DNA from: a virus
Length of the DNA: 64,000 nucleotides
Direction: 5' to 3' (one strand)
Virus record (IMG/VR): IMGVR_UViG_3300044701_003269
Location: 1-64,000 of that record
Positions 1 through 64,000 of this stretch are shown one piece after another (within the stretch, counting starts at the first letter, position 1; the number at the start of each line of letters is the position of its first letter). Both the position numbers and the translations under genes were made by a program. A model generated the notes under the pieces. The model was not told the DNA's origin and searched no databases. It saw only the letters and a program-made list of their open reading frames with translations.

Positions 1-2
1 TG

Positions 3-1769
3 CGTAAGACTAAGGCAAATAAGGATATGGTAAAGGCTGCTAGAAAGTCTATGGGAATTGAAGAGGAAAGAAATGATGAGCCTGGTGAAGGCACAAGACA
101 AAAGTATGGTGATATGCGTGGTTTAGACCGTAGTGGTGCTCCAACATCATTTGGTGGAAAGTGGCAAAGTAAAGACAGAAAGGCAGCAGGTGCAGCAGCT
201 CTTGCTAAACTTAATAAGGAAGAAATTGAAATTGGTGAAGCAGAGGAAAAGGATCCTTTTGGAAGACCAGGTGGTAAGTATGGTGGAGTTCCCAAAAAGG
301 GTGGTGGATATGATAGAGGTTATCAGGCGATGCAGAAAAAACTTAAAGAGTTGGATAAATTAAAAAAAGAAGAAACTGAAATAGAAGAAGCAGTAAAGGG
401 TGCTGACCCAGAGATGAGAAAAGCAGCATCTGATGAAAGAAGAGAAGGTGATAAAAGACTTTCTCCTTCTAAAGGAAAAGGTTATGCAGACCAGCAAAAG
501 CAACAAATTTCTTATATGGATAAAGTAACCAAGAAGAATAAGAATGTGGTTGGTCTTGTTACCAAGGAAGCATTAGACCCAGTAGGTAAAGAAGATGCTG
601 ATATTGATAATGATGGCGATACTGATAAGTCCGATAAGTATCTCCATAATCGTCGTAAGGCAGTTGGTAAGGCAATTGCTAAGAAGAAAGGGATGAAGGA
701 AGGTTTCTCAAACTGGAGACAAGACCTTTCTGAGGTTATGGATGATGCTGAAGCAACTAAAGAAATTAAAGAAAAGAAGGTTAATAATAAGGTAAAGACT
801 TCTGCTATGGGCGGAGGTATTAAATTAGGTGAAGCAGTAGAGGAGATTGGTGGAACTCTGCTTGAAATGGTTGAAATTGATGAAGTAGATTACATTATTG
901 AAAGTGCATATAATGAGCTTATTGAAGAGGGTTATGATGAGAATGATATTGAAGAAGCACTTGAGTATGCGCTAACTGAAGCAAAAGTAACTTTCGGACA
1001 CGATACTTCTTCAACCGAAAAGAAAAAAGAAGGTCTTTTAAGTGCTGCTAGAAAGAAACTTTCTGGTGCAAAAGCATCTGCAAAGGCAGCAGTTGCAAGA
1101 GGAGCAAGAAAGGTTGCTAAAGGTGCATTAGGTGTTGCACGTAAAATGGAAGGTGGAGATAAGGCACCAAAAGCAACAGAAAGAAAACCATCAACATATC
1201 GTGGCGCCGGCGCAGGAACCAAAGAAAAAGTAAGTAGTGGTTCTTATACTGCTCCAACCAAGAAGAAGGCAGAAAAACCTGCTGATCCTTGGGAAGGAAC
1301 TGCAAGCACTCCACCCAAAGCAAAGGCAAAGAAGGCTGCTGCTCCTAAAGCAAAAGCACCTGCTACTCCAAAGAGAAAGAGAAAAGCAAGCAAATTGGAT
1401 TCTTTACTTACTTCAATAAGAAGTGAAGAGGTGCAGATTGATGAGAAGGCACTTAGCAAGCAGCAGCAAAAGTTTATGGGAATGGTTTATGCTGTAAAGA
1501 AAGGTGAAATGGAAGCACCTTCACCTGAAGTTGCAAAGGCAGCCGCAGGAATGACTAAGCAGCAGGCCAAGGATTTTGCTAAGACTAAGCACAAGGGTCT
1601 TCCTCAAGTTAAAGAAGCAATGGATGATTCTGTTGAAACATCATCAACAGCGTCTGGAACATCACCAGTTGATGATAAGAAAATGGAACAGCAGAGAAAG
1701 AAAATCCAAATGCAAAAAGTTAGAGACCTAACAGTGCGTCTCGCAGCAGCAAGAAAGGGTGTTTATTAA
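3..1769 (+). CDS. Lys/Glu-rich virion-type protein with DUF3008-like C-terminus (5' truncated)
   Basis: The reading frame is open to the left window edge, so the true start lies outside; the first internal ATG is at 27. The protein is rich in Lys, Glu and Ala with Pro/Lys/Ala tracts. It has an Asp-rich EF-hand-like loop near 594-640 and a C-terminal block (about 1459-1605) resembling DUF3008, with the pattern KFMGMV..KGEM.APSPEVAKAA. Several I/L-x-E|A motifs (IGEA, IEEA, LGEA, LTEA) resemble sites cut by the T4 prohead protease gp21, so an internal head or scaffold role is my inference. Its neighbours are phage-type small proteins. Confidence 0.6.
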   Translation, partial: RKTKANKDMVKAARKSMGIEEERNDEPGEGTRQKYGDMRGLDRSGAPTSFGGKWQSKDRKAAGAAALAKLNKEEIEIGEAEEKDPFGRPGGKYGGVPKKGGGYDRGYQAMQKKLKELDKLKKEETEIEEAVKGADPEMRKAASDERREGDKRLSPSKGKGYADQQKQQISYMDKVTKKNKNVVGLVTKEALDPVGKEDADIDNDGDTDKSDKYLHNRRKAVGKAIAKKKGMKEGFSNWRQDLSEVMDDAEATKEIKEKKVNNKVKTSAMGGGIKLGEAVEEIGGTLLEMVEIDEVDYIIESAYNELIEEGYDENDIEEALEYALTEAKVTFGHDTSSTEKKKEGLLSAARKKLSGAKASAKAAVARGARKVAKGALGVARKMEGGDKAPKATERKPSTYRGAGAGTKEKVSSGSYTAPTKKKAEKPADPWEGTASTPPKAKAKKAAAPKAKAPATPKRKRKASKLDSLLTSIRSEEVQIDEKALSKQQQKFMGMVYAVKKGEMEAPSPEVAKAAAGMTKQQAKDFAKTKHKGLPQVKEAMDDSVETSSTASGTSPVDDKKMEQQRKKIQMQKVRDLTVRLAAARKGVY

Positions 1770-1780
1770 TCTGATTTTAA

Positions 1781-1805
1781 CAAAACTATTTTCTAAATAG
1801 TTTTG
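1781..1805 (+). other. Perfect 11-bp hairpin between genes
   Basis: Arms 1781-1791 and 1795-1805 are perfectly complementary with a 3-base loop. There is no long T tract after it. The right half contains CTAAATAG, close to late-promoter boxes elsewhere in the window. It could be a terminator, an RNA end-protecting hairpin, or chance in AT-rich DNA. Confidence 0.5.
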
Positions 1806-1827
1806 AATCCACTATTCGGAGGACATC

Positions 1828-2001
1828 ATGGGCGCACTAGTAGAGGTTGTAAAACCACTTATTCTCGCTGCTATGAATTCTTGCCACACTAAGCGTCTTG
1901 TAGTTGAACTACTTGAGCGTTATGTGAATACTACAGATAATGATATTGATAATGTAATTGCCGCATCAGTAAGAACTGCACTTCTTAAGAATTGTAAGTG
2001 A
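1828..2001 (+). CDS. Small conserved-type phage protein, 57 aa
   Basis: A good ribosome binding site (GGAGG at 1818-1822) precedes the ATG. The 57-residue product is mostly helical in character with two cysteines and no recognised domain. Its TGA overlaps the GTG of the next gene as GTGA, which implies translational coupling. Function unknown. Confidence 0.6.
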   Translation: MGALVEVVKPLILAAMNSCHTKRLVVELLERYVNTTDNDIDNVIAASVRTALLKNCK

Positions 2002-2165
2002 TTACTTGTCTAGTAACAAACTGGGGAATAACTGTTATCCTTGGTTTGTTGCTTACCGCATCTGAGTGGTTAGCAAAGACAAAAAAATTTGAGGAAAATG
2101 GTCTATTAGATTTAATAACTCACTTTTTAAAAACAGTTTTAAAACATAAGAGAGGCCAAAAGTAA
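1998..2165 (+). CDS. Small membrane-type protein, 55 aa, GTG start
   Basis: The GTG start lies in a GTGA overlap with the upstream stop. The N-terminal half is one hydrophobic segment (about residues 10-24) followed by a Lys-rich tail, so a single-span inner-membrane peptide is likely. The stop codon lies inside the terminator hairpin that follows. Function unknown. Confidence 0.55.
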   Translation: MITCLVTNWGITVILGLLLTASEWLAKTKKFEENGLLDLITHFLKTVLKHKRGQK

Positions 2166-2178
2166 GGTCTCTCTTTTT
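2151..2178 (+). terminator. Rho-independent terminator
   Basis: A nine-pair stem (AGAGAGGCC with GGTCTCTCT, one G-U pair) is followed by a run of T. It closes the block ending with the 55-aa gene. Confidence 0.75.
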
Positions 2179-2186
2179 TATAAATA
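2179..2186 (+). promoter_or_regulatory. T4-type late promoter box TATAAATA
   Basis: An exact match to the T4 late promoter box lies 31 bases before the start of the structural gene at 2218 and directly after a terminator T tract. Confidence 0.65.
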
Positions 2187-2217
2187 TTCATAGCAAATAT
2201 TTTTTACGGAAAAGAAC

Positions 2218-2985
2218 ATGGCACTCTGGGGAGACAAAGATAACATTTATTCTGGTGGCACCGTATCTTTAGATTATCAAACTGGTGTTGTAACTGGAAG
2301 CGGCACCACTTTTGGTAACGTTGGAGCTGCTGGAACGGGAGACGTTATCCGTTTCGGTGAAGTGGTTGGCGGCACTTATTACGGCGATGCTGTAATTGTT
2401 GGAATTGCTAGCACAACACAACTCACGATTGGTTCTACGGCTGGACTTAGTGGCGCTACTATTTCTGGTGCTGAATTTACAGTAAATCAGCAACCAAAGT
2501 ATGGTGTTCTTGACGTTCACTATAGTCAAAAGTATGAATCAACTGCTGAAACAATTAATGCAGTTGTAACCACTGCATCAGCACCTGGAGCTGGTGTAGG
2601 AACCGATGTTGTTGCTATCGCTAGCACCACTGGCATTCTTGTTTCCGATACTTTGACTGCTGCAGGTGGAGTAAGTGCTGAAGTTACTTCAATTGGCGCT
2701 ACAACAGTTTCTCTTGGTTCTACCATCTCTGCAGGAATTGCAACTGATGCAACAGTTACCTTCACTCGTGTAACTGGTGGTTATAATTCTTATATCGCTG
2801 GTGTTTCTACAACTGGTGTTGGACTCGCTCAATCAACTGCATATGAAGTTGGAACTGGTTGGGTTGGAGTTACTACTTACAAGGACGCTGAAGGAAACCT
2901 CAGAGTTAAGAAAGAAATTCTAGTTGCAATGTCTGGCATTCAGACAGGTAATGTTCCTGTTTATGATGCAGACCCAACCATCTGA
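2218..2985 (+). CDS. Virion structural-type protein, Gly/Thr/Ser-rich
   Basis: The 255-aa product is acidic and full of short beta-strand-like repeats rich in Gly, Thr, Val and Ala, typical of phage tail or neck proteins. The N-terminus (MALWGDKDN) looks like a protein family seen in many T4-like cyanophages, from memory. There are no enzymatic motifs. A late promoter box precedes it. Exact virion location is not known. Confidence 0.6.
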   Translation: MALWGDKDNIYSGGTVSLDYQTGVVTGSGTTFGNVGAAGTGDVIRFGEVVGGTYYGDAVIVGIASTTQLTIGSTAGLSGATISGAEFTVNQQPKYGVLDVHYSQKYESTAETINAVVTTASAPGAGVGTDVVAIASTTGILVSDTLTAAGGVSAEVTSIGATTVSLGSTISAGIATDATVTFTRVTGGYNSYIAGVSTTGVGLAQSTAYEVGTGWVGVTTYKDAEGNLRVKKEILVAMSGIQTGNVPVYDADPTI

Positions 2986-2991
2986 TAATAT

Positions 2992-3378
2992 ATGATTTTT
3001 AATGAACTGAATGAGGACAATTTCCTCTTATTCGCTATTAAGAATTATGAGAATCCTCAGGCGGTAACAAAAGAAGATTTTGATAAGGATCTTAATCATT
3101 TCAAATATATTAAAAGACTTTTGAAACGATACAAGAATACGGGTCAGTTAAAAACTCATCTTCTTCTTAATCATTTTATTATTCTTTATAATATTTTTGG
3201 TGAGGCTGCAACTCCAATGCTTTTTTTTAAAATAGAAAAAGAGTTGTGGTCTCCTATGAAAACATTTATGATTTTTTTGGATAAAATACCTGAATACCCT
3301 AAGTGTCATATTCATAGTATTCCAACAGATTCAATTTGTTTACAAGAACTTCAAAGCATCTTCAAACCAAATGAATAA
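2992..3378 (+). CDS. Conserved cyanophage protein, 128 aa
   Basis: It begins 6 bases after the preceding stop. The product is helical and basic, with the pattern NHFIILYNIFGEAATPMLF near the middle. It resembles a short protein family widespread in T4-like cyanophages whose role is unknown. The end overlaps the next gene by 8 bases. Confidence 0.6.
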   Translation: MIFNELNEDNFLLFAIKNYENPQAVTKEDFDKDLNHFKYIKRLLKRYKNTGQLKTHLLLNHFIILYNIFGEAATPMLFFKIEKELWSPMKTFMIFLDKIPEYPKCHIHSIPTDSICLQELQSIFKPNE

Positions 3379-3580
3379 GATCGATAAGATTATTGATATT
3401 GTTAGAAAGAATATCCAAGAAGAGATTGCAACGAATGCTGCGAGTAGTGGTAATTTTGCTGGTCTTCCGCCAGATGAACCTCCTGTTAGAGTGAGGAAAA
3501 AAGAAAGAAAGTATATGAAGAGTCCTGGTAGAAAAATTTGGCTAGAATTCCTCAGATCCTCCAATGGCAGAAGAAGTTAA
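3371..3580 (+). CDS. Small basic phage protein, 69 aa
   Basis: The ATG overlaps the upstream gene's stop region. The N-terminal half is helical and the C-terminal half is rich in Lys and Arg, with a Pro-rich stretch PPDEPPVRVRKK between. No domain recognised. It overlaps the next gene by 17 bases. Confidence 0.55.
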   Translation: MNKIDKIIDIVRKNIQEEIATNAASSGNFAGLPPDEPPVRVRKKERKYMKSPGRKIWLEFLRSSNGRRS

Positions 3581-3947
3581 AGTGGCTCTATTAGAGCAAA
3601 AACTTGAAGACTTAAAAGATATCATCGTCAAGATAGATGATGCTATCGAAAAAATGAGTGAGGTAAATAGTAATGTAAGCAGGATGCTTGCCGTCCATGA
3701 ACAAAGAATTACCAAACAAGAAGAAGTTGACAACTTACTCTTTACTAAAATTGACAAACTCCGTGATAAAGTTGACAGGGATTATGACGCACTTGTTACG
3801 AGAGTACAGACCATAGAAAAAAGAGTGTGGATGGCAATTGGAGCCATTGCTTGTATAACTTTTTTAGTCAATAATACTCGTGTCATTGAAATCTTGACAC
3901 CAGAACCACAAGCATCTATAATAGAGCAACGCAACTTTAAGGTTTGA
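3564..3947 (+). CDS. Coiled-coil protein with C-terminal membrane segment
   Basis: The 127-aa product has an uninterrupted heptad-rich helix (about residues 5-85) followed by one hydrophobic span (about 92-110, VWMAIGAIACITFLV). This layout recalls XhlA-type phage membrane proteins, but similarity cannot be tested here. It is the last gene before the primase. Confidence 0.6.
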   Translation: MAEEVKVALLEQKLEDLKDIIVKIDDAIEKMSEVNSNVSRMLAVHEQRITKQEEVDNLLFTKIDKLRDKVDRDYDALVTRVQTIEKRVWMAIGAIACITFLVNNTRVIEILTPEPQASIIEQRNFKV

Positions 3948-3949
3948 TT

Positions 3950-4918
3950 ATGGATTTTGTTGATGTTAAATACATCAATTTGATTTCTTCTCGTCTTCAG
4001 AAATTTAAAAAAGTAAAGAATAATCTTTATAATTTTAGATGTCCTATCTGTGGAGATTCTCAGAGGAACAAGAATAAAGCAAGGGGATATCTTTATCAAG
4101 TAAAAAACAATACAAACTTTAAGTGCCACAATTGTGGAGTTAATGTATCCTTTAATAACTTTTTAAAGCAAGTAGATTCTGTTGTTTACAAGCAGTATAC
4201 TTTTGAAAAGTTTAAAGAAGGAAAAACAGGAAAGAACTTTGCAGTAGAAGAACCTGTGTTTCATTTTGAAGCACCAAAGTTTAAGACAAAACTAGATTTG
4301 CCTAAAGCATCAGAAAATGCTGACGCAAAGGAATATTTAGAAAATAGAAATTTAAATCCGGATAAATTTTATTACACAGATAAATTTAAATCGTGGACAA
4401 ATTCTTTAAAAGATGTCTTCGATGATACCATTGTAGATGAACCTAGGATTATTATTCCTTTGTTCTATCAAAATACTCTAGTTGGATTTCAAGGCCGAGC
4501 ACTTGGTCCAAGTAAGATCAAATACATTACAGTAATGCTTGATGATGATGCACCAAAAATCTATGGTCTCGATGAGATTGAAAAAAGTAAAACTGTCTAC
4601 ATCACGGAAGGTCCATTCGACTCAACTTTCATTCGCAACGCGATTGCTCTTTGTGGAGCTGACGGTGATATTGGTAAGTGGGGTATTGACAATTGTGTTT
4701 GGATCTATGATAACGAACCAAGGAATGCTGAAATCCATCGCAGAATCGAACAATGTATCAGTAGAGGAGATAAGGTCGTAATATGGCCTTCCAACATAAA
4801 GGAAAAAGATATTAATGATATGACACTATCTGGACTTGATGTTCAGTCTGTGATAGAATTAAATACATATTCTGGATTAGAAGCAAAACTTAAATTTACT
4901 AATTGGAAGAAAATATGA
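3950..4918 (+). CDS. 61: DNA primase (T4 gp61-like)
   Basis: The 322-aa protein makes RNA primers for lagging-strand synthesis together with the gp41 helicase. An N-terminal zinc finger is visible (CPICGD at about 26-31 and CHNCG at about 52-56). A TOPRIM-like core follows, with YITEGPFDS and GADG near 215-235 and IYDNEP near 249. I chose ATG 3950 over an in-frame TTG at 3944, since an AAGG motif lies 7 bases upstream. The stop overlaps nrdA as ATGA. Confidence 0.88.
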   Translation: MDFVDVKYINLISSRLQKFKKVKNNLYNFRCPICGDSQRNKNKARGYLYQVKNNTNFKCHNCGVNVSFNNFLKQVDSVVYKQYTFEKFKEGKTGKNFAVEEPVFHFEAPKFKTKLDLPKASENADAKEYLENRNLNPDKFYYTDKFKSWTNSLKDVFDDTIVDEPRIIIPLFYQNTLVGFQGRALGPSKIKYITVMLDDDAPKIYGLDEIEKSKTVYITEGPFDSTFIRNAIALCGADGDIGKWGIDNCVWIYDNEPRNAEIHRRIEQCISRGDKVVIWPSNIKEKDINDMTLSGLDVQSVIELNTYSGLEAKLKFTNWKKI

Positions 4919-7212
4919 GTAACGGAACAAAAGTACAAAAGCGTGATGGTCGAATTGAACCTCTCGACCTTGATAAGATGCATTTGATGGTTGAGGAGGC
5001 GTGTAAGGGTCTTGCAGGGGTCTCTGCAAGTCAAGTTGAAATGAAGTCTGGTATTCAATTTTATGATGGAATCTCTACCGGAGAGATTCAAGAAATTCTA
5101 ATTCGTAGTGCAAGTGATCTTATTGATCTGGATCATCCAAACTATCAATATGTTGCTGCTCGTTTGCTTCTGTTCTCAGTTCGCAAACAACTTTATGGGA
5201 AGATGAAAGAACTTCCTACACTAGAACAGCACATTATCGATTGTGTCTCTGCTGAGGTATATGATAATGATATTTACAACAAATACTCTCAAGAAGAAAT
5301 TGCAAAAGCTGATAGTTGGATTGATCATGAGCGTGACATGCTATTCACTTATGCAGGTCTACGTCAGGTCGTTGATAAGTACCTCGTGCAAGATAGAAGC
5401 AGTGGCGGTGTATATGAAACACCACAGTTTATGTACATGATGATTGCTTTGACTATCTTTGCGGAGTATCCAAAAGAAACTAGAATGTCATATGTAAAGA
5501 GGTATTATGACGCAATCTCAAAACACAAAATCAACATCCCAACACCAATCATGGCAGGAGTGCGGACTCCGCTTAGACAATTTGCTAGCTGTGTGCTTGT
5601 TGACGTTGATGACACCCTCGATAGTATCTTTAGTAGCGATATGGCTATTGGCAGATACGTTGCACAGAGGGCGGGGATCGGCATCAACGCTGGTCGCATC
5701 CGTGGCATCAACAGCAAAATCAGAGGTGGAGAAGTTCAACACACGGGTGTTGTACCATTTCTCAAGAAGTTTGAAGCAACTGTCAGATGTTGCACGCAAA
5801 ATGGCATACGAGGTGGATCCGCGACAGTCCACTTCCCAATCTGGCACCAAGAAATAGAAGACATTCTAGTTCTTAAAAATAACAAGGGTACGGAGGATAA
5901 TCGAGTTCGTAAACTTGACTACTCTATTCAGATTTCAAAGTTGTTCTATGAAAGGTTTATCAAAGATGAAGAGGTTACTCTCTTCAGTCCCCATGACGTA
6001 CCTGGACTTTATGATTCTTTCGGACTCCCTAGTTTTGATGATCTCTACGTTTCGTATGAGAACGATCCGTCCGTTCCGAAAAAGACTATTAAAGCGCAAG
6101 AACTCATTCTCAACCTCCTTAAAGAAAGGGCTGAAACGGGTCGTATCTACATCATGAATATCGACCATTGCAATTCTCACTCATCCTTTAAGGATAAAGT
6201 TGAGATGAGCAATCTTTGTCAGGAAATCACTTTGCCAACTTATCCAATCCAGCATATTGATGATACGAGTGGTGAGATTGCACTTTGCATTCTTTCTGCT
6301 ATCAATGTTGGTAAGGTTAAGTCTGATGATGAACTTGAGGAACTTTGTGAACTTTCGGTTCGCGGACTTGATGAGTTGATTGACTATCAAAAATACCCCG
6401 TAGCAGCAGCGGAGATCGCCACCAAGGCACGTCGTTCTCTTGGAATAGGGTTTATTGGTCTTGCACACTATTTGGCAAAATTGGGATTCAATTATGGAGA
6501 CCAGGAGGCCTGGGATGCAGTTCATGGACTTTCAGAGTCTTTCCAATATTATCTTCTCAAAGCATCTAATCAACTTGCTAAAGAGAAAGGGCATTGCGAA
6601 TACTTTGGTCGTACTAAGTATGCAGATGGAATTCTTCCAGTTGATACTTATAAAAAGGATGTGGATGAAATTACTACAAATAACCTAACACATGATTGGG
6701 AAACTCTTAGAGCATCTATCTTGGAATACGGCCTCAGGCACTCAACTCTGTCCGCACAGATGCCTTCGGAGAGTAGCTCCGTTGTGTCAAACGCAACTAA
6801 CGGTATCGAACCACCTAGAGATTACTTGTCCGTTAAGAAATCAAAGAAAGGACCTCTTAAGCAAATTGTTCCACAATATCAAACTCTCAAGAACAACTAT
6901 ACGCTTTTATGGGATATGCCTAACAATACTGGGTATATTAATGTTGTTGCAGTGATGCAAAAGTTCTTCGATCAAGCAATTTCTGGTAACTGGAGTTACA
7001 ATCCAGAAAACTATGATAACAATGAAGTTCCTACTTCAGTTATGGCAAATGACTTTTTGACTACATACAAATATGGGTGGAAAACTTCTTACTATCAAAA
7101 CACTTATGATATTAAGACTGATGAGGTGGTAGAAGAGAAACCCAATCTTAAAGATTTGCTAAGTGAGTTAAGTTCAGTAGAGGAGGGAGAGTGTGAATCC
7201 TGTGCAGTTTAA
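4915..7212 (+). CDS. nrdA: Ribonucleoside-diphosphate reductase alpha subunit (class Ia)
   Basis: This catalytic subunit reduces ribonucleotides to deoxyribonucleotides for phage DNA synthesis. The N-terminus is an ATP-cone-like regulatory domain (VQKRDGRIEPLDLDKM). The active-site pattern matches E. coli NrdA: RQFASC, SNLCQE and EIALC carry the three core cysteines, YYQNT holds the radical-transfer tyrosines, and the C-terminus ends CESCAV, the redox pair that receives electrons from glutaredoxin or thioredoxin. ATG 4915 (ATGA overlap, GGAAG at 4905-4909) is preferred to an upstream TTG. The 765-aa length is normal. Confidence 0.96.
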   Translation: MSNGTKVQKRDGRIEPLDLDKMHLMVEEACKGLAGVSASQVEMKSGIQFYDGISTGEIQEILIRSASDLIDLDHPNYQYVAARLLLFSVRKQLYGKMKELPTLEQHIIDCVSAEVYDNDIYNKYSQEEIAKADSWIDHERDMLFTYAGLRQVVDKYLVQDRSSGGVYETPQFMYMMIALTIFAEYPKETRMSYVKRYYDAISKHKINIPTPIMAGVRTPLRQFASCVLVDVDDTLDSIFSSDMAIGRYVAQRAGIGINAGRIRGINSKIRGGEVQHTGVVPFLKKFEATVRCCTQNGIRGGSATVHFPIWHQEIEDILVLKNNKGTEDNRVRKLDYSIQISKLFYERFIKDEEVTLFSPHDVPGLYDSFGLPSFDDLYVSYENDPSVPKKTIKAQELILNLLKERAETGRIYIMNIDHCNSHSSFKDKVEMSNLCQEITLPTYPIQHIDDTSGEIALCILSAINVGKVKSDDELEELCELSVRGLDELIDYQKYPVAAAEIATKARRSLGIGFIGLAHYLAKLGFNYGDQEAWDAVHGLSESFQYYLLKASNQLAKEKGHCEYFGRTKYADGILPVDTYKKDVDEITTNNLTHDWETLRASILEYGLRHSTLSAQMPSESSSVVSNATNGIEPPRDYLSVKKSKKGPLKQIVPQYQTLKNNYTLLWDMPNNTGYINVVAVMQKFFDQAISGNWSYNPENYDNNEVPTSVMANDFLTTYKYGWKTSYYQNTYDIKTDEVVEEKPNLKDLLSELSSVEEGECESCAV

Positions 7213-8380
7213 GATTTCTTCAATAGAAGAACCAACACAGATTAAAGGAATGACAGTTTTTAATACTGAGCAAGTGAATACCAAAAAGCAACCAATGTTT
7301 TTTGGAAAACCTTTGGGAGTTCAGAGATACGATTCATACAAATATCCCGTATTCGATAAACTGACTACTCAGCAACTAGGTTACTTCTGGAGACCTGAAG
7401 AGGTTTCTCTCCAGAAGGACCGTGGAGATTATCAAACACTTCGCCCTGAGCAGAAGCATATCTATACTTCTAACTTGAAGTATCAGATCATGTTGGACTC
7501 TATTCAAGGTCGTGGACCTGGTATGGCTTTCATTCCATACTGCTCACTTCCCGAATTGGAAGCATGTATGGAAGTGTGGGGATTCATGGAAATGATTCAC
7601 TCGCGTTCATACACGTATATCATTAAAAATGTATATTCAGACCCAAGTGAGGTGTTTGATAAAATTGTGACTGATGAGCGTATTCTGGAGCGTGCTAAGA
7701 GCGTTACAGAATCATATGATGACTTCATTCAATCATCGCAACAGTATGGTGTGTCTGATGCTTGGATGCACAATCTTGAAGGAGTATCATACGCAAAGGA
7801 AACACTTAATGACGTTAAACGAAAACTCTACAGAGCAGTCGCAAACGTTAACATTCTTGAAGGTATTCGCTTCTACGTTAGTTTTGCTTGTAGTTTCGCC
7901 TTTGGCGAACTTAAGCTTATGGAAGGATCCGCTAAAATCATTAGTCTCATCGCAAGAGACGAAAACCAACATCTAGCTATCACTCAGAACATTTTGAACA
8001 AATGGCGCGATGGTGATGATCCAGAAATGAAGCAGATTATGAAAGAGGAAGAAGAGTGGACATATGCTATGTTTGATCGTGCTGTAAATGAAGAAAAGCG
8101 TTGGGCAGATTATCTGTTCAAAGATGGAAGCATGATTGGACTAAACGATAAACTTCTTCAACAATACGTTGAGTGGATTGCCAATAGAAGACTTAAAGCG
8201 ATTGGACTAAAACCTCAATACGATATCTCAGCAAACAATAATCCACTTCCTTGGACTCAGCACTGGATTTCCTCTAAAGGTCTCCAGGTGGCTCCCCAGG
8301 AAACAGAAGTAGAAAGTTATGTAGTAGGTGGAATCAAACAGGATGTGAAAAAAGACACATTCAGTGGTTTCAAACTGTAA
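7193..8380 (+). CDS. nrdB: Ribonucleoside-diphosphate reductase beta subunit
   Basis: This subunit holds the di-iron tyrosyl radical. The radical tyrosine and iron ligands are visible in EMIHSRSY, in LEGIRFYVSFACSFAFGE and in RDENQH. The C-terminal tail binds NrdA. The GTG start at 7193 overlaps nrdA by 20 bases and has a near-perfect AGGAGG at 7181-7186. The family usually begins near ATG 7250 (MTVFNTEQ), which lacks well-spaced ribosome binding, so about 19 extra N-terminal residues are uncertain. Confidence 0.95.
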   Translation: MNPVQFKISSIEEPTQIKGMTVFNTEQVNTKKQPMFFGKPLGVQRYDSYKYPVFDKLTTQQLGYFWRPEEVSLQKDRGDYQTLRPEQKHIYTSNLKYQIMLDSIQGRGPGMAFIPYCSLPELEACMEVWGFMEMIHSRSYTYIIKNVYSDPSEVFDKIVTDERILERAKSVTESYDDFIQSSQQYGVSDAWMHNLEGVSYAKETLNDVKRKLYRAVANVNILEGIRFYVSFACSFAFGELKLMEGSAKIISLIARDENQHLAITQNILNKWRDGDDPEMKQIMKEEEEWTYAMFDRAVNEEKRWADYLFKDGSMIGLNDKLLQQYVEWIANRRLKAIGLKPQYDISANNNPLPWTQHWISSKGLQVAPQETEVESYVVGGIKQDVKKDTFSGFKL

Positions 8381-8401
8381 TAATATACAAAAACTTTATT
8401 G

Positions 8402-8430
8402 GAGGGGTGTGGAAACTCCCCTCTTTTTTG
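8402..8430 (+). terminator. Rho-independent terminator after nrdB
   Basis: Stem GAGGGG (8402-8407) pairs with CCCCTC (8418-8423) and is followed by six T. A TATAAA lies directly after the T tract. Confidence 0.85.
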
Positions 8431-8443
8431 TATAAAATAAAAA

Positions 8444-8469
8444 TAAATAATTCTTAACAATACTTAACG
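8444..8469 (+). repeat. 26-nt upstream element, copy 1
   Basis: This 26-base segment just before the protease start matches 35812-35837 (before the aldolase start) at 24 of 26 positions. It starts TAAATAATT and ends ACAATACTTAACG. It includes an AATAAATA-like late box, so it is probably a shared late regulatory element. Confidence 0.6.
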
Positions 8470-8482
8470 CAAATAATAAAAA

Positions 8483-10195
8483 ATGCCTTATCCTGTTACT
8501 TTAGAAGATTTGCTAAGTCAAAAGACCTCATTATCTTCAAGTTCCGAAGATTCAGTTTTAGATGTAAAGTCTCCATATGTTATTTTTGTCGGCAATGAAG
8601 GATCTGAAAAACTTGAGAGTAAGATACAATCAATGCTTAGTGATGTTGGTGTAGATTCGGCACCAACTAAAGTTTTTTCTGAACTTAATGGATTCACAGT
8701 AGATATTACAGAGTCTCAAGCAGAACAACTAAAGGGTGTCGGTGGTGTAAAAAGTATTGAAAAAGATTTACCTGTTTTCTTTGAGTCTCCTGTTGCCGAG
8801 GCACTAAAGTCAAGGTCAAGGTCTAAGTTAAAAACAAAAGTCACAACATCTTCGTTGTCAAGTTACAATGATGGTTTTGCTGGCACTGGAGAATATCTCC
8901 CTTGGGGAGTTCGTGCTGTATGGCAGGGGCAAGATGTTTCTACAAAAGGAAACTTTGCGAGTGATAGTTATGTTTTTGTTATTGATACAGGTGTATCAAA
9001 TACAACTGGGGATTTAAACTTAGCATCTAATAGTACTTGGCACCGCAGTTGGATTCCTGGAGCAACTCCATTTACTGATGATGACGGACACGGAACACAC
9101 GTAGCGGGCACTGTTGCTGCTTTGGCAAATGGTATTGGAGTTGTTGGAGTTGCTCCAGGAGCTCAAGTAGTTTCACTGAAGGTATTTGATAGTATTGGTA
9201 GTGGGGCAAGTTATTCAACAATTATAGATGCTATCAATTACGCTGTATCAGTAATTAATACTAACGGTTTAGATAAGAATAAAGTTGTAATCAATATGAG
9301 TCTGGGTGGACCCTTCAGTTCATCTCTAGACAGTGCGGTTAGAAATGCCGCAAATCAAGGAATTAAGTTTGCCATTGCTGCTGGAAATAGTGGTTCTGAT
9401 GCTGATGGTTTCTCTCCTGCTTCTGCTGGGGACAATCCAAATGTCTTTACTGTTTCTGCTGTAGATAAGAACTATAATATGACATCCTGGTCCAACTGGG
9501 ATGGAAATGACAGCGTTGACGATGTTGATGTTGCTGCCCCAGGAGCAGGTGTTCTTTCACTCTATCGTGGTGGACTTTCATACCTAAGCGGAACCTCTAT
9601 GGCCGCGCCACACGTTGCTGGATTATTGTTAGCAGGTGGGGTTACTCGTGGAAGTCTTGTTAATCCTTATTACACTGGCACGGCTGACCCATTCGCTGTT
9701 GCTTCAAACACAACATCCACACCAACTCCTACCCCTAGTCCAACTCCAGTTGTTGATAAAGATTTAGTACTTTGGGGTACAACTAGAAGTGATGTAATCA
9801 CAGGTGCTGGGGGTAATGATCGTCTTAGTGGAGTTCTTGCTTCTGGCACTAGTTCTTTTGCTATGGGTGGAGGACAAATTGATGAGATTACCGGTCTTGC
9901 TGGGTCTGATGTATTTGTTTTAGGTGACAGTCGTGGAGTATTCTATAATGATAGAAACTCACGTACTACTGGTACTTCAGACTATGCCTATATTAAAGAT
10001 TTCAAATCTGGTGAAGATAAACTACAACTTCGTAATTCAAATTATTTCCTTGCCTCTTCTAATGGAAACTTATTTTTGTATTGGGATTCTAACTATAATG
10101 GCACTTTCCAAACAAGCGGCCGTAGCCAAGACGAACTGATTGCTGTACTGGGTGGTGTGTCTACATTAACTAACAATGATGTAACTTTCGTGTAA
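8483..10195 (+). CDS. Subtilisin-like serine protease with I9-like propeptide and calcium-binding-like C-terminus
   Basis: The 570-aa product is an S8-family protease. The triad is complete: Asp168 in VIDTG, His203 in DGHGTHVAGT, Ser372 in GTSMAAP, with oxyanion Asn302 in AGNSG. Residues about 30-100 look like an inhibitor I9 propeptide. A Thr/Pro linker (about 410-425) leads to a C-terminal domain (about 428-570) with WGTTRSDVITGAGGNDRLSG and GLAGSDVFVLG, like secreted cyanobacterial RTX-type domains. No signal peptide is evident. It is flanked by terminators and so is its own unit, likely late. A role in virion maturation, host envelope attack or host protein turnover is open. Confidence 0.93.
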   Translation: MPYPVTLEDLLSQKTSLSSSSEDSVLDVKSPYVIFVGNEGSEKLESKIQSMLSDVGVDSAPTKVFSELNGFTVDITESQAEQLKGVGGVKSIEKDLPVFFESPVAEALKSRSRSKLKTKVTTSSLSSYNDGFAGTGEYLPWGVRAVWQGQDVSTKGNFASDSYVFVIDTGVSNTTGDLNLASNSTWHRSWIPGATPFTDDDGHGTHVAGTVAALANGIGVVGVAPGAQVVSLKVFDSIGSGASYSTIIDAINYAVSVINTNGLDKNKVVINMSLGGPFSSSLDSAVRNAANQGIKFAIAAGNSGSDADGFSPASAGDNPNVFTVSAVDKNYNMTSWSNWDGNDSVDDVDVAAPGAGVLSLYRGGLSYLSGTSMAAPHVAGLLLAGGVTRGSLVNPYYTGTADPFAVASNTTSTPTPTPSPTPVVDKDLVLWGTTRSDVITGAGGNDRLSGVLASGTSSFAMGGGQIDEITGLAGSDVFVLGDSRGVFYNDRNSRTTGTSDYAYIKDFKSGEDKLQLRNSNYFLASSNGNLFLYWDSNYNGTFQTSGRSQDELIAVLGGVSTLTNNDVTFV

Positions 10196-10219
10196 TAATA
10201 TAATAAAACTTTATAGATA

Positions 10220-10243
10220 GGGGAGACAACCTCCCCATTTTTT
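10220..10243 (+). terminator. Rho-independent terminator abutting the next ATG
   Basis: GGGGAG (10220-10225) pairs with CTCCCC (10231-10236), followed by A and six T. The next gene's ATG starts at the base after the T run. Confidence 0.85.
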
Positions 10244-10405
10244 ATGCCTAAGAATCAACTGACTAAAGACGAAATAAAAGTTCGTGTCTTAAAATTAAAA
10301 GACCAATTGTATAAGGACCACGTTAGACCAGAAATGGATATGAAAGGACTAGCCCATAAATATCTCAACGATGTCCTTGATATAATTGATGAGTACAGAT
10401 ATTGA
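10244..10405 (+). CDS. Small conserved cyanophage protein, 53 aa
   Basis: The ATG follows the terminator T tract immediately. The helical, charged product (MPKNQLTKDEIKVRVLKLK at the N-terminus) resembles a short family I recall from many cyanophages. Function unknown. It overlaps the next gene by 17 bases. Confidence 0.65.
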   Translation: MPKNQLTKDEIKVRVLKLKDQLYKDHVRPEMDMKGLAHKYLNDVLDIIDEYRY

Positions 10406-10832
10406 CTATGAAAACCCTTGGATGTATAATGAGGTTCCTTTTACCAGTGCTGATATTGGGGACAACTTTGGGTTTGTTTATCTCATTACCAATAAGCTCA
10501 ACTCAAGACAATACATTGGTAGAAAATATTTTTGGTCGTTCAGAACGCCAAAAGGTAAAAAACGAAAAGTAAAATCTGAATCTGATTGGAAAAACTATTA
10601 TGGGTCCTGTCCGGAACTTAAAGAAGACATTATCAAAACTGGTAGACAAAATTTTAGTCGAACTATCTTATCATTACATAAAACAAAGGGCAAAACAAAC
10701 TTTGAGGAGACCAGACGACTCTTCACCCACAATGTCCTCACAGAAGCCCTTGACAACGGAGACCCCGCCTTCTACAATAGCAACATCCTCAACAGGTACT
10801 TCCGAAAAGATTATTATGGAAACACAGATTGA
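10389..10832 (+). CDS. GIY-YIG-like putative endonuclease
   Basis: The 147-aa product has a GIY-YIG-like N-terminal signature (FVYLITN then QYIGRKYFW), followed by a basic stretch and a conserved-type SDWKNYYGS. This resembles a cyanophage protein often labelled as a putative endonuclease; catalytic Arg and Glu cannot be assigned with confidence. ATG 10389 is used. It overlaps both neighbours by 17 bases. Confidence 0.65.
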   Translation: MSTDIDYENPWMYNEVPFTSADIGDNFGFVYLITNKLNSRQYIGRKYFWSFRTPKGKKRKVKSESDWKNYYGSCPELKEDIIKTGRQNFSRTILSLHKTKGKTNFEETRRLFTHNVLTEALDNGDPAFYNSNILNRYFRKDYYGNTD

Positions 10833-11034
10833 AAGTGAACCTGTGGCACAAGTTCGTGAATGGGCTGTTGAAAAAATCCAACTTCTTCACGATGCAGATA
10901 GGCATAAGAATGCTAAAGCACTTGCAGCAGAGTTTGATGAATGGATTAATATTCCTGATGGTGTAGAGGAACTTGATTATCTCTGTTTAGAAGATCAAGA
11001 TTGGACTGACGAACAAGAGATTGATGTTCGGTAA
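10816..11034 (+). CDS. Acidic small protein, 72 aa
   Basis: The start at ATG 10816 overlaps the preceding gene; a longer frame exists upstream, but that part is low-complexity and overlaps the other gene. The product is strongly acidic and helical with no known domain. It ends just before a strong promoter. Confidence 0.55.
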   Translation: METQIESEPVAQVREWAVEKIQLLHDADRHKNAKALAAEFDEWINIPDGVEELDYLCLEDQDWTDEQEIDVR

Positions 11035-11043
11035 ACCAACTTC

Positions 11044-11072
11044 TTGACAAATCCTAAATATTCACTTATAAT
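11044..11072 (+). promoter_or_regulatory. Consensus sigma70 promoter (TTGACA-17-TATAAT)
   Basis: Both hexamers are perfect and the spacer is 17 bases. The predicted start (about 11079) falls on the left arm of the following hairpin. Confidence 0.85.
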
Positions 11073-11075
11073 GTT

Positions 11076-11106
11076 AAGATTCACAACTATGTGAATCTTT
11101 TTTTAT
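11076..11106 (+). terminator. Terminator-like hairpin at a promoter start site
   Basis: Arms AAGATTCAC (11076-11084) and GTGAATCTT (11091-11099) are perfect and a T run follows. For upstream transcription it is a terminator; for the promoter just before it, it would be the 5' end of the RNA. Confidence 0.75.
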
Positions 11107-11202
11107 TATGAGATTTTGAGTGTGATTTAGAGCCGTGGGCGCTGCCCCTGAGAAGGGGAACTTCTCCTTTGCCTATACGGATGTAGAGTTCAATTAAATT
11201 TA
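11107..11202 (+). other. GC-richer leader with alternative hairpins before the lysozyme-like gene
   Basis: The segment holds two mutually exclusive hairpins: CCCC (11145-11148) with GGGG (11155-11158), or GAGAAG (11150-11155) with CTTCTC (11161-11166). A 20-codon frame from GTG 11135 to TAA 11197 also lies here. It may be a regulatory leader or a tiny gene; neither can be decided by eye. Confidence 0.35.
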
Positions 11203-11868
11203 GTGCAAAATTTCTTTACAGTAGCCCTGCCCCTTCTGGCAACGGTTACAACCAACGCGGCATCACTGCCATTCGTCAACTACAAGATGCAAGGTCCGCC
11301 CCCTCCAGTTCCTGGACAAGCACCTTTCTCTATCGTTAAAGAATTTGACCTTGTAGATGAAAAGAAGACAGCAATCCGAGAGGTTGCATTACCAAAGCCA
11401 AAAGAAAAAAGGCTAATTTGTAAAGGGTGTAATGAACATGAGAATGCTACCCTGGCATTTTTCCAGGAACGTGGTATTAAAGACAGAAACGCCCTTGCTA
11501 CCATCATGGGTAATATTCGTCAGGAATCAACTTTTGTTCCTAACATTTGTGAAGGTGGTAGTAGAACCAGTTGGAGTAACTGCGGTGGCGGTTACGGACT
11601 GATTCAATGGACATCTGCCAACAGATATTATGGATTGGGTGATTTTGCTAAGAAGTATGGTGGTTCTCCATCATCACTTCACACGCAACTTCGTTATCTA
11701 ACAAATGAAGTCCAATGGCAACAGATCGAAGACAGGATGAAAACTCCTGGCAAGTCTATCAATCGTTACATGGACTATGCGTATAGTTGGATTGGTTGGG
11801 GCCATCATGGTGCCCGCACTTCGTATGCTCATGATTATGCGTCCCGACTGATTACGGTAGAAGTTTGA
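11203..11868 (+). CDS. Lysozyme-like protein (Phage_lysozyme2 type) with signal peptide
   Basis: Residues 1-20 form a plausible export signal (hydrophobic core TVALPLLATV, Ala-rich end). Residues about 78-221 match the phage tail-lysozyme family pattern: an early Glu in NIRQEST, then GYGLIQWTS and a C-terminal HHGARTSYAHDYASRLI. It should act on peptidoglycan in the periplasm. The start is GTG 11203 without a clear ribosome binding site; ATG 11287 would remove the signal. A Pro-rich linker follows the signal. Confidence 0.75.
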   Translation: MQNFFTVALPLLATVTTNAASLPFVNYKMQGPPPPVPGQAPFSIVKEFDLVDEKKTAIREVALPKPKEKRLICKGCNEHENATLAFFQERGIKDRNALATIMGNIRQESTFVPNICEGGSRTSWSNCGGGYGLIQWTSANRYYGLGDFAKKYGGSPSSLHTQLRYLTNEVQWQQIEDRMKTPGKSINRYMDYAYSWIGWGHHGARTSYAHDYASRLITVEV

Positions 11869-11900
11869 TACAATAAAATATAACAACTGAATAATAAATA

Positions 11901-11930
11901 GAGGAGAGCGGTTGCTACTCCTCTTTTTTT
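11901..11930 (+). terminator. Terminator between late-type box and next ATG
   Basis: GAGGAG-AGC pairs with GCT-(A)-CTCCTC around a GGTT loop, followed by seven T, and the next ATG starts at 11931. AATAAATA (11893-11900) immediately precedes the stem. Confidence 0.82.
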
Positions 11931-12350
11931 ATGTTTAATTTTAACTTCGGTAAGAAGAGACCAGATAAGAAGCAGTTAATCATTATAAGCGCCATACTCA
12001 GTGCTATCGTAGCAACCCTTTCCCAATGCACTGGAGTGTCCCCAGAGCGTCTCTGGGACCTCCTAGACGAGGTGCAAAGGGAGTTCTTCCCACAGACCAT
12101 AATCAACGATGTCCTGCTCCAAGACCCAGGAGTAGTGGATAGAAGAGTTGAGAGGGATGTGGATAAAGCAATCAGAGAATATGAGGCCTTGACAAGGGAC
12201 TCCGAACCACCTAGGATACCTTTGCCCAGGTTGATTGAAAAGGCTCCAGATGAAGCTTTATGTTACTCAGAAGACTGTAAGAAACTTGGAGGTGAAATGA
12301 GATTATGTGCTCCATGGGTTGACAGTTGTAAGGAAGAGGATGTAAAATAG
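11931..12350 (+). CDS. Membrane-anchored protein, 139 aa
   Basis: An N-terminal basic start and one hydrophobic segment (about residues 15-32, IIISAILSAIVATLSQC) suggest an anchor; LSQC resembles a lipobox but sits after a long segment. The C-terminal part has several cysteines. It lies between the lysozyme-like gene and the tRNAs. A spanin-like role is possible but unsupported. Confidence 0.55.
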   Translation: MFNFNFGKKRPDKKQLIIISAILSAIVATLSQCTGVSPERLWDLLDEVQREFFPQTIINDVLLQDPGVVDRRVERDVDKAIREYEALTRDSEPPRIPLPRLIEKAPDEALCYSEDCKKLGGEMRLCAPWVDSCKEEDVK

Positions 12351-12358
12351 AATACATC

Positions 12359-12440
12359 GGGTAGGTGTCCGAGTGGTTAATGGAGGCGGACTGTAAATCC
12401 GCTGGCTCTGCCTACGGGGGTTCAAATCCCTCCCTGCCCA
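12359..12440 (+). tRNA. tRNA-Tyr(GTA)
   Basis: The acceptor GGGTAGG pairs with CCTGCCC. The anticodon loop CTGTAAA gives GTA, and a long variable arm is present, as expected for bacterial tRNA-Tyr. Confidence 0.92.
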
Positions 12441-12442
12441 CC

Positions 12443-12471
12443 TTGACAATCAAATCCTTAACTGATATGAT
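12443..12471 (+). promoter_or_regulatory. Promoter inside an inverted repeat, before tRNA-Arg
   Basis: TTGACA and TATGAT are separated by 17 bases. GACAATCA (12445-12452) and TGATTGTC (12468-12475) are perfect inverted arms that overlap both hexamers. Confidence 0.8.
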
Positions 12472-12479
12472 TGTCCCAT

Positions 12480-12553
<74 letters not shown>

Positions 12554-12557
12554 CCTT

Positions 12558-12639
12558 GTCGTTGTGGCGGAATTGGTAGACGCGCTGGGTTTAGGTTCCA
12601 GTAGATTAATCTGTGAAGGTTCAAGTCCTTTCAACGACA
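12558..12639 (+). tRNA. tRNA-Leu(TAG)
   Basis: Acceptor GTCGTTG pairs with CAACGAC. The loop TTTAGGT gives TAG and a class II variable arm is present. Confidence 0.88.
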
Positions 12640-12640
12640 C

Positions 12641-12669
12641 TTGACAATCAAACTAAAATAGTTTATGAT
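12641..12669 (+). promoter_or_regulatory. Second inverted-repeat promoter, before tRNA-Gly
   Basis: TTGACA and TATGAT at 17-base spacing; the arms GACAATCA (12643-12650) and TGATTGTC (12666-12673) are identical to those at 12445 and 12468. Confidence 0.8.
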
Positions 12670-12678
12670 TGTCTCAAT

Positions 12679-12749
12679 GCGAAATTGGTGTAGTGGTAAC
12701 ATCCCATCCTTCCAAGTTGGTGTCACGGGTTCGAATCCCGTATTTCGCT
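12679..12749 (+). tRNA. tRNA-Gly(TCC)
   Basis: Acceptor GCGAAAT pairs with ATTTCGC; anticodon loop CTTCCAA gives TCC. One mismatch is visible in the anticodon stem. Confidence 0.88.
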
Positions 12750-12751
12750 CT

Positions 12752-12765
12752 GAACCTTAAGGTTC
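12752..12765 (+). other. 14-bp perfect palindrome between tRNAs
   Basis: GAACCTTAAGGTTC reads the same on both strands. It lies between tRNA-Gly and tRNA-Asn and may be a processing hairpin or a protein site. Confidence 0.5.
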
Positions 12766-12769
12766 TTAT

Positions 12770-12841
12770 TCCCCTGTGGCGCAGCGGTAGCGCAGTTGAC
12801 TGTTAATCAATGGGTCGCAAGTTCGAATCTTGCCGGGGGAG
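12770..12841 (+). tRNA. tRNA-Asn(GTT)
   Basis: Acceptor TCCCCTG pairs with CGGGGGA (one G-U). Anticodon loop CTGTTAA gives GTT. Confidence 0.92.
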
Positions 12842-12845
12842 CCTA

Positions 12846-12917
12846 GGGCGATTAGCGCAGTGGTAGCGCACCTCCTTTACACGGAGAGGGTCGGGGGTTC
12901 GAATCCCTCATCGCCCA
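12846..12917 (+). tRNA. tRNA-Val(TAC)
   Basis: Acceptor GGGCGAT pairs with ATCGCCC. Anticodon loop TTTACAC gives TAC, with one mismatch at the outer end of the anticodon stem. Confidence 0.9.
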
Positions 12918-12945
12918 CTTTCATAAATACTTACAAAAAAGTATA

Positions 12946-13380
12946 ATGGAAACACTATATAAGTTATTATCAGATACTCAAGCAAGTCTTTTTGTATTGT
13001 TTCAAAAGACTTGGATATATCATTGGAACGTAGTTGGTCCTAACTTTAAAGAGTTCCACGATTTATTTGGTGCTCATTATGAAGCAATGTTCGAACAGAT
13101 TGACCGTCTGACCGAGCATATGAGATATCTAAATATTAAACCAGTTCCTACTTTAACAAGAATTACTGAGGTATCTCACGTTGAAGAGGCAAATAGTTCT
13201 CTAGATGCTATGGGAATGGTGAATGACCTAATTAAGTGTCACGAAAAGATTATAGAACTTCTAACTCAAGTATCAGAAGAAGCTGAGAACCAGAAATCAA
13301 AAGGAACAATTAACCTTGTTGATGATTTAAATGAAGAACACGGCAAATTTATCTGGATGTTAAGGTCATTTACACAATGA
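12946..13380 (+). CDS. dps: Dps-family ferritin-like protein
   Basis: The 144-aa product matches Dps, which oxidises and stores iron and protects DNA from peroxide. The ferroxidase residues have the canonical spacing: His26, His38, Asp53 and Glu57 in YHWNVVGPNF...HDLF...EQIDRLTEHMR. The length is slightly short for the family. A CATAAATA late-type box at 12922-12929 precedes it. It sits within the tRNA cluster. Confidence 0.88.
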   Translation: METLYKLLSDTQASLFVLFQKTWIYHWNVVGPNFKEFHDLFGAHYEAMFEQIDRLTEHMRYLNIKPVPTLTRITEVSHVEEANSSLDAMGMVNDLIKCHEKIIELLTQVSEEAENQKSKGTINLVDDLNEEHGKFIWMLRSFTQ

Positions 13381-13395
13381 CAGGATTTATGAATT

Positions 13396-13641
13396 ATGAT
13401 TATAGTAAGATGCAGAGATTGCAACAGAGAATTAACTGGCACAAATAAAACTCAAGTTTGTGGTTGTCCTAATATGATGACCGTTAAAGGTGATAGTGTT
13501 TCGGCTGTTGACTTAAGTAGAGTAGTTATGGTAAACTCTACACAGAAAGAACAAAAGAACGTTCTAACTTCTCAAGATATTGCCTGGCAAGAGGCAAGAA
13601 GACAACGTAAAGTTCGTAGGTTAGACTTCGAAATTCGTTGA
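13396..13641 (+). CDS. Small zinc-ribbon-like protein, 81 aa
   Basis: Four cysteines near the N-terminus (CRDC and VCGC) form a likely zinc knuckle; the rest is basic and helical. A weak AGGA lies 10 bases before the ATG. Similar short proteins occur in cyanophages and cyanobacteria, from memory. Function unknown. Confidence 0.6.
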   Translation: MIIVRCRDCNRELTGTNKTQVCGCPNMMTVKGDSVSAVDLSRVVMVNSTQKEQKNVLTSQDIAWQEARRQRKVRRLDFEIR

Positions 13642-13651
13642 ACTTAATATT

Positions 13652-13736
13652 GGAAAGGTGGTCGAGTGGTTGAAGGCTCCAGTCTTGAAAACTGGCGATG
13701 TGCGAGCATCCGTGGGTTCGAATCCCACCCTTTCCG
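13652..13736 (+). tRNA. tRNA-Ser(TGA)
   Basis: Acceptor GGAAAGG pairs with CCTTTCC; anticodon stem-loop CCAGT-CTTGAAA-ACTGG gives TGA, with a long variable arm. Confidence 0.93.
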
Positions 13737-13807
13737 TTTCATATGATACCAATTTAATATTTTATTTGGTTTTCTGTATCGTAGTGTTACAAAACGCTGA
13801 CATTTTG

Positions 13808-13840
13808 TTGACTTTGAAATGTCTGTGATTAGTATATAAT
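13808..13840 (+). promoter_or_regulatory. Possible promoter with irregular spacing
   Basis: A TATAAT (13835-13840) lies 21 bases after TTGACT, or 15 after TTGAAA. This breaks the 17-base rule of the other promoters, so it is weaker. Confidence 0.35.
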
Positions 13841-13859
13841 AGTAATACGTTTCACAGAA

Positions 13860-14009
13860 ATGGACCAACATACTTACGAAAATTGGGTCCGTATTAAAGC
13901 AACTTTTGAGGAATCTGGTAATACTGATAATATGTTCTATAAGAGAGCAGTTCAGATAGTTAAAACCAGAATAGACCCTCTCGCAAAATTTTTGGGAGAT
14001 GAGAAGTGA
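13860..14009 (+). CDS. Small conserved cyanophage protein, 49 aa
   Basis: The product contains TDNMFYKRA, a pattern I recall from a short family in many cyanophages. Its TGA overlaps the next ATG (TGATG). Function unknown. It opens the chain of tiny overlapping genes up to 14770. Confidence 0.65.
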   Translation: MDQHTYENWVRIKATFEESGNTDNMFYKRAVQIVKTRIDPLAKFLGDEK

Positions 14010-14209
14010 TGGAACCACACGATGAATTTATTACAAGAACTGAAGTGCAGGAGATGATTGATGATGCCATACGAAGACATAATCGTAATGCTTCGATTAT
14101 TTCAATGTGTGTTGGTTGGGTTGTTCTTGCTCTTTTTGCTGAAGGTCTTCTTCGACTCATTGGAGTAATACCACCAGTATTCCCATGGCTAGACATTACC
14201 CTGAAATAA
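14009..14209 (+). CDS. Single-span membrane protein, 66 aa
   Basis: The ATG overlaps the upstream stop. Residues about 29-52 (SIISMCVGWVVLALFAEGLL) form one membrane segment after a charged N-terminus. It overlaps the next gene by 25 bases. Function unknown. Confidence 0.6.
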   Translation: MEPHDEFITRTEVQEMIDDAIRRHNRNASIISMCVGWVVLALFAEGLLRLIGVIPPVFPWLDITLK

Positions 14210-14364
14210 TAGGAATTGTTTTCCTGTTGGTTTTTGCTGCCACTATGTTCTATCAAGGAACGTGTATTATGCGAGGGCAGCGTGGATATTCTCTTCGTGA
14301 TTATCTCAAACAAGATAGTGAGAACATGCGTAAACGAATAGAAGAACTACTCAAGGATAAATGA
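14185..14364 (+). CDS. Single-span membrane protein, 59 aa
   Basis: One hydrophobic segment (about residues 8-25, IIGIVFLLVFAATMF) is followed by a charged helical tail. Its stop overlaps the next start as ATGA. Confidence 0.6.
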   Translation: MARHYPEIIGIVFLLVFAATMFYQGTCIMRGQRGYSLRDYLKQDSENMRKRIEELLKDK

Positions 14365-14477
14365 TTGTTCTAACAGAAGAGGATTTAAAAGAACTGCAGC
14401 AAAGAGTTCTGCAGTTAAAAATGAATGAACTATTTGAGGAACCATCTACATACGAGGATGAAGATGACGACGACTGA
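14361..14477 (+). CDS. Acidic micro-protein, 38 aa
   Basis: It starts within an ATGA overlap. The product is a charged helix ending in a run of Asp and Glu. The end overlaps the next gene by 14 bases in another frame. Confidence 0.5.
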   Translation: MIVLTEEDLKELQQRVLQLKMNELFEEPSTYEDEDDDD

Positions 14478-14586
14478 TTGGCTTATATTCATTGAGTTCT
14501 TCTCTCACATCTTATACTTGTTTATTGCTTTTATGTGTGGGATAATTATTGGGTATATTGTTGGTTTTAGAGACGGAGGAATGTGA
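14464..14586 (+). CDS. Membrane micro-protein, 40 aa
   Basis: Nearly the whole length is hydrophobic (ILYLFIAFMCGIIIGYIVGF) and ends in RDGGM. Its TGA overlaps the next ATG. Confidence 0.5.
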   Translation: MTTTDWLIFIEFFSHILYLFIAFMCGIIIGYIVGFRDGGM

Positions 14587-14657
14587 TGTTTAAAACACTC
14601 TTGTTTTCCACTCTCATCTATGCTATACTGATGTTGTCTTGGATTTGTTCTCAATGA
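14586..14657 (+). CDS. Membrane micro-peptide, 23 aa
   Basis: The 23-residue hydrophobic peptide is bounded by TGATG at its start and overlaps the next ATG at its end. It is supported only by this coupling pattern. Confidence 0.4.
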   Translation: MFKTLLFSTLIYAILMLSWICSQ

Positions 14658-14770
14658 TTTTCCACATTGTAGAAACACTGGCAGCAAATCAATTCTTTCT
14701 CTTTCTATGTGGGATGGGGTTGACAGTTATTCCTTTTGCTGGTATTATGTTTATACATAGAGAGAAGTAA
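14654..14770 (+). CDS. Membrane micro-protein, 38 aa
   Basis: One hydrophobic span (FFLFLCGMGLTVIPFAGIMF) and a short charged end. The stop is directly followed by tRNA-Pro at 14771. Confidence 0.5.
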   Translation: MIFHIVETLAANQFFLFLCGMGLTVIPFAGIMFIHREK

Positions 14771-14844
14771 CGGGGTGTAGCGCAGCTTGGTAGCGCATCT
14801 GCTTTGGGAGCAGAGGGTCGCAGGTTCGAATCCTGTCACCCCGA
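14771..14844 (+). tRNA. tRNA-Pro(TGG)
   Basis: Acceptor CGGGGTG pairs with CACCCCG; anticodon stem-loop TCTGC-TTTGGGA-GCAGA gives TGG. It begins at the base after the upstream stop codon. Confidence 0.93.
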
Positions 14845-14861
14845 CTCATAAAAATCACTTT

Positions 14862-15089
14862 ATGAAAATGCAAGAACTAGAAGAACTTCAATCCTTTACA
14901 GTCAAAGAGTTTCAATCTGATTTTGATAATCTAATGCAAAGAGTAGAAAACGGTGAATCATTTATCATACGAGACGGAAATAATAGCGCAGTGATAGTTC
15001 CTTACAACGAAACCATAAGGTATGCAATAGAACCAGTTGTGGATTCGGAACTCATACGAATACACAAAGACCACGAAGAAGGTTCTTGA
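14862..15089 (+). CDS. Phd/YefM-like antitoxin-domain protein (no toxin neighbour)
   Basis: The 75-aa product follows the Phd/YefM pattern: FTVKEFQSDFDNLMQRVENGES then FIIRDGNNSAVIVPY. Such proteins normally repress their own operon and neutralise a toxin. No toxin is next to it, so it could counter a host toxin or act as a plain regulator. ATG 14862 is used; a longer frame upstream would run through the tRNA. Confidence 0.65.
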   Translation: MKMQELEELQSFTVKEFQSDFDNLMQRVENGESFIIRDGNNSAVIVPYNETIRYAIEPVVDSELIRIHKDHEEGS

Positions 15090-15114
15090 CACAGGGTTCT
15101 GAGTCCCCTATAAT
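15086..15114 (+). promoter_or_regulatory. Promoter before tRNA-Ile (TTGACA-17-TATAAT)
   Basis: Both hexamers are perfect with 17-base spacing; the predicted start is about 15121, just before tRNA-Ile. Confidence 0.85.
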
Positions 15115-15128
15115 AGATTCAGGTTCAA

Positions 15129-15203
15129 GGGACTGTCGCCTATGGGTTAAGGCCCACTGCTTATAACGGTGTGAACTGAGTTCAAGTCTCAGCAGTCCTA
15201 CCA
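15129..15203 (+). tRNA. tRNA-Ile(TAT), CCA encoded
   Basis: Acceptor GGGACTG pairs with CAGTCCT (first pair G-U). The loop CTTATAA gives TAT, which reads AUA. CCA is encoded at 15201-15203, unlike the other tRNAs here. Confidence 0.85.
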
Positions 15204-15206
15204 AAT

Positions 15207-15279
15207 GCTCCTTTAGCAATCTGGTGAATGCAGCGAACTCATAATTCGCCTGAGGCGTGTTCGATCCACGCAAGGAGCA
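15207..15279 (+). tRNA. tRNA-Met(CAT) type
   Basis: Acceptor GCTCCTT pairs with AAGGAGC; anticodon stem-loop GCGAA-CTCATAA-TTCGC gives CAT; T stem GCGTG pairs with CACGC. It could be elongator Met or a lysidine-modified Ile tRNA. Confidence 0.82.
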
Positions 15280-15304
15280 TAGGACAGAATCAACACTGTC
15301 CATC

Positions 15305-15333
15305 TTGACTTCTCCAAGTCAAACCCTTATAAT
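15305..15333 (+). promoter_or_regulatory. Promoter with -35 in a 7-bp hairpin
   Basis: TTGACT and TATAAT are 17 bases apart. TTGACTT (15305-15311) and AAGTCAA are perfect arms around a CTCC loop. It drives the genes from 15356. Confidence 0.8.
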
Positions 15334-15355
15334 ACTAAGGTCAACATTCAAAACA

Positions 15356-15571
15356 ATGACTCTTACAGCAAAATTCAAGAAAGACATCCAAACTCTTCGT
15401 GGTGCAGCTAACGGCGATTTCTACCTTGATGTAAAGAATCCGAAACTATACAAAAAGGTTCGTCGGTATTATGAAAGTGAAGGCGTAGTATTTTCTGGAG
15501 ATCCTTTGGATGATTATGAAATGCTTATGGAATATGTCTTCCAAGATCTTGAATCCGTTGAGGTTGCGTGA
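15356..15571 (+). CDS. Small conserved cyanophage protein, 71 aa
   Basis: ATG 15356 is about 16 bases after the predicted promoter start. The product (MTLTAKFKKDIQTLRGAAN at the N-terminus, then DFYLDVKNPKLYKKVRRYYE) resembles a short family common in cyanophages. Function unknown. TGATG overlap with the next gene. Confidence 0.65.
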   Translation: MTLTAKFKKDIQTLRGAANGDFYLDVKNPKLYKKVRRYYESEGVVFSGDPLDDYEMLMEYVFQDLESVEVA

Positions 15572-15828
15572 TGAACGTAACCAGGAAACCAAATATTCTT
15601 ATGGAACGTTTTCCTTATCGTTATGTCCAAGTTGGCACCTTGGAAATTAATGGTAAACCTGATTGTCGTATTCAAAAAGCAGACTCTTATACTGGACGAT
15701 ATCGAGATATGTATCTCTGCGATAATGAAATGCAGTTGATGACTGCTATGGAAGACTTTAATTATACTCTTTGGTTAGATCCAGAAAGAGTTCCTTGTTA
15801 TGTAAAAGACGATGAGGATGATGAGTAA
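15571..15828 (+). CDS. Small hypothetical protein, 85 aa
   Basis: The ATG overlaps the upstream stop. The product has many aromatic residues and an acidic C-terminal tail; no domain is recognised. Confidence 0.55.
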   Translation: MNVTRKPNILMERFPYRYVQVGTLEINGKPDCRIQKADSYTGRYRDMYLCDNEMQLMTAMEDFNYTLWLDPERVPCYVKDDEDDE

Positions 15829-15876
15829 ATAGTCACGGATGGACTTTAACAGCACTGGTCGGGAGCAAACCCCTTT

Positions 15877-16104
15877 ATGGCAAAGTCTAATGTATGCAGA
15901 TACATTGGTAATATTCTTCTCTTATCAGGATATTTTTTCCTGCTATGGGGAGACATGAAGATTGGATTATTTGTAAAATGTATAGGGAACATCTTTGTTG
16001 TTCCTTTTGCAATCAAATATAAGTTCTGGGACATTCTCTTTTTATGTGGTTTCTATGCTGCTATTGAAGTGCCAAAACTAATCCAACTTTTCCTAGTTAA
16101 GTAA
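15877..16104 (+). CDS. Hydrophobic membrane protein, 75 aa
   Basis: Several hydrophobic segments (about residues 9-24, 30-45, 50-72) suggest two or three membrane spans. No clear ribosome binding site. Function unknown. Confidence 0.5.
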   Translation: MAKSNVCRYIGNILLLSGYFFLLWGDMKIGLFVKCIGNIFVVPFAIKYKFWDILFLCGFYAAIEVPKLIQLFLVK

Positions 16105-16240
16105 AACTAGGTGGTGGAGTCAAGTATGACCCTATTAGGTTTCTTGCTTCCTTAAAAAGCAAGTGGTGCGGATGGGACTCTCTCCCGCCTGGTTTCCAAT
16201 TTCCAGTCAAAGAATTGGTGGCGAGCCTGAATAAATTTGA
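16105..16240 (+). ncRNA. Unexplained hairpin-rich segment
   Basis: No convincing gene start lies here. Three hairpins are visible: CTTGCTT with AAGCAAG, GGGA with TCCC around CTCTC, and CCAATT with AATTGG. A strong terminator follows at 16241. One frame stays open without a start codon, so a decayed gene is the alternative to a structured RNA. Confidence 0.35.
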
Positions 16241-16270
16241 AGATGGGTTGCATAAACCCATCTTTTTTTG
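16241..16270 (+). terminator. Strong terminator before the sugar cassette
   Basis: AGATGGGTT (16241-16249) pairs with AACCCATCT (16255-16263) and is followed by T7. A TATAAT at 16271-16276 lies 17 bases after TTGCAT in the loop, a weak promoter-like arrangement. Confidence 0.88.
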
Positions 16271-16302
16271 TATAATATATAAAAAGAGTTTTAATGTAAT
16301 CT

Positions 16303-17361
16303 ATGAGTGATTATAAGAAGACGGCACTTGTGCTTGGTGCTGGTGGCTTTATTGGAAGTCATATGGTAAAGAGACTACGTTCTGAAGGTTACTGGGTTCG
16401 TGGTGTTGACCTTAAGATTCCAGAGTATTCTGAATCAGAAGCACATGAATTCATTACGGGTGACCTTAGAGACCTTTCTTTTGTAGAAAGAACAGTACAA
16501 TATAAAGGTCCTTATTGCAATTTTTATAACTTTGTTCCATCAAAGTATATTGAAACATTTGATGAGATCTATCAGTTTGCTGCTGATATGGGTGGTGCGG
16601 GATTTGTTTTTACTGGCGAGAATGATGCTGACATTATGCATAACTCAGCAACTATTAATTTGAATGTACTTGAGTCTCAACGTAAGTTGAATGACTTCAA
16701 AGGAACAAATAAAACTAAAATCTTTTATTCTGGATCTGCTTGCATGTATCCAGAGCACAATCAATTAGACCCAGAAAATCCAGATTGCCGTGAAGAATCA
16801 GCATACCCAGCTAACCCAGATTCTGAATATGGTTGGGAGAAACTGTTCTCAGAGCGGTTGTTTTTCGCTTATTCTCGTAATTATGGGATCCCTGTTCGGG
16901 TTGCTAGGTATCATAATATCTTTGGACCAGAGGGAACTTGGGAAGGGGGCAGAGAAAAAGCACCAGCAGCAATCTGTCGCAAAGTTGCCTATCTTCCTGA
17001 GGAGGGAGGATCCATCGAGGTGTGGGGAGATGGCTTACAAACTCGTTCCTTCTTGTATATTGATGAATGCATCGAAGCAACCCGCCGAATGATGGATTCT
17101 GATTTCCAAGGGCCAGTTAATATTGGTTCTGAGGAAATGGTAACTATCAACCAACTTGTTGATACTGCTGCAAAGGTTGCTGGTAAGAATGTAGAGAAGA
17201 ACCACATTGATGGTCCTCTTGGAGTTCGTGGCCGTAATTCAAACAATGATCTTATCCGTGAGAAACTTGGTTGGGATTATTCTCAAACTCTAGAAGAAGG
17301 AATTCGTAAGACTTACAATTGGATTTCTGAACAAATCAAAGGAGAAAAAACTAGTGATTGA
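16303..17361 (+). CDS. GDP-mannose 3,5-epimerase-like NAD-dependent epimerase
   Basis: The 352-aa short-chain dehydrogenase/reductase-type enzyme has the NAD motif GAGGFIGSH (13-20). It follows the plant-type GDP-mannose 3,5-epimerase pattern: QFAADMGG, SGSACMYPE with Cys147, the Tyr176-x3-Lys180 pair in YGWEK, and GGREKAPAA. It would act on a nucleotide sugar in the cytoplasm and opens the glycan cassette. The exact substrate is inferred. The end overlaps the next gene by 8 bases. Confidence 0.88.
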   Translation: MSDYKKTALVLGAGGFIGSHMVKRLRSEGYWVRGVDLKIPEYSESEAHEFITGDLRDLSFVERTVQYKGPYCNFYNFVPSKYIETFDEIYQFAADMGGAGFVFTGENDADIMHNSATINLNVLESQRKLNDFKGTNKTKIFYSGSACMYPEHNQLDPENPDCREESAYPANPDSEYGWEKLFSERLFFAYSRNYGIPVRVARYHNIFGPEGTWEGGREKAPAAICRKVAYLPEEGGSIEVWGDGLQTRSFLYIDECIEATRRMMDSDFQGPVNIGSEEMVTINQLVDTAAKVAGKNVEKNHIDGPLGVRGRNSNNDLIREKLGWDYSQTLEEGIRKTYNWISEQIKGEKTSD

Positions 17362-17890
17362 TTTTAAACAAGAATATATTGATTTTTGCAATTTGCAACC
17401 ATCGGATATTAATGAACATTTACCTACATTGTATGAATACGCTAAAAAGTGTAATCATGTAACTGAAATGGGTGTTAGAGGTGGAAATAGCTCTAGAGCA
17501 TTTTTGTATGCAAATCCAAAACGATACATTGCCTATGATTTAGAATTATTTGATAGAGTTATCGAATTATTTGAACATTCGCAACAACTGGGGAATGATC
17601 ACCATTATGTAAAAGCTGATGTCTTAGAAATTGAAATAGAAGAGACTGACCTTTTGTTCATTGATACAATGCATATTTACGAACAACTTAGAAATGAATT
17701 AGAGCTTCATGCGGGCAAAGTTAAAAAATATATTGCATTCCATGATACTGAAACTTTTGGTAGGGTAGGTGAGATTGGTGGTAAAGGACTTCTATATGCA
17801 ATTGAAGAATTTTTGGAAGAAAATGATAATTGGAAAATAGTTCATGATGCAAAAAATAATAATGGACTTATGATAATTGAGAAAATCTAA
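17354..17890 (+). CDS. SAM-dependent methyltransferase-like protein, GTG start
   Basis: The 178-aa product has the SAM-site-like VTEMGVRGGNSS and later YIAYDLE and LLFIDTMH, typical of class I methyltransferases of the family-24/CmcI-like group. GTG 17354 has AGGAG at 17340-17344 upstream and overlaps the epimerase stop. It may methylate a sugar. DNA is AT-rich like the rest of the cassette. Confidence 0.68.
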   Translation: MIDFKQEYIDFCNLQPSDINEHLPTLYEYAKKCNHVTEMGVRGGNSSRAFLYANPKRYIAYDLELFDRVIELFEHSQQLGNDHHYVKADVLEIEIEETDLLFIDTMHIYEQLRNELELHAGKVKKYIAFHDTETFGRVGEIGGKGLLYAIEEFLEENDNWKIVHDAKNNNGLMIIEKI

Positions 17891-17902
17891 GGTACAGGTT
17901 AT

Positions 17903-18757
17903 ATGAAATTGAGAAATTGTAAGTACATCTGCTCAACAGGTGGAAAAAGAGATGGTGAAGATATAGTAGAAAATTTAAATGTATTGGAAAACCATTGGGA
18001 TTGTGGATTTTATTCAAATCATACCCAAACATTTTTATCGTTATTAATTTTATCCTCTCATGGCATTGTTCCAGACAAGATAGATTACTCGAATGGATTT
18101 AAATGCTTTGCTCCAGAGGCAGAAAAAAATCTTGATATTTATTCTGACTTCTGTAAAATTGATGAAAGTCAACAAATTCCATTATACCAAAATATTTTTA
18201 TCCCAGATGAAAATAGAAAAGACTTTGGAAACTATCAGTTTCCAATATACAATCCTATTGTAAAAAGATTCTTTTCTCCCAGTGAAACCATTGAAAATAG
18301 AAAAAAAGAATTGGTAGAAAAATATAAAATAAATTTTTCAAAAACAATTTCTGTTTTGTATAGAGGAACTGATAAGTGGACAGAGGTAAGACTTGCCCCA
18401 GCTGAGCATTATTTGAGTGCAGTTCAACAAATATTGGATCAAACGGATGCTGAAAAGGTATTAATCCAAACCGATCAAACTCAAGTTTTAGAATTCTTCA
18501 AGGAAAAATTGGGTGACAAGGTAATTCATTTTGAAGAAACACCATCTACTTCAGGATCTAAAGCTATGAATGCTGTAATGTCCGAGTCTGATAAAAGTCA
18601 AATTGATTGGATGCAGTGGTTTGATGCTGCATTGAGATGTGTTTCTGAGAGTGCTTATTTGGTAAATCATACGGGCAATTGTGGACTGTGGGCAAATCTT
18701 TATCGGGGAAATGTAAACAATGTTTTTCAATTTAGTCAGTTTGGAGTTCTAGATTAA
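17903..18757 (+). CDS. Fucosyltransferase-fold-like glycosyltransferase
   Basis: The 284-aa product has SVLYRGTDKWTEV near residue 150, like the HxRRTDK nucleotide-sugar motif of alpha-1,6-fucosyltransferase/NodZ-type enzymes, then VLIQTDQTQVLEFF and a C-terminal VNHTGNCGLWANL. A related motif occurs in the gene at 23269. Donor and acceptor are unknown. Confidence 0.6.
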   Translation: MKLRNCKYICSTGGKRDGEDIVENLNVLENHWDCGFYSNHTQTFLSLLILSSHGIVPDKIDYSNGFKCFAPEAEKNLDIYSDFCKIDESQQIPLYQNIFIPDENRKDFGNYQFPIYNPIVKRFFSPSETIENRKKELVEKYKINFSKTISVLYRGTDKWTEVRLAPAEHYLSAVQQILDQTDAEKVLIQTDQTQVLEFFKEKLGDKVIHFEETPSTSGSKAMNAVMSESDKSQIDWMQWFDAALRCVSESAYLVNHTGNCGLWANLYRGNVNNVFQFSQFGVLD

Positions 18758-18758
18758 A

Positions 18759-19583
18759 ATGAAAAAAATACCCGATTTAGTTTTTCATCATCACACCTCA
18801 TTAGGGGATCATTTTATTTGTAACGGAATTGTTCATACTTATGCAGAACAATTGTGTGATAGGTTACATCTACCATGTCATCACAGATATTATGAAACCA
18901 TTTCATGTCTTTATCAGGACTTTGAAAATATTATTGTTCACTCATTTGATGATGATTGGCCTACCCTAGAACAGGAAATGTTTCCTTGGGCTCAAAAAAA
19001 TGGATGGCCAGTTACTAGAATAGGATTCGAAAATGTTTACTACAGAAACATACACAGAGTAAATTTACCACCAGAATATGTTTCAATTAATTTTGATAGG
19101 CAATTTTATGAGCAAGCTAATATTCTTTTTAGTGAAAGGTATAACAAATTTAGATTTCCTCAAAACATTGAAGGTTGTGAAGAATTGTATGCTAAATTGA
19201 CAGAAGGCGAAACCGAGTATATAATTGTACATAGAAATTCTAGCGCTGCTGGAGGAAAATCTACAGCTAAAGACCATTTGTTAAAAAAAGGATATGATAT
19301 CGATCTCTACAGTTGGAGAAAAGATAATGATTCTAATCTGAAGGTTGTTGAAATTCAAATGGGACAAACTTCAAATATGTTGGCATATATGAAGTTAATT
19401 GAAAACGCAAAGGAAATACATTGTATTAATAGTAGTTTCTTCTGTTTAGTTGATAGTGTATGTACCAAAATCAAAGCAAAACTTTTTTATCATGATATCC
19501 GCATTAATAATATAACGCAAATTAATTGCTGGACTACTGGAGGAAATCGTTGGACTGTTGTTGATTATCCCTATAAAAAATAA
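18759..19583 (+). CDS. Putative glycosyltransferase-like protein
   Basis: The 274-aa product begins with a HHHTSLGDHFICNGIV segment similar to the GD motif of GT-B heptosyltransferase-like folds, and has EIHCINSSFFCLVDS near the C-terminus. The evidence for glycosyl transfer is mainly the fold pattern and the cassette context. Confidence 0.45.
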   Translation: MKKIPDLVFHHHTSLGDHFICNGIVHTYAEQLCDRLHLPCHHRYYETISCLYQDFENIIVHSFDDDWPTLEQEMFPWAQKNGWPVTRIGFENVYYRNIHRVNLPPEYVSINFDRQFYEQANILFSERYNKFRFPQNIEGCEELYAKLTEGETEYIIVHRNSSAAGGKSTAKDHLLKKGYDIDLYSWRKDNDSNLKVVEIQMGQTSNMLAYMKLIENAKEIHCINSSFFCLVDSVCTKIKAKLFYHDIRINNITQINCWTTGGNRWTVVDYPYKK

Positions 19584-19588
19584 TAAAA

Positions 19589-20077
19589 ATGGAATTAATT
19601 AAATTTGAAAATACTGATTACCTAAAATTTCAATCATTGGGAAATGCCTCACAATTCGCAATTCCTTTTGCGAAACAAGTATGTTTTGGCGAAGGGTATG
19701 ATATTGGATGTATGAAAATAGAATGGTCTCTTCCGGGATCTATTCCAATTGATTTGGAATTTGATGATCCTTGGGATGCTAATAATTTGCCAGACAAACA
19801 AGTTGATTATATTTTTTCTAGTCATTGTTTGGAGCATGTTCCTGATTGGGTTTTTACTCTAGATTATTGGTATGATAAATTAGTTTCTGGTGGAATTTTG
19901 TTTTTATATCTTCCTGATTTTAGTCAAAGATATTGGAGACCTTGGAACAATAAAAAACATAAACATGTTTTTACTCCTGAAATAATTTCTGAATATTTAA
20001 AATACAAAAAATATAAAAATATTTTTGTTTCAGGAATTGACTTAAATAATTCTTTTATGTGTGTATGCGAAAAATGA
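19589..20077 (+). CDS. Class I SAM-dependent methyltransferase
   Basis: The 162-aa product shows YDIGCMK, then YIFSSHCLEHVPDW (the motif of Methyltransf_11-type enzymes) and GGILFLYLPD. It is short and lacks a long C-terminus. It probably modifies a sugar or lipid. It overlaps the next gene as ATGA. Confidence 0.75.
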   Translation: MELIKFENTDYLKFQSLGNASQFAIPFAKQVCFGEGYDIGCMKIEWSLPGSIPIDLEFDDPWDANNLPDKQVDYIFSSHCLEHVPDWVFTLDYWYDKLVSGGILFLYLPDFSQRYWRPWNNKKHKHVFTPEIISEYLKYKKYKNIFVSGIDLNNSFMCVCEK

Positions 20078-20952
20078 AAAAAGTAGCAGCTGTAACTTGG
20101 TGTACTGATGATTATGCAGTATATTTAAAACCAGAAAAATTAAAAAAATCAATCAATTATTTTCACCCAGAGATTGATTTTTATATTGTAGACTCCGAAC
20201 AAACTGAAAAAATAAAACAAGAAAATCCTTGGTTGGTATCAGATAAAGTTAAATGCCAGGACTGGATAAAAGTACTTGCATGTCTTCCTTATGTTGAAGA
20301 CTATGATATGGTTATTCTTTTAGATTCTGACTGTATTTGTACTGGAAGTCTTGATAAAGTTATTGAGTCTGACAAAGAACTTATTGGTGTTAGAAATAAT
20401 AATTTTTATGGTAAAGCAGGTGCAGCACAACCATGCACTGTTCCTTTTTATGAACCATATGGTGATGGTGGAATAATTGGCGGAAGTGATTTCGTTAATG
20501 CTGGATTTGTTGCATCAAATGATAAGCAATTTTGGTATGAATGGGGAGATTTTAATAAATTTGTAGCAGAACAAAGTGACTGTAGAACTTTTACTTTTAG
20601 ACCTTGGCCTTTAATTAGAAACGAGCAAGATACTTGGAATCATATTTTTCATGCCAAAGACAAGTATACAAGCGAAATTATTGACAGAGAAGGAAGTGGT
20701 GTTACTTATGGTATAATTAATGCTTGGGGAGAAATTGATCATTGGGAAAGTTGGAAAAAATTATACGTAAAAGATAATCAAATTTTTATTGATCACCCAG
20801 TTACTGGAGAACCATTGAGAACTAGTTTCCTTCATGGTGCTGGAGTTGGAACTATGGAAACAATTAAACCATTGGGAGATCAATATCAATGGATCTATAG
20901 TATTGTTCCTGAAGAAGTTTCTGATTATATCCGTTCTATTGTAGAAGATTAA
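20074..20952 (+). CDS. GT8-like nucleotide-sugar transferase
   Basis: The 292-aa product has a Rossmann-type N-terminus (VAAVTWCTDDYAVYL) and a DxD metal motif in VILLDSDCI (about 90), then NAGFVASND and FLHGAG, as in GT-A enzymes of the GT8 type. ATG 20074 (ATGA overlap) is preferred to in-frame GTG or ATG codons upstream. Confidence 0.7.
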   Translation: MKKVAAVTWCTDDYAVYLKPEKLKKSINYFHPEIDFYIVDSEQTEKIKQENPWLVSDKVKCQDWIKVLACLPYVEDYDMVILLDSDCICTGSLDKVIESDKELIGVRNNNFYGKAGAAQPCTVPFYEPYGDGGIIGGSDFVNAGFVASNDKQFWYEWGDFNKFVAEQSDCRTFTFRPWPLIRNEQDTWNHIFHAKDKYTSEIIDREGSGVTYGIINAWGEIDHWESWKKLYVKDNQIFIDHPVTGEPLRTSFLHGAGVGTMETIKPLGDQYQWIYSIVPEEVSDYIRSIVED

Positions 20953-20956
20953 AAAA

Positions 20957-21514
20957 ATGTTTGGCCAAAATGAAACTGTAAAAATTGATATAGTCCACGC
21001 AAATATTATTGGTGGATTGGTTGCTTCCGCAAAACCAGATAATATTTTGGAACTTGGCATTGGTGGCGGTAGGTCTACTGATCAAATTCTAAGTTCAATT
21101 GAATTTAATCAAAACAATCCAAAGTATACTCTTGTTGATAATTGGTATGATTTTGGATTTACTATGCCAAGTGAAGTAAAAGAAAAATATTCTGAAAAAA
21201 TTAATATAGTAACATCGGATGAAAAAGAATTTATTTTTTCAACAAAAGATAAGTATGATTTTATAATGTCCGATGCTGATCATCACCATACTAATGAATG
21301 GTTTGAGTATGTTTACAATGAATTACTACTCCCCGAAGGTATTTTGATTTATCACGATGTAAATATTTTTCCAGAAATTGAAGGAAACTTCCCAAATTTG
21401 GTAGAGATTTTAGATAAGTGTAAGAAACAAAATATTCATCACAAACTCTTTAATAAATCTACACTCCCCTATGAAAGATGTTATAGAGGATTATTAGTTA
21501 TTTTTAAGCATTGA
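20957..21514 (+). CDS. SAM-dependent methyltransferase-like protein
   Basis: The 185-aa product has ILELGIGGGRST (SAM binding), KYDFIMSDADHHH and ILIYHDVN, a pattern shared with the methyltransferase at 17354. They may be distant paralogues. Confidence 0.7.
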   Translation: MFGQNETVKIDIVHANIIGGLVASAKPDNILELGIGGGRSTDQILSSIEFNQNNPKYTLVDNWYDFGFTMPSEVKEKYSEKINIVTSDEKEFIFSTKDKYDFIMSDADHHHTNEWFEYVYNELLLPEGILIYHDVNIFPEIEGNFPNLVEILDKCKKQNIHHKLFNKSTLPYERCYRGLLVIFKH

Positions 21515-21515
21515 T

Positions 21516-21914
21516 ATGAATATTTTTGTGAACGGAACATTCGATATTCTACATAGAGGTCACTTAGAACTTTTGAACTACGCAAAAAGTCTAGGTGACT
21601 ATTTGTGTGTGGGTATTGATACGGATGACAGAGTGAGGGAAAAGAAAGGTCCTACAAGACCTATACATAGTCAAGAAGAAAGGAAATTTTTTCTAGAAAA
21701 TTTAAAAGCAGTAGATGAGGTAAAACTCTTTTCGAGTGATGAAGAACTTGAGGGATTGGTAAAATCGTTCAAACCTGATATAATGGTTGTAGGTTCTGAT
21801 TGGAAAGATAAATCTGTTATAGGTTCTTATTATGCTGCAAAACTAATATTCTTTGACCGTATAGGTGATTATGCCACAACAAAAACCATACAAGATATTA
21901 TTAATCGGAGATAG
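21516..21914 (+). CDS. HldE C-domain-like nucleotidyltransferase
   Basis: The 132-aa enzyme has the cytidylyltransferase HxGH motif in NGTFDILHRGHLELL and the family's GPTRPIHSQEER and VVGSDWKDKS. It resembles the adenylyltransferase half of HldE (RfaE), which converts heptose-1-phosphate to ADP-heptose; glycerol-3-phosphate cytidylyltransferase is the alternative. The kinase half is encoded just downstream with a 44-base overlap. Confidence 0.82.
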   Translation: MNIFVNGTFDILHRGHLELLNYAKSLGDYLCVGIDTDDRVREKKGPTRPIHSQEERKFFLENLKAVDEVKLFSSDEELEGLVKSFKPDIMVVGSDWKDKSVIGSYYAAKLIFFDRIGDYATTKTIQDIINRR

Positions 21915-22620
21915 TTGCGTTGATGAATATGTCTATGGAACTTGTGAAAGATTAAATCCAGAAGCCCCAGTGCCTATTTTAAAGTTTGGTAGAAAGGAAA
22001 CCAAAAATGGTATGGCATGGAATGTTAGGAATAATCTTCTGGCATTTGGTATGGAAGTTTACATGCTAACCAATAAGGAAAGAATAATCAAAACAAGATA
22101 TATTGACGAAAAGTATAACCAACAAATACTTAGAGTTGATGTTGAAGATAATGTTTCTCCTATGGATTATGAAATACCTGATGAGGAATACGATGCAATT
22201 GTAATATCAGATTATGATAAAGGTTTTATAACACAAGAAAAATTATTTGAAATTGTTTCTAATTCTAATTTTCCAGTATTTGTTGATAGTAAGAAAACAA
22301 TTCTTCCTGAAAGTAATTGTTTTATTAAAATCAATGATAATGAATCAAAACTTTTAAAAAGTAAAAATGATAATTTAATTATTACTAGGGGATCTGCGGG
22401 TGCTGAATATAATGGTGTGTTATATCCAGGAGAAAAGGTAAGTATTTTTGATGTAGTTGGAGCAGGTGATACCTTTTTATCTGCATTGGTTTACTTTTAT
22501 CTTGAATGTGGTACAATAGAAAAAGCAATTCCTTATGCCAACAAGGCTGCATCTATTGCTGTTTCTAATTTTGGAACTTACGTTTTAACTGAAGAGGATA
22601 TAAATGCAATATGTAATTGA
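21871..22620 (+). CDS. HldE N-domain-like PfkB sugar kinase
   Basis: The 250-aa kinase has IGDSCVDEYVYG, LNPEAPVPILK and the PfkB catalytic DVVGAGDTFLSAL, close to the kinase half of HldE, which phosphorylates heptose-7-phosphate. In E. coli the kinase is N-terminal and fused to the transferase; here the order is reversed and the halves are separate overlapping genes. ATG 21871 with TAGG upstream is chosen over GTG 21865. Confidence 0.85.
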   Translation: MPQQKPYKILLIGDSCVDEYVYGTCERLNPEAPVPILKFGRKETKNGMAWNVRNNLLAFGMEVYMLTNKERIIKTRYIDEKYNQQILRVDVEDNVSPMDYEIPDEEYDAIVISDYDKGFITQEKLFEIVSNSNFPVFVDSKKTILPESNCFIKINDNESKLLKSKNDNLIITRGSAGAEYNGVLYPGEKVSIFDVVGAGDTFLSALVYFYLECGTIEKAIPYANKAASIAVSNFGTYVLTEEDINAICN

Positions 22621-22930
22621 TATTGACGGAACAATTTGCGAAAACGGTGATTGTTCGTCTTGTAAATATGAAGGAAGTTCTCCTCTTTTAGAGCGAATTG
22701 ATAAAATTAATAAATTGTATGATGAAGGGCATGTGATTAAATACTTTACTGCTCGCGGTATGGGGAGATATGATGATAATGCAACCAAAGCAAAAGAAAA
22801 GTTTTATGCATTAACAAAAATGCAATTAGATTTATGGGGATGCAAATACCACGAACTTATACTAGGAAAACCTTCTGGAGATATCTACATAGACGATAAA
22901 GGAATAAATGCAAATGACTTCTTCAATTAA
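22604..22930 (+). CDS. Small HAD-family phosphatase
   Basis: The 108-aa protein has the HAD motifs DIDGTI (nucleophile Asp), FTARG and IDDKG, but is much shorter than GmhB. It fits a sugar-phosphate phosphatase step between the kinase and the nucleotidyltransferase. It overlaps the kinase gene by 17 bases and the next gene by 23. Confidence 0.75.
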   Translation: MQYVIDIDGTICENGDCSSCKYEGSSPLLERIDKINKLYDEGHVIKYFTARGMGRYDDNATKAKEKFYALTKMQLDLWGCKYHELILGKPSGDIYIDDKGINANDFFN

Positions 22931-23267
22931 ATATGTTCCCAAAGGATGGGGATATGAGAAATGGATCGTGAATAAAAAAGAATACTGTGGAAAACTTCTT
23001 TTCTTTCAAAAAGGTAAAAGGTGTTCTTGGCATTATCACAAACTTAAGGACGAAACATTTTATTTACAATCGGGCAAAATGATGCTATATTATTCTGATG
23101 AGGATGATATTTCATCGGCAAAAACTTTAGTATTAAATTCTGGAGATAACTTTTATGTTTATCCAGGCCTTAGACATCAAATGATTGCTTTAGAAGATAG
23201 TGATTTATTTGAGTTCTCGACGGAACATTTTGATGAAGACAGTTATCGTGTAATTAAAGGAGATTAA
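22908..23267 (+). CDS. Cupin-fold sugar enzyme-like protein
   Basis: The 119-aa single cupin has GKRCSWHYHKLKDETFYLQSGK and YVYPGLRHQM, the two cupin metal-binding motifs, as in the C-terminal domain of mannose-6-phosphate isomerase type II. AAGGA upstream supports ATG 22908. It probably acts on a phosphosugar or nucleotide sugar. Confidence 0.75.
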   Translation: MQMTSSIKYVPKGWGYEKWIVNKKEYCGKLLFFQKGKRCSWHYHKLKDETFYLQSGKMMLYYSDEDDISSAKTLVLNSGDNFYVYPGLRHQMIALEDSDLFEFSTEHFDEDSYRVIKGD

Positions 23268-23268
23268 A

Positions 23269-24828
23269 ATGAGTTTTGAAATTAGATTTATAGAAGGTCA
23301 GCATAGAGGATTTCTTTCTAACTATCTAACAATATTGACTAGTTTTTATGTTCTTGAAAAAAAAGGATTTGATCTAAACAAGATTTGCATATCCCCATCA
23401 ATGTTTATGTTGTATGGGAATCCTGCAAATTGGTTTGATCCTTCTAGAGTTTCGGATGATGCTAATAAAGTTTTTAATACTCAAGATGGGTGGTATCATC
23501 AATATCCGTGGGCTTCTTATAGAGAATTTGATATAGACAAATATCGTAAGTACTTTCCTTATAATGAGAGAGTTCAAGGCATCATTGATTCTATTGATCG
23601 AAACAAATATAAAAATTCCTTAGGAGTTCATTATAGGGGAACTGATGGTGTAATGCACACTGAATTTGTCAGTGTGGAAAAATATATCGAATCTACCGAG
23701 AAAGAATTTTTGGAAGGAAACTATGATAGTATTTTTATCACCACAGATCAATCCGACGTTATTGATAAGTTTTTAGACTATTTTAAAAAACAACATAACT
23801 TTACTAATTTTTATTTTTATGATCATCAGAGAACTATGAGTAATTCTGGTCTTCATTATTCAATCGAGGCAAGACCTAATGATTTAGCTAGAGTTCTTGC
23901 TGGAGATGAAGTTTTAATTGATGCTCATACTTTATCTATGTGCAAAACAATCATTGGAAAGTCTTCTAATATTACCAACTATGCACGTATCTTGAGTCCT
24001 TATATTGAAATTTTATATCAAGATCTTCATACTAGGAATGACTATGGTGATCATTCTGATTTTAATGAAAAAGGATATTTGGAAAGATTTCCTCAAATTA
24101 GAATGAGAGACATTCAACCTTTTATTTTTAACTGGAACAACCAGTTTGAAAAAACCTGCGCCATTGAAGATGCACTGAAAGAAATTTTTGATGATGTTAC
24201 TGTAATTAACAGCGATGATAATAATACCAGAGAAGGTTGGATTGACTTAGGTGACTCTGCATATTTTACTTCTCAATTTACCAAAGCACTTGAACTTTTT
24301 AAAGACGATAAGAAAGTTCTTCTTCATATTCAAGGTGACACTGAATATGATAAATGGAAAGAACTTGTAAACGATGCAAGAAAGTATTATAATCTTTATG
24401 AATGGGGAGTCTATTCCCCAGATGTAACCAATGTCTGGTATACTCCAGACCAAACAGACATTGAAGGATTGGAATCTGAAGATTCAAATATTAAGATGGT
24501 GGCATGTACTGATGAAACAGTTTGGTTCATTCACAGAGATATAATTAAAGATTTTTATAATAGAAATCTGTCAGAAATTATGACTCCCGAAACCATGAAG
24601 ATGGGATGGGGATGGGATCTCGTAATGAATGCAATTTCTTTCATTATGCAAAGGCCTGTTATTAGAGATTATAACCATCAAATTCAACATGCATTAGGAA
24701 CAAATTACAATAAAGAAACAGCAGGCCAAGAAATGGCAAATTTATGGTCTAATTTGCCGGATGACCTAAAGGAGTGTATTAGTTATATCAAGGGTGATAG
24801 AGAAAAATTAGTAAAATACTTTGAATAA
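23269..24828 (+). CDS. Two-part glycosyltransferase-like protein
   Basis: The 519-aa protein has an N-terminal part with GVHYRGTDGVMHTEFVSVEKY and IFITTDQSDVIDKF, the same fucosyltransferase-like pattern as at 17903. A separate C-terminal part (about 280-519) has an acidic, aromatic-rich sequence that I cannot place in a family. It may be a fusion of two transferases. Confidence 0.6.
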   Translation: MSFEIRFIEGQHRGFLSNYLTILTSFYVLEKKGFDLNKICISPSMFMLYGNPANWFDPSRVSDDANKVFNTQDGWYHQYPWASYREFDIDKYRKYFPYNERVQGIIDSIDRNKYKNSLGVHYRGTDGVMHTEFVSVEKYIESTEKEFLEGNYDSIFITTDQSDVIDKFLDYFKKQHNFTNFYFYDHQRTMSNSGLHYSIEARPNDLARVLAGDEVLIDAHTLSMCKTIIGKSSNITNYARILSPYIEILYQDLHTRNDYGDHSDFNEKGYLERFPQIRMRDIQPFIFNWNNQFEKTCAIEDALKEIFDDVTVINSDDNNTREGWIDLGDSAYFTSQFTKALELFKDDKKVLLHIQGDTEYDKWKELVNDARKYYNLYEWGVYSPDVTNVWYTPDQTDIEGLESEDSNIKMVACTDETVWFIHRDIIKDFYNRNLSEIMTPETMKMGWGWDLVMNAISFIMQRPVIRDYNHQIQHALGTNYNKETAGQEMANLWSNLPDDLKECISYIKGDREKLVKYFE

Positions 24829-25619
24829 TGGATAATAACAAGTCAACATTTAAACTTAAAGGCCTTCCTCAAATCTATTGGATAAATTTGGATGCAGATA
24901 CTCACCGCCGCGAGTATATGGAAAAACAATTTGAGTATTGGGAAATTCAAAATCATACACGTATTTCTGGTTATGATGGGAGGGAAGATGATGTGTCCAG
25001 TCATCTTAAAGGAAGAATCCCCGATAATGTAAGTCAGAATGAGTTGGGATGTTGTATGTCCCATCTTAAAGCAATCAAACATTTTTATGAAAATACGAAT
25101 GATGATTACTGCCTAATTCTTGAAGATGATGTTAATCTTGATATGGCAAAGTATTGGAATTTTACTTGGACGGAATTTTTCTCACTTATCCCGTATGATT
25201 GGGATTGTGTGCAATTAACTACAATTTGTACTGGAGATATTCACGTCAAATTGCATTTAAAGTTTATTAATGACTTTTCTGCGGCAATCTACCTCATTAG
25301 TAGACATCATGCATCTAAACTAATGAAACATCATGTTCGTGGTGATAAGTATAAACTTGATAATGGCGTAAAACCAAGGGCAGTTTCTGAAGATACAATT
25401 TTAGAAACTGGTAAGACTTATACTATTCCTCTTTTCTTATATAACTTGAATATGGGTTCTGCTATACATATGGATCACCTTAGTATTTTCCATAAAGGGC
25501 CTCATGATGCTTTACTAAATTGGTGGCAACAATCTGGAGCAGATGTTGACATCAGAGAATATATGAATTATGATCCATATCTTGGTAGGATTACCGAATC
25601 ATCTCAGAAAGCCACTTGA
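24828..25619 (+). CDS. Glycosyltransferase family 25 (LPS biosynthesis type)
   Basis: The 263-aa protein follows the GT25 pattern: IYWINLDADTHRREYM at the N-terminus, ELGCCMSHLKAIKHF and CLILEDDVNLD, with the acidic EDD motif. Such enzymes add sugars to lipopolysaccharide or glycoproteins. It is the last gene of the cassette and its stop overlaps the next promoter. Confidence 0.88.
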   Translation: MDNNKSTFKLKGLPQIYWINLDADTHRREYMEKQFEYWEIQNHTRISGYDGREDDVSSHLKGRIPDNVSQNELGCCMSHLKAIKHFYENTNDDYCLILEDDVNLDMAKYWNFTWTEFFSLIPYDWDCVQLTTICTGDIHVKLHLKFINDFSAAIYLISRHHASKLMKHHVRGDKYKLDNGVKPRAVSEDTILETGKTYTIPLFLYNLNMGSAIHMDHLSIFHKGPHDALLNWWQQSGADVDIREYMNYDPYLGRITESSQKAT

Positions 25620-25644
25620 CAAAAAACCAAGTCGCCTTTAAACT
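25616..25644 (+). promoter_or_regulatory. Promoter before the porin gene
   Basis: TTGACA and TAAACT are 17 bases apart. ACTTG and CAAGT form a small inverted repeat across the -35 region, and CTAAATAA overlaps the -10. Confidence 0.7.
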
Positions 25645-25712
25645 AAATAAGTACTTAAGAATTCTGTTGTAATTCTTAATCTTTGTCCTATAGTACAAAC
25701 AAACAACAATCT

Positions 25713-27182
25713 ATGAAATTCTTTCAACAACTGATGCTTGCACCTGTTGCTCTGGGAATGGTTGCTCCTGCTGCGATGGCCGCAGAACTTAATATGAATG
25801 GAGTCAACCAATATGCTTCCCAAGAACAGGTAACAAGCGTTACCCAATTTTCTGATGTGCAACCAACCGATTGGGCATATCAGGCACTCAGCAACCTAGT
25901 AGAGCGTTATGGTTGCGTTGCTGGTTATCCCAACGGCACTTTCCGTGGTGGTCGTGCAATGACCCGCTATGAGGCAGCAGCACTTCTCAATGCTTGCCTT
26001 GACCGTGTAACTGAAGTTACTGATGAACTCAAGCGTCTTGCTAATGAGTTTGCTGCAGAACTCGCAGTTCTCAAGGGTCGTGTAGATGGTCTGGAAGCAC
26101 AAGTTACTACACTTGAAGCTCAACAGTTTTCCACCACTACCAAACTCCGTGGTGAAGCAAACTTTGTTCTTGGTGGTGTTGATGATTACCAAACCAAAGG
26201 TGGTGACATCACCCGCACCGCATTCAACTATGATCTGCGTCTGAACCTGGATACTTCATTCACTGGTAAGGATCTGCTTCGCACTCGTCTGCGTTCTGCT
26301 AACTTCAGCAGCAATCCTTTCGGTTCCAGTTCTTCAATCTTCAAGCTTGATAAGGCAGACGGCACTGTAAGCGAAGTTGGTAACAATGTAGTTATCGACC
26401 GTCTGTTCTATCAGTTCCCTGCTTTCAATAACAAAGCAACCATCACTGCTGGTGCTCTGGTTCGTAACACTGAGATGGCTTGGATTCCTTCGGCATATGA
26501 CTCCAAGATTCTTGACTTCTTCCAAGTAGCAGGTGCTCCTGGTGTTTATAACAAGGCAACTGGTTCTGGTTTCGGTATCCAGTATGGCAAGAAAGGTCTT
26601 GTTGCTGGAATCAACTATGTAGCACAAAATGGTGCTGATAGTTCCACTGGTGAGTTTGACCGTTCTGGTGCTCTGAATACTCTGGCACAAGTCGGTTATC
26701 GTGGCACTAACTGGGGTGCTGCTTTCGGTTATCGTTATGGAACTGAAGGCACCCGTGTTCGCACTTACAATGGCCTTGATGGTGCTTCAGGTGCTCTGGT
26801 TCCTGGTCAAACCTCTAACGGTTATGCTATCAACGCATACTGGGAACCCACCCAATCTGGTTGGGCACCTTCTATCTCCGCAGGTTATGGTTGGAACACT
26901 GTAAGTAGCACCCAAAGTGATGCTACAAACAGTCAGTCCTGGTTTGCTGGTCTCACCTGGGATGATGTGTTTGTTGATGGTAACTCTGCTGGTGTTGCTA
27001 TCGGTCAAGCACCTACTGGAGAAAATCTTGAGAAGTCCACTCTTCTTGAAATCTTCTACAAGTATCAAGTGTCTGATAACATCAGTGTCACTCCTGCTAT
27101 CATCTATGGTAGCGACAATCAGCGTCTTGCTGGCAACTCCTCCAACTGGGGTGGCGTGATTCAAACTACCTTCAAGTTCTGA
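25713..27182 (+). CDS. Cyanobacterial-type outer-membrane porin with SLH domain
   Basis: The 489-aa product is a SomA/iron-uptake-porin type protein. A signal peptide ends at about residue 23 (AMA). An SLH domain follows (about 44-98, FSDVQPTDWAYQALSNL to AMTRYEAAALLNACL), then a coiled coil (about 100-135) and an OprB-like beta barrel ending in a C-terminal Phe (TTFKF). The Phe terminus is needed for outer-membrane assembly. The DNA is GC-richer than the glycan cassette just upstream, like psbA and pstS, which suggests capture from a host. ATG 25713 is chosen because the signal peptide starts there. Confidence 0.93.
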   Translation: MKFFQQLMLAPVALGMVAPAAMAAELNMNGVNQYASQEQVTSVTQFSDVQPTDWAYQALSNLVERYGCVAGYPNGTFRGGRAMTRYEAAALLNACLDRVTEVTDELKRLANEFAAELAVLKGRVDGLEAQVTTLEAQQFSTTTKLRGEANFVLGGVDDYQTKGGDITRTAFNYDLRLNLDTSFTGKDLLRTRLRSANFSSNPFGSSSSIFKLDKADGTVSEVGNNVVIDRLFYQFPAFNNKATITAGALVRNTEMAWIPSAYDSKILDFFQVAGAPGVYNKATGSGFGIQYGKKGLVAGINYVAQNGADSSTGEFDRSGALNTLAQVGYRGTNWGAAFGYRYGTEGTRVRTYNGLDGASGALVPGQTSNGYAINAYWEPTQSGWAPSISAGYGWNTVSSTQSDATNSQSWFAGLTWDDVFVDGNSAGVAIGQAPTGENLEKSTLLEIFYKYQVSDNISVTPAIIYGSDNQRLAGNSSNWGGVIQTTFKF

Positions 27183-27204
27183 TAATCCACTCATAACTTG
27201 AGTT

Positions 27205-27233
27205 AAAGCACTCCATTACGGGGTGCTTTTTTA
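27205..27233 (+). terminator. Terminator after the porin gene
   Basis: AAAGCACTCC pairs with GGGGTGCTTT (one T-G pair) around ATTAC and is followed by a T run. Confidence 0.85.
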
Positions 27234-27236
27234 TTG

Positions 27237-27267
27237 GTTAACCAAAACCTTAACCAAACCTTAGTGG
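27237..27267 (+). promoter_or_regulatory. PHO-box-like repeats before pstS
   Basis: Three 8-base direct repeats read GTTAACCA, CTTAACCA and CTTAGTGG, with spacers of 4 and 3 bases. Cyanobacterial PHO boxes are tandem CTTAACC-like octamers with 3-base spacers, bound by PhoB/SphR. This suggests host control under phosphate stress. Confidence 0.72.
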
Positions 27268-27328
27268 ACTTTAAGATTGTCTTTTGATATTATTGATCAT
27301 GAAGTCAATTCACTTCTAACAACTTTTT

Positions 27329-28291
27329 ATGAAACTCAAACAAATTTTTGCTGTTGGTCTAGTCGCTGCTCCTACTGTTGCTCTTGCTGGGCCTACTATT
27401 AATGGTGCGGGTGCTACTTTCCCCGCTCCAATTTATCAACGATGGTTCCAAGATTATGCACGAACTACTGGGAATAGGGTTAATTATCAGTCCGTTGGTT
27501 CTGGTGCTGGTGTTCGTCAATTTATTGCGGGCACAGTTAACTTCGGAGCAACCGACGAACCAATCAGTTCAGCAGACGCCACCAAAGTAAAACGTGGTGT
27601 CGTTCAAATTCCTATGGTTGGTGGAACGATTGCTGTTGCCTATAACAAACCTGGATGCTCCCTGAAACTGACCCAGAAGCAAACTGTAGATATTTTTGCT
27701 GGACGCATCAAGGATTGGAAAGCACTTGGATGTGCTGCTGGCCCTATTCGTACCGTATATCGTGCAGATGGTTCTGGAACCACTTATGCGTTCACTAATT
27801 CTCTAGATGCTTTTGGTGGATGGAAAGCAGGTGTAGGTAAGTCTGTAAAGTGGCCTACTGGTATTGGTGCTAAAGGTAATGAGGGTGTGTCTGGTAGCAT
27901 TCGCCAAACCCCAGGTTCTATTGGTTATGTTAATACTGGATTTGTAAAAGCAAACAAACTCCAAGCAGCAGCAATTCAAAATAAGGCAGGTAAGTTTGTT
28001 CTTCCTACCGCTGCTTCTGGTTCTGCTGCTCTGAATGGTATCAAACTGGACGCAAACCTTGCTGGCGAAAATCCGAATCCTGCTGGAGCAACCGCATACC
28101 CAATTTCAACTTTGACTTGGGTTCTTGCTTACAAGACTGGTAATGGTTCTAACACCACTGCTATTCGCAACGCACTCAACTATGCTCTGAGTTCTAAGGC
28201 ACAATCACTTGCTGATGACCTTGGATATGTTCCTCTGAGTGGTTCTATCCTTAACCGAGCACGGATTGCCGTAAACCGAATCGGTCAGTAA
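27329..28291 (+). CDS. pstS: Phosphate-binding protein PstS
   Basis: The 320-aa periplasmic protein binds phosphate for the host Pst ABC transporter. A signal peptide ends near residue 20 (VALA). Phosphate-site motifs are visible: GAGATFPAPIYQRW near the N-terminus, SVGSGAGVRQF, FGATDEP and YRADGSGTTYAFT. The length is normal for cyanobacterial PstS. It follows a PHO-box-like element and ends in a terminator whose loop holds the next promoter. Confidence 0.95.
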   Translation: MKLKQIFAVGLVAAPTVALAGPTINGAGATFPAPIYQRWFQDYARTTGNRVNYQSVGSGAGVRQFIAGTVNFGATDEPISSADATKVKRGVVQIPMVGGTIAVAYNKPGCSLKLTQKQTVDIFAGRIKDWKALGCAAGPIRTVYRADGSGTTYAFTNSLDAFGGWKAGVGKSVKWPTGIGAKGNEGVSGSIRQTPGSIGYVNTGFVKANKLQAAAIQNKAGKFVLPTAASGSAALNGIKLDANLAGENPNPAGATAYPISTLTWVLAYKTGNGSNTTAIRNALNYALSSKAQSLADDLGYVPLSGSILNRARIAVNRIGQ

Positions 28292-28307
28292 ATCTAAACA
28301 AAACCTT

Positions 28308-28335
28308 AAGGGATGCTTGACATCCCTTTCTTTTT
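28308..28335 (+). terminator. Terminator after pstS, loop contains the next -35
   Basis: AAGGGATG (28308-28315) pairs with CATCCCTT (28321-28328) around a 5-base loop and is followed by a T-rich run. Confidence 0.85.
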
Positions 28336-28345
28336 GCTATATAAT
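28317..28345 (+). promoter_or_regulatory. hli promoter nested in the pstS terminator
   Basis: TTGACA (28317-28322) begins in the terminator loop and TATAAT (28340-28345) follows after 17 bases that include the T run. Confidence 0.85.
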
Positions 28346-28372
28346 TGTGTAACAATTCGTAATAAAGCGAAA

Positions 28373-28582
28373 ATGACTGTAACTAAAAACGAGTTCGGGC
28401 AAATGAATATGTTTGCCAAAGAACCTTCGATGTATATGACCAAGGAAGACCTTGAGCGTTATGGCATCGAACCCTATGCTGAGAAAGCGGAGAAAATGAA
28501 TGGACGCTGGGCTATGGTCGGTATTGTTGCTGGGGCTATTTCTTACGCTCTCACTGGCAACCTCTTCTTTGGAGTAGTTTGA
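28373..28582 (+). CDS. hli: High-light-inducible protein
   Basis: The 69-aa product has one membrane helix with the Hli chlorophyll-binding signature EKMNGRWAMVGIVAGAISYALTG. It protects thylakoid photosystems under light stress in the infected host. ATG 28373 lies about 20 bases after the predicted transcription start. Confidence 0.94.
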   Translation: MTVTKNEFGQMNMFAKEPSMYMTKEDLERYGIEPYAEKAEKMNGRWAMVGIVAGAISYALTGNLFFGVV

Positions 28583-28585
28583 GAC

Positions 28586-28614
28586 TTGACAATGACTTCA
28601 CTTTTGTTTACAAT
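28586..28614 (+). promoter_or_regulatory. Promoter before ferredoxin
   Basis: TTGACA and TACAAT with 17-base spacing, beginning in the stop region of hli. Confidence 0.78.
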
Positions 28615-28678
28615 GACATCCGTTGCCTTCTTCGTTTTGTTGGCAGCATCCGTTGAAAAAATTTGTGAGACTTACTAA
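28592..28678 (+). CDS. Possible membrane micro-peptide before ferredoxin
   Basis: The frame encodes 28 hydrophobic residues and its stop overlaps the ferredoxin ATG (TAATG). The start lies inside the promoter, so it would need read-through from hli or a later start at 28613. Low certainty. Confidence 0.3.
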
Positions 28679-28971
28679 TGGCCACTTTTAACGTTACTCT
28701 TCAAACCCCTGACGGCACTGAAACTACTATCGAATGTGCTGACGACCAATACATTCTTGAAGCTGCTGAAGAAGCAGGTATTGACCTTCCTTATTCTTGT
28801 AAGGCAGGTGCTTGCTCTTCGTGTGCTGGTAAAGTGATTTCTGGCGAGATTGACAATGAAGAGCAATCTTTCCTTGATGACGACCAGATGGCAGATGGAT
28901 TTGCACTTCTTTGTGTTGCTTATCCAAAGTCTGATTGTGTCATTCTCACCGAACAGGAAGAGAACCTGTGA
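28678..28971 (+). CDS. petF: Plant-type [2Fe-2S] ferredoxin
   Basis: The 97-aa protein has the cluster cysteines in CKAGACSSC and the fourth Cys in ALLCVAYP. It carries electrons from photosystem I and could feed phage bilin or nucleotide enzymes. Length and sequence pattern are typical. Confidence 0.95.
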
Positions 28972-29243
28972 GTGCTGATATGCTAGGGCAATTTGCAATT
29001 GCCCTTGAGAAACTTGGATGGGATGCTTATGATGAACTCTCTGTAGAGATTGGAGGAGTTGCAGTAACAGGAACTGCTACTAGTCCAAATGCAAATCCAA
29101 AATGGGCAAAACCATTTGGAACCATCACTTATCAAAACGATGCCTTTATCGTTATTAAGAATAAGTCAAGGAACCCTGTAGTTCCTTCTACCCCAAATCC
29201 TGAACTCAAACAAAAACACCCTTATCAAGGAGAAAAACAATGA
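28968..29243 (+). CDS. Conserved cyanophage protein, 91 aa, GTG start
   Basis: GTG 28968 overlaps the ferredoxin stop as GTGA and has AGGAAG at 28955-28960. The product begins [21 protein letters not shown]. Similar short proteins are found beside photosynthesis genes in cyanophages, from memory. Function unknown. Confidence 0.65.
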
Positions 29244-29347
29244 ACGAAAAAGCTGAACGTATTAATGGTTGGGCAGCAATGCTTGGTATTGTTGCCGCAA
29301 TGGGCAGTTATGCTGTCACTGGTCAAATCATTCCTGGTATTTGGTGA
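29240..29347 (+). CDS. hli: Short high-light-inducible protein, 35 aa
   Basis: The short membrane protein keeps the Hli core ERINGWAAMLGIVAAMGSY. AAGGAG (29228-29233) precedes the ATG, which overlaps the upstream stop. It is a minimal member of the family. Confidence 0.9.
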   Translation: MNEKAERINGWAAMLGIVAAMGSYAVTGQIIPGIW

Positions 29348-29348
29348 T

Positions 29349-29492
29349 ATGAAGTGTAAAGTGCAGTTATACGTAGCAGGTAAGGTTTTCTACGAAACAG
29401 TAGAGGCAAGAGATTATCAAGATGCAAGGGAAACTGCACTTGCACGGAATCCAAAGGCCAAAGTTGTTGGAGTTACTGCTGTTTTTGATTAA
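29349..29492 (+). CDS. Small conserved cyanophage protein, 47 aa
   Basis: The product contains DYQDARETALARNPKAKVVGV, a pattern seen in short cyanophage proteins. It starts two bases after the hli stop. Confidence 0.6.
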   Translation: MKCKVQLYVAGKVFYETVEARDYQDARETALARNPKAKVVGVTAVFD

Positions 29493-29497
29493 TAACT

Positions 29498-30070
29498 ATG
29501 TTTAATATTTTTAAAAAAGAAAAAACGACTAGGGAGGTTCCTATGCGTAGAGAAGGATATCAAATTCCTCAAGTAGAATTTGTATTCCGTGAAAACGGAG
29601 AATTTGTAAATCGCACATCTTCAGAACTTTTCGATGGGAAGCGTGTTGTCATTTTTAGTTTGCCTGGTGCTTTCACTCCTACTTGCAGTGCCTATCAGCT
29701 ACCTGGATTCGAAGAGAAATACGAAGACTTTGTTGGTAGTGGCATCGACGCTATTTACTGCATCTCTGTTAATGATGCGTTTGTGATGAATGCTTGGGCT
29801 CAAGACCAGAACATCAAGAATGTCCAACTCATTCCTGATGGTAATGCATACTTCACCCGTTCGATGGGACAACTAGTAATGAAGTCCAATCTTGGTTTCG
29901 GTGAGCGTTCTTGGCGTTATGCTGCTGTGGTTAATAACGGACAGATTGAGAAACTATTCGAAGAGCCTGGTAAGCGTGATAATGCCAAGGAAGACCCTTA
30001 TGGTGAGACCAGTCCAGAAGCAGTTCTGGAATATGTGAAATCTACTGTTCATGAACCAGTAGCAGTTTGA
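29498..30070 (+). CDS. Peroxiredoxin (Prx5/AhpE-like)
   Basis: The 190-aa enzyme reduces peroxides. The peroxidatic Cys63 is in PGAFTPTCS, and a conserved Arg lies in GERSWRYA. It joins dps and glutaredoxin as oxidative-stress genes. No clear ribosome binding site is seen before ATG 29498. Confidence 0.88.
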   Translation: MFNIFKKEKTTREVPMRREGYQIPQVEFVFRENGEFVNRTSSELFDGKRVVIFSLPGAFTPTCSAYQLPGFEEKYEDFVGSGIDAIYCISVNDAFVMNAWAQDQNIKNVQLIPDGNAYFTRSMGQLVMKSNLGFGERSWRYAAVVNNGQIEKLFEEPGKRDNAKEDPYGETSPEAVLEYVKSTVHEPVAV

Positions 30071-30073
30071 GAG

Positions 30074-30098
30074 AAGGAGGGTTTATCCCTCCTTTTTT
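30074..30098 (+). terminator. Terminator after peroxiredoxin
   Basis: AAGGAGGG (30074-30081) pairs with CCCTCCTT (30087-30094) around TTTAT and a T run follows. AATAAATA (30099-30106) comes directly after. Confidence 0.87.
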
Positions 30099-30129
30099 AA
30101 TAAATATAATGCAGGGTTTGGATACTATA

Positions 30130-30828
30130 ATGCTCATAGATCTTCATAACTTCTTTAAATTTTACGACGATAAAAATCCAAAGCACGTTGCTGCGGTAGA
30201 ACAATTTGAAAAGGATTTGCTTCTGAAAGCCCAAGAGTTGATGCAGGATGATGCCAACTGGGTGAGAATTTTTAGAACCAAAGAAGATAAACCCCAAGCA
30301 AGTATTTTGCCCGTTCCTTTTTATCCACAAACAGATAATTATAGAGATGCAAATAGAACTTGCAACTCTTCTTCTTGTGCAATGTGCCTTGAGTATTTCA
30401 AACCTGGTACACTAAAAGGAGCTAAAGGCGACGACGCCTATGTACAAAAAGTTTTCCAAATCGGTGACACAACTGATCACTTGGTTCAGACCAAAGTTCT
30501 TGCGTCATACGGTATCAAATCCAGTTTTTCCTACAGCCTTTCTTTTGCTGATCTTGATAGAGAGCTTGCCGCTGGTAGACCTGTTGTTATTGGTATTCTT
30601 CATCGCGGTTCTCTATCTAACCCCACAGGAGGGCACATGGTAGTTGTAATTGGCAAAACCCCTTCAGGTGACTATGTTGTTAATGACCCATACGGCTCAT
30701 TGAATGATGGATACACTGGGTCAGTTAATAATGGTAAAGGTGCTGTATACAAGCGTTCTGATTTATCCCGTAGATGGTGTCCAAAAGGAAATGATGGTTG
30801 GGGAAGAATCTTTGATGTAAAAAAGTAG
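30130..30828 (+). CDS. C39-like cysteine peptidase, with a -1 frameshift into a lysozyme
   Basis: The 232-aa zero-frame product resembles Peptidase_C39_2: PVPFYPQTDN, then NSSSCAMCLEYF (candidate Cys), PTGGHMVVVIGK (His) and VVNDPYG. Such domains cut peptide bonds, here probably peptidoglycan stems. ATG 30130 fits a late start after AATAAATA better than ATG 30109. The gene ends GTA AAA AAG TAG: the heptamer A_AAA_AAG overlaps the stop region, and a pseudoknot follows, so part of the product should be a 392-aa fusion with the next gene. Confidence 0.85.
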   Translation: MLIDLHNFFKFYDDKNPKHVAAVEQFEKDLLLKAQELMQDDANWVRIFRTKEDKPQASILPVPFYPQTDNYRDANRTCNSSSCAMCLEYFKPGTLKGAKGDDAYVQKVFQIGDTTDHLVQTKVLASYGIKSSFSYSLSFADLDRELAAGRPVVIGILHRGSLSNPTGGHMVVVIGKTPSGDYVVNDPYGSLNDGYTGSVNNGKGAVYKRSDLSRRWCPKGNDGWGRIFDVKK

Positions 30829-30891
30829 AGTCAACACCACAATCCAAAATCCCTCAGTGTGGTGTTGACTTGATTAAAGAATTTGAGGGAT
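30819..30891 (+). promoter_or_regulatory. Programmed -1 frameshift signal (slippery site and H-type pseudoknot)
   Basis: Slippery heptamer A_AAA_AAG at 30819-30825 is in the correct frame. After a 5-base spacer, stem 1 pairs 30831-30841 with 30858-30868 (11 perfect pairs). Loop bases 30849-30856 (ATCCCTCA) pair with 30884-30891 (TGAGGGAT), giving stem 2 of 8 perfect pairs. The -1 frame starts at 30825 and runs into the lysozyme. Confidence 0.9.
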
Positions 30892-31307
30892 GCCATTTAA
30901 ATGCTTATCCCGATCCATTAACTGGTGGACTTCCTATTACTATTGGTTGGGGTTCTACAAAAGATTTCAATGGACAATACTTCAAACTTGGTAGAAAAAT
31001 AACTCAAGAGTATGCAGATAGACTATTAACATTTGACCTTGAGAATAGATTTCTTCCATCACTTCAAAGAATTCCTTATTGGGGAGAAATGTCAGATGGA
31101 CAAAGAGGCGCTCTGCTCAGCTTCGCTTATAATCTTGGTGCCGGTTTTTACGGTGGTTCTAACTTTAATACTATTACTAAATGCCTAAAAAATAAAGAAT
31201 GGTCTAAAGTCCCTGATGCTTTATATCTTTACCGCAATCCTGGAACTAACGTAGAGAAAGGACTTGCTCGCAGAAGAGTTGCAGAAGGTAAACTTTGGTC
31301 TTCATAA
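30825..31307 (+). CDS. GH24-type lysozyme domain, reached by -1 frameshift
   Basis: The frame has the T4-lysozyme pattern: IKEFEG (catalytic Glu), YPDP, TIGWG, then QRGALLSFAYNLG and GLARRRVAE. It is open from just after a stop at 30813 and lacks a normal start: the only candidate, TTG 30870, cuts close to the catalytic Glu and has no ribosome binding site. The region 30825-30869 encodes a plausible linker. Together with the frameshift signal this argues for a fused endolysin. Confidence 0.9.
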   Translation, partial: VESTPQSKIPQCGVDLIKEFEGCHLNAYPDPLTGGLPITIGWGSTKDFNGQYFKLGRKITQEYADRLLTFDLENRFLPSLQRIPYWGEMSDGQRGALLSFAYNLGAGFYGGSNFNTITKCLKNKEWSKVPDALYLYRNPGTNVEKGLARRRVAEGKLWSS

Positions 31308-31351
31308 TTTGTTACAATTGATAAATAGTATTATCCAATACTGCCGAATAA

Positions 31352-32131
31352 ATGCCACACGAGACCTGTAATAATACAGATCATGTGGTCTTACTTCAGA
31401 AGCTGGACAAGATGATACTTGTCGCAGAAGCGTCAGAGTATGAATTAGGATTTCGTAGACGACTTCAATCATTTCGCAATCTTTTGGTAATCCATGCTGC
31501 GAAGACAAAAGACCTAGGCGAAGCAACAAAAGAAATAATAACGAATCATAGAAAAAGAATACTTGCTTGGGGCATACCTATTACATTAATGTTTGGAGCA
31601 CCCTATTTTATTCTCACTAAAACTGATTGGTTGATGCAGAGACCAATTATTTGTAAAGAGTTCCCTACTAAAAATAAATTACATCCAGGCAAACTTGAAG
31701 TTTGTGTGAATGGTGTAACCCATCCATATAGACCTTCTAATGGTGATGCTGAATTAGACATTACTTTTATGAGAACTCACTGGGAAAGAGTTCAAGCAGA
31801 TGTGACTTTTTGGATTGCCGACGAAATTGCTAACAAGACCGTTGATTATTCTGGTGAATATAATATTCAAAGAATTAGAACTTATAACTCTAGAGGTATT
31901 CTGGTAAGTGATAGGGAGAATGAAACAAGTTCTTGGATTGAACCAGTAGTCCCAGATGATATGAGATTGCCTATGTGGAACTGGGTATATGAGAATAGAG
32001 ATTTATTTCATGTAGAAAGAAAACCACTCGATGAAACAGTGCAGAAGTTTTTTAGTAGTTTAGGTGCTCTTATTGCTACTGCTGGTTCCGCAGGTATCAC
32101 AATCTATAGATTTATCAAGGCTGGACTTTGA
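31352..32131 (+). CDS. Membrane protein of unknown role, 259 aa
   Basis: GATAAATA (31320-31327) precedes ATG 31352. The protein has one hydrophobic segment near residues 72-90 (ILAWGIPITLMFGAPYFIL) and another at the C-terminus (about 235-255). The middle is soluble. It follows the endolysin genes, so a lysis role is possible but not shown. Confidence 0.55.
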   Translation: MPHETCNNTDHVVLLQKLDKMILVAEASEYELGFRRRLQSFRNLLVIHAAKTKDLGEATKEIITNHRKRILAWGIPITLMFGAPYFILTKTDWLMQRPIICKEFPTKNKLHPGKLEVCVNGVTHPYRPSNGDAELDITFMRTHWERVQADVTFWIADEIANKTVDYSGEYNIQRIRTYNSRGILVSDRENETSSWIEPVVPDDMRLPMWNWVYENRDLFHVERKPLDETVQKFFSSLGALIATAGSAGITIYRFIKAGL

Positions 32132-32302
32132 TTTTTTATTGGCAGCATCAACTCCAAAGGTTGCTAGAGCAGAAGTAAATACGGATGCTATAAAAGTAGC
32201 ATCCATTTTTTTTAAGTAGTCCATATAGTTCAAAGTTAGTAAAGTTGCAGACCATCCAAGAATTGCCAATCTAATTACTGTAAATGAACTTATGTTTTTC
32301 AT
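32060..32302 (-). CDS. Two-span membrane protein, last gene of the - strand operon
   Basis: The 80-aa product has two hydrophobic segments (about 9-25 and 35-52, ATFIASVFTSALATFGV) and a Lys/Ser-rich tail. Its 3' end overlaps the 3' end of the + strand gene at 31352 by 72 bases. It resembles a small cyanophage membrane family; holin-like is conjecture. Confidence 0.6.
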   Translation of the reverse strand: MKNISSFTVIRLAILGWSATLLTLNYMDYLKKMDATFIASVFTSALATFGVDAANKKSKSSLDKSIDCDTCGTSSSNKST

Positions 32303-32454
32303 TTTAACTTTCTACCTCTTTTAGCAGGTCTACGAATAAAACGAATTATTTCTGGCGGTTGTTTTTTGGGAATAGGTCTCCTGTTCTCAAGCATTATTCC
32401 ATCATTTGTTAGTAAACGAATTAGAACTAAGAGTGATAAAACTTTTCTTTTCAT
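32299..32454 (-). CDS. Small basic protein, 51 aa
   Basis: The ATGA overlap with the downstream gene supports it. The N-terminus is hydrophobic and the C-terminus is Arg/Lys/Pro-rich (RRPAKRGRK). Function unknown. Confidence 0.5.
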   Translation of the reverse strand: MKRKVLSLLVLIRLLTNDGIMLENRRPIPKKQPPEIIRFIRRPAKRGRKLK

Positions 32455-32455
32455 T

Positions 32456-32794
32456 TTACGTGTAAGGTTTTACTATACCTTCTGTTAACATTCTTTCATT
32501 TACGGTGAATGAATCACCTACAAGATAAAGAGTTCCCAGGATTCTTCCATACTTGTCTTCTTTATGGGTTTCAATAACCCACTCATTAGAACGTGAGAGT
32601 TCTTTTTCTAACCAAAGTCTTGCTTTAATACCTTCTGCTTTTTCTGATAAGTTCGTTGTTCTTGTTTCTGCAGCATCAATACCTTTGAGACGAACTCTCT
32701 GTTTTATTGTAATATCAAAACCCAAATCAATATCAATGTCAATAGTGTCTCCATCAATGACTCTGTGAATTTTCTTTATCTTGTATTGATACAT
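32456..32794 (-). CDS. Staphylococcal-nuclease-like endonuclease
   Basis: The 112-aa protein has the SNase motifs VIDGDTIDIDIDLGF, RLKGIDAAETR (catalytic Arg and Glu) and KEDKYGRILG (second Arg). It should cut DNA or RNA with calcium. The operon context and late promoter suggest late expression; host DNA scavenging is one possibility. Confidence 0.85.
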   Translation of the reverse strand: MYQYKIKKIHRVIDGDTIDIDIDLGFDITIKQRVRLKGIDAAETRTTNLSEKAEGIKARLWLEKELSRSNEWVIETHKEDKYGRILGTLYLVGDSFTVNERMLTEGIVKPYT

Positions 32795-32900
32795 CTTTCA
32801 TCTCCAGATGTGCTAATCTTAATATGTAATAAATTGTCCAGGCCGTGAATGTTAATCCACATCCAAGTATAACTACTACACCCCAAGGGAAGTCATTCAT
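32754..32900 (-). CDS. Single-span membrane protein, 48 aa
   Basis: One hydrophobic segment (GVVVILGCGLTFTAWTIYYI) is followed by a polar tail. It overlaps the nuclease start by 41 bases and the upstream gene as ATGA. Confidence 0.5.
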   Translation of the reverse strand: MNDFPWGVVVILGCGLTFTAWTIYYILRLAHLEMKDVSIQDKENSQSH

Positions 32901-33091
32901 AATTTTCCTTCTTTTTTATGTATCCAGGTTTTGAGTTCGTGTAGATATTGTCTCAAGTTATCTGCTTTTTCTAGATGCCAAACATCACCACTCTTGAAAT
33001 ATTCTTGAGTGTGATTGTCGATTGCTTTTAAAATATTATGTATCGGTGCGTTCCAAGGTTCCCTTTTGGGAGTATTCCATTCCCTTGGCAT
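32897..33091 (-). CDS. Small conserved-type protein, 64 aa
   Basis: First gene of the - strand operon. The product begins MPREWNTPKREPWNAPIHN and is helical and charged. Function unknown. Confidence 0.6.
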   Translation of the reverse strand: MPREWNTPKREPWNAPIHNILKAIDNHTQEYFKSGDVWHLEKADNLRQYLHELKTWIHKKEGKL

Positions 33092-33132
33092 TGGTGGGAA
33101 AGCAGTTTTAATTATTTAGAATAAAGGGTGTT

Positions 33133-33140
33133 TATTTATA
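33133..33140 (-). promoter_or_regulatory. T4-type late promoter for the - strand operon
   Basis: On the - strand this reads TATAAATA exactly, about 42 bases before the first start at 33091. Confidence 0.75.
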
Positions 33141-33166
33141 CCGCGCCACCTTAGAGGGTGGGCTCA

Positions 33167-33195
33167 TTGACAGGGTTTCAAAACAGTGTTATGAT
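33167..33195 (+). promoter_or_regulatory. psbA early promoter overlapping a late-type box
   Basis: TTGACA and TATGAT are 17 bases apart, and GATAAATA (33193-33200) overlaps the -10. This could allow psbA transcription both early and late. Confidence 0.78.
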
Positions 33196-33204
33196 AAATA
33201 CATC

Positions 33205-33355
33205 AACAGGTTAAGGAATGTAACAGTTCCTTAATCTTTGTAACTCCCACTAACCGAGACCTATGGGGAGTATAAACACGTCTCTCATATCCTAGACTTA
33301 GGGTGTCTAGGAAATAAGTATCTCCACCATTTCCCTGATGGATCTACTTACTTTT
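33205..33355 (+). ncRNA. Structured psbA leader (PhotoRC-like candidate)
   Basis: TTAAGGAA pairs with TTCCTTAA (33211-33218, 33227-33234). ACTCCC (33243-33248) pairs with GGGAGT (33266-33271), and its loop GAGAC (33256-33260) can pair with GTCTC (33280-33284) as a pseudoknot. TCCTAGAC pairs with GTCTAGGA further on. Position and shape fit the PhotoRC RNAs reported upstream of cyanophage psbA, but a covariance search is needed. Confidence 0.5.
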
Positions 33356-33361
33356 TAAAAA

Positions 33362-34441
33362 ATGACTGCTACAATTTCACAACAACGACAATTAAATACT
33401 TGGGAACAGTTCTGCAACTGGGTTACTTCAACCGATAATCGTCTTTATGTCGGTTGGTTTGGAGTCCTGATGATTCCCTGCCTGCTTGCTGCAACAACTT
33501 GCTTCATCATCGCATTCATCGGTGCTCCCCCTGTGGACATTGATGGTATCCGCGAACCTGTTGCTGGTTCCTTAATGTACGGAAACAACATCATCTCCGG
33601 TGCTGTTGTTCCTTCGTCCAATGCAATTGGACTGCACTTCTACCCCATCTGGGAAGCTGCTTCCCTAGATGAGTGGCTCTACAACGGTGGTCCTTTCCAA
33701 CTCGTTGTATTCCACTTCCTCATTGGCATCTATGCCTATATGGGTCGTGAGTGGGAACTTTCATACCGCCTAGGTATGCGTCCTTGGATCTGTGTTGCTT
33801 ACAGCGCCCCTGTTGCTGCTGCATCCGCAGTATTCCTGGTCTATCCTTTCGGTCAAGGTTCTTTCTCTGATGCTATGCCTCTTGGTATCTCTGGCACCTT
33901 TAACTATATGCTTGTGTTCCAGGCAGAACATAACATCCTGATGCACCCCTTCCACATGCTTGGAGTTGCTGGTGTCTTCGGTGGTTCTCTGTTCAGTGCT
34001 ATGCACGGTTCTCTGGTTACTTCCTCACTAGTTCGTGAAACCACTGAGAATGAGTCACAGAACTATGGTTACAAGTTCGGTCAAGAAGAAGAGACCTACA
34101 ACATCGTTGCTGCTCACGGTTATTTCGGACGCCTTATTTTCCAATATGCTTCCTTTAATAACTCACGTTCACTTCACTTCTTCCTTGCTGCTTGGCCTGT
34201 AGTTGGCATCTGGTTCACGGCGCTTGGTGTTAGCACCATGGCATTTAACCTGAATGGATTCAACTTCAACCAGTCTATCCTTGACAGTCAGGGTCGTGTG
34301 CTCAACACCTGGGCAGATGTTCTGAACCGTGCTGGTCTTGGAATGGAAGTGATGCATGAGCGTAACGCTCACAACTTCCCTCTCGATCTCGCTGCTGCTG
34401 AGAACACTCCTGTTGCTCTCACTGCACCTGCAATCGGTTGA
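33362..34441 (+). CDS. psbA: Photosystem II D1 protein
   Basis: The 359-aa reaction-centre protein is complete and uninterrupted, with the five membrane helices and the C-terminal [18 protein letters not shown] where processing occurs after the Ala. It replaces host D1 during infection and keeps photosynthetic energy flowing. It has its own early/late promoter, structured leader and terminator. Confidence 0.98.
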
Positions 34442-34463
34442 GTTAGTTAAAACTTAATCACTG

Positions 34464-34487
34464 GGGGTCTTCGGACCCCTTTCTTTT
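34464..34487 (+). terminator. UUCG-loop terminator after psbA
   Basis: GGGGTC pairs with GACCCC around TTCG and is followed by a T-rich run. Confidence 0.9.
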
Positions 34488-34500
34488 TCGGAGGTTATAA

Positions 34501-35562
34501 ATGGTATCTTCTGCTTTACAACAACCAATTCAACAAAGGGGGTGGTTCGATGTTCTCGATGATTGGCTTAAGCGTGATAGGTTTGTTTTTGTCGGTTGGT
34601 CTGGCCTTCTCCTTTTCCCTACAGCTTATCTCGCTCTTGGCGGTTGGCTTACAGGAACCACCTTTGCTACCAGTTGGTACACCCACGGCATTGCGTCTTC
34701 ATATTTGGAGGGGTGTAACTTTCTTACTGCTGCTGTCAGCACTCCTGCTGATGCTCTCGGACATAGCCTCTTACTCCTATGGGGTCCTGAAGCTCAGGGA
34801 GATTTCGTCCGCTGGGTCCAACTTGGGGGACTCTGGACTTTTGTGGCACTACACGGCGCTTTCAGCTTAATCGGATTTATGCTTCGGCAGTTCGAGATTG
34901 CTCGACTGGTTGGCATCCGACCATATAATGCAATCGCATTCTCTGGTCCTATCGCTGTATTTGTCAGCGTGTTTCTGATGTACCCTCTGGGTCAATCATC
35001 TTGGTTCTTCGCTCCCTCTTTTGGTGTGGCAGCAATCTTCAGGTTCCTGCTGTTCCTTCAAGGGTTCCACAACTGGACACTCAACCCCTTCCATATGATG
35101 GGAGTGGCAGGTATCCTAGGTGGTGCTCTGCTCTGTGCTATTCACGGTGCTACTGTGGAGAATACTCTCTATGAAGATAGCGACCAAGCAAACACTTTCA
35201 AAGCTTTTGAACCCACGCAAGAGGAGGAAACTTATTCGATGGTTACTGCTAACCGTTTCTGGTCACAGATTTTCGGTATTGCTTTTAGTAACAAGCGTTG
35301 GTTGCATTTCTTTATGCTCTTTGTTCCCGTCATGGGTTTATGGACCTCTAGTATCGGTATCATTGGACTCGCTCTTAATCTTCGTGCTTACGACTTTGTA
35401 TCTCAAGAAGTTCGTGCGGCGGAGGATCCGGAGTTCGAGACGTTCTACACAAAGAACATTCTATTAAATGAAGGCCTTCGTGCTTGGATGGCTCCAGTAG
35501 ACCAGCCTCATGAGAATTTTGTGTTCCCAGAGGAAGTTCTACCGCGAGGTAATGCACTTTAA
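34501..35562 (+). CDS. psbD: Photosystem II D2 protein
   Basis: The 353-aa D2 protein is complete ([16 protein letters not shown] at the start, [17 protein letters not shown] with helix D ligands). GGAGG (34490-34494) precedes the ATG with good spacing. It pairs with D1 in the reaction centre. Confidence 0.98.
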
Positions 35563-35571
35563 AATAAATAG

Positions 35572-35597
35572 AGGAGTTCTCTGGAACTCCTTTTTTT
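35572..35597 (+). terminator. Terminator after psbD, abutting the next ATG
   Basis: AGGAGTTC (35572-35579) pairs with GAACTCCT (35584-35591) around TCTG, followed by T; the next ATG is at 35598. AATAAATA (35563-35570) lies just before the stem. Confidence 0.87.
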
Positions 35598-35678
35598 ATG
35601 TTTGGAATCCTAATATTTTTTATTCTCTTTGGGATTTTTATGACTCTTGTATCACTCACTGACCATTATCATTATTAA
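35598..35678 (+). CDS. Membrane micro-peptide, 26 aa
   Basis: Nearly all residues are hydrophobic (GILIFFILFGIFMTLV) with a His-rich end. It follows a terminator directly. It resembles no specific photosystem subunit that I can name. Confidence 0.45.
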   Translation: MFGILIFFILFGIFMTLVSLTDHYHY

Positions 35679-35683
35679 AATAA

Positions 35684-35803
35684 ATGTCTCATAATCACGA
35701 AGAAGAAGATATTCCCAGTTGGGTTATATGGATGGGAATAAGTATCTTAGTATTCACTGTTCTTTGTTTTGTATTGATGACACTTGGAATGCTCTATTGG
35801 TAA
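35684..35803 (+). CDS. Single-span membrane peptide, 39 aa
   Basis: A charged N-terminus (HNHEEEDIPSW) is followed by one hydrophobic segment (VIWMGISILVFTVLCFVLM). Small photosystem-like size, but identity unknown. Confidence 0.5.
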   Translation: MSHNHEEEDIPSWVIWMGISILVFTVLCFVLMTLGMLYW

Positions 35804-35811
35804 GCAATTTC

Positions 35812-35837
35812 TAAATAATTTTTTACAATACTTAACG
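35812..35837 (+). repeat. 26-nt upstream element, copy 2
   Basis: This matches 8444-8469 at 24 of 26 positions and ends directly before the aldolase ATG. Confidence 0.6.
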
Positions 35838-36503
35838 ATGCTTTTAGACTTAGCACACACAATTGCTGACTATACTATATGTGGTGAAGGTAACGTATCA
35901 GAAAGAAAAACTGAAGATACTTTTCTAATCAAAGCAAGTGGCACAAGTCTCCATACATTATCAGAAGAAGATTTAGTTCTGGTGAATACTGATGCTCAAC
36001 AATTAAAACCAGAACAAAAGAAACCAAGTATTGAAGTGCTTTTTCATGCATGGATTATGAAGCACTTTCCAGAGATTAACTATATCGCTCATACTCATCC
36101 ACCAAAGACAACCCAGATACTCTGCTCTCCTGCGATAAATGATTTCGCTACTCAAAGATGGTTTCCAGACCAGATCGTAAGGAATGGTGTATTGTCATGT
36201 TTAGTTCCTTATGCTCCCCCTGGAGCTCGTCTACTTCAAAATGTAGACAAGTATGTTGGTGATTTTGTAGATGACTATGGATACTTTCCTAAGTTGATTC
36301 TTCTGGAGAATCATGGTATTATCACAGCATCACCTTACCAAAAGGATTGTGCTGCTGCTACTCTGATGTGTGAAAAATCTGCAGAAATCTTTATTGGTGC
36401 TAAACTTCTTGGTGGCGTTAACTTTCTCCCAGATGAAGAGATTGAGCACTTAGAAAACTGCCCTGGTGAGCAGTATCGTCGTCGCATGTATTTTGTCAAG
36501 TAA
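35838..36503 (+). CDS. Class II aldolase/adducin-family protein
   Basis: The 221-aa product shows the zinc site of class II aldolases: IAHTHPP (two His) and LLENHGII (third His), with the early phosphate-site-like KASGTSLHTLSEEDLVLV. Such enzymes cleave sugar phosphates (fuculose- or ribulose-phosphate type). ATG 35838 follows the repeated 26-base element. Its substrate is unknown; it might feed host carbon metabolism or the glycan cassette. Confidence 0.88.
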   Translation: MLLDLAHTIADYTICGEGNVSERKTEDTFLIKASGTSLHTLSEEDLVLVNTDAQQLKPEQKKPSIEVLFHAWIMKHFPEINYIAHTHPPKTTQILCSPAINDFATQRWFPDQIVRNGVLSCLVPYAPPGARLLQNVDKYVGDFVDDYGYFPKLILLENHGIITASPYQKDCAAATLMCEKSAEIFIGAKLLGGVNFLPDEEIEHLENCPGEQYRRRMYFVK

Positions 36504-36529
36504 CTACATAGAAAAGTCGCAAAACTAAA

Positions 36530-36691
36530 ATGAAAACCCTAACACTCACGGAAGACCAGATTAAACTTCTTGCCGATGCGGTATGGATGCGTCAGAGATG
36601 CTTTATTGCTGGCGACAAAAGGTTCAAAGAATATGGAGTAATGCTAGAAAATATTGTAGGAGATATAGAATACATACCATCTCGTTATTAA
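36530..36691 (+). CDS. Small hypothetical protein, 53 aa
   Basis: It has a helical, charged sequence beginning MKTLTLTEDQIKLLADAV. Intact frame between two other small genes; function unknown. Confidence 0.55.
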   Translation: MKTLTLTEDQIKLLADAVWMRQRCFIAGDKRFKEYGVMLENIVGDIEYIPSRY

Positions 36692-36692
36692 A

Positions 36693-36812
36693 ATGATTAC
36701 TTCAGAAACACCTTACAAACTTGCTGAAATTATTAGAGACACTTGGCCAAAACTTTACAGACCGGCAAAAGAAACCTATAATACAAAGAGTCAGAAGAAA
36801 GAGAATGTATGA
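36693..36812 (+). CDS. Small hypothetical protein, 39 aa
   Basis: The frame begins two bases after the upstream stop and its end overlaps the next ATG by 8 bases. Basic C-terminus; function unknown. Confidence 0.45.
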   Translation: MITSETPYKLAEIIRDTWPKLYRPAKETYNTKSQKKENV

Positions 36813-37089
36813 TTATTGGGTGGTGACTGACAAAACTACAGGTAGAGTTATCTCTCACTGTGGAGAAGAACACGACGCGCTTATGATGGTAAGTTTTGAC
36901 CCTGATAGAAGAACTTACCGAAAACAGAAGTTCATTATGGATCAAGTAATTACAATCACATCAACAACAGATAAACAACTTCCAGGTCAACAAGGACTAC
37001 CAGCAGCGAAAGAAGAACTGCAACCAGTAGAACTTCAGCAGCAAGTGTGGCTTCCCGAAGGTCGAGGAGTTCCAGTTAACGCTAAATAA
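36805..37089 (+). CDS. Small hypothetical protein, 94 aa
   Basis: The start at ATG 36805 gives MYDYWVVTDKTTGRVISH. The C-terminal half is Gln/Pro-rich. Function unknown. Confidence 0.5.
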   Translation: MYDYWVVTDKTTGRVISHCGEEHDALMMVSFDPDRRTYRKQKFIMDQVITITSTTDKQLPGQQGLPAAKEELQPVELQQQVWLPEGRGVPVNAK

Positions 37090-37109
37090 CTTTCAGTTTA
37101 TAAAAAATT

Positions 37110-37346
37110 ATGAAGTTCACAGTTTATTCAAAAGATGGTTGCCCGTATTGCACCAAAGTTCAACAAGTGCTAGAATTGGCAGAATTGCAACATGTGGTAT
37201 ATAAACTAGATGTTGATTTTACCCGCGAAGAATTCTATGCAGAATTTGGAACAGGTTCAACATTCCCACAAGTCATCTTGGATGAAAAACATATTGGAGG
37301 TTGTTCCGATACAGTTCAATATCTACAGGAGCAAAATCTAGTTTAA
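37110..37346 (+). CDS. grx: Glutaredoxin
   Basis: The 78-aa protein has the CPYC redox centre and the TFPQV cis-Pro loop and GGCSD motif. It can donate electrons to the phage ribonucleotide reductase. CTAAATAA precedes it. Overlap of stop and next start. Confidence 0.94.
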   Translation: MKFTVYSKDGCPYCTKVQQVLELAELQHVVYKLDVDFTREEFYAEFGTGSTFPQVILDEKHIGGCSDTVQYLQEQNLV

Positions 37347-37705
37347 TGGAAACTAATTTTCACGAAGTTTATAATGATGTAGAGAAAGCTATCGACTATG
37401 CTTTCAACGGACAATTTGTATTAAAGTTTTATGATTATTTAAAAGTTCGTGGAACAAAAAGAGTTGAGGTTGAAGAGTTTATTGAAAGTTCTACCGCAAG
37501 TGAAATTAATAATTTAGTAATGGACCTTGATGACTACCTTGAAGGTGGTTCTGATGAGATGCATAAACAACTTCGGGAAGGATACGGACATATTCCAAAA
37601 CCACAAGCAAGAAAAATTAGAAATTACCTTTATGGTATATTAGAAGATGCCTGGAAGTATAGTCATGACAAAAGACCAGGGAGACGCAAAAAGCAAACTA
37701 AATAA
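37346..37705 (+). CDS. Conserved cyanophage-type protein, 119 aa
   Basis: The ATG overlaps the glutaredoxin stop. The product is helical and charged with a basic C-terminus. Function unknown. Confidence 0.6.
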   Translation: METNFHEVYNDVEKAIDYAFNGQFVLKFYDYLKVRGTKRVEVEEFIESSTASEINNLVMDLDDYLEGGSDEMHKQLREGYGHIPKPQARKIRNYLYGILEDAWKYSHDKRPGRRKKQTK

Positions 37706-37868
37706 ATCAGAACCCCAAATTAATAGGGGTGTTGAGTTATTACTACGCAATAGGAGAAGACCAGAAAAACCAAAAACTTTTCAAGTGAAGTTTGGTAAAA
37801 TGGTCTCTCTTCTGAAGAGAGAGTTCCACTTCTTTATCGACATTCACTTTGACATAAGGAAAAAGTAA
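37665..37868 (+). CDS. Small basic protein, 67 aa
   Basis: The frame overlaps the preceding gene by 41 bases. The product is basic with an aromatic C-terminal part (EFHFFIDIHFDIRKK). Supported mainly by its length and the pattern of overlapping genes. Confidence 0.4.
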   Translation: MTKDQGDAKSKLNKSEPQINRGVELLLRNRRRPEKPKTFQVKFGKMVSLLKREFHFFIDIHFDIRKK

Positions 37869-37886
37869 ACTCTCTGGAGAAGACAA

Positions 37887-38120
37887 ATGTTAGCAGTAAC
37901 TCTAACTATAGGAACATTAGTTTCAATCATGTTCTTTTTTGTAGGAGGAGTAGTAGGGTGGTTGGCAAAGGAACACTTCTACCAAACTCAACCAGTTTAT
38001 ACACACCCAGAGATGTTTGATTCAAATGGGAATGTAATACCAGACGAAATTTTAGCAGTGAGATTTGAGAACGATTATGGCTACGACTACGACGACGAAG
38101 AAGACGAAGACAGCGATTGA
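37887..38120 (+). CDS. Membrane protein with acidic tail, 77 aa
   Basis: One N-terminal hydrophobic span (TIGTLVSIMFFFVGGVVGWL) is followed by a soluble part ending in Asp/Glu. GGAG precedes the ATG. It overlaps the next gene by 44 bases. Confidence 0.6.
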   Translation: MLAVTLTIGTLVSIMFFFVGGVVGWLAKEHFYQTQPVYTHPEMFDSNGNVIPDEILAVRFENDYGYDYDDEEDEDSD

Positions 38121-38655
38121 AAAACCCATCGAAAGTCTTCCATCAAATCCTTTTGTATTTGAGATTTTAGAACTTGCATCTAAACAGAGAAGTAGTTCTA
38201 AAAAAGTAGAAGTTTTAAAAACATACGACCACCCATCCCTTAAAACTATTTTTATTTGGAACTTTGATGAAACGGTAATTTCACTTCTACCTGAAGGTGA
38301 TGTTCCTTATGGTGATCTAAAAGACCAAAATGTTTACTCTGGATCTTTGTCAGAAAACCTGAGGAGAGAATCTCTAGGTGGAGAATCTGCTACAGGCCAA
38401 GACCTTGATGGTAGAGGGCGCACATCTTTGCGTAGAGAGTATCAAAACCTTTATCATTATGTTAAGGGTGGAAATAATACTCTGACTACAATTCGTAGAG
38501 AGATGATGTTTATTAATCTTCTTCAGGGTCTTCATCCTAGAGAAGCAGAATTGTTGATTCTAACTAAAGATAAGAAACTTACCGATAAATATAAGATAAC
38601 ATTTGAGAATGTTAAAGAAGCATACCCTGATATCACCTGGGGTGGCCGTTCATGA
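38077..38655 (+). CDS. DUF6433-like conserved phage protein
   Basis: The 192-aa product has LLPEGDVPYG, LYHYVKGGNN, RREMMFINLLQGL and ELLILTKDKKL, a pattern I recall from the DUF6433 family of T4-like phages. Function unknown. ATG 38077 is used. Confidence 0.72.
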   Translation: MATTTTTKKTKTAIEKPIESLPSNPFVFEILELASKQRSSSKKVEVLKTYDHPSLKTIFIWNFDETVISLLPEGDVPYGDLKDQNVYSGSLSENLRRESLGGESATGQDLDGRGRTSLRREYQNLYHYVKGGNNTLTTIRREMMFINLLQGLHPREAELLILTKDKKLTDKYKITFENVKEAYPDITWGGRS

Positions 38656-38990
38656 CAGTAGTTGTTGGAGAAGATATTAAAATGGCAGAATACACTGATA
38701 ATCAAAAACTAGTTCTGCCACATGAATATGGATGTGAAATTCTTCTGGAAAAAACAACTCTAGACAAAGCAAAAGATTCTTCATTTCCAAATGATGCTTA
38801 TTTGATTTGGTATATTGTGAATGGAGATGAGCATATTGATTTAACCAGAGCTGCAAAGAGAGTGAATCTGTTTGATATGTATTATGATAAGTATGGTCCT
38901 GGTGCAGTTCAAAAAATTGATTTTGGATATGGTAGAGTGAGTCCCAAACTTTGGGGATATAAACAACCTGAGAAAAAGAAAAAAAGATGA
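38652..38990 (+). CDS. Conserved cyanophage-type protein, 112 aa
   Basis: ATGA overlap with the upstream gene. A later ATG at 38682 is the alternative start. The C-terminus is Lys-rich. Function unknown. Confidence 0.55.
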   Translation: MTVVVGEDIKMAEYTDNQKLVLPHEYGCEILLEKTTLDKAKDSSFPNDAYLIWYIVNGDEHIDLTRAAKRVNLFDMYYDKYGPGAVQKIDFGYGRVSPKLWGYKQPEKKKKR

Positions 38991-39175
38991 GTGAAGGTTT
39001 TAGTGAAGAAAAAATAGAAGTATCTATTTACAAAGATGAAGTAAAAAAACTTCTAAAACAATACAAAAAAATTAAAAAATATCAAAGGTCTTCAATTTTT
39101 GAAGTTAAAACTATGGATGGAACAGAAACTTATATTAGTGATTTGCTAAAGGAAGTGGAGGATAATCCACGATAA
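38987..39175 (+). CDS. Small charged protein, 62 aa
   Basis: ATGA overlap; helical Lys/Glu-rich sequence. The stop is directly followed by the speD start. Confidence 0.5.
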   Translation: MSEGFSEEKIEVSIYKDEVKKLLKQYKKIKKYQRSSIFEVKTMDGTETYISDLLKEVEDNPR

Positions 39176-39502
39176 ATGGGAAAGCATTATCTTCTTAACT
39201 TATATGGATGCTCGTTTGTCCTTTTGGACGACGAGCGTTGTCTTATAGACTTATTAGAAAACGCAGCAGTTGCAAGTGGTGCTACTGTGATTCAGACTAT
39301 CTCGAAGAAGTTTGAACCACAGGGTGTTACTGTAATTTGTTTGTTATCGGAAAGTCATATTAGTATTCATACTTGGCCTGAGGAAGGTAAGGCAGCGGTG
39401 GATGTATATACCTGTGGTGATTGCAATCCCAAGATTGGATGCGACATTATCATTCACCAACTATCTGCATCTAATCACACGCTTAGTTACATAGAGCGTT
39501 GA
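39176..39502 (+). CDS. speD: S-adenosylmethionine decarboxylase
   Basis: The 108-aa pyruvoyl enzyme makes the aminopropyl donor for spermidine. The self-cleavage site is at Glu59-Ser60 in LLSESHISIHTWPE, followed by AVDVYTCGDC. Polyamines help pack phage DNA. Confidence 0.93.
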   Translation: MGKHYLLNLYGCSFVLLDDERCLIDLLENAAVASGATVIQTISKKFEPQGVTVICLLSESHISIHTWPEEGKAAVDVYTCGDCNPKIGCDIIIHQLSASNHTLSYIER

Positions 39503-39527
39503 CAGATTAGTAAAGAAGGTGTAGAAT
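39499..39527 (+). promoter_or_regulatory. Promoter (TTGACA-17-TAGAAT)
   Basis: The -35 overlaps the speD stop codon; spacer 17 bases. It drives the 39550 gene. Confidence 0.72.
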
Positions 39528-39549
39528 CAATCCAAATATACAATTTATC

Positions 39550-39753
39550 ATGGACTACAAACCCTATAGTATGGAATGGAGTAGGCGCAGATATCTTGCC
39601 GAAGCAATCCAAAAATATTTTGACACTGATGCTTCTTTAGATGTTGTTCTAGATGATATCGTAAGTGTCCTTGAAGAAAATGTAGAGCACCATAAAAGTC
39701 GTGCTGAAAGGTTTCAGGGTGTTTTGGATGGATTAAAATCACTCCCATATTAA
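39550..39753 (+). CDS. Small conserved cyanophage protein, 67 aa
   Basis: The helical charged product (MDYKPYSMEWSRRRYLAEAI at the start) lies about 16 bases after the predicted transcription start. Function unknown. Confidence 0.6.
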   Translation: MDYKPYSMEWSRRRYLAEAIQKYFDTDASLDVVLDDIVSVLEENVEHHKSRAERFQGVLDGLKSLPY

Positions 39754-39779
39754 TAAATAAACCTATACGGAGATTAAAC

Positions 39780-40097
39780 ATGCTCTCTACTCAGTATCGT
39801 TTACGCCTTGAAGCAATTTGCGAATGTATTGTAAAAGGCGAATCAGTAGAGTTAAGTGAGATGATTTGGGCTGAAAAACTTGCTAAGTCAAATCGTTCTG
39901 CTGCAACCATTTTGAGGCAAGCTAGACGCCGTGCTGCAAATCCAGATATGACAGAAGACAGTCTTGATGGATTTATGAATGCTTTGGACCTGGGGGATCC
40001 TGATCCAACCAATCATAGAACTCGTTTCAATGGCGTGGATGATATTATTGATTTCTTTGGTGGAGATAAACCAGACGACTGGAGACAAAGAGACTGA
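39780..40097 (+). CDS. Hypothetical protein, 105 aa
   Basis: AATAAATA (39752-39759) and GGAG precede ATG 39780. The product is helical in the first half (RQARRRAANP) and acidic in the second. Function unknown. Confidence 0.6.
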   Translation: MLSTQYRLRLEAICECIVKGESVELSEMIWAEKLAKSNRSAATILRQARRRAANPDMTEDSLDGFMNALDLGDPDPTNHRTRFNGVDDIIDFFGGDKPDDWRQRD

Positions 40098-40297
40098 TGA
40101 CATACGAAGAGTTTTTGGATATGCCAACAACTTTTATGGATGACATGCTTAAAGTGGTTAATATTAAAAACAAATATCGTTTAAAGTTTACAGAAGAAGA
40201 AACAGAAATTAATCACCATCTTTTAACTTATTGGGAAGAAATGAAGTTAAATGAGATGAGACATAGATTTGAAAAGTGTTGGGAGATAGAGGAATGA
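40097..40297 (+). CDS. Small charged protein, 66 aa
   Basis: Stop/start overlap with both neighbours. Helical, acidic; no domain recognised. Confidence 0.5.
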   Translation: MTYEEFLDMPTTFMDDMLKVVNIKNKYRLKFTEEETEINHHLLTYWEEMKLNEMRHRFEKCWEIEE

Positions 40298-40497
40298 AAT
40301 CCTTTCAAGAATTCTTATCTGAAGAAGAGAAATCTTCAAAAAGAACTGCTGGTTATATTAATGAACCAAAGGGAAATGAGAAGTGCTCTAACTGCAATAT
40401 GTGGAGACCACCGAACGCTTGCACTGCAGTGAGTGGTAAGATCTCACCCGATGGTTGGTGCAAGTGGCATCAATATAATAGAAAGAACCAAGATTAA
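40294..40497 (+). CDS. HiPIP-like protein with capsid-targeting-like N-terminus
   Basis: The 67-aa product starts MKSFQEFLSE, close to the T4 capsid-targeting sequence MKTYQEFIAE. Residues 31-56 carry Cys31, Cys34, Cys43 and Cys56 in CSNCNMW...ACTAVSGKISPDGWCKW, the spacing and GWC signature of small high-potential iron-sulfur proteins. A packaged iron-sulfur or zinc protein injected with the DNA is my inference. ATGA overlap with the upstream gene. Confidence 0.68.
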   Translation: MKSFQEFLSEEEKSSKRTAGYINEPKGNEKCSNCNMWRPPNACTAVSGKISPDGWCKWHQYNRKNQD

Positions 40498-40534
40498 GAA
40501 ATAATAAAATTGGTATAACATTTTACAAACCTAC

Positions 40535-40563
40535 TTGACTACATAGTTCAACGGGTCTATTAT
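40535..40563 (+). promoter_or_regulatory. Promoter for the riboswitch transcript
   Basis: TTGACT and TATTAT with 17-base spacing. The predicted start (about 40570) is the first base region of the aptamer. Confidence 0.75.
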
Positions 40564-40567
40564 GACC

Positions 40568-40668
40568 TTACGTTCATCGGAGAAATCCGACGCAAGTAGG
40601 ACGGCGGAACGGTACGTTCATTCGCTATTCGCAAATAGCGAACGCAAACCGCCCGAAGGAACGGGGCC
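40568..40668 (+). promoter_or_regulatory. Glutamine-riboswitch-like RNA (glnA / downstream-peptide type)
   Basis: The core CGTTCATC, a short stem GG-AGAAAT-CC and GACGCAAGTAGG (40571-40600) closely match the glnA/downstream-peptide RNA consensus. GGCGG (40603-40607) can pair with CCGCC (40649-40653). A second CGTTCAT...ACGCAA unit follows around the perfect hairpin TTCGCTATT / AATAGCGAA (40621-40642). The RNA precedes a YRG-motif peptide gene, as in cyanobacteria, so glutamine sensing is likely. Confidence 0.78.
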
Positions 40669-40697
40669 TAAAAATCTCATTCTGGAGGAAAATCCTA

Positions 40698-40835
40698 ATG
40701 GCTAAAGTAGTATACCGTGGCATCGAATATGATACCCAGAAGCGTCTGGAGTATCAACAGCAAATGATGCAGCAACCCCAACAGTACAACGAAACCTATC
40801 GTGGTGTTAAGTTCGTAAAGGAGGGACATAAGTGA
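40698..40835 (+). CDS. DUF4278-like YRG-motif peptide, 45 aa
   Basis: The product has two YRG motifs (VVYRGIEYDT and TYRGVKFVKE), the mark of peptides found downstream of glutamine riboswitches. GGAGG precedes the ATG. It is likely induced or repressed by the RNA above; its target is unknown (related peptides are candidates to alter nitrogen metabolism). Its TGA overlaps the next ATG. Confidence 0.75.
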   Translation: MAKVVYRGIEYDTQKRLEYQQQMMQQPQQYNETYRGVKFVKEGHK

Positions 40836-40933
40836 TGCAAAAACTCAACGTACTTCAACTCATTAAAGAGCAAAAGCAAAAAGAGCAACGTCGTCACCAG
40901 GCACTGCTTGCAAACGCAGGAGCAGGAAAGTGA
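40835..40933 (+). CDS. Basic micro-protein, 32 aa
   Basis: TGATG overlap with the peptide and GTGA with the next gene; AAGGAGG lies 10 bases upstream. The peptide is a Lys/Gln/Arg-rich helix. Confidence 0.5.
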   Translation: MQKLNVLQLIKEQKQKEQRRHQALLANAGAGK

Positions 40934-41016
40934 TTGCTACCATTGCAGCTATTGCAGGTGCATCAACAGCATTCATTTATCTAATTTATTTTGAAGTTCT
41001 ATTGCTAAACAAGTAA
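40930..41016 (+). CDS. Membrane micro-peptide, 28 aa, GTG start
   Basis: The GTG lies in a GTGA overlap. The hydrophobic sequence ATIAAIAGASTAFIYLIYF is a single span. TAATG leads to the next gene. Confidence 0.45.
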   Translation: MIATIAAIAGASTAFIYLIYFEVLLLNK

Positions 41017-41174
41017 TGGATAATTACCATTACCACTATGATGATGCGGACAAGGACAGTAGAGGTCCTGCTTGTTATCTTCTAACATATCGAGGATGTC
41101 GCTATTGGTCTTGTTATCGCATTCATCTAGTGCAATGGTTTGAAAAAGTTTTTAAATACGACAGGGAGGATTGA
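41016..41174 (+). CDS. YRG-motif small protein, 52 aa
   Basis: The product contains CYLLTYRGCRYWSC, a second DUF4278-like motif downstream of the riboswitch. Its stop lies inside the terminator loop that follows. Confidence 0.55.
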   Translation: MDNYHYHYDDADKDSRGPACYLLTYRGCRYWSCYRIHLVQWFEKVFKYDRED

Positions 41175-41190
41175 CACCTCCCTTTTTTTT
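41164..41190 (+). terminator. Terminator closing the riboswitch operon
   Basis: GGGAGG (41164-41169) pairs with CCTCCC (41177-41182) and is followed by T8. TTGACA of the next promoter is in the loop. Confidence 0.87.
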
Positions 41191-41199
41191 GTCTATAAT
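41171..41199 (+). promoter_or_regulatory. Promoter nested in a terminator, before thyX
   Basis: TTGACA is in the terminator loop and TATAAT (41194-41199) follows after 17 bases that include the T tract. Confidence 0.87.
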
Positions 41200-41222
41200 T
41201 AGCTTTGTCAGCGTTCATATGA

Positions 41223-41408
41223 ATGAATAGAGAAAAGCTTAAGTTGATTGTAAGAAATCTTGAGTCTTTGGTAGAATGTCTTAAAGAAGAAATTAATTCT
41301 GATATCGATACTGATATTAAAGACCCATATTACGAAGAAATTAAAACCTACTTAACTGATTACGACGAAGTGTTTTATGACGGAGATGAAGAAGACTATG
41401 CAAGATAA
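41223..41408 (+). CDS. Small acidic protein, 61 aa
   Basis: Helical N-terminus and Asp/Glu-rich C-terminus. It overlaps thyX by 11 bases. Function unknown. Confidence 0.55.
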
Positions 41409-42090
41409 TCAAGTCAAATTGATTAGTGTTACACCAGATGCAGAGAAGCATATGGCTTACTGTGCTCGTGTAAGTAATCCTGCTAACCAAGAGAATGAAA
41501 AGTTCTCTGGTTTGTTGAAGTATTGTATTCAACATCAGCATTGGAGTATCTTTGAACAAGCTTCAATGACTGTAGAGATTAATACCACTCGTGGTATCGC
41601 AGCACAAATTCTTCGTCACAGATCATTTACATATCAAGAATTTTCACAACGGTATGCAGATAGTTCCCTTCTAGGAGATACTATTCCTCTTCCAGAACTT
41701 CGTCGTCAGGACACTAAGAACCGTCAGAATAGTATTGATGATGTTGATCCTTATACTATTCAGAAGTATCAGATTCTAATGCAGCATCATTTTGGTGAAG
41801 CAATGAAACTCTATCAGGATATGCTTGATGCTGGAATTGCCAAGGAGTGTGCTAGGTTTGTATTGCCCTTAGCGACCCCTACACGCCTCTATATGACTGG
41901 CTCAGTAAGGTCTTGGATACATTATATTGATTTGCGATCGGGTCACGGTACACAGAAGGAACATATGGATATTGCAAACGCAGTGAAGTGTATCTTTACC
42001 TGTCAGTTCCCTGCAGTATCTGAAGCACTTGGTTGGAACCGTAATGGGTGTTCTGATTGTGTTGATCCACCATCTGTTATTATTGAATAA
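41398..42090 (+). CDS. thyX: Flavin-dependent thymidylate synthase
   Basis: The 230-aa enzyme makes dTMP with FAD. The ThyX signature [15 protein letters not shown] is complete, as is the C-terminal [15 protein letters not shown] 41398 is preferred to an earlier in-frame ATG inside the upstream gene. Confidence 0.96.
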
Positions 42091-42119
42091 ATATCTGCAT
42101 ATAAAATGGAGGTCTAATA

Positions 42120-42368
42120 TTGGCAACTTACCCTGTTATTAACAAAGTCACAGGAGAACAAAAAGAAGTTGTTCTCAGTGTTCACGATTGGGATAAATGG
42201 AAAGTAGAAAATCCTGATTGGGATAGGGATTGGTCTGATCCAAGCACTTGTCCGTCTTCTGGTGAGATTGGAGAAGTCTATGATCGACTTAAAAAATCTC
42301 ATCCCGGATGGAATGATGTTCTTCACAAAGCATCAAAAGCACCTGGATCAAAAGTAAAACCAATCTGA
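42120..42368 (+). CDS. Small conserved cyanophage protein, 82 aa, TTG start
   Basis: A TTG start has a good TGGAGG at 42107-42112. The product begins MATYPVINKVTGEQKEVVL and has DPSTCPSSGE. It resembles a conserved cyanophage family. AATAAATA (42086-42093) lies upstream. Confidence 0.65.
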   Translation: MATYPVINKVTGEQKEVVLSVHDWDKWKVENPDWDRDWSDPSTCPSSGEIGEVYDRLKKSHPGWNDVLHKASKAPGSKVKPI

Positions 42369-42375
42369 ACTAAAC

Positions 42376-43131
42376 ATGCCCGCAAAAAGAAATTCCCCTA
42401 AGTCTCCAGTACCTTTTGGAATGAGTAATAAGCAAATGAAAAGGAAAAAGCCAATCAACACTGATTTAATGAGGAAGATTGAGCCTCTTACTGACAATCA
42501 AGAGGAACTCTTCCGTTGTTACAAACTAGACCAAAACCTTGTAGCCTATGGATGTGCTGGTACTGGTAAGACTTTTATCACTCTTTATAATGCTTTAAGA
42601 GATGTACTTGACGAGAGAACCCCTTACGAAAAAATTTATATTGTACGTTCCCTTGTGGCAACTAGGGAGATTGGTTTTCTTCCGGGCGATCATGAGGATA
42701 AATCCTCTCTTTATCAGATTCCATATAAGAATATGGTAAAGTATATGTTTGAGATGCCATCAGAAACAGATTTTGAAATGCTTTACGGTAATCTCAAAAC
42801 ACAAGGAACTATTAGTTTCTGGAGTACTTCTTTTATTCGTGGAACTACCCTTGACAATGCAATCATCATTGTAGATGAATTTCAAAACTTGAATTATCAC
42901 GAACTTGATAGTATAATTACTCGTGTAGGTGAGAATAGTAAGATTATGTTCTGTGGTGATGCCACTCAATCTGACCTTATTAAGACGAATGAAAAGAATG
43001 GAATTGTTGATTTCATGAAAGTTCTTCGTATCATGCCTTCAGTTGATATTGTTGAATTTGGAGTAGAAGATATTGTTCGCTCTGGATTGGTGAAAGAATA
43101 CATCTTGGCAAAAATGGAAATCGGAGTATGA
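42376..43131 (+). CDS. phoH: PhoH-family ATPase
   Basis: The 251-aa protein has Walker A GCAGTGKT and Walker B IIIVDEFQN, with the PhoH core FCGDATQSD. It is a common cyanophage gene; its role (RNA-related ATPase) is not settled. It overlaps the next gene as ATGA. Confidence 0.93.
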   Translation: MPAKRNSPKSPVPFGMSNKQMKRKKPINTDLMRKIEPLTDNQEELFRCYKLDQNLVAYGCAGTGKTFITLYNALRDVLDERTPYEKIYIVRSLVATREIGFLPGDHEDKSSLYQIPYKNMVKYMFEMPSETDFEMLYGNLKTQGTISFWSTSFIRGTTLDNAIIIVDEFQNLNYHELDSIITRVGENSKIMFCGDATQSDLIKTNEKNGIVDFMKVLRIMPSVDIVEFGVEDIVRSGLVKEYILAKMEIGV

Positions 43132-43808
43132 GTTTTATTCATCATAATTATTTGGGTGATATTGAATTAGATTGCAAAACAACAGAAAGCATCCGTCTCT
43201 ATAATCTTCCTAATGGAGACTGGGTGCCTTCTATTACATCTGTCACTTCTTTTTATAATCGACAAGTATTTGTTGATTGGAGGAAGCGTGTAGGTATTGA
43301 AGAAGCAAATCGTATTACAAAAAAGGCAACAGCAAGGGGAACGGATTTTCACCAAGTATGTCAGGACTATCTTGAAAACAAGGAGTTGAATTGGGATGAT
43401 TATCAACTCTTGACAAAACATATGTTTTTTCATGCAAAGCCATATTTGGATAAGATAAATAATATTCACGCAATCGAGAGAACTCTTTACTCAGAATATC
43501 TTGGACTTGCGGGAAGAGTAGACTGTATCGCAGAGTATGAAGGAGAACTTGCAGTTATTGACTTCAAGACTTCTGAAAAAATTAAACCAGAAAAGTGGAT
43601 TGAAAATTATTTCGTGCAAGAAACTTTTTATGCAGCTGCATATTATGAACTCACTGGACAAGTAGTTAAAAAACTTATTACACTGATGGTTACTCCTGGA
43701 GGAGAAGTCCAAGTATTTGACAAAAGAAACAAAGGGGATTATATTAAACTATTAGTTCGTTATATTAAAGAATTTGTACATCACAATACTGGGTCAGATG
43801 GAGAATGA
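43128..43808 (+). CDS. PD-(D/E)XK-type exonuclease
   Basis: The 226-aa protein shows the nuclease core: GLAGRVDCIAEYEGELAVIDFKTSEK (Asp and D-x-K motif) and the QETFYAAAYYELT helix with the conserved Gln. It resembles the Cas4/RecB-like exonuclease of cyanophages. Confidence 0.85.
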   Translation: MSFIHHNYLGDIELDCKTTESIRLYNLPNGDWVPSITSVTSFYNRQVFVDWRKRVGIEEANRITKKATARGTDFHQVCQDYLENKELNWDDYQLLTKHMFFHAKPYLDKINNIHAIERTLYSEYLGLAGRVDCIAEYEGELAVIDFKTSEKIKPEKWIENYFVQETFYAAAYYELTGQVVKKLITLMVTPGGEVQVFDKRNKGDYIKLLVRYIKEFVHHNTGSDGE

Positions 43809-44055
43809 ATTAGAAAAAGCATTAGAAAGTAAGTTCTTTTGTCCATCAAGGTTCGCACAAGAGATTGAAAACCTTGTGCAAATTAATCCAGAAATGAACT
43901 ATATTGATGCTATCGTTCATTTCTGCGAGCAAAATAATATTGATTTAGAATCAGTTCCTAAACTTATTTCTAAACCATTGAAGGAAAAGATTAAGTATGA
44001 AGCAATGGAACTTAACTTTCTAAAGAAAACTTCCCGCGCAAAATTAGTTTTTTGA
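43798..44055 (+). CDS. 33: Late transcription accessory protein gp33-like
   Basis: The 85-aa product has CPSRFAQEIENLV, MNYIDAIVHFCEQNNIDL and KLISKPLKEKIK, a pattern I recall for cyanophage gp33. In T4, gp33 binds RNA polymerase and the sliding clamp for late transcription. The gene position next to gp59 and gp32 supports this. Confidence 0.75.
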   Translation: MENELEKALESKFFCPSRFAQEIENLVQINPEMNYIDAIVHFCEQNNIDLESVPKLISKPLKEKIKYEAMELNFLKKTSRAKLVF

Positions 44056-44652
44056 ATGATGCCTGTTGATGCTTATCGTTGTTATCTGTCTTTAAAGAAT
44101 CACTTTACTAAAGACAGTTATGATTATCACAAATACTGTGGTAAAAGTCGTGCTACCGTACAATCTTTCTACAAACGTAAAGATAGATTTTGGTTCGAGA
44201 AAGTATCAAGACAAAAGACAGATCAAGAAATTGTTGAATTTTTCGTATCAAATTTTGTTGCATGTACTGATCCCAGTAAATTGTGGATTGGTGAGATGAT
44301 GCGTGATGGTGAAGATAGATATGAATCTTGGAAAAAGAGAAACCAGTCTCTTTCTTATGTTTTCAAAGAAGAAACTCAAAGTTTATTTGAAGACCAAAAA
44401 GTAGATGAGGTTTTTGATTGTTCTAAAGGTCATCCACCCATTCTTAAAAATTTCCTGAGCGGGAAGATTAGCCCTGAAACTATGGTGATTTATGATAAGA
44501 TTTTCCTGTTCGGGAAAGATTTTGATAGGAAACTTCAAGACCCTGTGTGGGAAACCGTCAGTCGTAGACTTAAAAAATATTCTTCATTTCTAAATATTGA
44601 TGTACCACGTTATAAGAATATTTTGAAAGAAATTATTCTGAAGGGAAAATGA
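44056..44652 (+). CDS. 59: Helicase loader gp59-like
   Basis: The 198-aa protein starts MMPVDAYRCYLSLKNHF and continues helical and basic, as in T4 gp59, which loads the gp41 helicase at forks. It lies directly before the DUF1825 gene and gp32. Confidence 0.82.
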   Translation: MMPVDAYRCYLSLKNHFTKDSYDYHKYCGKSRATVQSFYKRKDRFWFEKVSRQKTDQEIVEFFVSNFVACTDPSKLWIGEMMRDGEDRYESWKKRNQSLSYVFKEETQSLFEDQKVDEVFDCSKGHPPILKNFLSGKISPETMVIYDKIFLFGKDFDRKLQDPVWETVSRRLKKYSSFLNIDVPRYKNILKEIILKGK

Positions 44653-44993
44653 GTTTCTTTAATTCTGAAGTTGTCCGTGCAGAGATGACTGAAATCAGTG
44701 AACTACAGGAAGAGGTTTATCAAAACGTCTTCAAGTTTCCTTCAATGTCAAAGGAAGAAAAACTACATCATGTAAATATTCTAGAAAAACTTCTTGATAA
44801 ACAAAAAGTTCTTTATACTCGTTTGAGTCTATCTGATGACCCAGAAGCGATTCAAATGAAAGAACGTATTACAGAGTCTGCATCAATGATGGGCCTTCCT
44901 CCCAACGTTGATATGAATGTCATCTTTAACAATATGTCTCAGATGCTAGATGTCATGAAGCAGCAGATTGACAAGACAGGTTCCGACCTGTAG
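44649..44993 (+). CDS. DUF1825-like protein
   Basis: The 114-aa product begins MSFFNSEVVRAEM and follows the pattern of DUF1825, a cyanobacterial family of unknown function. Helical; ATGA overlap with gp59. Confidence 0.75.
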   Translation: MSFFNSEVVRAEMTEISELQEEVYQNVFKFPSMSKEEKLHHVNILEKLLDKQKVLYTRLSLSDDPEAIQMKERITESASMMGLPPNVDMNVIFNNMSQMLDVMKQQIDKTGSDL

Positions 44994-45042
44994 AATAACA
45001 AGGTACACAAAGGCCAAATCCTTACAAATACGAGGTAATCTA

Positions 45043-45957
45043 ATGTCTTTTTCTGATCTCAAAAAGCAATCTTCTCTTGGTTCGTTGACTTCCAAACTGG
45101 TAAAGGAAGTAGAGAAGATGAGCAATACTTCTGGTGGCGCTGATGAGCGTCTCTGGAAACCTGAAATGGATAAAACTGGTAATGGTTTCGCAGTTATCCG
45201 TTTCCTCCCTGCACCTGAGGGAGAAGAACTTCCCTGGGCGAAACTCTATACTCATGCCTTCCAAGGTCCTGGTGGTTGGTATATTGAAAACTCTCTGACT
45301 ACAGTTGGTCAGAAAGATCCTGTATCCGAGCACAACCGTGAACTCTGGAACAGTGGTAGTGATGCTGACAAAGAAACTGTTCGTAAGCAGAAGCGTAAGC
45401 TGTCTTATTACTCTAACATCTATGTTGTAAAGGATCCTGCTAATCCTGCAAACGAAGGTAAAGTCTTCCTATTCAAGTATGGTAAGAAGATCTTTGATAA
45501 GATTATGGAAGCAATGCAACCTGAGTTTGAGGATGAAACTCCTATCAATCCTTTTGACTTCTGGCAAGGTGCTAACTTCAAACTCAAAATCGTAAAGAAA
45601 GATGGGTATTGGAACTATGACAAGTCAGAGTTTGACCGAGTTGCACCACTGCTGGATGATGATGATGCTCTTGAAGCCGTCTGGAAGAAAGAGTATTCTC
45701 TCGCAGCAGTAACTGCTCCAGACCAGTTCAAGTCTTATGAAGATCTTGAGAAGCGTCTCAAGTATGTTCTAGGTCAAAAGTCTGCTAATCGTCCTCGTCT
45801 GGATGAAGAGGTAGATAATGAAGATAATGATCGTGGTAGTTATACTCCCGACTTTACTTCACGTCGTCCCGAACCAGAACTTCCTGTTGTAAGTTCTTCT
45901 AATGATGAAGACGAAGATGATGCACTCTCATACTTCCAGCGTCTTGCTGAAGAATGA
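45043..45957 (+). CDS. 32: Single-stranded DNA-binding protein gp32
   Basis: The 304-aa protein has the gp32 core (WKPEMDKTGNGFAVIRFLPAP and KVFLFKYGKKIFDKI) and an acidic C-terminal tail. It coats ssDNA during replication and recombination. It ends directly against gp53 on the other strand, with no terminator. Confidence 0.92.
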   Translation: MSFSDLKKQSSLGSLTSKLVKEVEKMSNTSGGADERLWKPEMDKTGNGFAVIRFLPAPEGEELPWAKLYTHAFQGPGGWYIENSLTTVGQKDPVSEHNRELWNSGSDADKETVRKQKRKLSYYSNIYVVKDPANPANEGKVFLFKYGKKIFDKIMEAMQPEFEDETPINPFDFWQGANFKLKIVKKDGYWNYDKSEFDRVAPLLDDDDALEAVWKKEYSLAAVTAPDQFKSYEDLEKRLKYVLGQKSANRPRLDEEVDNEDNDRGSYTPDFTSRRPEPELPVVSSSNDEDEDDALSYFQRLAEE

Positions 45958-46626
45958 TTAGTGGAATAATCTAATATTTTCTCCTCTCTTCAAGGTGTCG
46001 CTTACATACTGAGCGCCACCTTTTTTGTATTTAAAGATAGATTCTAAGTCTCTGAATACAACAGTTAAGTATTGTGGTTTAAGGACAAAAATATTTCTCT
46101 TATCGTCTTCAAGTTTTTGTTCGTATTGATAGTTGGTAACTTCTCTTGTGATATTTGATGCTGTTACTTTTCTTTCTAGTCCATCATCAAAATAACTTGT
46201 AGAAAAATCAGAATCAACTATAAGACCTTCTGGAATAATTACAATTCCATTTGAATTCTTTACTTCAACTGTTTCATAATGTTTGGTTGCATTGATTTTT
46301 TGGAATGTTCCATACTTCTCAAACAAATAATTTTCAAATGAATCTTGAGTTAATGGCCATTCTGTTTGGATATTTAAAATATTATTTGAAAGTAAAATAA
46401 CCCAATCTAAAGTTGGATCATCATAAAGTTTAAAAGCAACATTGTCAGGTCTTTCATCTCCAATTATTTTATATTTTTCAAAGAACTGTAGATTATTAAA
46501 AATGTCCTCTCTTATCTTTCCTCTTTTGAAAAGATTTTTGACAGTCTGATAATCAGATATTCTCTGACTATCTTTATTCCTATTAACGTAATCGAAGTCT
46601 GGAACTCTGCGGAAGTAATTTGACAT
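45958..46626 (-). CDS. 53: Baseplate wedge protein gp53
   Basis: The 222-aa product begins MSNYFRRVPDFDYVNR and contains LYDDPTLDWVILLSNNI, typical of gp53. In T4, gp53 joins wedge units. It is the last gene of the - strand tail block. Confidence 0.88.
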   Translation of the reverse strand: MSNYFRRVPDFDYVNRNKDSQRISDYQTVKNLFKRGKIREDIFNNLQFFEKYKIIGDERPDNVAFKLYDDPTLDWVILLSNNILNIQTEWPLTQDSFENYLFEKYGTFQKINATKHYETVEVKNSNGIVIIPEGLIVDSDFSTSYFDDGLERKVTASNITREVTNYQYEQKLEDDKRNIFVLKPQYLTVVFRDLESIFKYKKGGAQYVSDTLKRGENIRLFH

Positions 46627-46627
46627 A

Positions 46628-48010
46628 TTAGTAACCTATAGGATGACCATCTGCATAAAGATCATTGTATAGTGGATCAAGTTCGCCAAATCTTAATGTT
46701 AATTGATATGATGTCATTGTCTTTTCTTTATCATTAAATGTCATATAACTTCCATCTGGAGTATAGTCAATATCGCATCCAAGAAGAGCACAATCTTTTA
46801 TTCTATTTAATGACTTATGTTGTGAACTTGGACCTGAGCAGTATTTAATTGAAAAAACATAAGGTGCCTTTAAGAATACTCCAGATTCTGCTGTTCTTAC
46901 TGCCATCCCTGCTTTGAAAAAATAAATTATATCTTTTACAATTTTTGCTTCTCCTTCACTTCTTGGAGATAAACGAAATGTAAAATTAAAGGACCTTAAT
47001 GTTGGACCATTAAATAACAACTCTAGATTTGGATTTAGAATAGCTCCTGTTGCTCTAGAAAACAGTCCCTGGGCCCCAACTGCTTCTTGTGCAAGGTAAA
47101 GATTTATAGCTTGTTTATAATCTTCATAATTTCTTTTAAATTGATTGGCAGCAAGTTTAAATTGTTCTGTTATAGCCTGTGTCACTTGCCCTTCAGATTC
47201 TGCGATTGCTAAAGATGCTCTTCCTGCAAAAGCTGAAAGAGGGTCTAATGTAGAACCGCCCCAATCAACCCCATTACTGTCTGATATTGAAGGTTGTATT
47301 GGTAATACAACTCTTCCAAATTCATCAGAGAGTGCTTTAGTTCCAAAACTGAAATTTGTATCTTTTCTATTTGTTCCTGAAAAATCTCTTCCTGTTATTT
47401 CTTTTAGTCTGAATAGAATACTATCTTGCGTCTTCTCATCTAATTTTTCTGGATATCTTACATCAATTGCAGCGAGTCTACTTCTTACTGTTCCTTCAGA
47501 TTTTCCAGATTTAATTGTCCCACCAAGCTTTTCAATTGTTTCATTCTCAGTAGATAGTGGTACAGATGCCGGTTCTGAATCTGGACCAGTACCTGCTGCT
47601 GGTCCTGGTGTTCCCCCAGGAGTAGCAGTATTTGGGAATATTAATTGTCTTGCTTGTTGCTGCGGCACTCCTGCCTTTTCCACAATCTGTACAGCTTGAT
47701 TTTTTGTACTTGATTGGCCAACAACGCTTGAAAAATATAATCTTTCTTCTGGTGTGGCAAGGGAGTTTGGGTTAAATGATCCATCTTTTGCATATGTTCC
47801 TACTGTTACATCTACACTTTCTCCAGAAAGACCTACTGATGCAGCAGCATCTCCTTGCACTGTTGGCCTTTTTACTGTAATAGTTCCATCATCATCTATT
47901 AATGGATAATATTGTTTATTATTGAGTTTTGATTCAGTTTCTACTCCATTTAAAAGAAATTTTTCGGGAGGCCTAAATCTTTTATTTGTACTTCTAGAAC
48001 CAAATGACAT
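46628..48010 (-). CDS. 48: Baseplate tail-tube cap protein gp48
   Basis: The 460-aa product has the gp48 features: FNFTFRLSPRSEGEAKIVKDIIYFFKAGM and a C-terminal MTSYQLTLRFGELDPLYN. The middle (about 130-160) is Pro/Thr/Gly-rich. It ends against gp53. Confidence 0.88.
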   Translation of the reverse strand: MSFGSRSTNKRFRPPEKFLLNGVETESKLNNKQYYPLIDDDGTITVKRPTVQGDAAASVGLSGESVDVTVGTYAKDGSFNPNSLATPEERLYFSSVVGQSSTKNQAVQIVEKAGVPQQQARQLIFPNTATPGGTPGPAAGTGPDSEPASVPLSTENETIEKLGGTIKSGKSEGTVRSRLAAIDVRYPEKLDEKTQDSILFRLKEITGRDFSGTNRKDTNFSFGTKALSDEFGRVVLPIQPSISDSNGVDWGGSTLDPLSAFAGRASLAIAESEGQVTQAITEQFKLAANQFKRNYEDYKQAINLYLAQEAVGAQGLFSRATGAILNPNLELLFNGPTLRSFNFTFRLSPRSEGEAKIVKDIIYFFKAGMAVRTAESGVFLKAPYVFSIKYCSGPSSQHKSLNRIKDCALLGCDIDYTPDGSYMTFNDKEKTMTSYQLTLRFGELDPLYNDLYADGHPIGY

Positions 48011-48089
48011 CAGATATCCCCCTCAAATGCAAGAGGACTATTCATCTCAATTTTTTGTAGAGTATGAGACATTTATACTGGTTTTTTAT

Positions 48090-48476
48090 TTATTTAGTCC
48101 TGAATTTTGCATATTGAAGTGAACGGAGATATTCAATCTCATTCGGTTTAATCTCTAATAATTTACTATTTACTTCAATCCAGGTATAATTTCTAGGTTC
48201 TCCCCAATGAAAATTAATTCCTTTAAATCCCCATCTTTCAATATCAGTCACTGCAACAAGAGGGAATTCATCATAAGTAACTCCCTTAGTCTTAGCTGAA
48301 TAGATGAATGTATAATACTTTCCCACATCAGGAATAAATTCACCTTCTCGAAAGACTTCCATTATTGTCAGCATTATATCATCTGGGTCAGTGTATCCAG
48401 TTGATATTAATTTTTCCCTGAGAGTATTAACTCTCCTTGATCCAGATTCAATATATTGTCCGAACCCTTCTGCCAT
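48090..48476 (-). CDS. Conserved cyanophage virion-type protein, 128 aa
   Basis: It lies between gp4 and gp48 and is co-oriented. The product has aromatic-rich beta segments (YYTFIYSAKTKGVTYDEFPL). Possibly a tail or head-completion protein; exact role unknown. Confidence 0.6.
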   Translation of the reverse strand: MAEGFGQYIESGSRRVNTLREKLISTGYTDPDDIMLTIMEVFREGEFIPDVGKYYTFIYSAKTKGVTYDEFPLVAVTDIERWGFKGINFHWGEPRNYTWIEVNSKLLEIKPNEIEYLRSLQYAKFRTK

Positions 48477-48919
48477 TATTTTATACCTAGATTGTCTTCG
48501 GTGATGACTTTGAATTCGATTAATCTATCAGCACAAAACTCTTTTGCTGCTTTCCACTTTGCTTGATTGACTGCATAAGTTTTGCACTCATACAAGTAAG
48601 ATTTAGTCACTCTCGATTTTTTCTGTGGTGGAACAGTTTGTCTCTTTGGTTTCACTTCAATCACATATGTTTTAATTTCTCCAGTTTGTTCTCTTACCTT
48701 TATAATAAAGTCTGGAAAATACTTATGAACTCTATTATCAACTGGTGATATGTATGGGATATAAAATTCTTCAGAACCCCAAGAAATTATATTTTCACTT
48801 AAATCACACCAACGACAAAACTTCCGCTCCCAACTACTTCTGCATATAATATTGTTGGGATTTCCTTTGTATTTTTGTGGGTACTCTGGTTTGTACTTAC
48901 TTTTAATACTTTCTGCCAT
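48476..48919 (-). CDS. 4: Head completion protein gp4-like
   Basis: The 147-aa product (start at the ATG reading MAESIKSKYK) has IICRSSWERKFCRWCD and YFPDFIIKVR...YVIEVKPKRQT, a nuclease-like fold typical of T4 gp4. First gene of the - strand block after a late promoter. Confidence 0.85.
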   Translation of the reverse strand: MAESIKSKYKPEYPQKYKGNPNNIICRSSWERKFCRWCDLSENIISWGSEEFYIPYISPVDNRVHKYFPDFIIKVREQTGEIKTYVIEVKPKRQTVPPQKKSRVTKSYLYECKTYAVNQAKWKAAKEFCADRLIEFKVITEDNLGIK

Positions 48920-48949
48920 TATCCCGACTACATAATATATCAATAGAAA

Positions 48950-48957
48950 TATTTATA
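48950..48957 (-). promoter_or_regulatory. T4-type late promoter for gp4-gp48-gp53
   Basis: On the - strand this reads TATAAATA exactly, 31 bases before the gp4 start. Confidence 0.8.
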
Positions 48958-48962
48958 GATAG

Positions 48963-49832
48963 ATGGCATCTGTCAGTTCCTCAAATAAAACACCAAGTCG
49001 TAATCCAACGACGGAACTGAAATCAAAGTTATTAATGCGTCCAGCATTAACTTCTCATTATGCAGTTTACATAGATCCTACAGTAATTCAAAGTAAGACT
49101 AGTGGACCGAATGGAGGTACTAAGGCAGCATCATTTTTCACATCCCGTCAAGCAAATATTGATGGAGAAACTTTGACATTAGCTTGCTCTGAAGCATCTC
49201 TTCCAGGATCCTCTTTTGCAACTCATGAAGCTAATAATGACTTTACCGGTGTGACCGAAAGACATGTGTATAGAAGACAATATGATGATAGAATTGATTT
49301 TACTTTCTATGTCGATCACGATTTAACAATTATAAAATTCTTCGAAACTTGGATGTCTTGGATTGTTGGGGAAGATCAATTTCAAAACCAATCTAACCCT
49401 AATTTTTCTTATAGAGTTAAATTTCCTGACGAATATAGAACTGACGTTTACATTCAAAAATTTGAAAAAGATTTTACAAATGCTACTGAATATGCCTTTA
49501 TTGGTGCGTATCCAACGTCAATTACATCTATGCCAGTTTCATATGATTCTTCTCAACTTTTAAAATGTACTGTTTCTATGAGTTATATTAGATACTTTAT
49601 GAATAATTCTGTAGCTCTTTCTCAGTTTGGTGTTGATAATACTGGTCAATTTGGACAAACTGGATCGGATTTAAATAAAAATCCTTTTAATTCTCCAATT
49701 CCCGGATTTACTTTAGGTCAAGGAATTCTGGATGATATTTCATTTGAAAATGCATTTAGACAAACGCCAACACAACCAACACAAGGACCAATAAGAATAC
49801 CGGTTATTCCTCGTCCCGAACCTTTATTTTAA
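48963..49832 (+). CDS. 54: Baseplate tail-tube initiator gp54
   Basis: The 289-aa product has RPALTSHYAVYIDP near the start and IDFTFYVDHDL and TMSYIRY-like segments, as in gp54, which starts tail-tube polymerisation. Divergent from gp4. Confidence 0.82.
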   Translation: MASVSSSNKTPSRNPTTELKSKLLMRPALTSHYAVYIDPTVIQSKTSGPNGGTKAASFFTSRQANIDGETLTLACSEASLPGSSFATHEANNDFTGVTERHVYRRQYDDRIDFTFYVDHDLTIIKFFETWMSWIVGEDQFQNQSNPNFSYRVKFPDEYRTDVYIQKFEKDFTNATEYAFIGAYPTSITSMPVSYDSSQLLKCTVSMSYIRYFMNNSVALSQFGVDNTGQFGQTGSDLNKNPFNSPIPGFTLGQGILDDISFENAFRQTPTQPTQGPIRIPVIPRPEPLF

Positions 49833-49869
49833 TTGATAAATAATCACACTGAAACTTCTATAGGACATT

Positions 49870-50589
49870 ATGCCTTTACCAAAGATTTCTACACCAACAT
49901 ATGAGTTGGAATTGCCTTCTACCGGACAAAAAGTAACTTACAGACCATTTCTAGTAAGAGAAGAGAAACTATTAGTTCTTGCACTAGAATCAGAAGATAC
50001 AAAACAGATTACCTCAGCGATTAAGAGTGTAATTAAGAACTGTATTAATACAAAAGGTATCAAGGTCGAATCACTTCCGACATTTGATATCGAATATCTT
50101 TTCTTAAACATTCGCGGCAAGTCTGTTGGGGAAGAGATTGAAGTTAATGTCATCTGCCCTGATGATGAGGAAACTTATGTTCCAGTAACTCTCAATATTG
50201 ATGATATTAAAGTTCAAAAAGATGAGAACCACAGCAATAAAATTCAAGTAGATGATAGTATTGTGATGGAAATGAAGTATCCTTCACTTGAGGAGTTTAT
50301 TAGAAATAACTTTGACTTTAGTGAAGATACTACAATGGAGCAGTCTTTTGAATTGATTGCTTCTTGTGTTGATAAAATTTACACAGAAGAAGAAGTATGG
50401 TCTGCTTCTGATGTTACCAAAAAGGAACTAATGGAGTTCCTAGATCAAATGAACTCAATTCAATTTAAGCAGATTGAGAAGTTCTTTGAGACAATGCCTA
50501 AGCTTTCTCATACAGTTGAAGTTACAAATCCAAATACAAAAGTGAAGAGCGAAGTTGTTCTTGAGGGTCTTTCAAGTTTTTTCGCATAG
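49870..50589 (+). CDS. 26: Baseplate hub protein gp26, possible -1 frameshift at its end
   Basis: The 239-aa product follows gp26: LELPSTGQKVTYRPFLVREEKLLVLALES near the start and a helical C-terminus. GATAAATA (49835-49842) precedes it. The end reads AGT TTT TTC GCA TAG: the heptamer T_TTT_TTC is in frame, and the -1 frame runs into the next gene. Confidence 0.85.
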   Translation: MPLPKISTPTYELELPSTGQKVTYRPFLVREEKLLVLALESEDTKQITSAIKSVIKNCINTKGIKVESLPTFDIEYLFLNIRGKSVGEEIEVNVICPDDEETYVPVTLNIDDIKVQKDENHSNKIQVDDSIVMEMKYPSLEEFIRNNFDFSEDTTMEQSFELIASCVDKIYTEEEVWSASDVTKKELMEFLDQMNSIQFKQIEKFFETMPKLSHTVEVTNPNTKVKSEVVLEGLSSFFA

Positions 50590-50607
50590 CAATGGTCCAT
50601 ATGGACC
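50577..50607 (+). promoter_or_regulatory. Candidate -1 frameshift site between gp26 and the next gene
   Basis: Slippery T_TTT_TTC (50577-50583) is followed after 10 bases by a hairpin GGTCC-ATAT-GGACC (50594-50607). The -1 frame has no stop and joins the 50592 reading frame. Reinitiation at ATG 50592 is the alternative. Confidence 0.5.
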
Positions 50608-50768
50608 TTGAAAATTATTATAAACTCAACTTTGCTTTGATGCAGTATCATAAATATTCATTATGGGAAATTGAAGGATTGATACCCTGGGAAAGGGATG
50701 TTTATGTTGCAATGTTAAAGAATTATTTGGAAGAAGAAAAAGCAAAGCAGCAGCAAAATGGGACCTGA
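50592..50768 (+). CDS. Small baseplate-hub-assembly-like protein, 58 aa
   Basis: The product (LENYYKLNFALMQYHKYSLWEIE) resembles a short gp51-like protein placed after gp26 in cyanophages, from memory. It may be made alone or as a -1 frameshift extension of gp26, as with tail chaperone G/GT pairs in other phages. Confidence 0.55.
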   Translation: MVHMDLENYYKLNFALMQYHKYSLWEIEGLIPWERDVYVAMLKNYLEEEKAKQQQNGT

Positions 50769-52968
50769 CGAACTCGATGACCTACTAAACAATAACGGAG
50801 CGGAATCTGGAAAAGGATCCGCTCTTGCTTTGTATGAAGGAACGAGAGAGGAGGACCTGGTTGATGAAGAGATTGATGAAAGGGTATTAGGACTTTTAGG
50901 ATTAGAAGATGTTTTTGATATTGACTACGGCACATACATAACTCTTCTCAAAGAAAGACTTGCAGCTTCTAGGAATTTTGAAAAGAAATTATCCTCTGAA
51001 GAAGATGAACTTCTTGTATCAGAGTTTAGAAGAGTAAAAGGTAAGGTTGGTAGATTTAAGTTAAAAAAAAGAAAAGTAACATCAGAAGATATTGGCGTAA
51101 CTGGCCCAATCAAAGTATCATCTAGTAAGTTTTTGCTTGCTGGTAAAGCAGTAATACCAGAAAGAGAAGCAACAGAATCTTCTAGTGATATTGCAGATAT
51201 TCAAAAATCACTTGATGCTATCCTTAAAACTCTCACTCTGCAGAATAAGGATAAGAAGAAAGCAAGTGAAGATGAGAGAAAGAAAAGTGAAGATAGAAGA
51301 AGAAGAGCAAGAGAAGGTGATTTAGAAAAACCACTGTCCCAATTAAAATCACTCGCTCAGAAAATCATTGCTCCAGCACAAGGAATACTTGACCGTATCT
51401 TTAGGTTTATTAAATTTACATTACTTGGTTATGCATTTAATCAATTAGTAAAGTGGTTTAGTGACCCCAAGAATGCAGAAAAGGTAAAAGTTCTTGGTAG
51501 ATTTCTAAAGGACTGGTGGCCTGCACTACTCTCTGCCTATGTATTATTTGCAACTCCTTTTGGTAAGTTTATAAGAGTAACTCTTAAACTGTTGAGAGGA
51601 TTTATTCCTCGAATAGCTAGGTTTATTGCAGCAAATCCTAAGGTATTTGCCACAGTTGCTCTAGTTGGAGGATCTGTTGTAGCTGGAACTTATCTAGAAT
51701 CTAGGTCAAGAGGAGTTGATGAAAACTTATTGCAGAGAAGAATTCAAGAATCAAAAGATCAGGGCAAACCATTATCAAAGGAAGATATTGAAAAAACTAG
51801 ATTAGAAAATTTACAAAAAAGAGTTGAAGATATTAGAGGGACTAACATACCAGGATCTGCTCTTGCTGGTGGAGGAATTGTTCCTAGACTTAGAGCTTTT
51901 ACTGGTGGAGCTCAAGTTAAAAAAGAAGTAGATGTAAAAGATATTCAACCCCAAAGTAATCTAATAACTGAGGATACTGGATTAAAAGTTAAAGGTGCTG
52001 GTCCGGATACTCAACTGGTTGCGGCAATGCCTGGAGAGGTTCTGATATCAAAAGAAGCAGTTGATACTTATGGTGCAAAATTCTTCTTAGATTTGAATAA
52101 GAAGGGTGGAGGAACTAATATTCCTAGAATGGTGAATAATATTCAACTTGCTGCTGGTGGTGGATTAATTAAGAAACCAATTAAGGCATATCAAGGCGGA
52201 GGAATGATTGGTGGTGGGAATTTGTTAAAAGGAATATATCCTGGGTATTCGCGTAGTGTTGGAGGAACCATGGCTTCCTCTGGTGGAATGGGTGGAAGTT
52301 CTAACCCTGCATCAATGTCACCGATGAAGATAAGTTCTCTCGGGGGAATGAGTGGTTCTAGTGGTGGAATGATGCGTGGTAGTGGGGGAATGAGTGGTTC
52401 TATTGGTGGAATGATGCGTGGTTCCATTGGTGGAGCAATGAGTGGTGCCGGTGCTTCTAGTGGTGGCGGAATGTCTATCAACAATTATAGACAATCTCAA
52501 AACACTTCTAATAATTTCTTTATGGGTTCTAGTGGTGCAGGAAACTCTAGTAGTTTAACTAACATAATGAATACAATTAAGAACACAAGTAATTACAAGT
52601 TACCATCTATATCCAGTAACACACAAGAATTTGGCAGTGATAGAAATAAATTATACTCACCTCAGACTGTAGCAACACTTTCTTCAAAAAATGTTTTAAA
52701 TCAAAGTGTGATAGGAAGTAAGACCCTTCCTAACATTCAACCAATCAATATATCTCCACCCCCAACCCTCCCTGTTGCTCCTGGGCCACCAGTAATTTAT
52801 ACAAAGACAACTTATACCATTCTTCCTCCAATTAAAGCCCCAAGTAAAGCACCACCTTCTGTTCCTAGAGGTTCCAAATTACCAGAATTTTCTGCATCAA
52901 GTAGCGGTGATTCTAGATCTAAGATCGCAACAGCATTGGGTATTACCGACTTAGTGGGGGTAGTATAG
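50758..52968 (+). CDS. Large tail protein, tape-measure-like, 736 aa
   Basis: The N-terminal half is acidic and coiled-coil rich with a strongly charged segment near residue 165-195. Hydrophobic segments follow (about 215-250 and 300-315), including FIKFTLLGYAFNQ, shared with the next protein. The C-terminal part is Gly/Ser/Met-rich and repetitive. It overlaps the upstream gene by 11 bases. A tape-measure or hub role is inferred. Confidence 0.6.
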   Translation: MGPDELDDLLNNNGAESGKGSALALYEGTREEDLVDEEIDERVLGLLGLEDVFDIDYGTYITLLKERLAASRNFEKKLSSEEDELLVSEFRRVKGKVGRFKLKKRKVTSEDIGVTGPIKVSSSKFLLAGKAVIPEREATESSSDIADIQKSLDAILKTLTLQNKDKKKASEDERKKSEDRRRRAREGDLEKPLSQLKSLAQKIIAPAQGILDRIFRFIKFTLLGYAFNQLVKWFSDPKNAEKVKVLGRFLKDWWPALLSAYVLFATPFGKFIRVTLKLLRGFIPRIARFIAANPKVFATVALVGGSVVAGTYLESRSRGVDENLLQRRIQESKDQGKPLSKEDIEKTRLENLQKRVEDIRGTNIPGSALAGGGIVPRLRAFTGGAQVKKEVDVKDIQPQSNLITEDTGLKVKGAGPDTQLVAAMPGEVLISKEAVDTYGAKFFLDLNKKGGGTNIPRMVNNIQLAAGGGLIKKPIKAYQGGGMIGGGNLLKGIYPGYSRSVGGTMASSGGMGGSSNPASMSPMKISSLGGMSGSSGGMMRGSGGMSGSIGGMMRGSIGGAMSGAGASSGGGMSINNYRQSQNTSNNFFMGSSGAGNSSSLTNIMNTIKNTSNYKLPSISSNTQEFGSDRNKLYSPQTVATLSSKNVLNQSVIGSKTLPNIQPINISPPPTLPVAPGPPVIYTKTTYTILPPIKAPSKAPPSVPRGSKLPEFSASSSGDSRSKIATALGITDLVGVV

Positions 52969-52969
52969 A

Positions 52970-55900
52970 ATGGCAACTATAGACGCTAAAAAACTACTAC
53001 CACCAAGTAAGAAAACTGCAGCGATAGAGAAACAAAAGTTTCTTGTGCCTCTGCAAAATATTTCTGTAAATAAAAAACCTGCTGGTGATTTAAGACCAGT
53101 AGATAAAGAAACAAAATCATCTGAAGATCTTTCAATTGTAAAGAAAAAGATTAACCAGTTAAGTCTTTTACTTAATGAAAGTTATTTAATTGAAAAGAAA
53201 GATAGGGAAGCAAGAAGAAAGGCAGAAGAAAGAAGAAAGTTCGAACAAAGAGAAAAAAATATTGAGAAGAAGGTAAAGAAAAATCAAGTATCTTCTAATC
53301 TAATACCATCGATTCCGGGTCAAAGTATTTTTGACAAGATTAATCGTTTTATTGGATTTACTCTACTTGGATACTTGTTTAATAACTATGGAAAAATTCT
53401 TCCAAAACTTTTGGAATTTGGAAGTGTTTTGAAACCAGTTGGAGAATTTGTTGAAAGTTTTGCTAAAAATCTTCTTAAGGGTGCAATTGATTTTGTTGAG
53501 TTTGGTTATAAAGCATACGACCAGACAAGAGATTTTGTTAAACAAGTCGGTGGTGAAGGAGCACAGAAAACATTTGATGAGTTTTCTAAGAACTTAAATC
53601 TTTTATTGAATGGTGCTATAGCAGCTTCAATGTTGGTTGCAAGCACATCTCCCGGAAGACCTGGTAGACCTGGAAAACCTGGAAGAATGCCTGGTGGGAA
53701 ATCACCATCTTTACCAAGGAATGCAAAACTTTCTTCATATTTGGGAAGAGACGCTCAAACCAAATTAATCGAGAGAAGATATGGCAATGATGCAGCAAGA
53801 ATGTATGAGGCAAGAAAGTCTCAAGGTGCATCGGCAAGTCGTGCTCGTGCTGACGTTCTTAAAAGGTTTGATAAATTTGAAGGACCACAAAGAGGTCTCG
53901 CTGGGGGAACCGGAAAAGGTTCAATTCTATCTCGCGGATTTGGTAAGTCTGCAAATAGAGCTGCTCTTAAGGTTCTTGGTAAGACGGGAACAAGAATTGC
54001 AAAGGGTGTATTTGGTAGAGTTCCTATCATTGGTGGTTTGTTAGACTTTGCATTCTCTCTTGCTATGGGAGAGAACCCAGGAAGAGCAGCAGCAAAAGCA
54101 GTCGGTGCTACTGTTGGTTCTGCTTTAGGGACATTAATTCCTATTCCTGGAGTTGGAACTATTGCTGGTGGTATTCTTGGTGATATAGTTGGTGGAGCAA
54201 TGTATGATGCTTTAGTTGGAAGTAAGAAACCACAAGGTCGTGCAGAAGGTGGCCAAATATCTGGAGGAGGTCAAAAGTCAGTTGCTACTTCGAGAAGAAT
54301 AAAAACAACTACAAGAAAAGCACCTCCAAGAATTCAACCACAAAAGACCCAACCAGGAAAAGATGTTGGTGGAAAACTGAAGATTGAAGAACTCTATGGT
54401 AAGGATGAACCAGGACAAAGAAGTGCATTAAGAGCACTTCGTAAGAGTTCTGAGGATGCTAAAAAGATAAAATCTATTAATGGTCTTGTTGGTTCAATGT
54501 TTGGTGCTGGTATTGATCTGGCATTAGGACAAAGACCAGATAAAAATTTACCAAAAAATCTTGGAAACATTTTTGGTTCTGTAATTTCTTCTGCAATTGA
54601 TATGGAACTCAACAAATCTTTTGGTGATATTTCTAAGACTATTGCAATGGCAGGCGGTGGTGCTGTCCCTTCAAGAGAAATCGGAAGACAATTGAGTATT
54701 GGTGAAAGGATTGGTAGTTTTATTTCAAGAGCACTTGCGATTTCTATTGAGAGCTCTGCTACAAGAATACTTCAGAATTTACGTAATGAGATGAATATGG
54801 AAGGTGATGGAACTGGAGATGGTGATGGTGGTGGGGGTGGTGATGGAGGCGGTGGAGGCGAAATCCCAGGCGATGCTCCCCCAGAAGTTAAGGCAATGCT
54901 TGAAGCAATTTCTGCTGGGGAAGGAAGTTGGGATTCTGTAAATCCATCAACAACAGTACCTGGATTAAGCAATATGACAATTGCCGATGCTCGTAAAGCT
55001 GCAATAGCAAAGGGCATAAATCAACTTGGCGGATCTGGCGCTATGGGTAAGTGGCAGCAAATGCCAGATTTCATTCTCGGAAGAGCAAGAGATTCGGGGT
55101 TAGACCCAAATAAAGATAAATTTACTCCGGAAAATCAAACTAAAATTGCTAGAATGTTGATGGCCTCTGTTTATCCTGGAGGTGAGGCGCAACTAGTTAA
55201 AGACGCTCAGAAAGATCCAATGTCTGCCGCTGCAAAGTTAAGAGGGACTTGGCCTTCTTTGCCCGGAGGAAGGCAAGCAAATACTACAGAGAAGCAATTT
55301 AGAGAAAATTTTGCAAAAGCACTACAAACATATAAATCGCCAACTGCGAAACCAACAAAAGGAGCATGGGCAGCAGTTCTTCCAAGGGGTAATCCAGTTC
55401 TTAATGAGGGATTTGGTTATTCTGCCTGGAGGGGTAGAGTACATGAGGGTATTGATCTTGGCGTAGATGCTAACTCGCCAGTAACCGCATTGGCAGATGG
55501 AAAAGTTGTTGATATTTATAGAAATTTTGGCACGCATGGCGATGCAGTTTTAGTTCAGCAATCTGATGGAAATGTAATGGTATATGGTCATGTTAATGCT
55601 AAAGTTAGGATAGGAGATCCGATTAAAAAAGGACAAACTATTGCTACTGTGAAATACTGGTTACAAAGAGGTAGAGATAATACACATTTGCACTTGGAAA
55701 GACGTATTGGAAGTTCAACTGGAAGAGCTGTAGATCCAACTGGGTATTTGAATTCGCTAGTACCAAAACCAGCATCAGGTATCGCAGCAGCACCAGGAAC
55801 TAAAGTATCATTTAATGGAACTACCTTTTTTAAAGGAACTAATGGTAAGTATTATAAAATGGGACGTGGAAATGTTCCAGTTGAAGTTGATAAAGGAACT

Positions 55901-56104
55901 TATGATAGTGCAAAGTCTGGTGGAACATTGATTTCTTCTTTACAGCAAAGACCACCGGCATCACTAGCACCATCACCACCAGCAGTTGCATCATTGAATA
56001 GGTCTGGAGTTTTGGAAACAGACACAAGCAATATGATTGCAGTAGTAAAAGAAAACTATTATCTCCAGGAAATTATAACTCCAAGTCCAACACAAGTAGC
56101 GTAA
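52970..56104 (+). CDS. Large tail hub protein with lysozyme-like and M23 peptidase-like domains
   Basis: The 1044-aa protein has a charged coiled-coil start, a hydrophobic FIGFTLLGYLFN segment like the previous protein, Gly-rich and basic middle parts, and two wall-degrading domains. Residues about 640-770 look like a lysozyme-type domain (ISAGEGSWDSV, GSGAMGKWQQMP). Residues about 800-920 look like an M23 metallopeptidase: HEGIDLG near 823, YGHV, and HLHLE near 905 as zinc and catalytic ligands. It should open the cell wall during infection. Confidence 0.8.
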   Translation: MATIDAKKLLPPSKKTAAIEKQKFLVPLQNISVNKKPAGDLRPVDKETKSSEDLSIVKKKINQLSLLLNESYLIEKKDREARRKAEERRKFEQREKNIEKKVKKNQVSSNLIPSIPGQSIFDKINRFIGFTLLGYLFNNYGKILPKLLEFGSVLKPVGEFVESFAKNLLKGAIDFVEFGYKAYDQTRDFVKQVGGEGAQKTFDEFSKNLNLLLNGAIAASMLVASTSPGRPGRPGKPGRMPGGKSPSLPRNAKLSSYLGRDAQTKLIERRYGNDAARMYEARKSQGASASRARADVLKRFDKFEGPQRGLAGGTGKGSILSRGFGKSANRAALKVLGKTGTRIAKGVFGRVPIIGGLLDFAFSLAMGENPGRAAAKAVGATVGSALGTLIPIPGVGTIAGGILGDIVGGAMYDALVGSKKPQGRAEGGQISGGGQKSVATSRRIKTTTRKAPPRIQPQKTQPGKDVGGKLKIEELYGKDEPGQRSALRALRKSSEDAKKIKSINGLVGSMFGAGIDLALGQRPDKNLPKNLGNIFGSVISSAIDMELNKSFGDISKTIAMAGGGAVPSREIGRQLSIGERIGSFISRALAISIESSATRILQNLRNEMNMEGDGTGDGDGGGGGDGGGGGEIPGDAPPEVKAMLEAISAGEGSWDSVNPSTTVPGLSNMTIADARKAAIAKGINQLGGSGAMGKWQQMPDFILGRARDSGLDPNKDKFTPENQTKIARMLMASVYPGGEAQLVKDAQKDPMSAAAKLRGTWPSLPGGRQANTTEKQFRENFAKALQTYKSPTAKPTKGAWAAVLPRGNPVLNEGFGYSAWRGRVHEGIDLGVDANSPVTALADGKVVDIYRNFGTHGDAVLVQQSDGNVMVYGHVNAKVRIGDPIKKGQTIATVKYWLQRGRDNTHLHLERRIGSSTGRAVDPTGYLNSLVPKPASGIAAAPGTKVSFNGTTFFKGTNGKYYKMGRGNVPVEVDKGTYDSAKSGGTLISSLQQRPPASLAPSPPAVASLNRSGVLETDTSNMIAVVKENYYLQEIITPSPTQVA

Positions 56105-56128
56105 ATAGTAATACGGTAAGTAAAAATT

Positions 56129-57403
56129 ATGACGGGAAGTAAGCAAGCAGCAACTACTGATATATTCGAAATAAGTTCCAACTCTGGTGGGGATTCTTTT
56201 GATGTAAGAGCTGGTGCTCCTAGAATTGAATATCGTGAGAGTATGATTGATAATACTATTCGTCTCACTGCAGCAATCGTTGATACGGGACAATCCTCAA
56301 GTTCTGTATCAGAAGCTTTAAAACTTCAAGGTGGCGAAAAAGTTTTGTTTAAATATACCGATGCTGCAGGAAATGTTTTAGATTTTTCTGATGAAAATGC
56401 TTTAAGACTATCAAATAAAAGTCTTGAGATACGGTCATTTAAATCATCAAGTTTTATCGCTCAGGTTGTATCTAAGGAATTTCTTGATAATAAACTTTTA
56501 AAGAACAGAGTTACAAAGAGATATAGTGGAAAGATATCACAGACAGTTGAAAGTATTTTACGAGATGATTTAAAGACTGATAAGGATTTAGATATTAGTG
56601 AAACTCTTAATACTTTTTCTGATTTTGGATTAAGAAAAGAACCTTTTGATGTTATTCTTCAACTCCAACAAATATCAATTCCTACTGTAGGAGGAAAAAC
56701 TGCAGGGTTTTTCTTCTGGCAAACTTCAAAGGGATTTCATTTTAAGTCTGCTGATGAAATTTTTAATGGCACTCCAATTAAAACATATGTTTATAATTTT
56801 AAAAGTGAAAGAGAGGAAGTTCCTGTAGGTTATGATGATAAAATTTTAGATGCAAATTATGTACGAGTTGCAGATGTAGAGAAGCAACTCGACAATAATG
56901 CATTTGGAACAGTTACAGAAACTTTTAACCCTAGTAATTTAGAATTTGCTAAAGAAACTCCATTACTTGCAGAGGGTGCTGGTAAGATTCTAGCAGGCAA
57001 TGATTTGCCAAACTATAGCGATTACACAGGAGAAGCAACAGATTTTTTTGCTACACCAATATCAGTTGGTAATGCATTTGGAACTGGAGATTCTCTGGAG
57101 CAACAACTTGAAAAATCGAAAATAGAAAATGTTAATATCAAAGAAACTTTAGGGCAAGCAATACAAAATTATAGACAAAGATTAAACTTTATGATTGAAG
57201 TTAAAATACCAGGAGATTTTAGTTTAAAGGCAGGTGATATTATACGGTGCGATTTACCAGAATTGAGTTCGAAGACCACTCCGGAATTAAGTCCTTTAGA
57301 TAGTGGCATATATATGATATTAGAGTTATGTCATTACATTTCTCCTACACAAACTTACACTGGATTGGTTTTGGTTAGAGACTCTTTTGGTGTAAAGGCT
57401 TAA
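56129..57403 (+). CDS. Baseplate hub-type protein (gp27-like candidate), 424 aa
   Basis: A GTAAATAG box precedes it. The product is a mixed beta-rich protein with no enzyme motif, in the position where a hub protein is expected before the spike. Assignment to gp27 is inference from order and size. Confidence 0.5.
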   Translation: MTGSKQAATTDIFEISSNSGGDSFDVRAGAPRIEYRESMIDNTIRLTAAIVDTGQSSSSVSEALKLQGGEKVLFKYTDAAGNVLDFSDENALRLSNKSLEIRSFKSSSFIAQVVSKEFLDNKLLKNRVTKRYSGKISQTVESILRDDLKTDKDLDISETLNTFSDFGLRKEPFDVILQLQQISIPTVGGKTAGFFFWQTSKGFHFKSADEIFNGTPIKTYVYNFKSEREEVPVGYDDKILDANYVRVADVEKQLDNNAFGTVTETFNPSNLEFAKETPLLAEGAGKILAGNDLPNYSDYTGEATDFFATPISVGNAFGTGDSLEQQLEKSKIENVNIKETLGQAIQNYRQRLNFMIEVKIPGDFSLKAGDIIRCDLPELSSKTTPELSPLDSGIYMILELCHYISPTQTYTGLVLVRDSFGVKA

Positions 57404-57414
57404 GGTAAACAACA

Positions 57415-57627
57415 ATGGAAAAATCACTTCAACAACACATTAATGATGACCGCGATGAACTTGATAATCCAAATACAAGTGGCCAACGTCGTCGTCACTT
57501 AGAAGATGAACTTGATGCTCTGGAGCAATATCAAGTTAATCATCCCGATGAAGATAAAGATCCAAACCCATTAGAATTGTATTGTGATACCCATCCAGAT
57601 GCACTTGAATGTAGAGTTTACGAATGA
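57415..57627 (+). CDS. cp12: CP12-like Calvin-cycle inhibitor
   Basis: The 70-aa protein has the CP12 C-terminal pattern LELYCDTHPDALECRVYE with two cysteines and an N-terminal helical RRHLEDELDALE. CP12 binds GAPDH and PRK and shuts down the Calvin cycle. Its place between tail genes suggests late or tail-operon expression. It overlaps the next gene as ATGA. Confidence 0.9.
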   Translation: MEKSLQQHINDDRDELDNPNTSGQRRRHLEDELDALEQYQVNHPDEDKDPNPLELYCDTHPDALECRVYE

Positions 57628-60068
57628 CTAGTTATATTAGAGGAACCATACCATCTTCTGTTTTAATAAAAAGATTTATAGGTATCGGCCAAATATCTAC
57701 AGATACCTATGAAAAATATTGTATTCCTGACCGTGGAGGTGAGAAAGGGAAGGATGCAAAAGGTTGGTCTGAAAAATATAAGGTTCGCATGTGTTTTTTG
57801 AATTCTGAGGAAACACCAGATAATGATTTGCTAATAGTAGAAAGAGAAACCAATTTTCCTTCAGGGCAAGCTGCAGTACAAATGTATATGCCACTGGCTC
57901 CTGGCACTAATGTTGAGGTTTATGGGTATTCTTATGGAGAGGGCCCCATTTTTCGATATGTAATGGGTTTTCCAATTACTAATCCCTTATGTGCTTTTGA
58001 AAAAAATAAAGATGGTAAGGATAATAAGGGTTGCAAACCAGTATCTGGATTTATTCCGGGATCAGGGCAATTCACAAGAGTTCCCTCATCCAATATTGAT
58101 GGTTCCGATATTGTAAACTTAGCAGGTGCTGGAGCAGATTGTAAATTCTCACAATCCGATAAAGATCTTGATAAACTAAAAGCGAATTTTTTTGTTCCCC
58201 CTGCTTGTAAACCTTTTGACAGCAGCGCGATTAATAGCACAATTAAAAATCTAAAGAAAGATATTGAAGGACTAAAAGAAAGAATTAATGGACCAGATAG
58301 TGCTTTGTCTGATGCAGAAACTTTTCTAAGAGAAAAGCAAGCAATTATTGATGGTTTTGCTGATAAAATAACAGGATATATTAAGTGGTTAGTTGGATTT
58401 ATAAAAGAGATTGTAACTAGAGGGGTTAATTGGGCTGTAAATAAAGCAAAAGCAGCAGCGTTTTTAAATCAAAGGATACCTTTACAAGAGAAGAAAGCAA
58501 AAGCAATAGATTTAATTCTCTGTTTGTTTAATAAAATTATTGATAACCTAGCTAAGATAGTTGCAGACTTCTTGAAGTCTGCAGTTGATCGTTATGTCAA
58601 CGTAGCAGCATGTGCTATTGAAAAGTTTCTTACCGAACTAGTCGGACAAATTATCGGACAAATACTAGGGGCAGTAAGTGGAATCATTAGTGCTGTTCTT
58701 GGAGCTATTAGTGCAGTTAAGGGATTAATTAATTCTATTCTTGATTCAATTTCATCTCTTTTAGATTTTCTTACTTGTGATGTAGTAGCAGAGTGTGCTG
58801 AAGTTACTGAGTGGAGCCCACTTGAAGGTGCAAAATCATCTGCTGTTTCTTTGAATGTTGGTGGAATTATAAATTCTGCCAAATCTGTTATTTCTTCTTT
58901 TGATTCCATTGCATCATCAATCAACCCTAGTAATTTTAATTTAAATATTGATATCAATTCATTAATTTCGGATGTTGCAGATTCTTGTAATGTTGGACCA
59001 TTATTATGCGGACCTCCGAGTATCAACTTCCTCGGAGGAGGTGGAGGGCAAGGAGCATCTGCAAATGCTGTAATAGGTGCTGCTGGTGAAATTTTGGGTA
59101 TTGATGTAGTCGGAACGGGATTCGGATATACAAGAGCACCTATTGTAAGTATCGAAGATTCTTGTGGAAGAGGTAGAGGAGCTACTGCTGTTGCGCGGGT
59201 TGGTAGAGTTCCTTATGTTCCACCACCAGGTGGTGGTGAAGGTGAAACAGGTGGTGGAGGAACTGGAACCGGCGGTGGAGGTGCAGGAACTGGAGCGGGA
59301 ACAGGAACAGGTGCCGGAGGTGCGGGAGGCACTGGAACTGGTGCTGGAGGCACTGGGACAGGGACAGGTGGTGCTGGAGGCGCCGGTGGAGGAACTGGGA
59401 CTGGTGAAACTGGTTCAAGACCAAGACCTGGAGATATTGTTGATGGTATTATAGATGTTATAATAATTGAAAATGGATTTGGTTATCTACAAAAACCAGA
59501 TGGTAGTTTGGGAGGAGATGGAAGAACATGGGCTGACAGATGTAGAACAAAAGTTAGAAGAGACAATGGAGTTTGGGAGTTCCCATATAATCCAGGAGAA
59601 ACGGTGGAGATACGGGTTGGTGATTTAGTTCAATTTCCTGGAGATACTGCTTTCACTGCAACAGAAAATTCTTCAATAACTGCACCACCTTGCCCTCCTG
59701 AAGATGCAGTTGTTAAAGATCCATCATCTTCAAATGGAACTTTCCCTGTTGTATTGGAACTTGTTGATACTGAAATTTTAGATCCTGGATTTGGTTTTGT
59801 AGATGGAGAACCTATCACTGTCACTCCAAGTAATGGCGCAGAATTAGTTCCAAAGATAGGCAATAACGGACAAATCACAGGTATCGATGTTGTTAGAACT
59901 GGTATTGGTTTTACTGCCATCCCTGAAATCAATATAGATAGTCTGAATGGTTATAATGCAGTTATTAGACCAGTGTTTAAAGTTGTTAAAGGTGAAAGTG
60001 TGAGAAGACTGAGAGAAAGAGGTGTGTTGACTGTTGATGTAGTTGATTGTGTAGGAAAACCATTATGA
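57624..60068 (+). CDS. Tail protein with Gly/Thr-rich collagen-like stretch, 814 aa
   Basis: The N-terminal part (about 1-200) is beta-rich with cysteines, then a helical region with hydrophobic repeats (about 205-400). Residues about 530-595 are a long run of Gly, Thr and Ala. The C-terminal part repeats a GFGY or GFGFVDGEP motif. Probably a baseplate or short fibre protein; related cyanophage genes are sometimes called VrlC-like. Confidence 0.6.
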   Translation: MTSYIRGTIPSSVLIKRFIGIGQISTDTYEKYCIPDRGGEKGKDAKGWSEKYKVRMCFLNSEETPDNDLLIVERETNFPSGQAAVQMYMPLAPGTNVEVYGYSYGEGPIFRYVMGFPITNPLCAFEKNKDGKDNKGCKPVSGFIPGSGQFTRVPSSNIDGSDIVNLAGAGADCKFSQSDKDLDKLKANFFVPPACKPFDSSAINSTIKNLKKDIEGLKERINGPDSALSDAETFLREKQAIIDGFADKITGYIKWLVGFIKEIVTRGVNWAVNKAKAAAFLNQRIPLQEKKAKAIDLILCLFNKIIDNLAKIVADFLKSAVDRYVNVAACAIEKFLTELVGQIIGQILGAVSGIISAVLGAISAVKGLINSILDSISSLLDFLTCDVVAECAEVTEWSPLEGAKSSAVSLNVGGIINSAKSVISSFDSIASSINPSNFNLNIDINSLISDVADSCNVGPLLCGPPSINFLGGGGGQGASANAVIGAAGEILGIDVVGTGFGYTRAPIVSIEDSCGRGRGATAVARVGRVPYVPPPGGGEGETGGGGTGTGGGGAGTGAGTGTGAGGAGGTGTGAGGTGTGTGGAGGAGGGTGTGETGSRPRPGDIVDGIIDVIIIENGFGYLQKPDGSLGGDGRTWADRCRTKVRRDNGVWEFPYNPGETVEIRVGDLVQFPGDTAFTATENSSITAPPCPPEDAVVKDPSSSNGTFPVVLELVDTEILDPGFGFVDGEPITVTPSNGAELVPKIGNNGQITGIDVVRTGIGFTAIPEINIDSLNGYNAVIRPVFKVVKGESVRRLRERGVLTVDVVDCVGKPL

Positions 60069-60676
60069 CAGATACAAAAGTAAGTTGGGATTTTTCTCGT
60101 ATAGGAACAACTCAAGGTGAATTAAGATTTGGTGACGTTGCCCTTGATGGAACAAAACTTGCGGTGCTTCTTCGCAATGTAAATCCATCAAAATCAACAG
60201 ATCATTTAATGTCATTTATTAATTCTGGAAAGTTTAATGGATCTACCTTGAATGTATGCCCCAGTGCATATCAAATTATTTGTGGAAAGACCCCGGTAGA
60301 TGGAGTTTCCTTCGTGACATATGCAGAAAATGGTGATATGATTATTGGGGCTCCGAATGGTAGAATTAGAATATTTGCAAAAGATATTGAATTAACTTCA
60401 ACAGGTAGTAGCAATTCAACTGGATTTATTCAGATGAATGCAAACGGGGGCATTGAAATCAACTCAAGATCAAATATTAATATTCAGACACCTACTAATA
60501 TTAACGTTACTGCAGAGAAGCAAATTTTAATTGCATCTCCGGGAGAAGTTAAAGTTAGAGGCCCTGGAGGTTGGAGAGCCCCTGTTGATTTTTGTTTTGG
60601 ACCCATTGTTGGAGGAACAACCACATTACAATTTCTTGATGGACTTAAAAAATTAATTGGTAGTATAGGAGGTTGA
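60065..60676 (+). CDS. Baseplate spike-like protein (gp5 C-domain type), 203 aa
   Basis: The ATG overlaps the upstream stop. The product has repeated beta-strand motifs (IEINSRSNINIQTPTNINV and TAEKQILIASPGEVKV) like the beta-helix of gp5/VgrG spikes. It lacks an obvious lysozyme domain, which would be supplied by the large hub protein. Confidence 0.6.
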   Translation: MTDTKVSWDFSRIGTTQGELRFGDVALDGTKLAVLLRNVNPSKSTDHLMSFINSGKFNGSTLNVCPSAYQIICGKTPVDGVSFVTYAENGDMIIGAPNGRIRIFAKDIELTSTGSSNSTGFIQMNANGGIEINSRSNINIQTPTNINVTAEKQILIASPGEVKVRGPGGWRAPVDFCFGPIVGGTTTLQFLDGLKKLIGSIGG

Positions 60677-60677
60677 T

Positions 60678-61757
60678 ATGGCAGATTTTGGTGAACTTTT
60701 AGTTGGCGGACAGTTTCAGGTAACTGCAGGTCTTCCCGGAGGTCTTCCAGGACCTCCCCCAACAGTATTTGGAGGTAGTGCTGCAGGACCTCCAGTAAAT
60801 GGTAGTGCTTGGATTGAAGGACCTATGTTGATTGGTTCTCCAATTGCATATCCATTACCTAGGCCAGCAGCAACTTTTATGTTAGGTAGAACACAAAACT
60901 ATCTAGCACCAGAATTAAAGGGTTTACCAATACTAGCAATTACAAGTAGGGGGTTTGCACCTACTCCAACTGACTTATTGATCGGAGATCCTGCTGGTAT
61001 TGTTGGAATATCGATTAATTCATCAACTATCACTGTAACTAATAAAACAACAATTGGTATTTTTTCCAAAAATCTTACTGGAGTAATTCCAAAAGTAAAT
61101 TTGGTTGGTAAAAAATTAGGTATAATAGCAAAAACAACTGTTACTGGTAAGACCTCAATTATAGGAGTAACTAAAGTTACGCCAAAATTAGCTGTTTTGG
61201 GTAAGGCAAATATTAATGGTAGTTTAAGAGTTGCTGGGAAAATATCCAGCCCTACAATTGCAGAATTAAGAGCAAAAATTGCAACTAAAAAGACTAGACC
61301 ATTTGATATGCCACACCCCAATAAAAAAGGGTGGAGATTGCGCCACGTTTGTATAGAAGGACCAGAAATTGCAGTTTATTGTAGAGGAAAAGTTCCCGAG
61401 GATGGTATTATTAATCTTCCATCTTTCTGGGAAGGTCTTGTAAATGTTGAAGATATGTCTATTAATATAACTCCTCTTGGATGTTGGCAAGAACTTTTTG
61501 TTAAAGAGGTATTATGGGGTAAGCAAGTTGTAGTTCGCAATAATGCAGGTGGTCCTATTAATGCAGACTATCATATTGTAGCCCGTCGCATAGACGATGA
61601 CCTGATAGTTGAATATGAGGGAGAATCCCACGAAGACTATCCGGGTGGTAATGAAGATTATTCTTTTGATTTTGAGAGTAATTATGTTGAAAACTTAATT
61701 AAAGATACTGTTCGTAGTCATATTGACAGTAAACTGCAAATCGCTGATACAAAATAA
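60678..61757 (+). CDS. Tail structural protein, 359 aa
   Basis: The N-terminus is Gly/Pro-rich. The C-terminal half has FDMPHPNKKGWRLRHVCIEG and GKVPEDGIINLPSFW, a pattern I recall from cyanophage tail or fibre proteins. It follows the spike-like gene by one base. Confidence 0.6.
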   Translation: MADFGELLVGGQFQVTAGLPGGLPGPPPTVFGGSAAGPPVNGSAWIEGPMLIGSPIAYPLPRPAATFMLGRTQNYLAPELKGLPILAITSRGFAPTPTDLLIGDPAGIVGISINSSTITVTNKTTIGIFSKNLTGVIPKVNLVGKKLGIIAKTTVTGKTSIIGVTKVTPKLAVLGKANINGSLRVAGKISSPTIAELRAKIATKKTRPFDMPHPNKKGWRLRHVCIEGPEIAVYCRGKVPEDGIINLPSFWEGLVNVEDMSINITPLGCWQELFVKEVLWGKQVVVRNNAGGPINADYHIVARRIDDDLIVEYEGESHEDYPGGNEDYSFDFESNYVENLIKDTVRSHIDSKLQIADTK

Positions 61758-61778
61758 ATATTCTAAAGATTTATAAAA

Positions 61779-63173
61779 ATGGATCCCAGATATTATAAAA
61801 TTCTTAATGATACTTTCAGAACGAATTTAGATGAATCGAACACGGCAATTGAAGAAACTCTAGAATCAATCATTGAGTTGGATGGTTCTAAGGCTCCCTA
61901 TGATGACATTATTTTATCTCTTGATGCAGATATTTTCAATGAAGTAGGAAATGTAAATTCAAAAATTATTGATGTTGCATCTGCATATCAAGATAGGATT
62001 AATGTTGGTTGTAGGACTGATGTATTTTGGAGAGTAACTGGGGTTGCGGGAACTGTTTATACGCTAGTTGCAACCAAATTGTCTCTTGCTGGTTATGCAG
62101 GAACCCTTCCAACAGTAGAATACTTTGATGGAAGCACAATCACATCTTATGATAATTTTGATATTTTTGGATTTGATTCAGAACCGGCATATGGAATCAA
62201 ATATTATGACGAACCACTGACAGAAGACCTTGAAGATACTTTTGTTACAAGTTTTACTGGTATTATTGAGTCGGGATCATCCGAATTAATTACACTATCT
62301 CCTGTAGGGTCTTCCTCAACAATTGGTATTTCCACATCTTCGGGCCAATTAGTCATCTCTTCAAAACAAGATGTTTTACCATCTTCAAGTAATATTATAG
62401 GTATTGGAACCACTACTCTATCGAGATCTATTCTAGGAATATCTACAGAAACTCCTGTCACAACTCTGACACTTGACTCCATTGCAATTGGTGATGCATC
62501 CGCTCCAGAATCTGATGGATCTTATGTTACTTTTACCGTCCTTTCTTCAGTATCAGATCTTAATATTGAATATTATGATTTACTTTCAGAAAAGGACCCA
62601 TCTATTCCACAAATTATTGGCATTATTACTTCTGGCAATCTAGGTATAGGTGTTTCAATTCAATATGATAATTCTGGATTTGAACCAAATGTTATTGCTT
62701 GGAATCCTGATGCTTTTGATCCTGATGCATTTGATGAAGAAAACCCCACCGTCACTACTTCTGAACCTGAAGTTGGTGCTGGTAATTTTTATTTCCCAGT
62801 AGGATTTTCTTCTTATCCAATTACTTTAAGTGGTGAAAGAGTTTCGGTTGGATTTGTGACAACTGTAAATATTAGTCAAATTGCAGGTATTCTTTCGTCA
62901 ACATCGCCTTGTCCCACTCAAGAAACTAATTTAACTAATGCAATCAATACATTAAACATTGCGAAGTCTGATATTGCATCTGGTATCAGCACTCTCAATT
63001 ATAAAATTGATGTGTCAAATACTTTTAGAGAACAACGCAAGGAAATTCAATCCGAAATTTGGACTCTAAGACAGCAAATTGCAGAATTCCGTGCAGATAT
63101 TATTAAATTTGATAAGGCCCTTAACTTCCTTGGCGTGTCAACGGTGACTGATATAATCTTAGAAACCCCTTGA
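61779..63173 (+). CDS. Virion structural protein, 464 aa
   Basis: AATAAATA (61753-61760) precedes it. The protein is beta-rich with a coiled C-terminus (about 390-440). Tail or baseplate role is inferred from position. The TGA stop overlaps the next promoter's TTGACA. Confidence 0.55.
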   Translation: MDPRYYKILNDTFRTNLDESNTAIEETLESIIELDGSKAPYDDIILSLDADIFNEVGNVNSKIIDVASAYQDRINVGCRTDVFWRVTGVAGTVYTLVATKLSLAGYAGTLPTVEYFDGSTITSYDNFDIFGFDSEPAYGIKYYDEPLTEDLEDTFVTSFTGIIESGSSELITLSPVGSSSTIGISTSSGQLVISSKQDVLPSSSNIIGIGTTTLSRSILGISTETPVTTLTLDSIAIGDASAPESDGSYVTFTVLSSVSDLNIEYYDLLSEKDPSIPQIIGIITSGNLGIGVSIQYDNSGFEPNVIAWNPDAFDPDAFDEENPTVTTSEPEVGAGNFYFPVGFSSYPITLSGERVSVGFVTTVNISQIAGILSSTSPCPTQETNLTNAINTLNIAKSDIASGISTLNYKIDVSNTFREQRKEIQSEIWTLRQQIAEFRADIIKFDKALNFLGVSTVTDIILETP

Positions 63174-63198
63174 CACCGACCCCTGACGGTGGTATGAT
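63170..63198 (+). promoter_or_regulatory. Promoter with hairpin between hexamers
   Basis: TTGACA and TATGAT with 17-base spacing. CACCG (63174-63178) and CGGTG (63187-63191) form a perfect inverted repeat between them. Confidence 0.8.
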
Positions 63199-63223
63199 AC
63201 TTGGGTAATCAACGGATGACCTA

Positions 63224-63406
63224 ATGCAAGACGAGTATCTCTCACGCTGCGTGGTGGACCCTATCAAGCGTACAGTGTATTTGTATTCCAATGAAGGGTC
63301 AGAGAAAGAAGTGGTATGCGATACCGTGGATGAGTTTATGAACGTGTTAGAGTTTGTTCGTGCTACAGTGGATGCAGAGACTCTCTCATACGCAAATCCA
63401 CTTTAG
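63224..63406 (+). CDS. Small conserved cyanophage protein, 60 aa
   Basis: It star­ts about 19 bases after the predicted transcription start. The product begins MQDEYLSRCVVDPIKRTV and resembles a short cyanophage family. Function unknown. Confidence 0.6.
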   Translation: MQDEYLSRCVVDPIKRTVYLYSNEGSEKEVVCDTVDEFMNVLEFVRATVDAETLSYANPL

Positions 63407-63497
63407 CTTCCATTTTTGGTCGGAAAAAATCTTCCGGCAAATCAATCTTATTAGATTTTTTAGGTGGAATATTTATCCCCCATAAATAATAATAGAT

Positions 63498-63926
63498 ATG
63501 AATAAACTTATGGATGATTTTAGTTGGTTAGTGGGAATTTTTGAAGGAGAAGGATGGTTCGGACTTAAAAAAAGAACATCTAAAATTCAAAACAAAACTT
63601 ATATCTACTATTATCCTCATATGTCTATTACTATGACGGATGAAGACATCATTAAACGTTTGAGTTCTATTCTAAAACACGAACACTATAGAACTTTCAC
63701 TCCTTCCGGAAAAAACGTAAAGGGTGAAAACTATAAAACAGCACATCGTTTATCAATCTGTGGACCTAAAGCAATGTATATTGCTGAAAAAATGGAACCT
63801 TTCTTATCTGAAAGAAGAAAGGAACAAATTAAATATGCTCGTGAAAATCAATCACGAAAAACAACATATAAAGAAGGATATACTCCGGTAGTTAAAAAAC
63901 AAACAAATTATGGTTTAATGTTTTAA
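63498..63926 (+). CDS. LAGLIDADG-type homing endonuclease-like protein
   Basis: The 142-aa product has one LAGLIDADG-like helix in FSWLVGIFEGEGWFGL. Such single-motif enzymes work as dimers and promote their own copying. It is not inside a split gene here. CATAAATA (63481-63488) precedes the ATG. Confidence 0.78.
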   Translation: MNKLMDDFSWLVGIFEGEGWFGLKKRTSKIQNKTYIYYYPHMSITMTDEDIIKRLSSILKHEHYRTFTPSGKNVKGENYKTAHRLSICGPKAMYIAEKMEPFLSERRKEQIKYARENQSRKTTYKEGYTPVVKKQTNYGLMF

Positions 63927-63928
63927 AA

Positions 63929-64000
63929 ATGAGACCAGAAACAAGAGAATCGATGGAAATGCTGTTCGCAGCAAAATGGAATGTACCAACGGCAGCAAAG
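63929..64000 (+). CDS. Truncated small phage protein at the window edge
   Basis: The frame begins MRPETRESMEMLFAAKW and runs off the window, 24 codons visible. It resembles the start of a short conserved cyanophage protein. Confidence 0.5.
   Translation, partial: MRPETRESMEMLFAAKWNVPTAAK

Follow-up and report, generated by a model that had tools for sequence, protein, structure and literature searches.

Comparison of the sequence with its relatives indicates that a programmed -1 ribosomal frameshift very probably joins a peptidase to a lysozyme in the window, the 64,000-nucleotide stretch of DNA that was analyzed and that is part of a 174-kb virus record resembling Synechococcus myoviruses. 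Across a large group of related viruses that infect marine and freshwater Synechococcus, the wall-cutting lysozyme lacks its own start and is almost certainly made only via the -1 slip; this conserved arrangement is unannotated even in the model phage S-PM2. A sequence-only reading of the window had first proposed the frameshift, and the comparison upheld it by establishing the signal and its conservation, the compensatory changes in the stem downstream of it (stem 1), the absence of an alternative start and the existence of relatives with both domains in one frame. Slippage itself, the ratio of the products and a contribution of a pseudoknot are what we infer.

Overlapping peptidase and lysozyme frames

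The following features were assigned at the locus:

30130..30828, + strand: peptidase open reading frame (ORF; 232 aa, frame 0), from ATG 30130 to the stop at 30826-30828, ending ...RIFDVKK-stop
30819..30825, + strand: slippery heptamer A_AAA_AAG in frame 0, read directly and found in 52 of 66 non-redundant junctions
30826..30828, + strand: frame-0 stop codon TAG, abutting the heptamer, read directly
30825..31307, + strand: -1 frame extension of 160 aa, consisting of the linker VESTPQSKIPQC and a GH24 phage lysozyme (translation, profile match)
30130..31307, + strand: predicted frameshift product of 392 aa, HNFF-peptidase-linker-lysozyme, with the spanning peptide ...IFDVKKVESTPQSK...

Direct reading of the window gives GTA AAA AAG TAG at 30817-30828, and thus the heptamer lies in the peptidase frame and is followed by TAG, as had been claimed; the codons upstream of it encode a conserved GWGR. 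The -1 frame is also the lysozyme frame and lacks a good start, again as proposed: it is open for 160 codons from 30825 to the TAA at 31305-31307, and a scan of the window for ATG, GTG and TTG between its opening and the domain returned only TTG 30870, which sits within the 3' arm of stem 1 and within the first lysozyme helix. Initiation at this TTG or at other internal starts was rejected, such starts being unconserved and inside the stem and the domain, and stop codon readthrough was rejected as a route to the fusion because the lysozyme is in the wrong frame. The T4-like late-promoter core ATAAATA occurs on the + strand at 30100, before the peptidase, and at 31321, after the lysozyme; the motif is not enriched in the window (23 occurrences against 21.8 expected).

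The frame-0 ORF comprises an N-terminal HNFF domain of about 50 aa and a C39-like cysteine peptidase (Pfam PF13529 Peptidase_C39_2, E 7e-14, 53 bits against a cut-off of 24), with a weak fold match to the C39-like structure 3erv. The lysozyme part matches GH24 Phage_lysozyme (PF00959, E 8e-21, 75 bits against a cut-off of 22.3) over positions 1-125 of 125, matches PDB 9kbq by sequence and by fold, and carries the catalytic-type FEG glutamate. While the peptidase ORF matches positions 1-235 of 405 in PHROG 3617, both ORFs jointly match this 405-aa fused family. Since most versions of the gene supply the lysozyme joined to HNFF, HNFF may be a targeting domain. The domains suggest a wall-degrading role, perhaps as an endolysin or as a virion enzyme; no link of the peptidase-lysozyme to a holin was found. 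A tail assembly chaperone G/GT was rejected as an identity for the locus because its domains are a peptidase and a lysozyme and its flanking genes are peroxiredoxin and psbA.

In the proposed mechanism, ribosomes translating the peptidase would meet A_AAA_AAG with tRNA-Lys(UUU) in both the P and the A site, and a stable hairpin 2-5 nt downstream, here probably an H-type pseudoknot, would make some of them slip back by one base. The slipped ribosomes would bypass the TAG, continue through ...V K K V E S T P Q S K... to the lysozyme and yield the 392-aa HNFF-peptidase-lysozyme, while the unslipped ones would release the 232-aa HNFF-peptidase. Earlier, the phage had been thought to make a peptidase and, in a fixed ratio, a peptidase-lysozyme endolysin of about 392 aa; the 232-aa ORF and the predicted 392-aa fusion have gained comparative support, and the fixed ratio and the endolysin function may be correct.

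Conservation of the heptamer among relatives

Relatives were collected by blastn, which gave 44 Synechococcus phage records, and by scans of IMG/VR, which gave some 470 loci; reduction of the IMG/VR loci and isolates left 221 distinct lysozyme junctions. The overlap class required an upstream ORF of 80 aa or more; 115 junctions overlap in the -1-joined frame and 2 in the +1 frame, 23 are in-frame fusions and 81 have no overlap. The conservation in related cyanophages that the sequence-only reading had put forward as a check was found: an in-frame heptamer stands at the upstream stop in 81 of the 115 -1 overlaps (66 non-redundant), a number that equals that of the no-overlap junctions by coincidence, and seven further heptamer junctions were recognized by hand. 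Where a -1 overlap lacks a heptamer, the arrangement is a different one, with an ATGA start or a separate gene that has its own start.

The 66 non-redundant junctions, which were chosen for possessing a heptamer, comprise 52 with A_AAA_AAG (directly before the stop in 42, one codon before it in 10), 8 with G_GGA_AAG, 4 with C_CCA_AAG and 2 with T_TTT_TTT. The stop following A_AAA_AAG(-7) is TAG in 34 of the 42 junctions, TAA in 6 and TGA in 2. All 52 A-type junctions, a set selected by the heptamer, read GCA, GTA, ACA or GAA and then AAA AAG, against a background usage of 29-40% for A-ending Ala, Val and Thr codons and an AAA:AAG ratio of 67:33. The in-frame pattern V_VVA_AAG occurs a single time among 13,972 codon positions of the upstream ORF bodies and not at all in 9,471 lysozyme codons, compared with 64 of the 66 non-redundant junctions. 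In an independent ranking of 64 heptamers measured in E. coli, A_AAA_AAG, G_GGA_AAG and C_CCA_AAG took the top three places for -1 efficiency, and bacterial tRNA-Lys(UUU) is described as shifty, above all on AAG (PMC4066793). Synechococcus WH7803, the host of S-PM2, has one tRNA-Lys, with the anticodon UUU, among 43 tRNAs, and no Lys tRNA is present among the 10 phage tRNA genes of the window (cluster 12359-15280, + strand). The features expected of a bacterial -1 frameshift are found together at these junctions, namely X_XXY_YYZ in frame 0 within the overlap, a compensated downstream structure and synonymous-site conservation of the heptamer.

It is conceivable that a separate lysozyme is made by termination-reinitiation or by internal initiation near the peptidase stop, with no fusion. 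ATGA or GTGA overlaps predominate among relatives of the A_AAA_AAG(-10) clade, others have ATGA without a heptamer or separate genes, most G_GGA_AAG junctions contain in-frame ATGs 12-15 nt upstream of the domain, and the window itself offers TTG 30870. However, 29 of the 42 A_AAA_AAG(-7) junctions contain neither ATG nor GTG in the open stretch, and TTG 30870, which is replaced by TTA, CTT or CTA elsewhere, lies in a 14-bp stem, where a start would cut off the beginning of the domain. Moreover, reinitiation leaves the invariant third positions of the heptamer and the natural in-frame fusions unexplained, and we consider it improbable. Relatives with a normal start and ribosome-binding site for the lysozyme, which the frameshift proposal had named as its refutation, do exist (DSL-LC02/03 and about 90 IMG/VR junctions). 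Since the lysozyme there is a separate protein with its own N-terminal HNFF domain, as is usual for the separate-gene versions, they represent another architecture and do not refute the frameshift.

A sequencing error in what is really one ORF, or a decaying or dead lysozyme gene, would find some backing in relatives that carry a single additional A, namely L284 and four loci sharing its junction. The same frame relation is nevertheless seen in 81 distinct junctions, on many contigs, and in independent isolates, and no stop interrupts the lysozyme frame within the domain at these junctions, so that this explanation is in effect refuted and retains a negligible probability.

Structures downstream of the heptamer

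The programmed frameshift would be stimulated by RNA structure, for which the window contains the following elements:

30828..30841, + strand: stem 1, 5' arm (14 pairs, the inner 11 from 30831-30841; folding, covariation)
30858..30871, + strand: stem 1, 3' arm (folding, covariation)
30849..30856, + strand: candidate stem 2, 5' strand, in the loop of stem 1 (ATCCCTCA)
30884..30891, + strand: candidate stem 2, 3' strand, in the conserved EFEG codons (TGAGGGAT)

The perfect pairing of 30831-30841 with 30858-30868 was present as claimed, but the stem is 14 pairs long rather than 11, because it extends outward by 30830-30869, 30829-30870 and the G-U pair 30828-30871 to a total of 13 Watson-Crick pairs and one G-U. 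The fold has an MFE of -21.9 kcal/mol (z -3.4; 1 of 200 shuffles equally good), and no plausible match was found in Rfam. A stem is present 3' of the heptamer in all main types, with a spacer of 2-5 nt, and the stem sequences form unrelated groups (CAACACCACA, CGCCAACTAA, AGTTCTACTCC, GGGGCAGC, GCGGTAGCAG and GTAGAACC). The 5' and 3' arms of the same phage pair at a mean of -16.4 kcal/mol, compared with -9.5 (sd 0.48) when arms are swapped between phages, and none of 5000 permutations was as low as the pairing of own arms. Compensatory changes, which had been suggested as a check for both stems, were found on both sides of 5, 3 and 4 pairs of stem 1 in three groups, where slid controls left only 10-50% of cells paired; since the shuffle control was not exceeded in the second group, the weight of the covariation rests on the first and third groups. 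No such changes were seen in any of the 8 pairs of stem 2.

These data also bear on slippage of RNA polymerase on the A run, by which transcriptional realignment would produce a fused mRNA. The run is homopolymeric, with 6 A in the A type and 8 T in the S-CAM7 type, but six A are short for RNA polymerase slippage. G_GGA_AAG and C_CCA_AAG, which are not expected to permit it, are found at the same position, each with a stem of its own, and the conservation of the stem by pairing also argues against this explanation, which is highly improbable.

As noted from the sequence alone, 30849-30856 (ATCCCTCA) and 30884-30891 (TGAGGGAT) are exactly complementary in antiparallel orientation, giving 8 perfect pairs. 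In the window's group, 92.9% of stem 2 cells are paired across 21 distinct sequences, which show one-sided G-U changes only. The duplex of loop and flank reaches -9 to -14 kcal/mol (z -2 to -4) in about a dozen non-redundant relatives of the window's clade, whereas stem 2 is absent in most other clades, where long plain hairpins serve. The H-type pseudoknot, originally stated without such limits, is therefore convincing in the window's own clade and was rejected as a family-wide feature, a small weak one in the ATGA clade being the exception. For this phage, it is likely.

Variant junctions, one-frame fusions and known systems

Several relatives encode the fused protein in one frame. L284 (GTAAAAAAAGTAG) is such a fusion when compared with its frameshift-type relative L304 (GTAAAAAAGTAG), and the junction that L284 shares with four other loci reads GATGTAAAAAAAGTAGAAAACTCTACTCC, as against GATGTAAAAAAGTAGAAAACTCTACTCC in L304 and L166. 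One extra A is the only change to the signal in the L284-type loci and gives the same fusion, ...FDVKKVENSTPSG..., in one frame; the L284 protein of 395 aa has the architecture of the predicted 392-aa product. Further in-frame fusions occur in L163, L275 and the ACG-2014f clade, making at least four lineages overall, and the fused label changes at least 4 times on a lysozyme tree of 145 columns that is poorly resolved and unrooted and leaves the direction open. This recurrence speaks for a useful fused protein and for the frameshift product being what selection sees. The fused peptidase-lysozyme of PHROG 3617 and ACG-2014f (405 aa) shares the architecture of the window's product but, unlike it, is encoded in one frame with no frameshift. 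An AlphaFold model of a natural fusion was of moderate quality (pLDDT 70). A fusion in reversed order, with the lysozyme first and the HNFF-peptidase second, was observed in L004 589-1770 (S-CREM1), where it begins by an ATGA overlap with nrdB, and in L182.

The signal itself also varies. In the S-SRM01-containing clade, which is nested among A-type sequences, A_AAA_AAG is followed by one codon and then by a TGA overlapping ATG or GTG, and the hairpin is weak (mean z -0.5); within this clade, L129 has lost the heptamer. Given the overlapping start and the weak fold, reinitiation may share the work of slippage or replace it in this derived clade. Among isolates, the signal is present in S-PM2 (A_AAA_AAG) and in S-CAM7 (T_TTT_TTT, two isolates checked); at the S-PM2 junction, frame 0 ends in ...LFDAKK and the -1 frame carries on with VTSSTSR.... 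The putative lysin is annotated in truncated form in both, from 270 nt past the peptidase stop in S-PM2 and from about 240-290 nt past it in S-CAM7, in both cases beyond the FEG glutamate, as expected if the beginning of the domain has no usable start.

In the G_GGA_AAG type the upstream ORF consists of the HNFF domain only and ends in CPHCGKPLGK. This second frameshift module, with a short product bearing a CxxC tail, runs from the short HNFF ORF through the heptamer, the stop and a GC-rich hairpin to the lysozyme in the -1 frame; it was seen at L198, L291, L415-L417, L465, L474, L288 and L306 (and at L194, L286, L419, L277, L451 and L297).

With at least four heptamers, stems of unrelated sequence and upstream ORFs of two kinds (HNFF-peptidase, or HNFF ending in CxxCGKPLGK), we lean towards the view that frameshifting serves Synechococcus myoviruses as a recurrent and interchangeable means of joining one lysozyme to different partners. 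Several times over, signals would have been installed, given up for an in-frame fusion or exchanged for ATGA starts, so that selection would hold the ratio of short to long enzyme and not any one signal.

The best-known cases of -1 frameshifting in phages are tail and capsid genes. The frameshift of the tail-assembly chaperones G/GT was reportedly described by Xu, Hendrix and Duda in 2004; these and other structural-gene frameshifts of dsDNA phages are likewise conserved -1 events with a short and a long product, whereas the window has a catalytic enzyme fusion instead of a tail gene, and different upstream ORFs are joined to one lysozyme according to lineage. E. coli dnaX has the same A_AAA_AAG, a downstream stem and, as in the tested host, a single tRNA-Lys(UUU), but its shift shortens the protein, while that of the window would add a 160-aa enzyme domain and, in the window's clade, likely involves a pseudoknot. 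IS3-family orfA/orfB (IS911 with A_AAA_AAG; IS3 with a pseudoknot) also have two overlapping ORFs, -1 slippage and a hairpin or pseudoknot, but make a transposase, in contrast to a phage gene with two wall-lytic domains. A lactococcal phage lysin with two overlapping genes, attributed to Shearman 1994 in PMC10885494 and a known frameshift case according to PRFect's authors, may be a precedent; its overlapping ORFs resemble those described here, in a different host. Open PubMed Central papers contained no frameshifted endolysin beyond this cited one, and absence there is no proof.

If the signal is conserved in a peptidoglycan-degrading enzyme, recoding would act as dosage control of a wall hydrolase. 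The gene models of S-PM2, S-CAM7 and many environmental cyanophages would be corrected, and the natural pairs with 6 A and 7 A offer an opportunity to test the value of the ratio.

Three other sites on the + strand of the window were noted. At 49864-50768, a baseplate-hub gene (PHROG 150) has U_UUU_UUC at 50577, at its end, and a 61-aa -1 extension that matches PHROG 634, 'baseplate hub assembly catalyst', and has its own ATG nearby; the junction is a candidate second frameshift or a plain overlap. At 44643-44655, AAG GGA AAA TGA contains G_GGA_AAA where a 198-codon frame meets a 114-aa ORF (N-terminus MSFFNSEV) in an ATGA overlap, which is probably ordinary coupling. Finally, a 78-codon frame has an in-frame A_AAA_AAC at 336, 18 nt ahead of its stop, and is continued in -1 for 475 codons, which may merely be the frame of the real gene.
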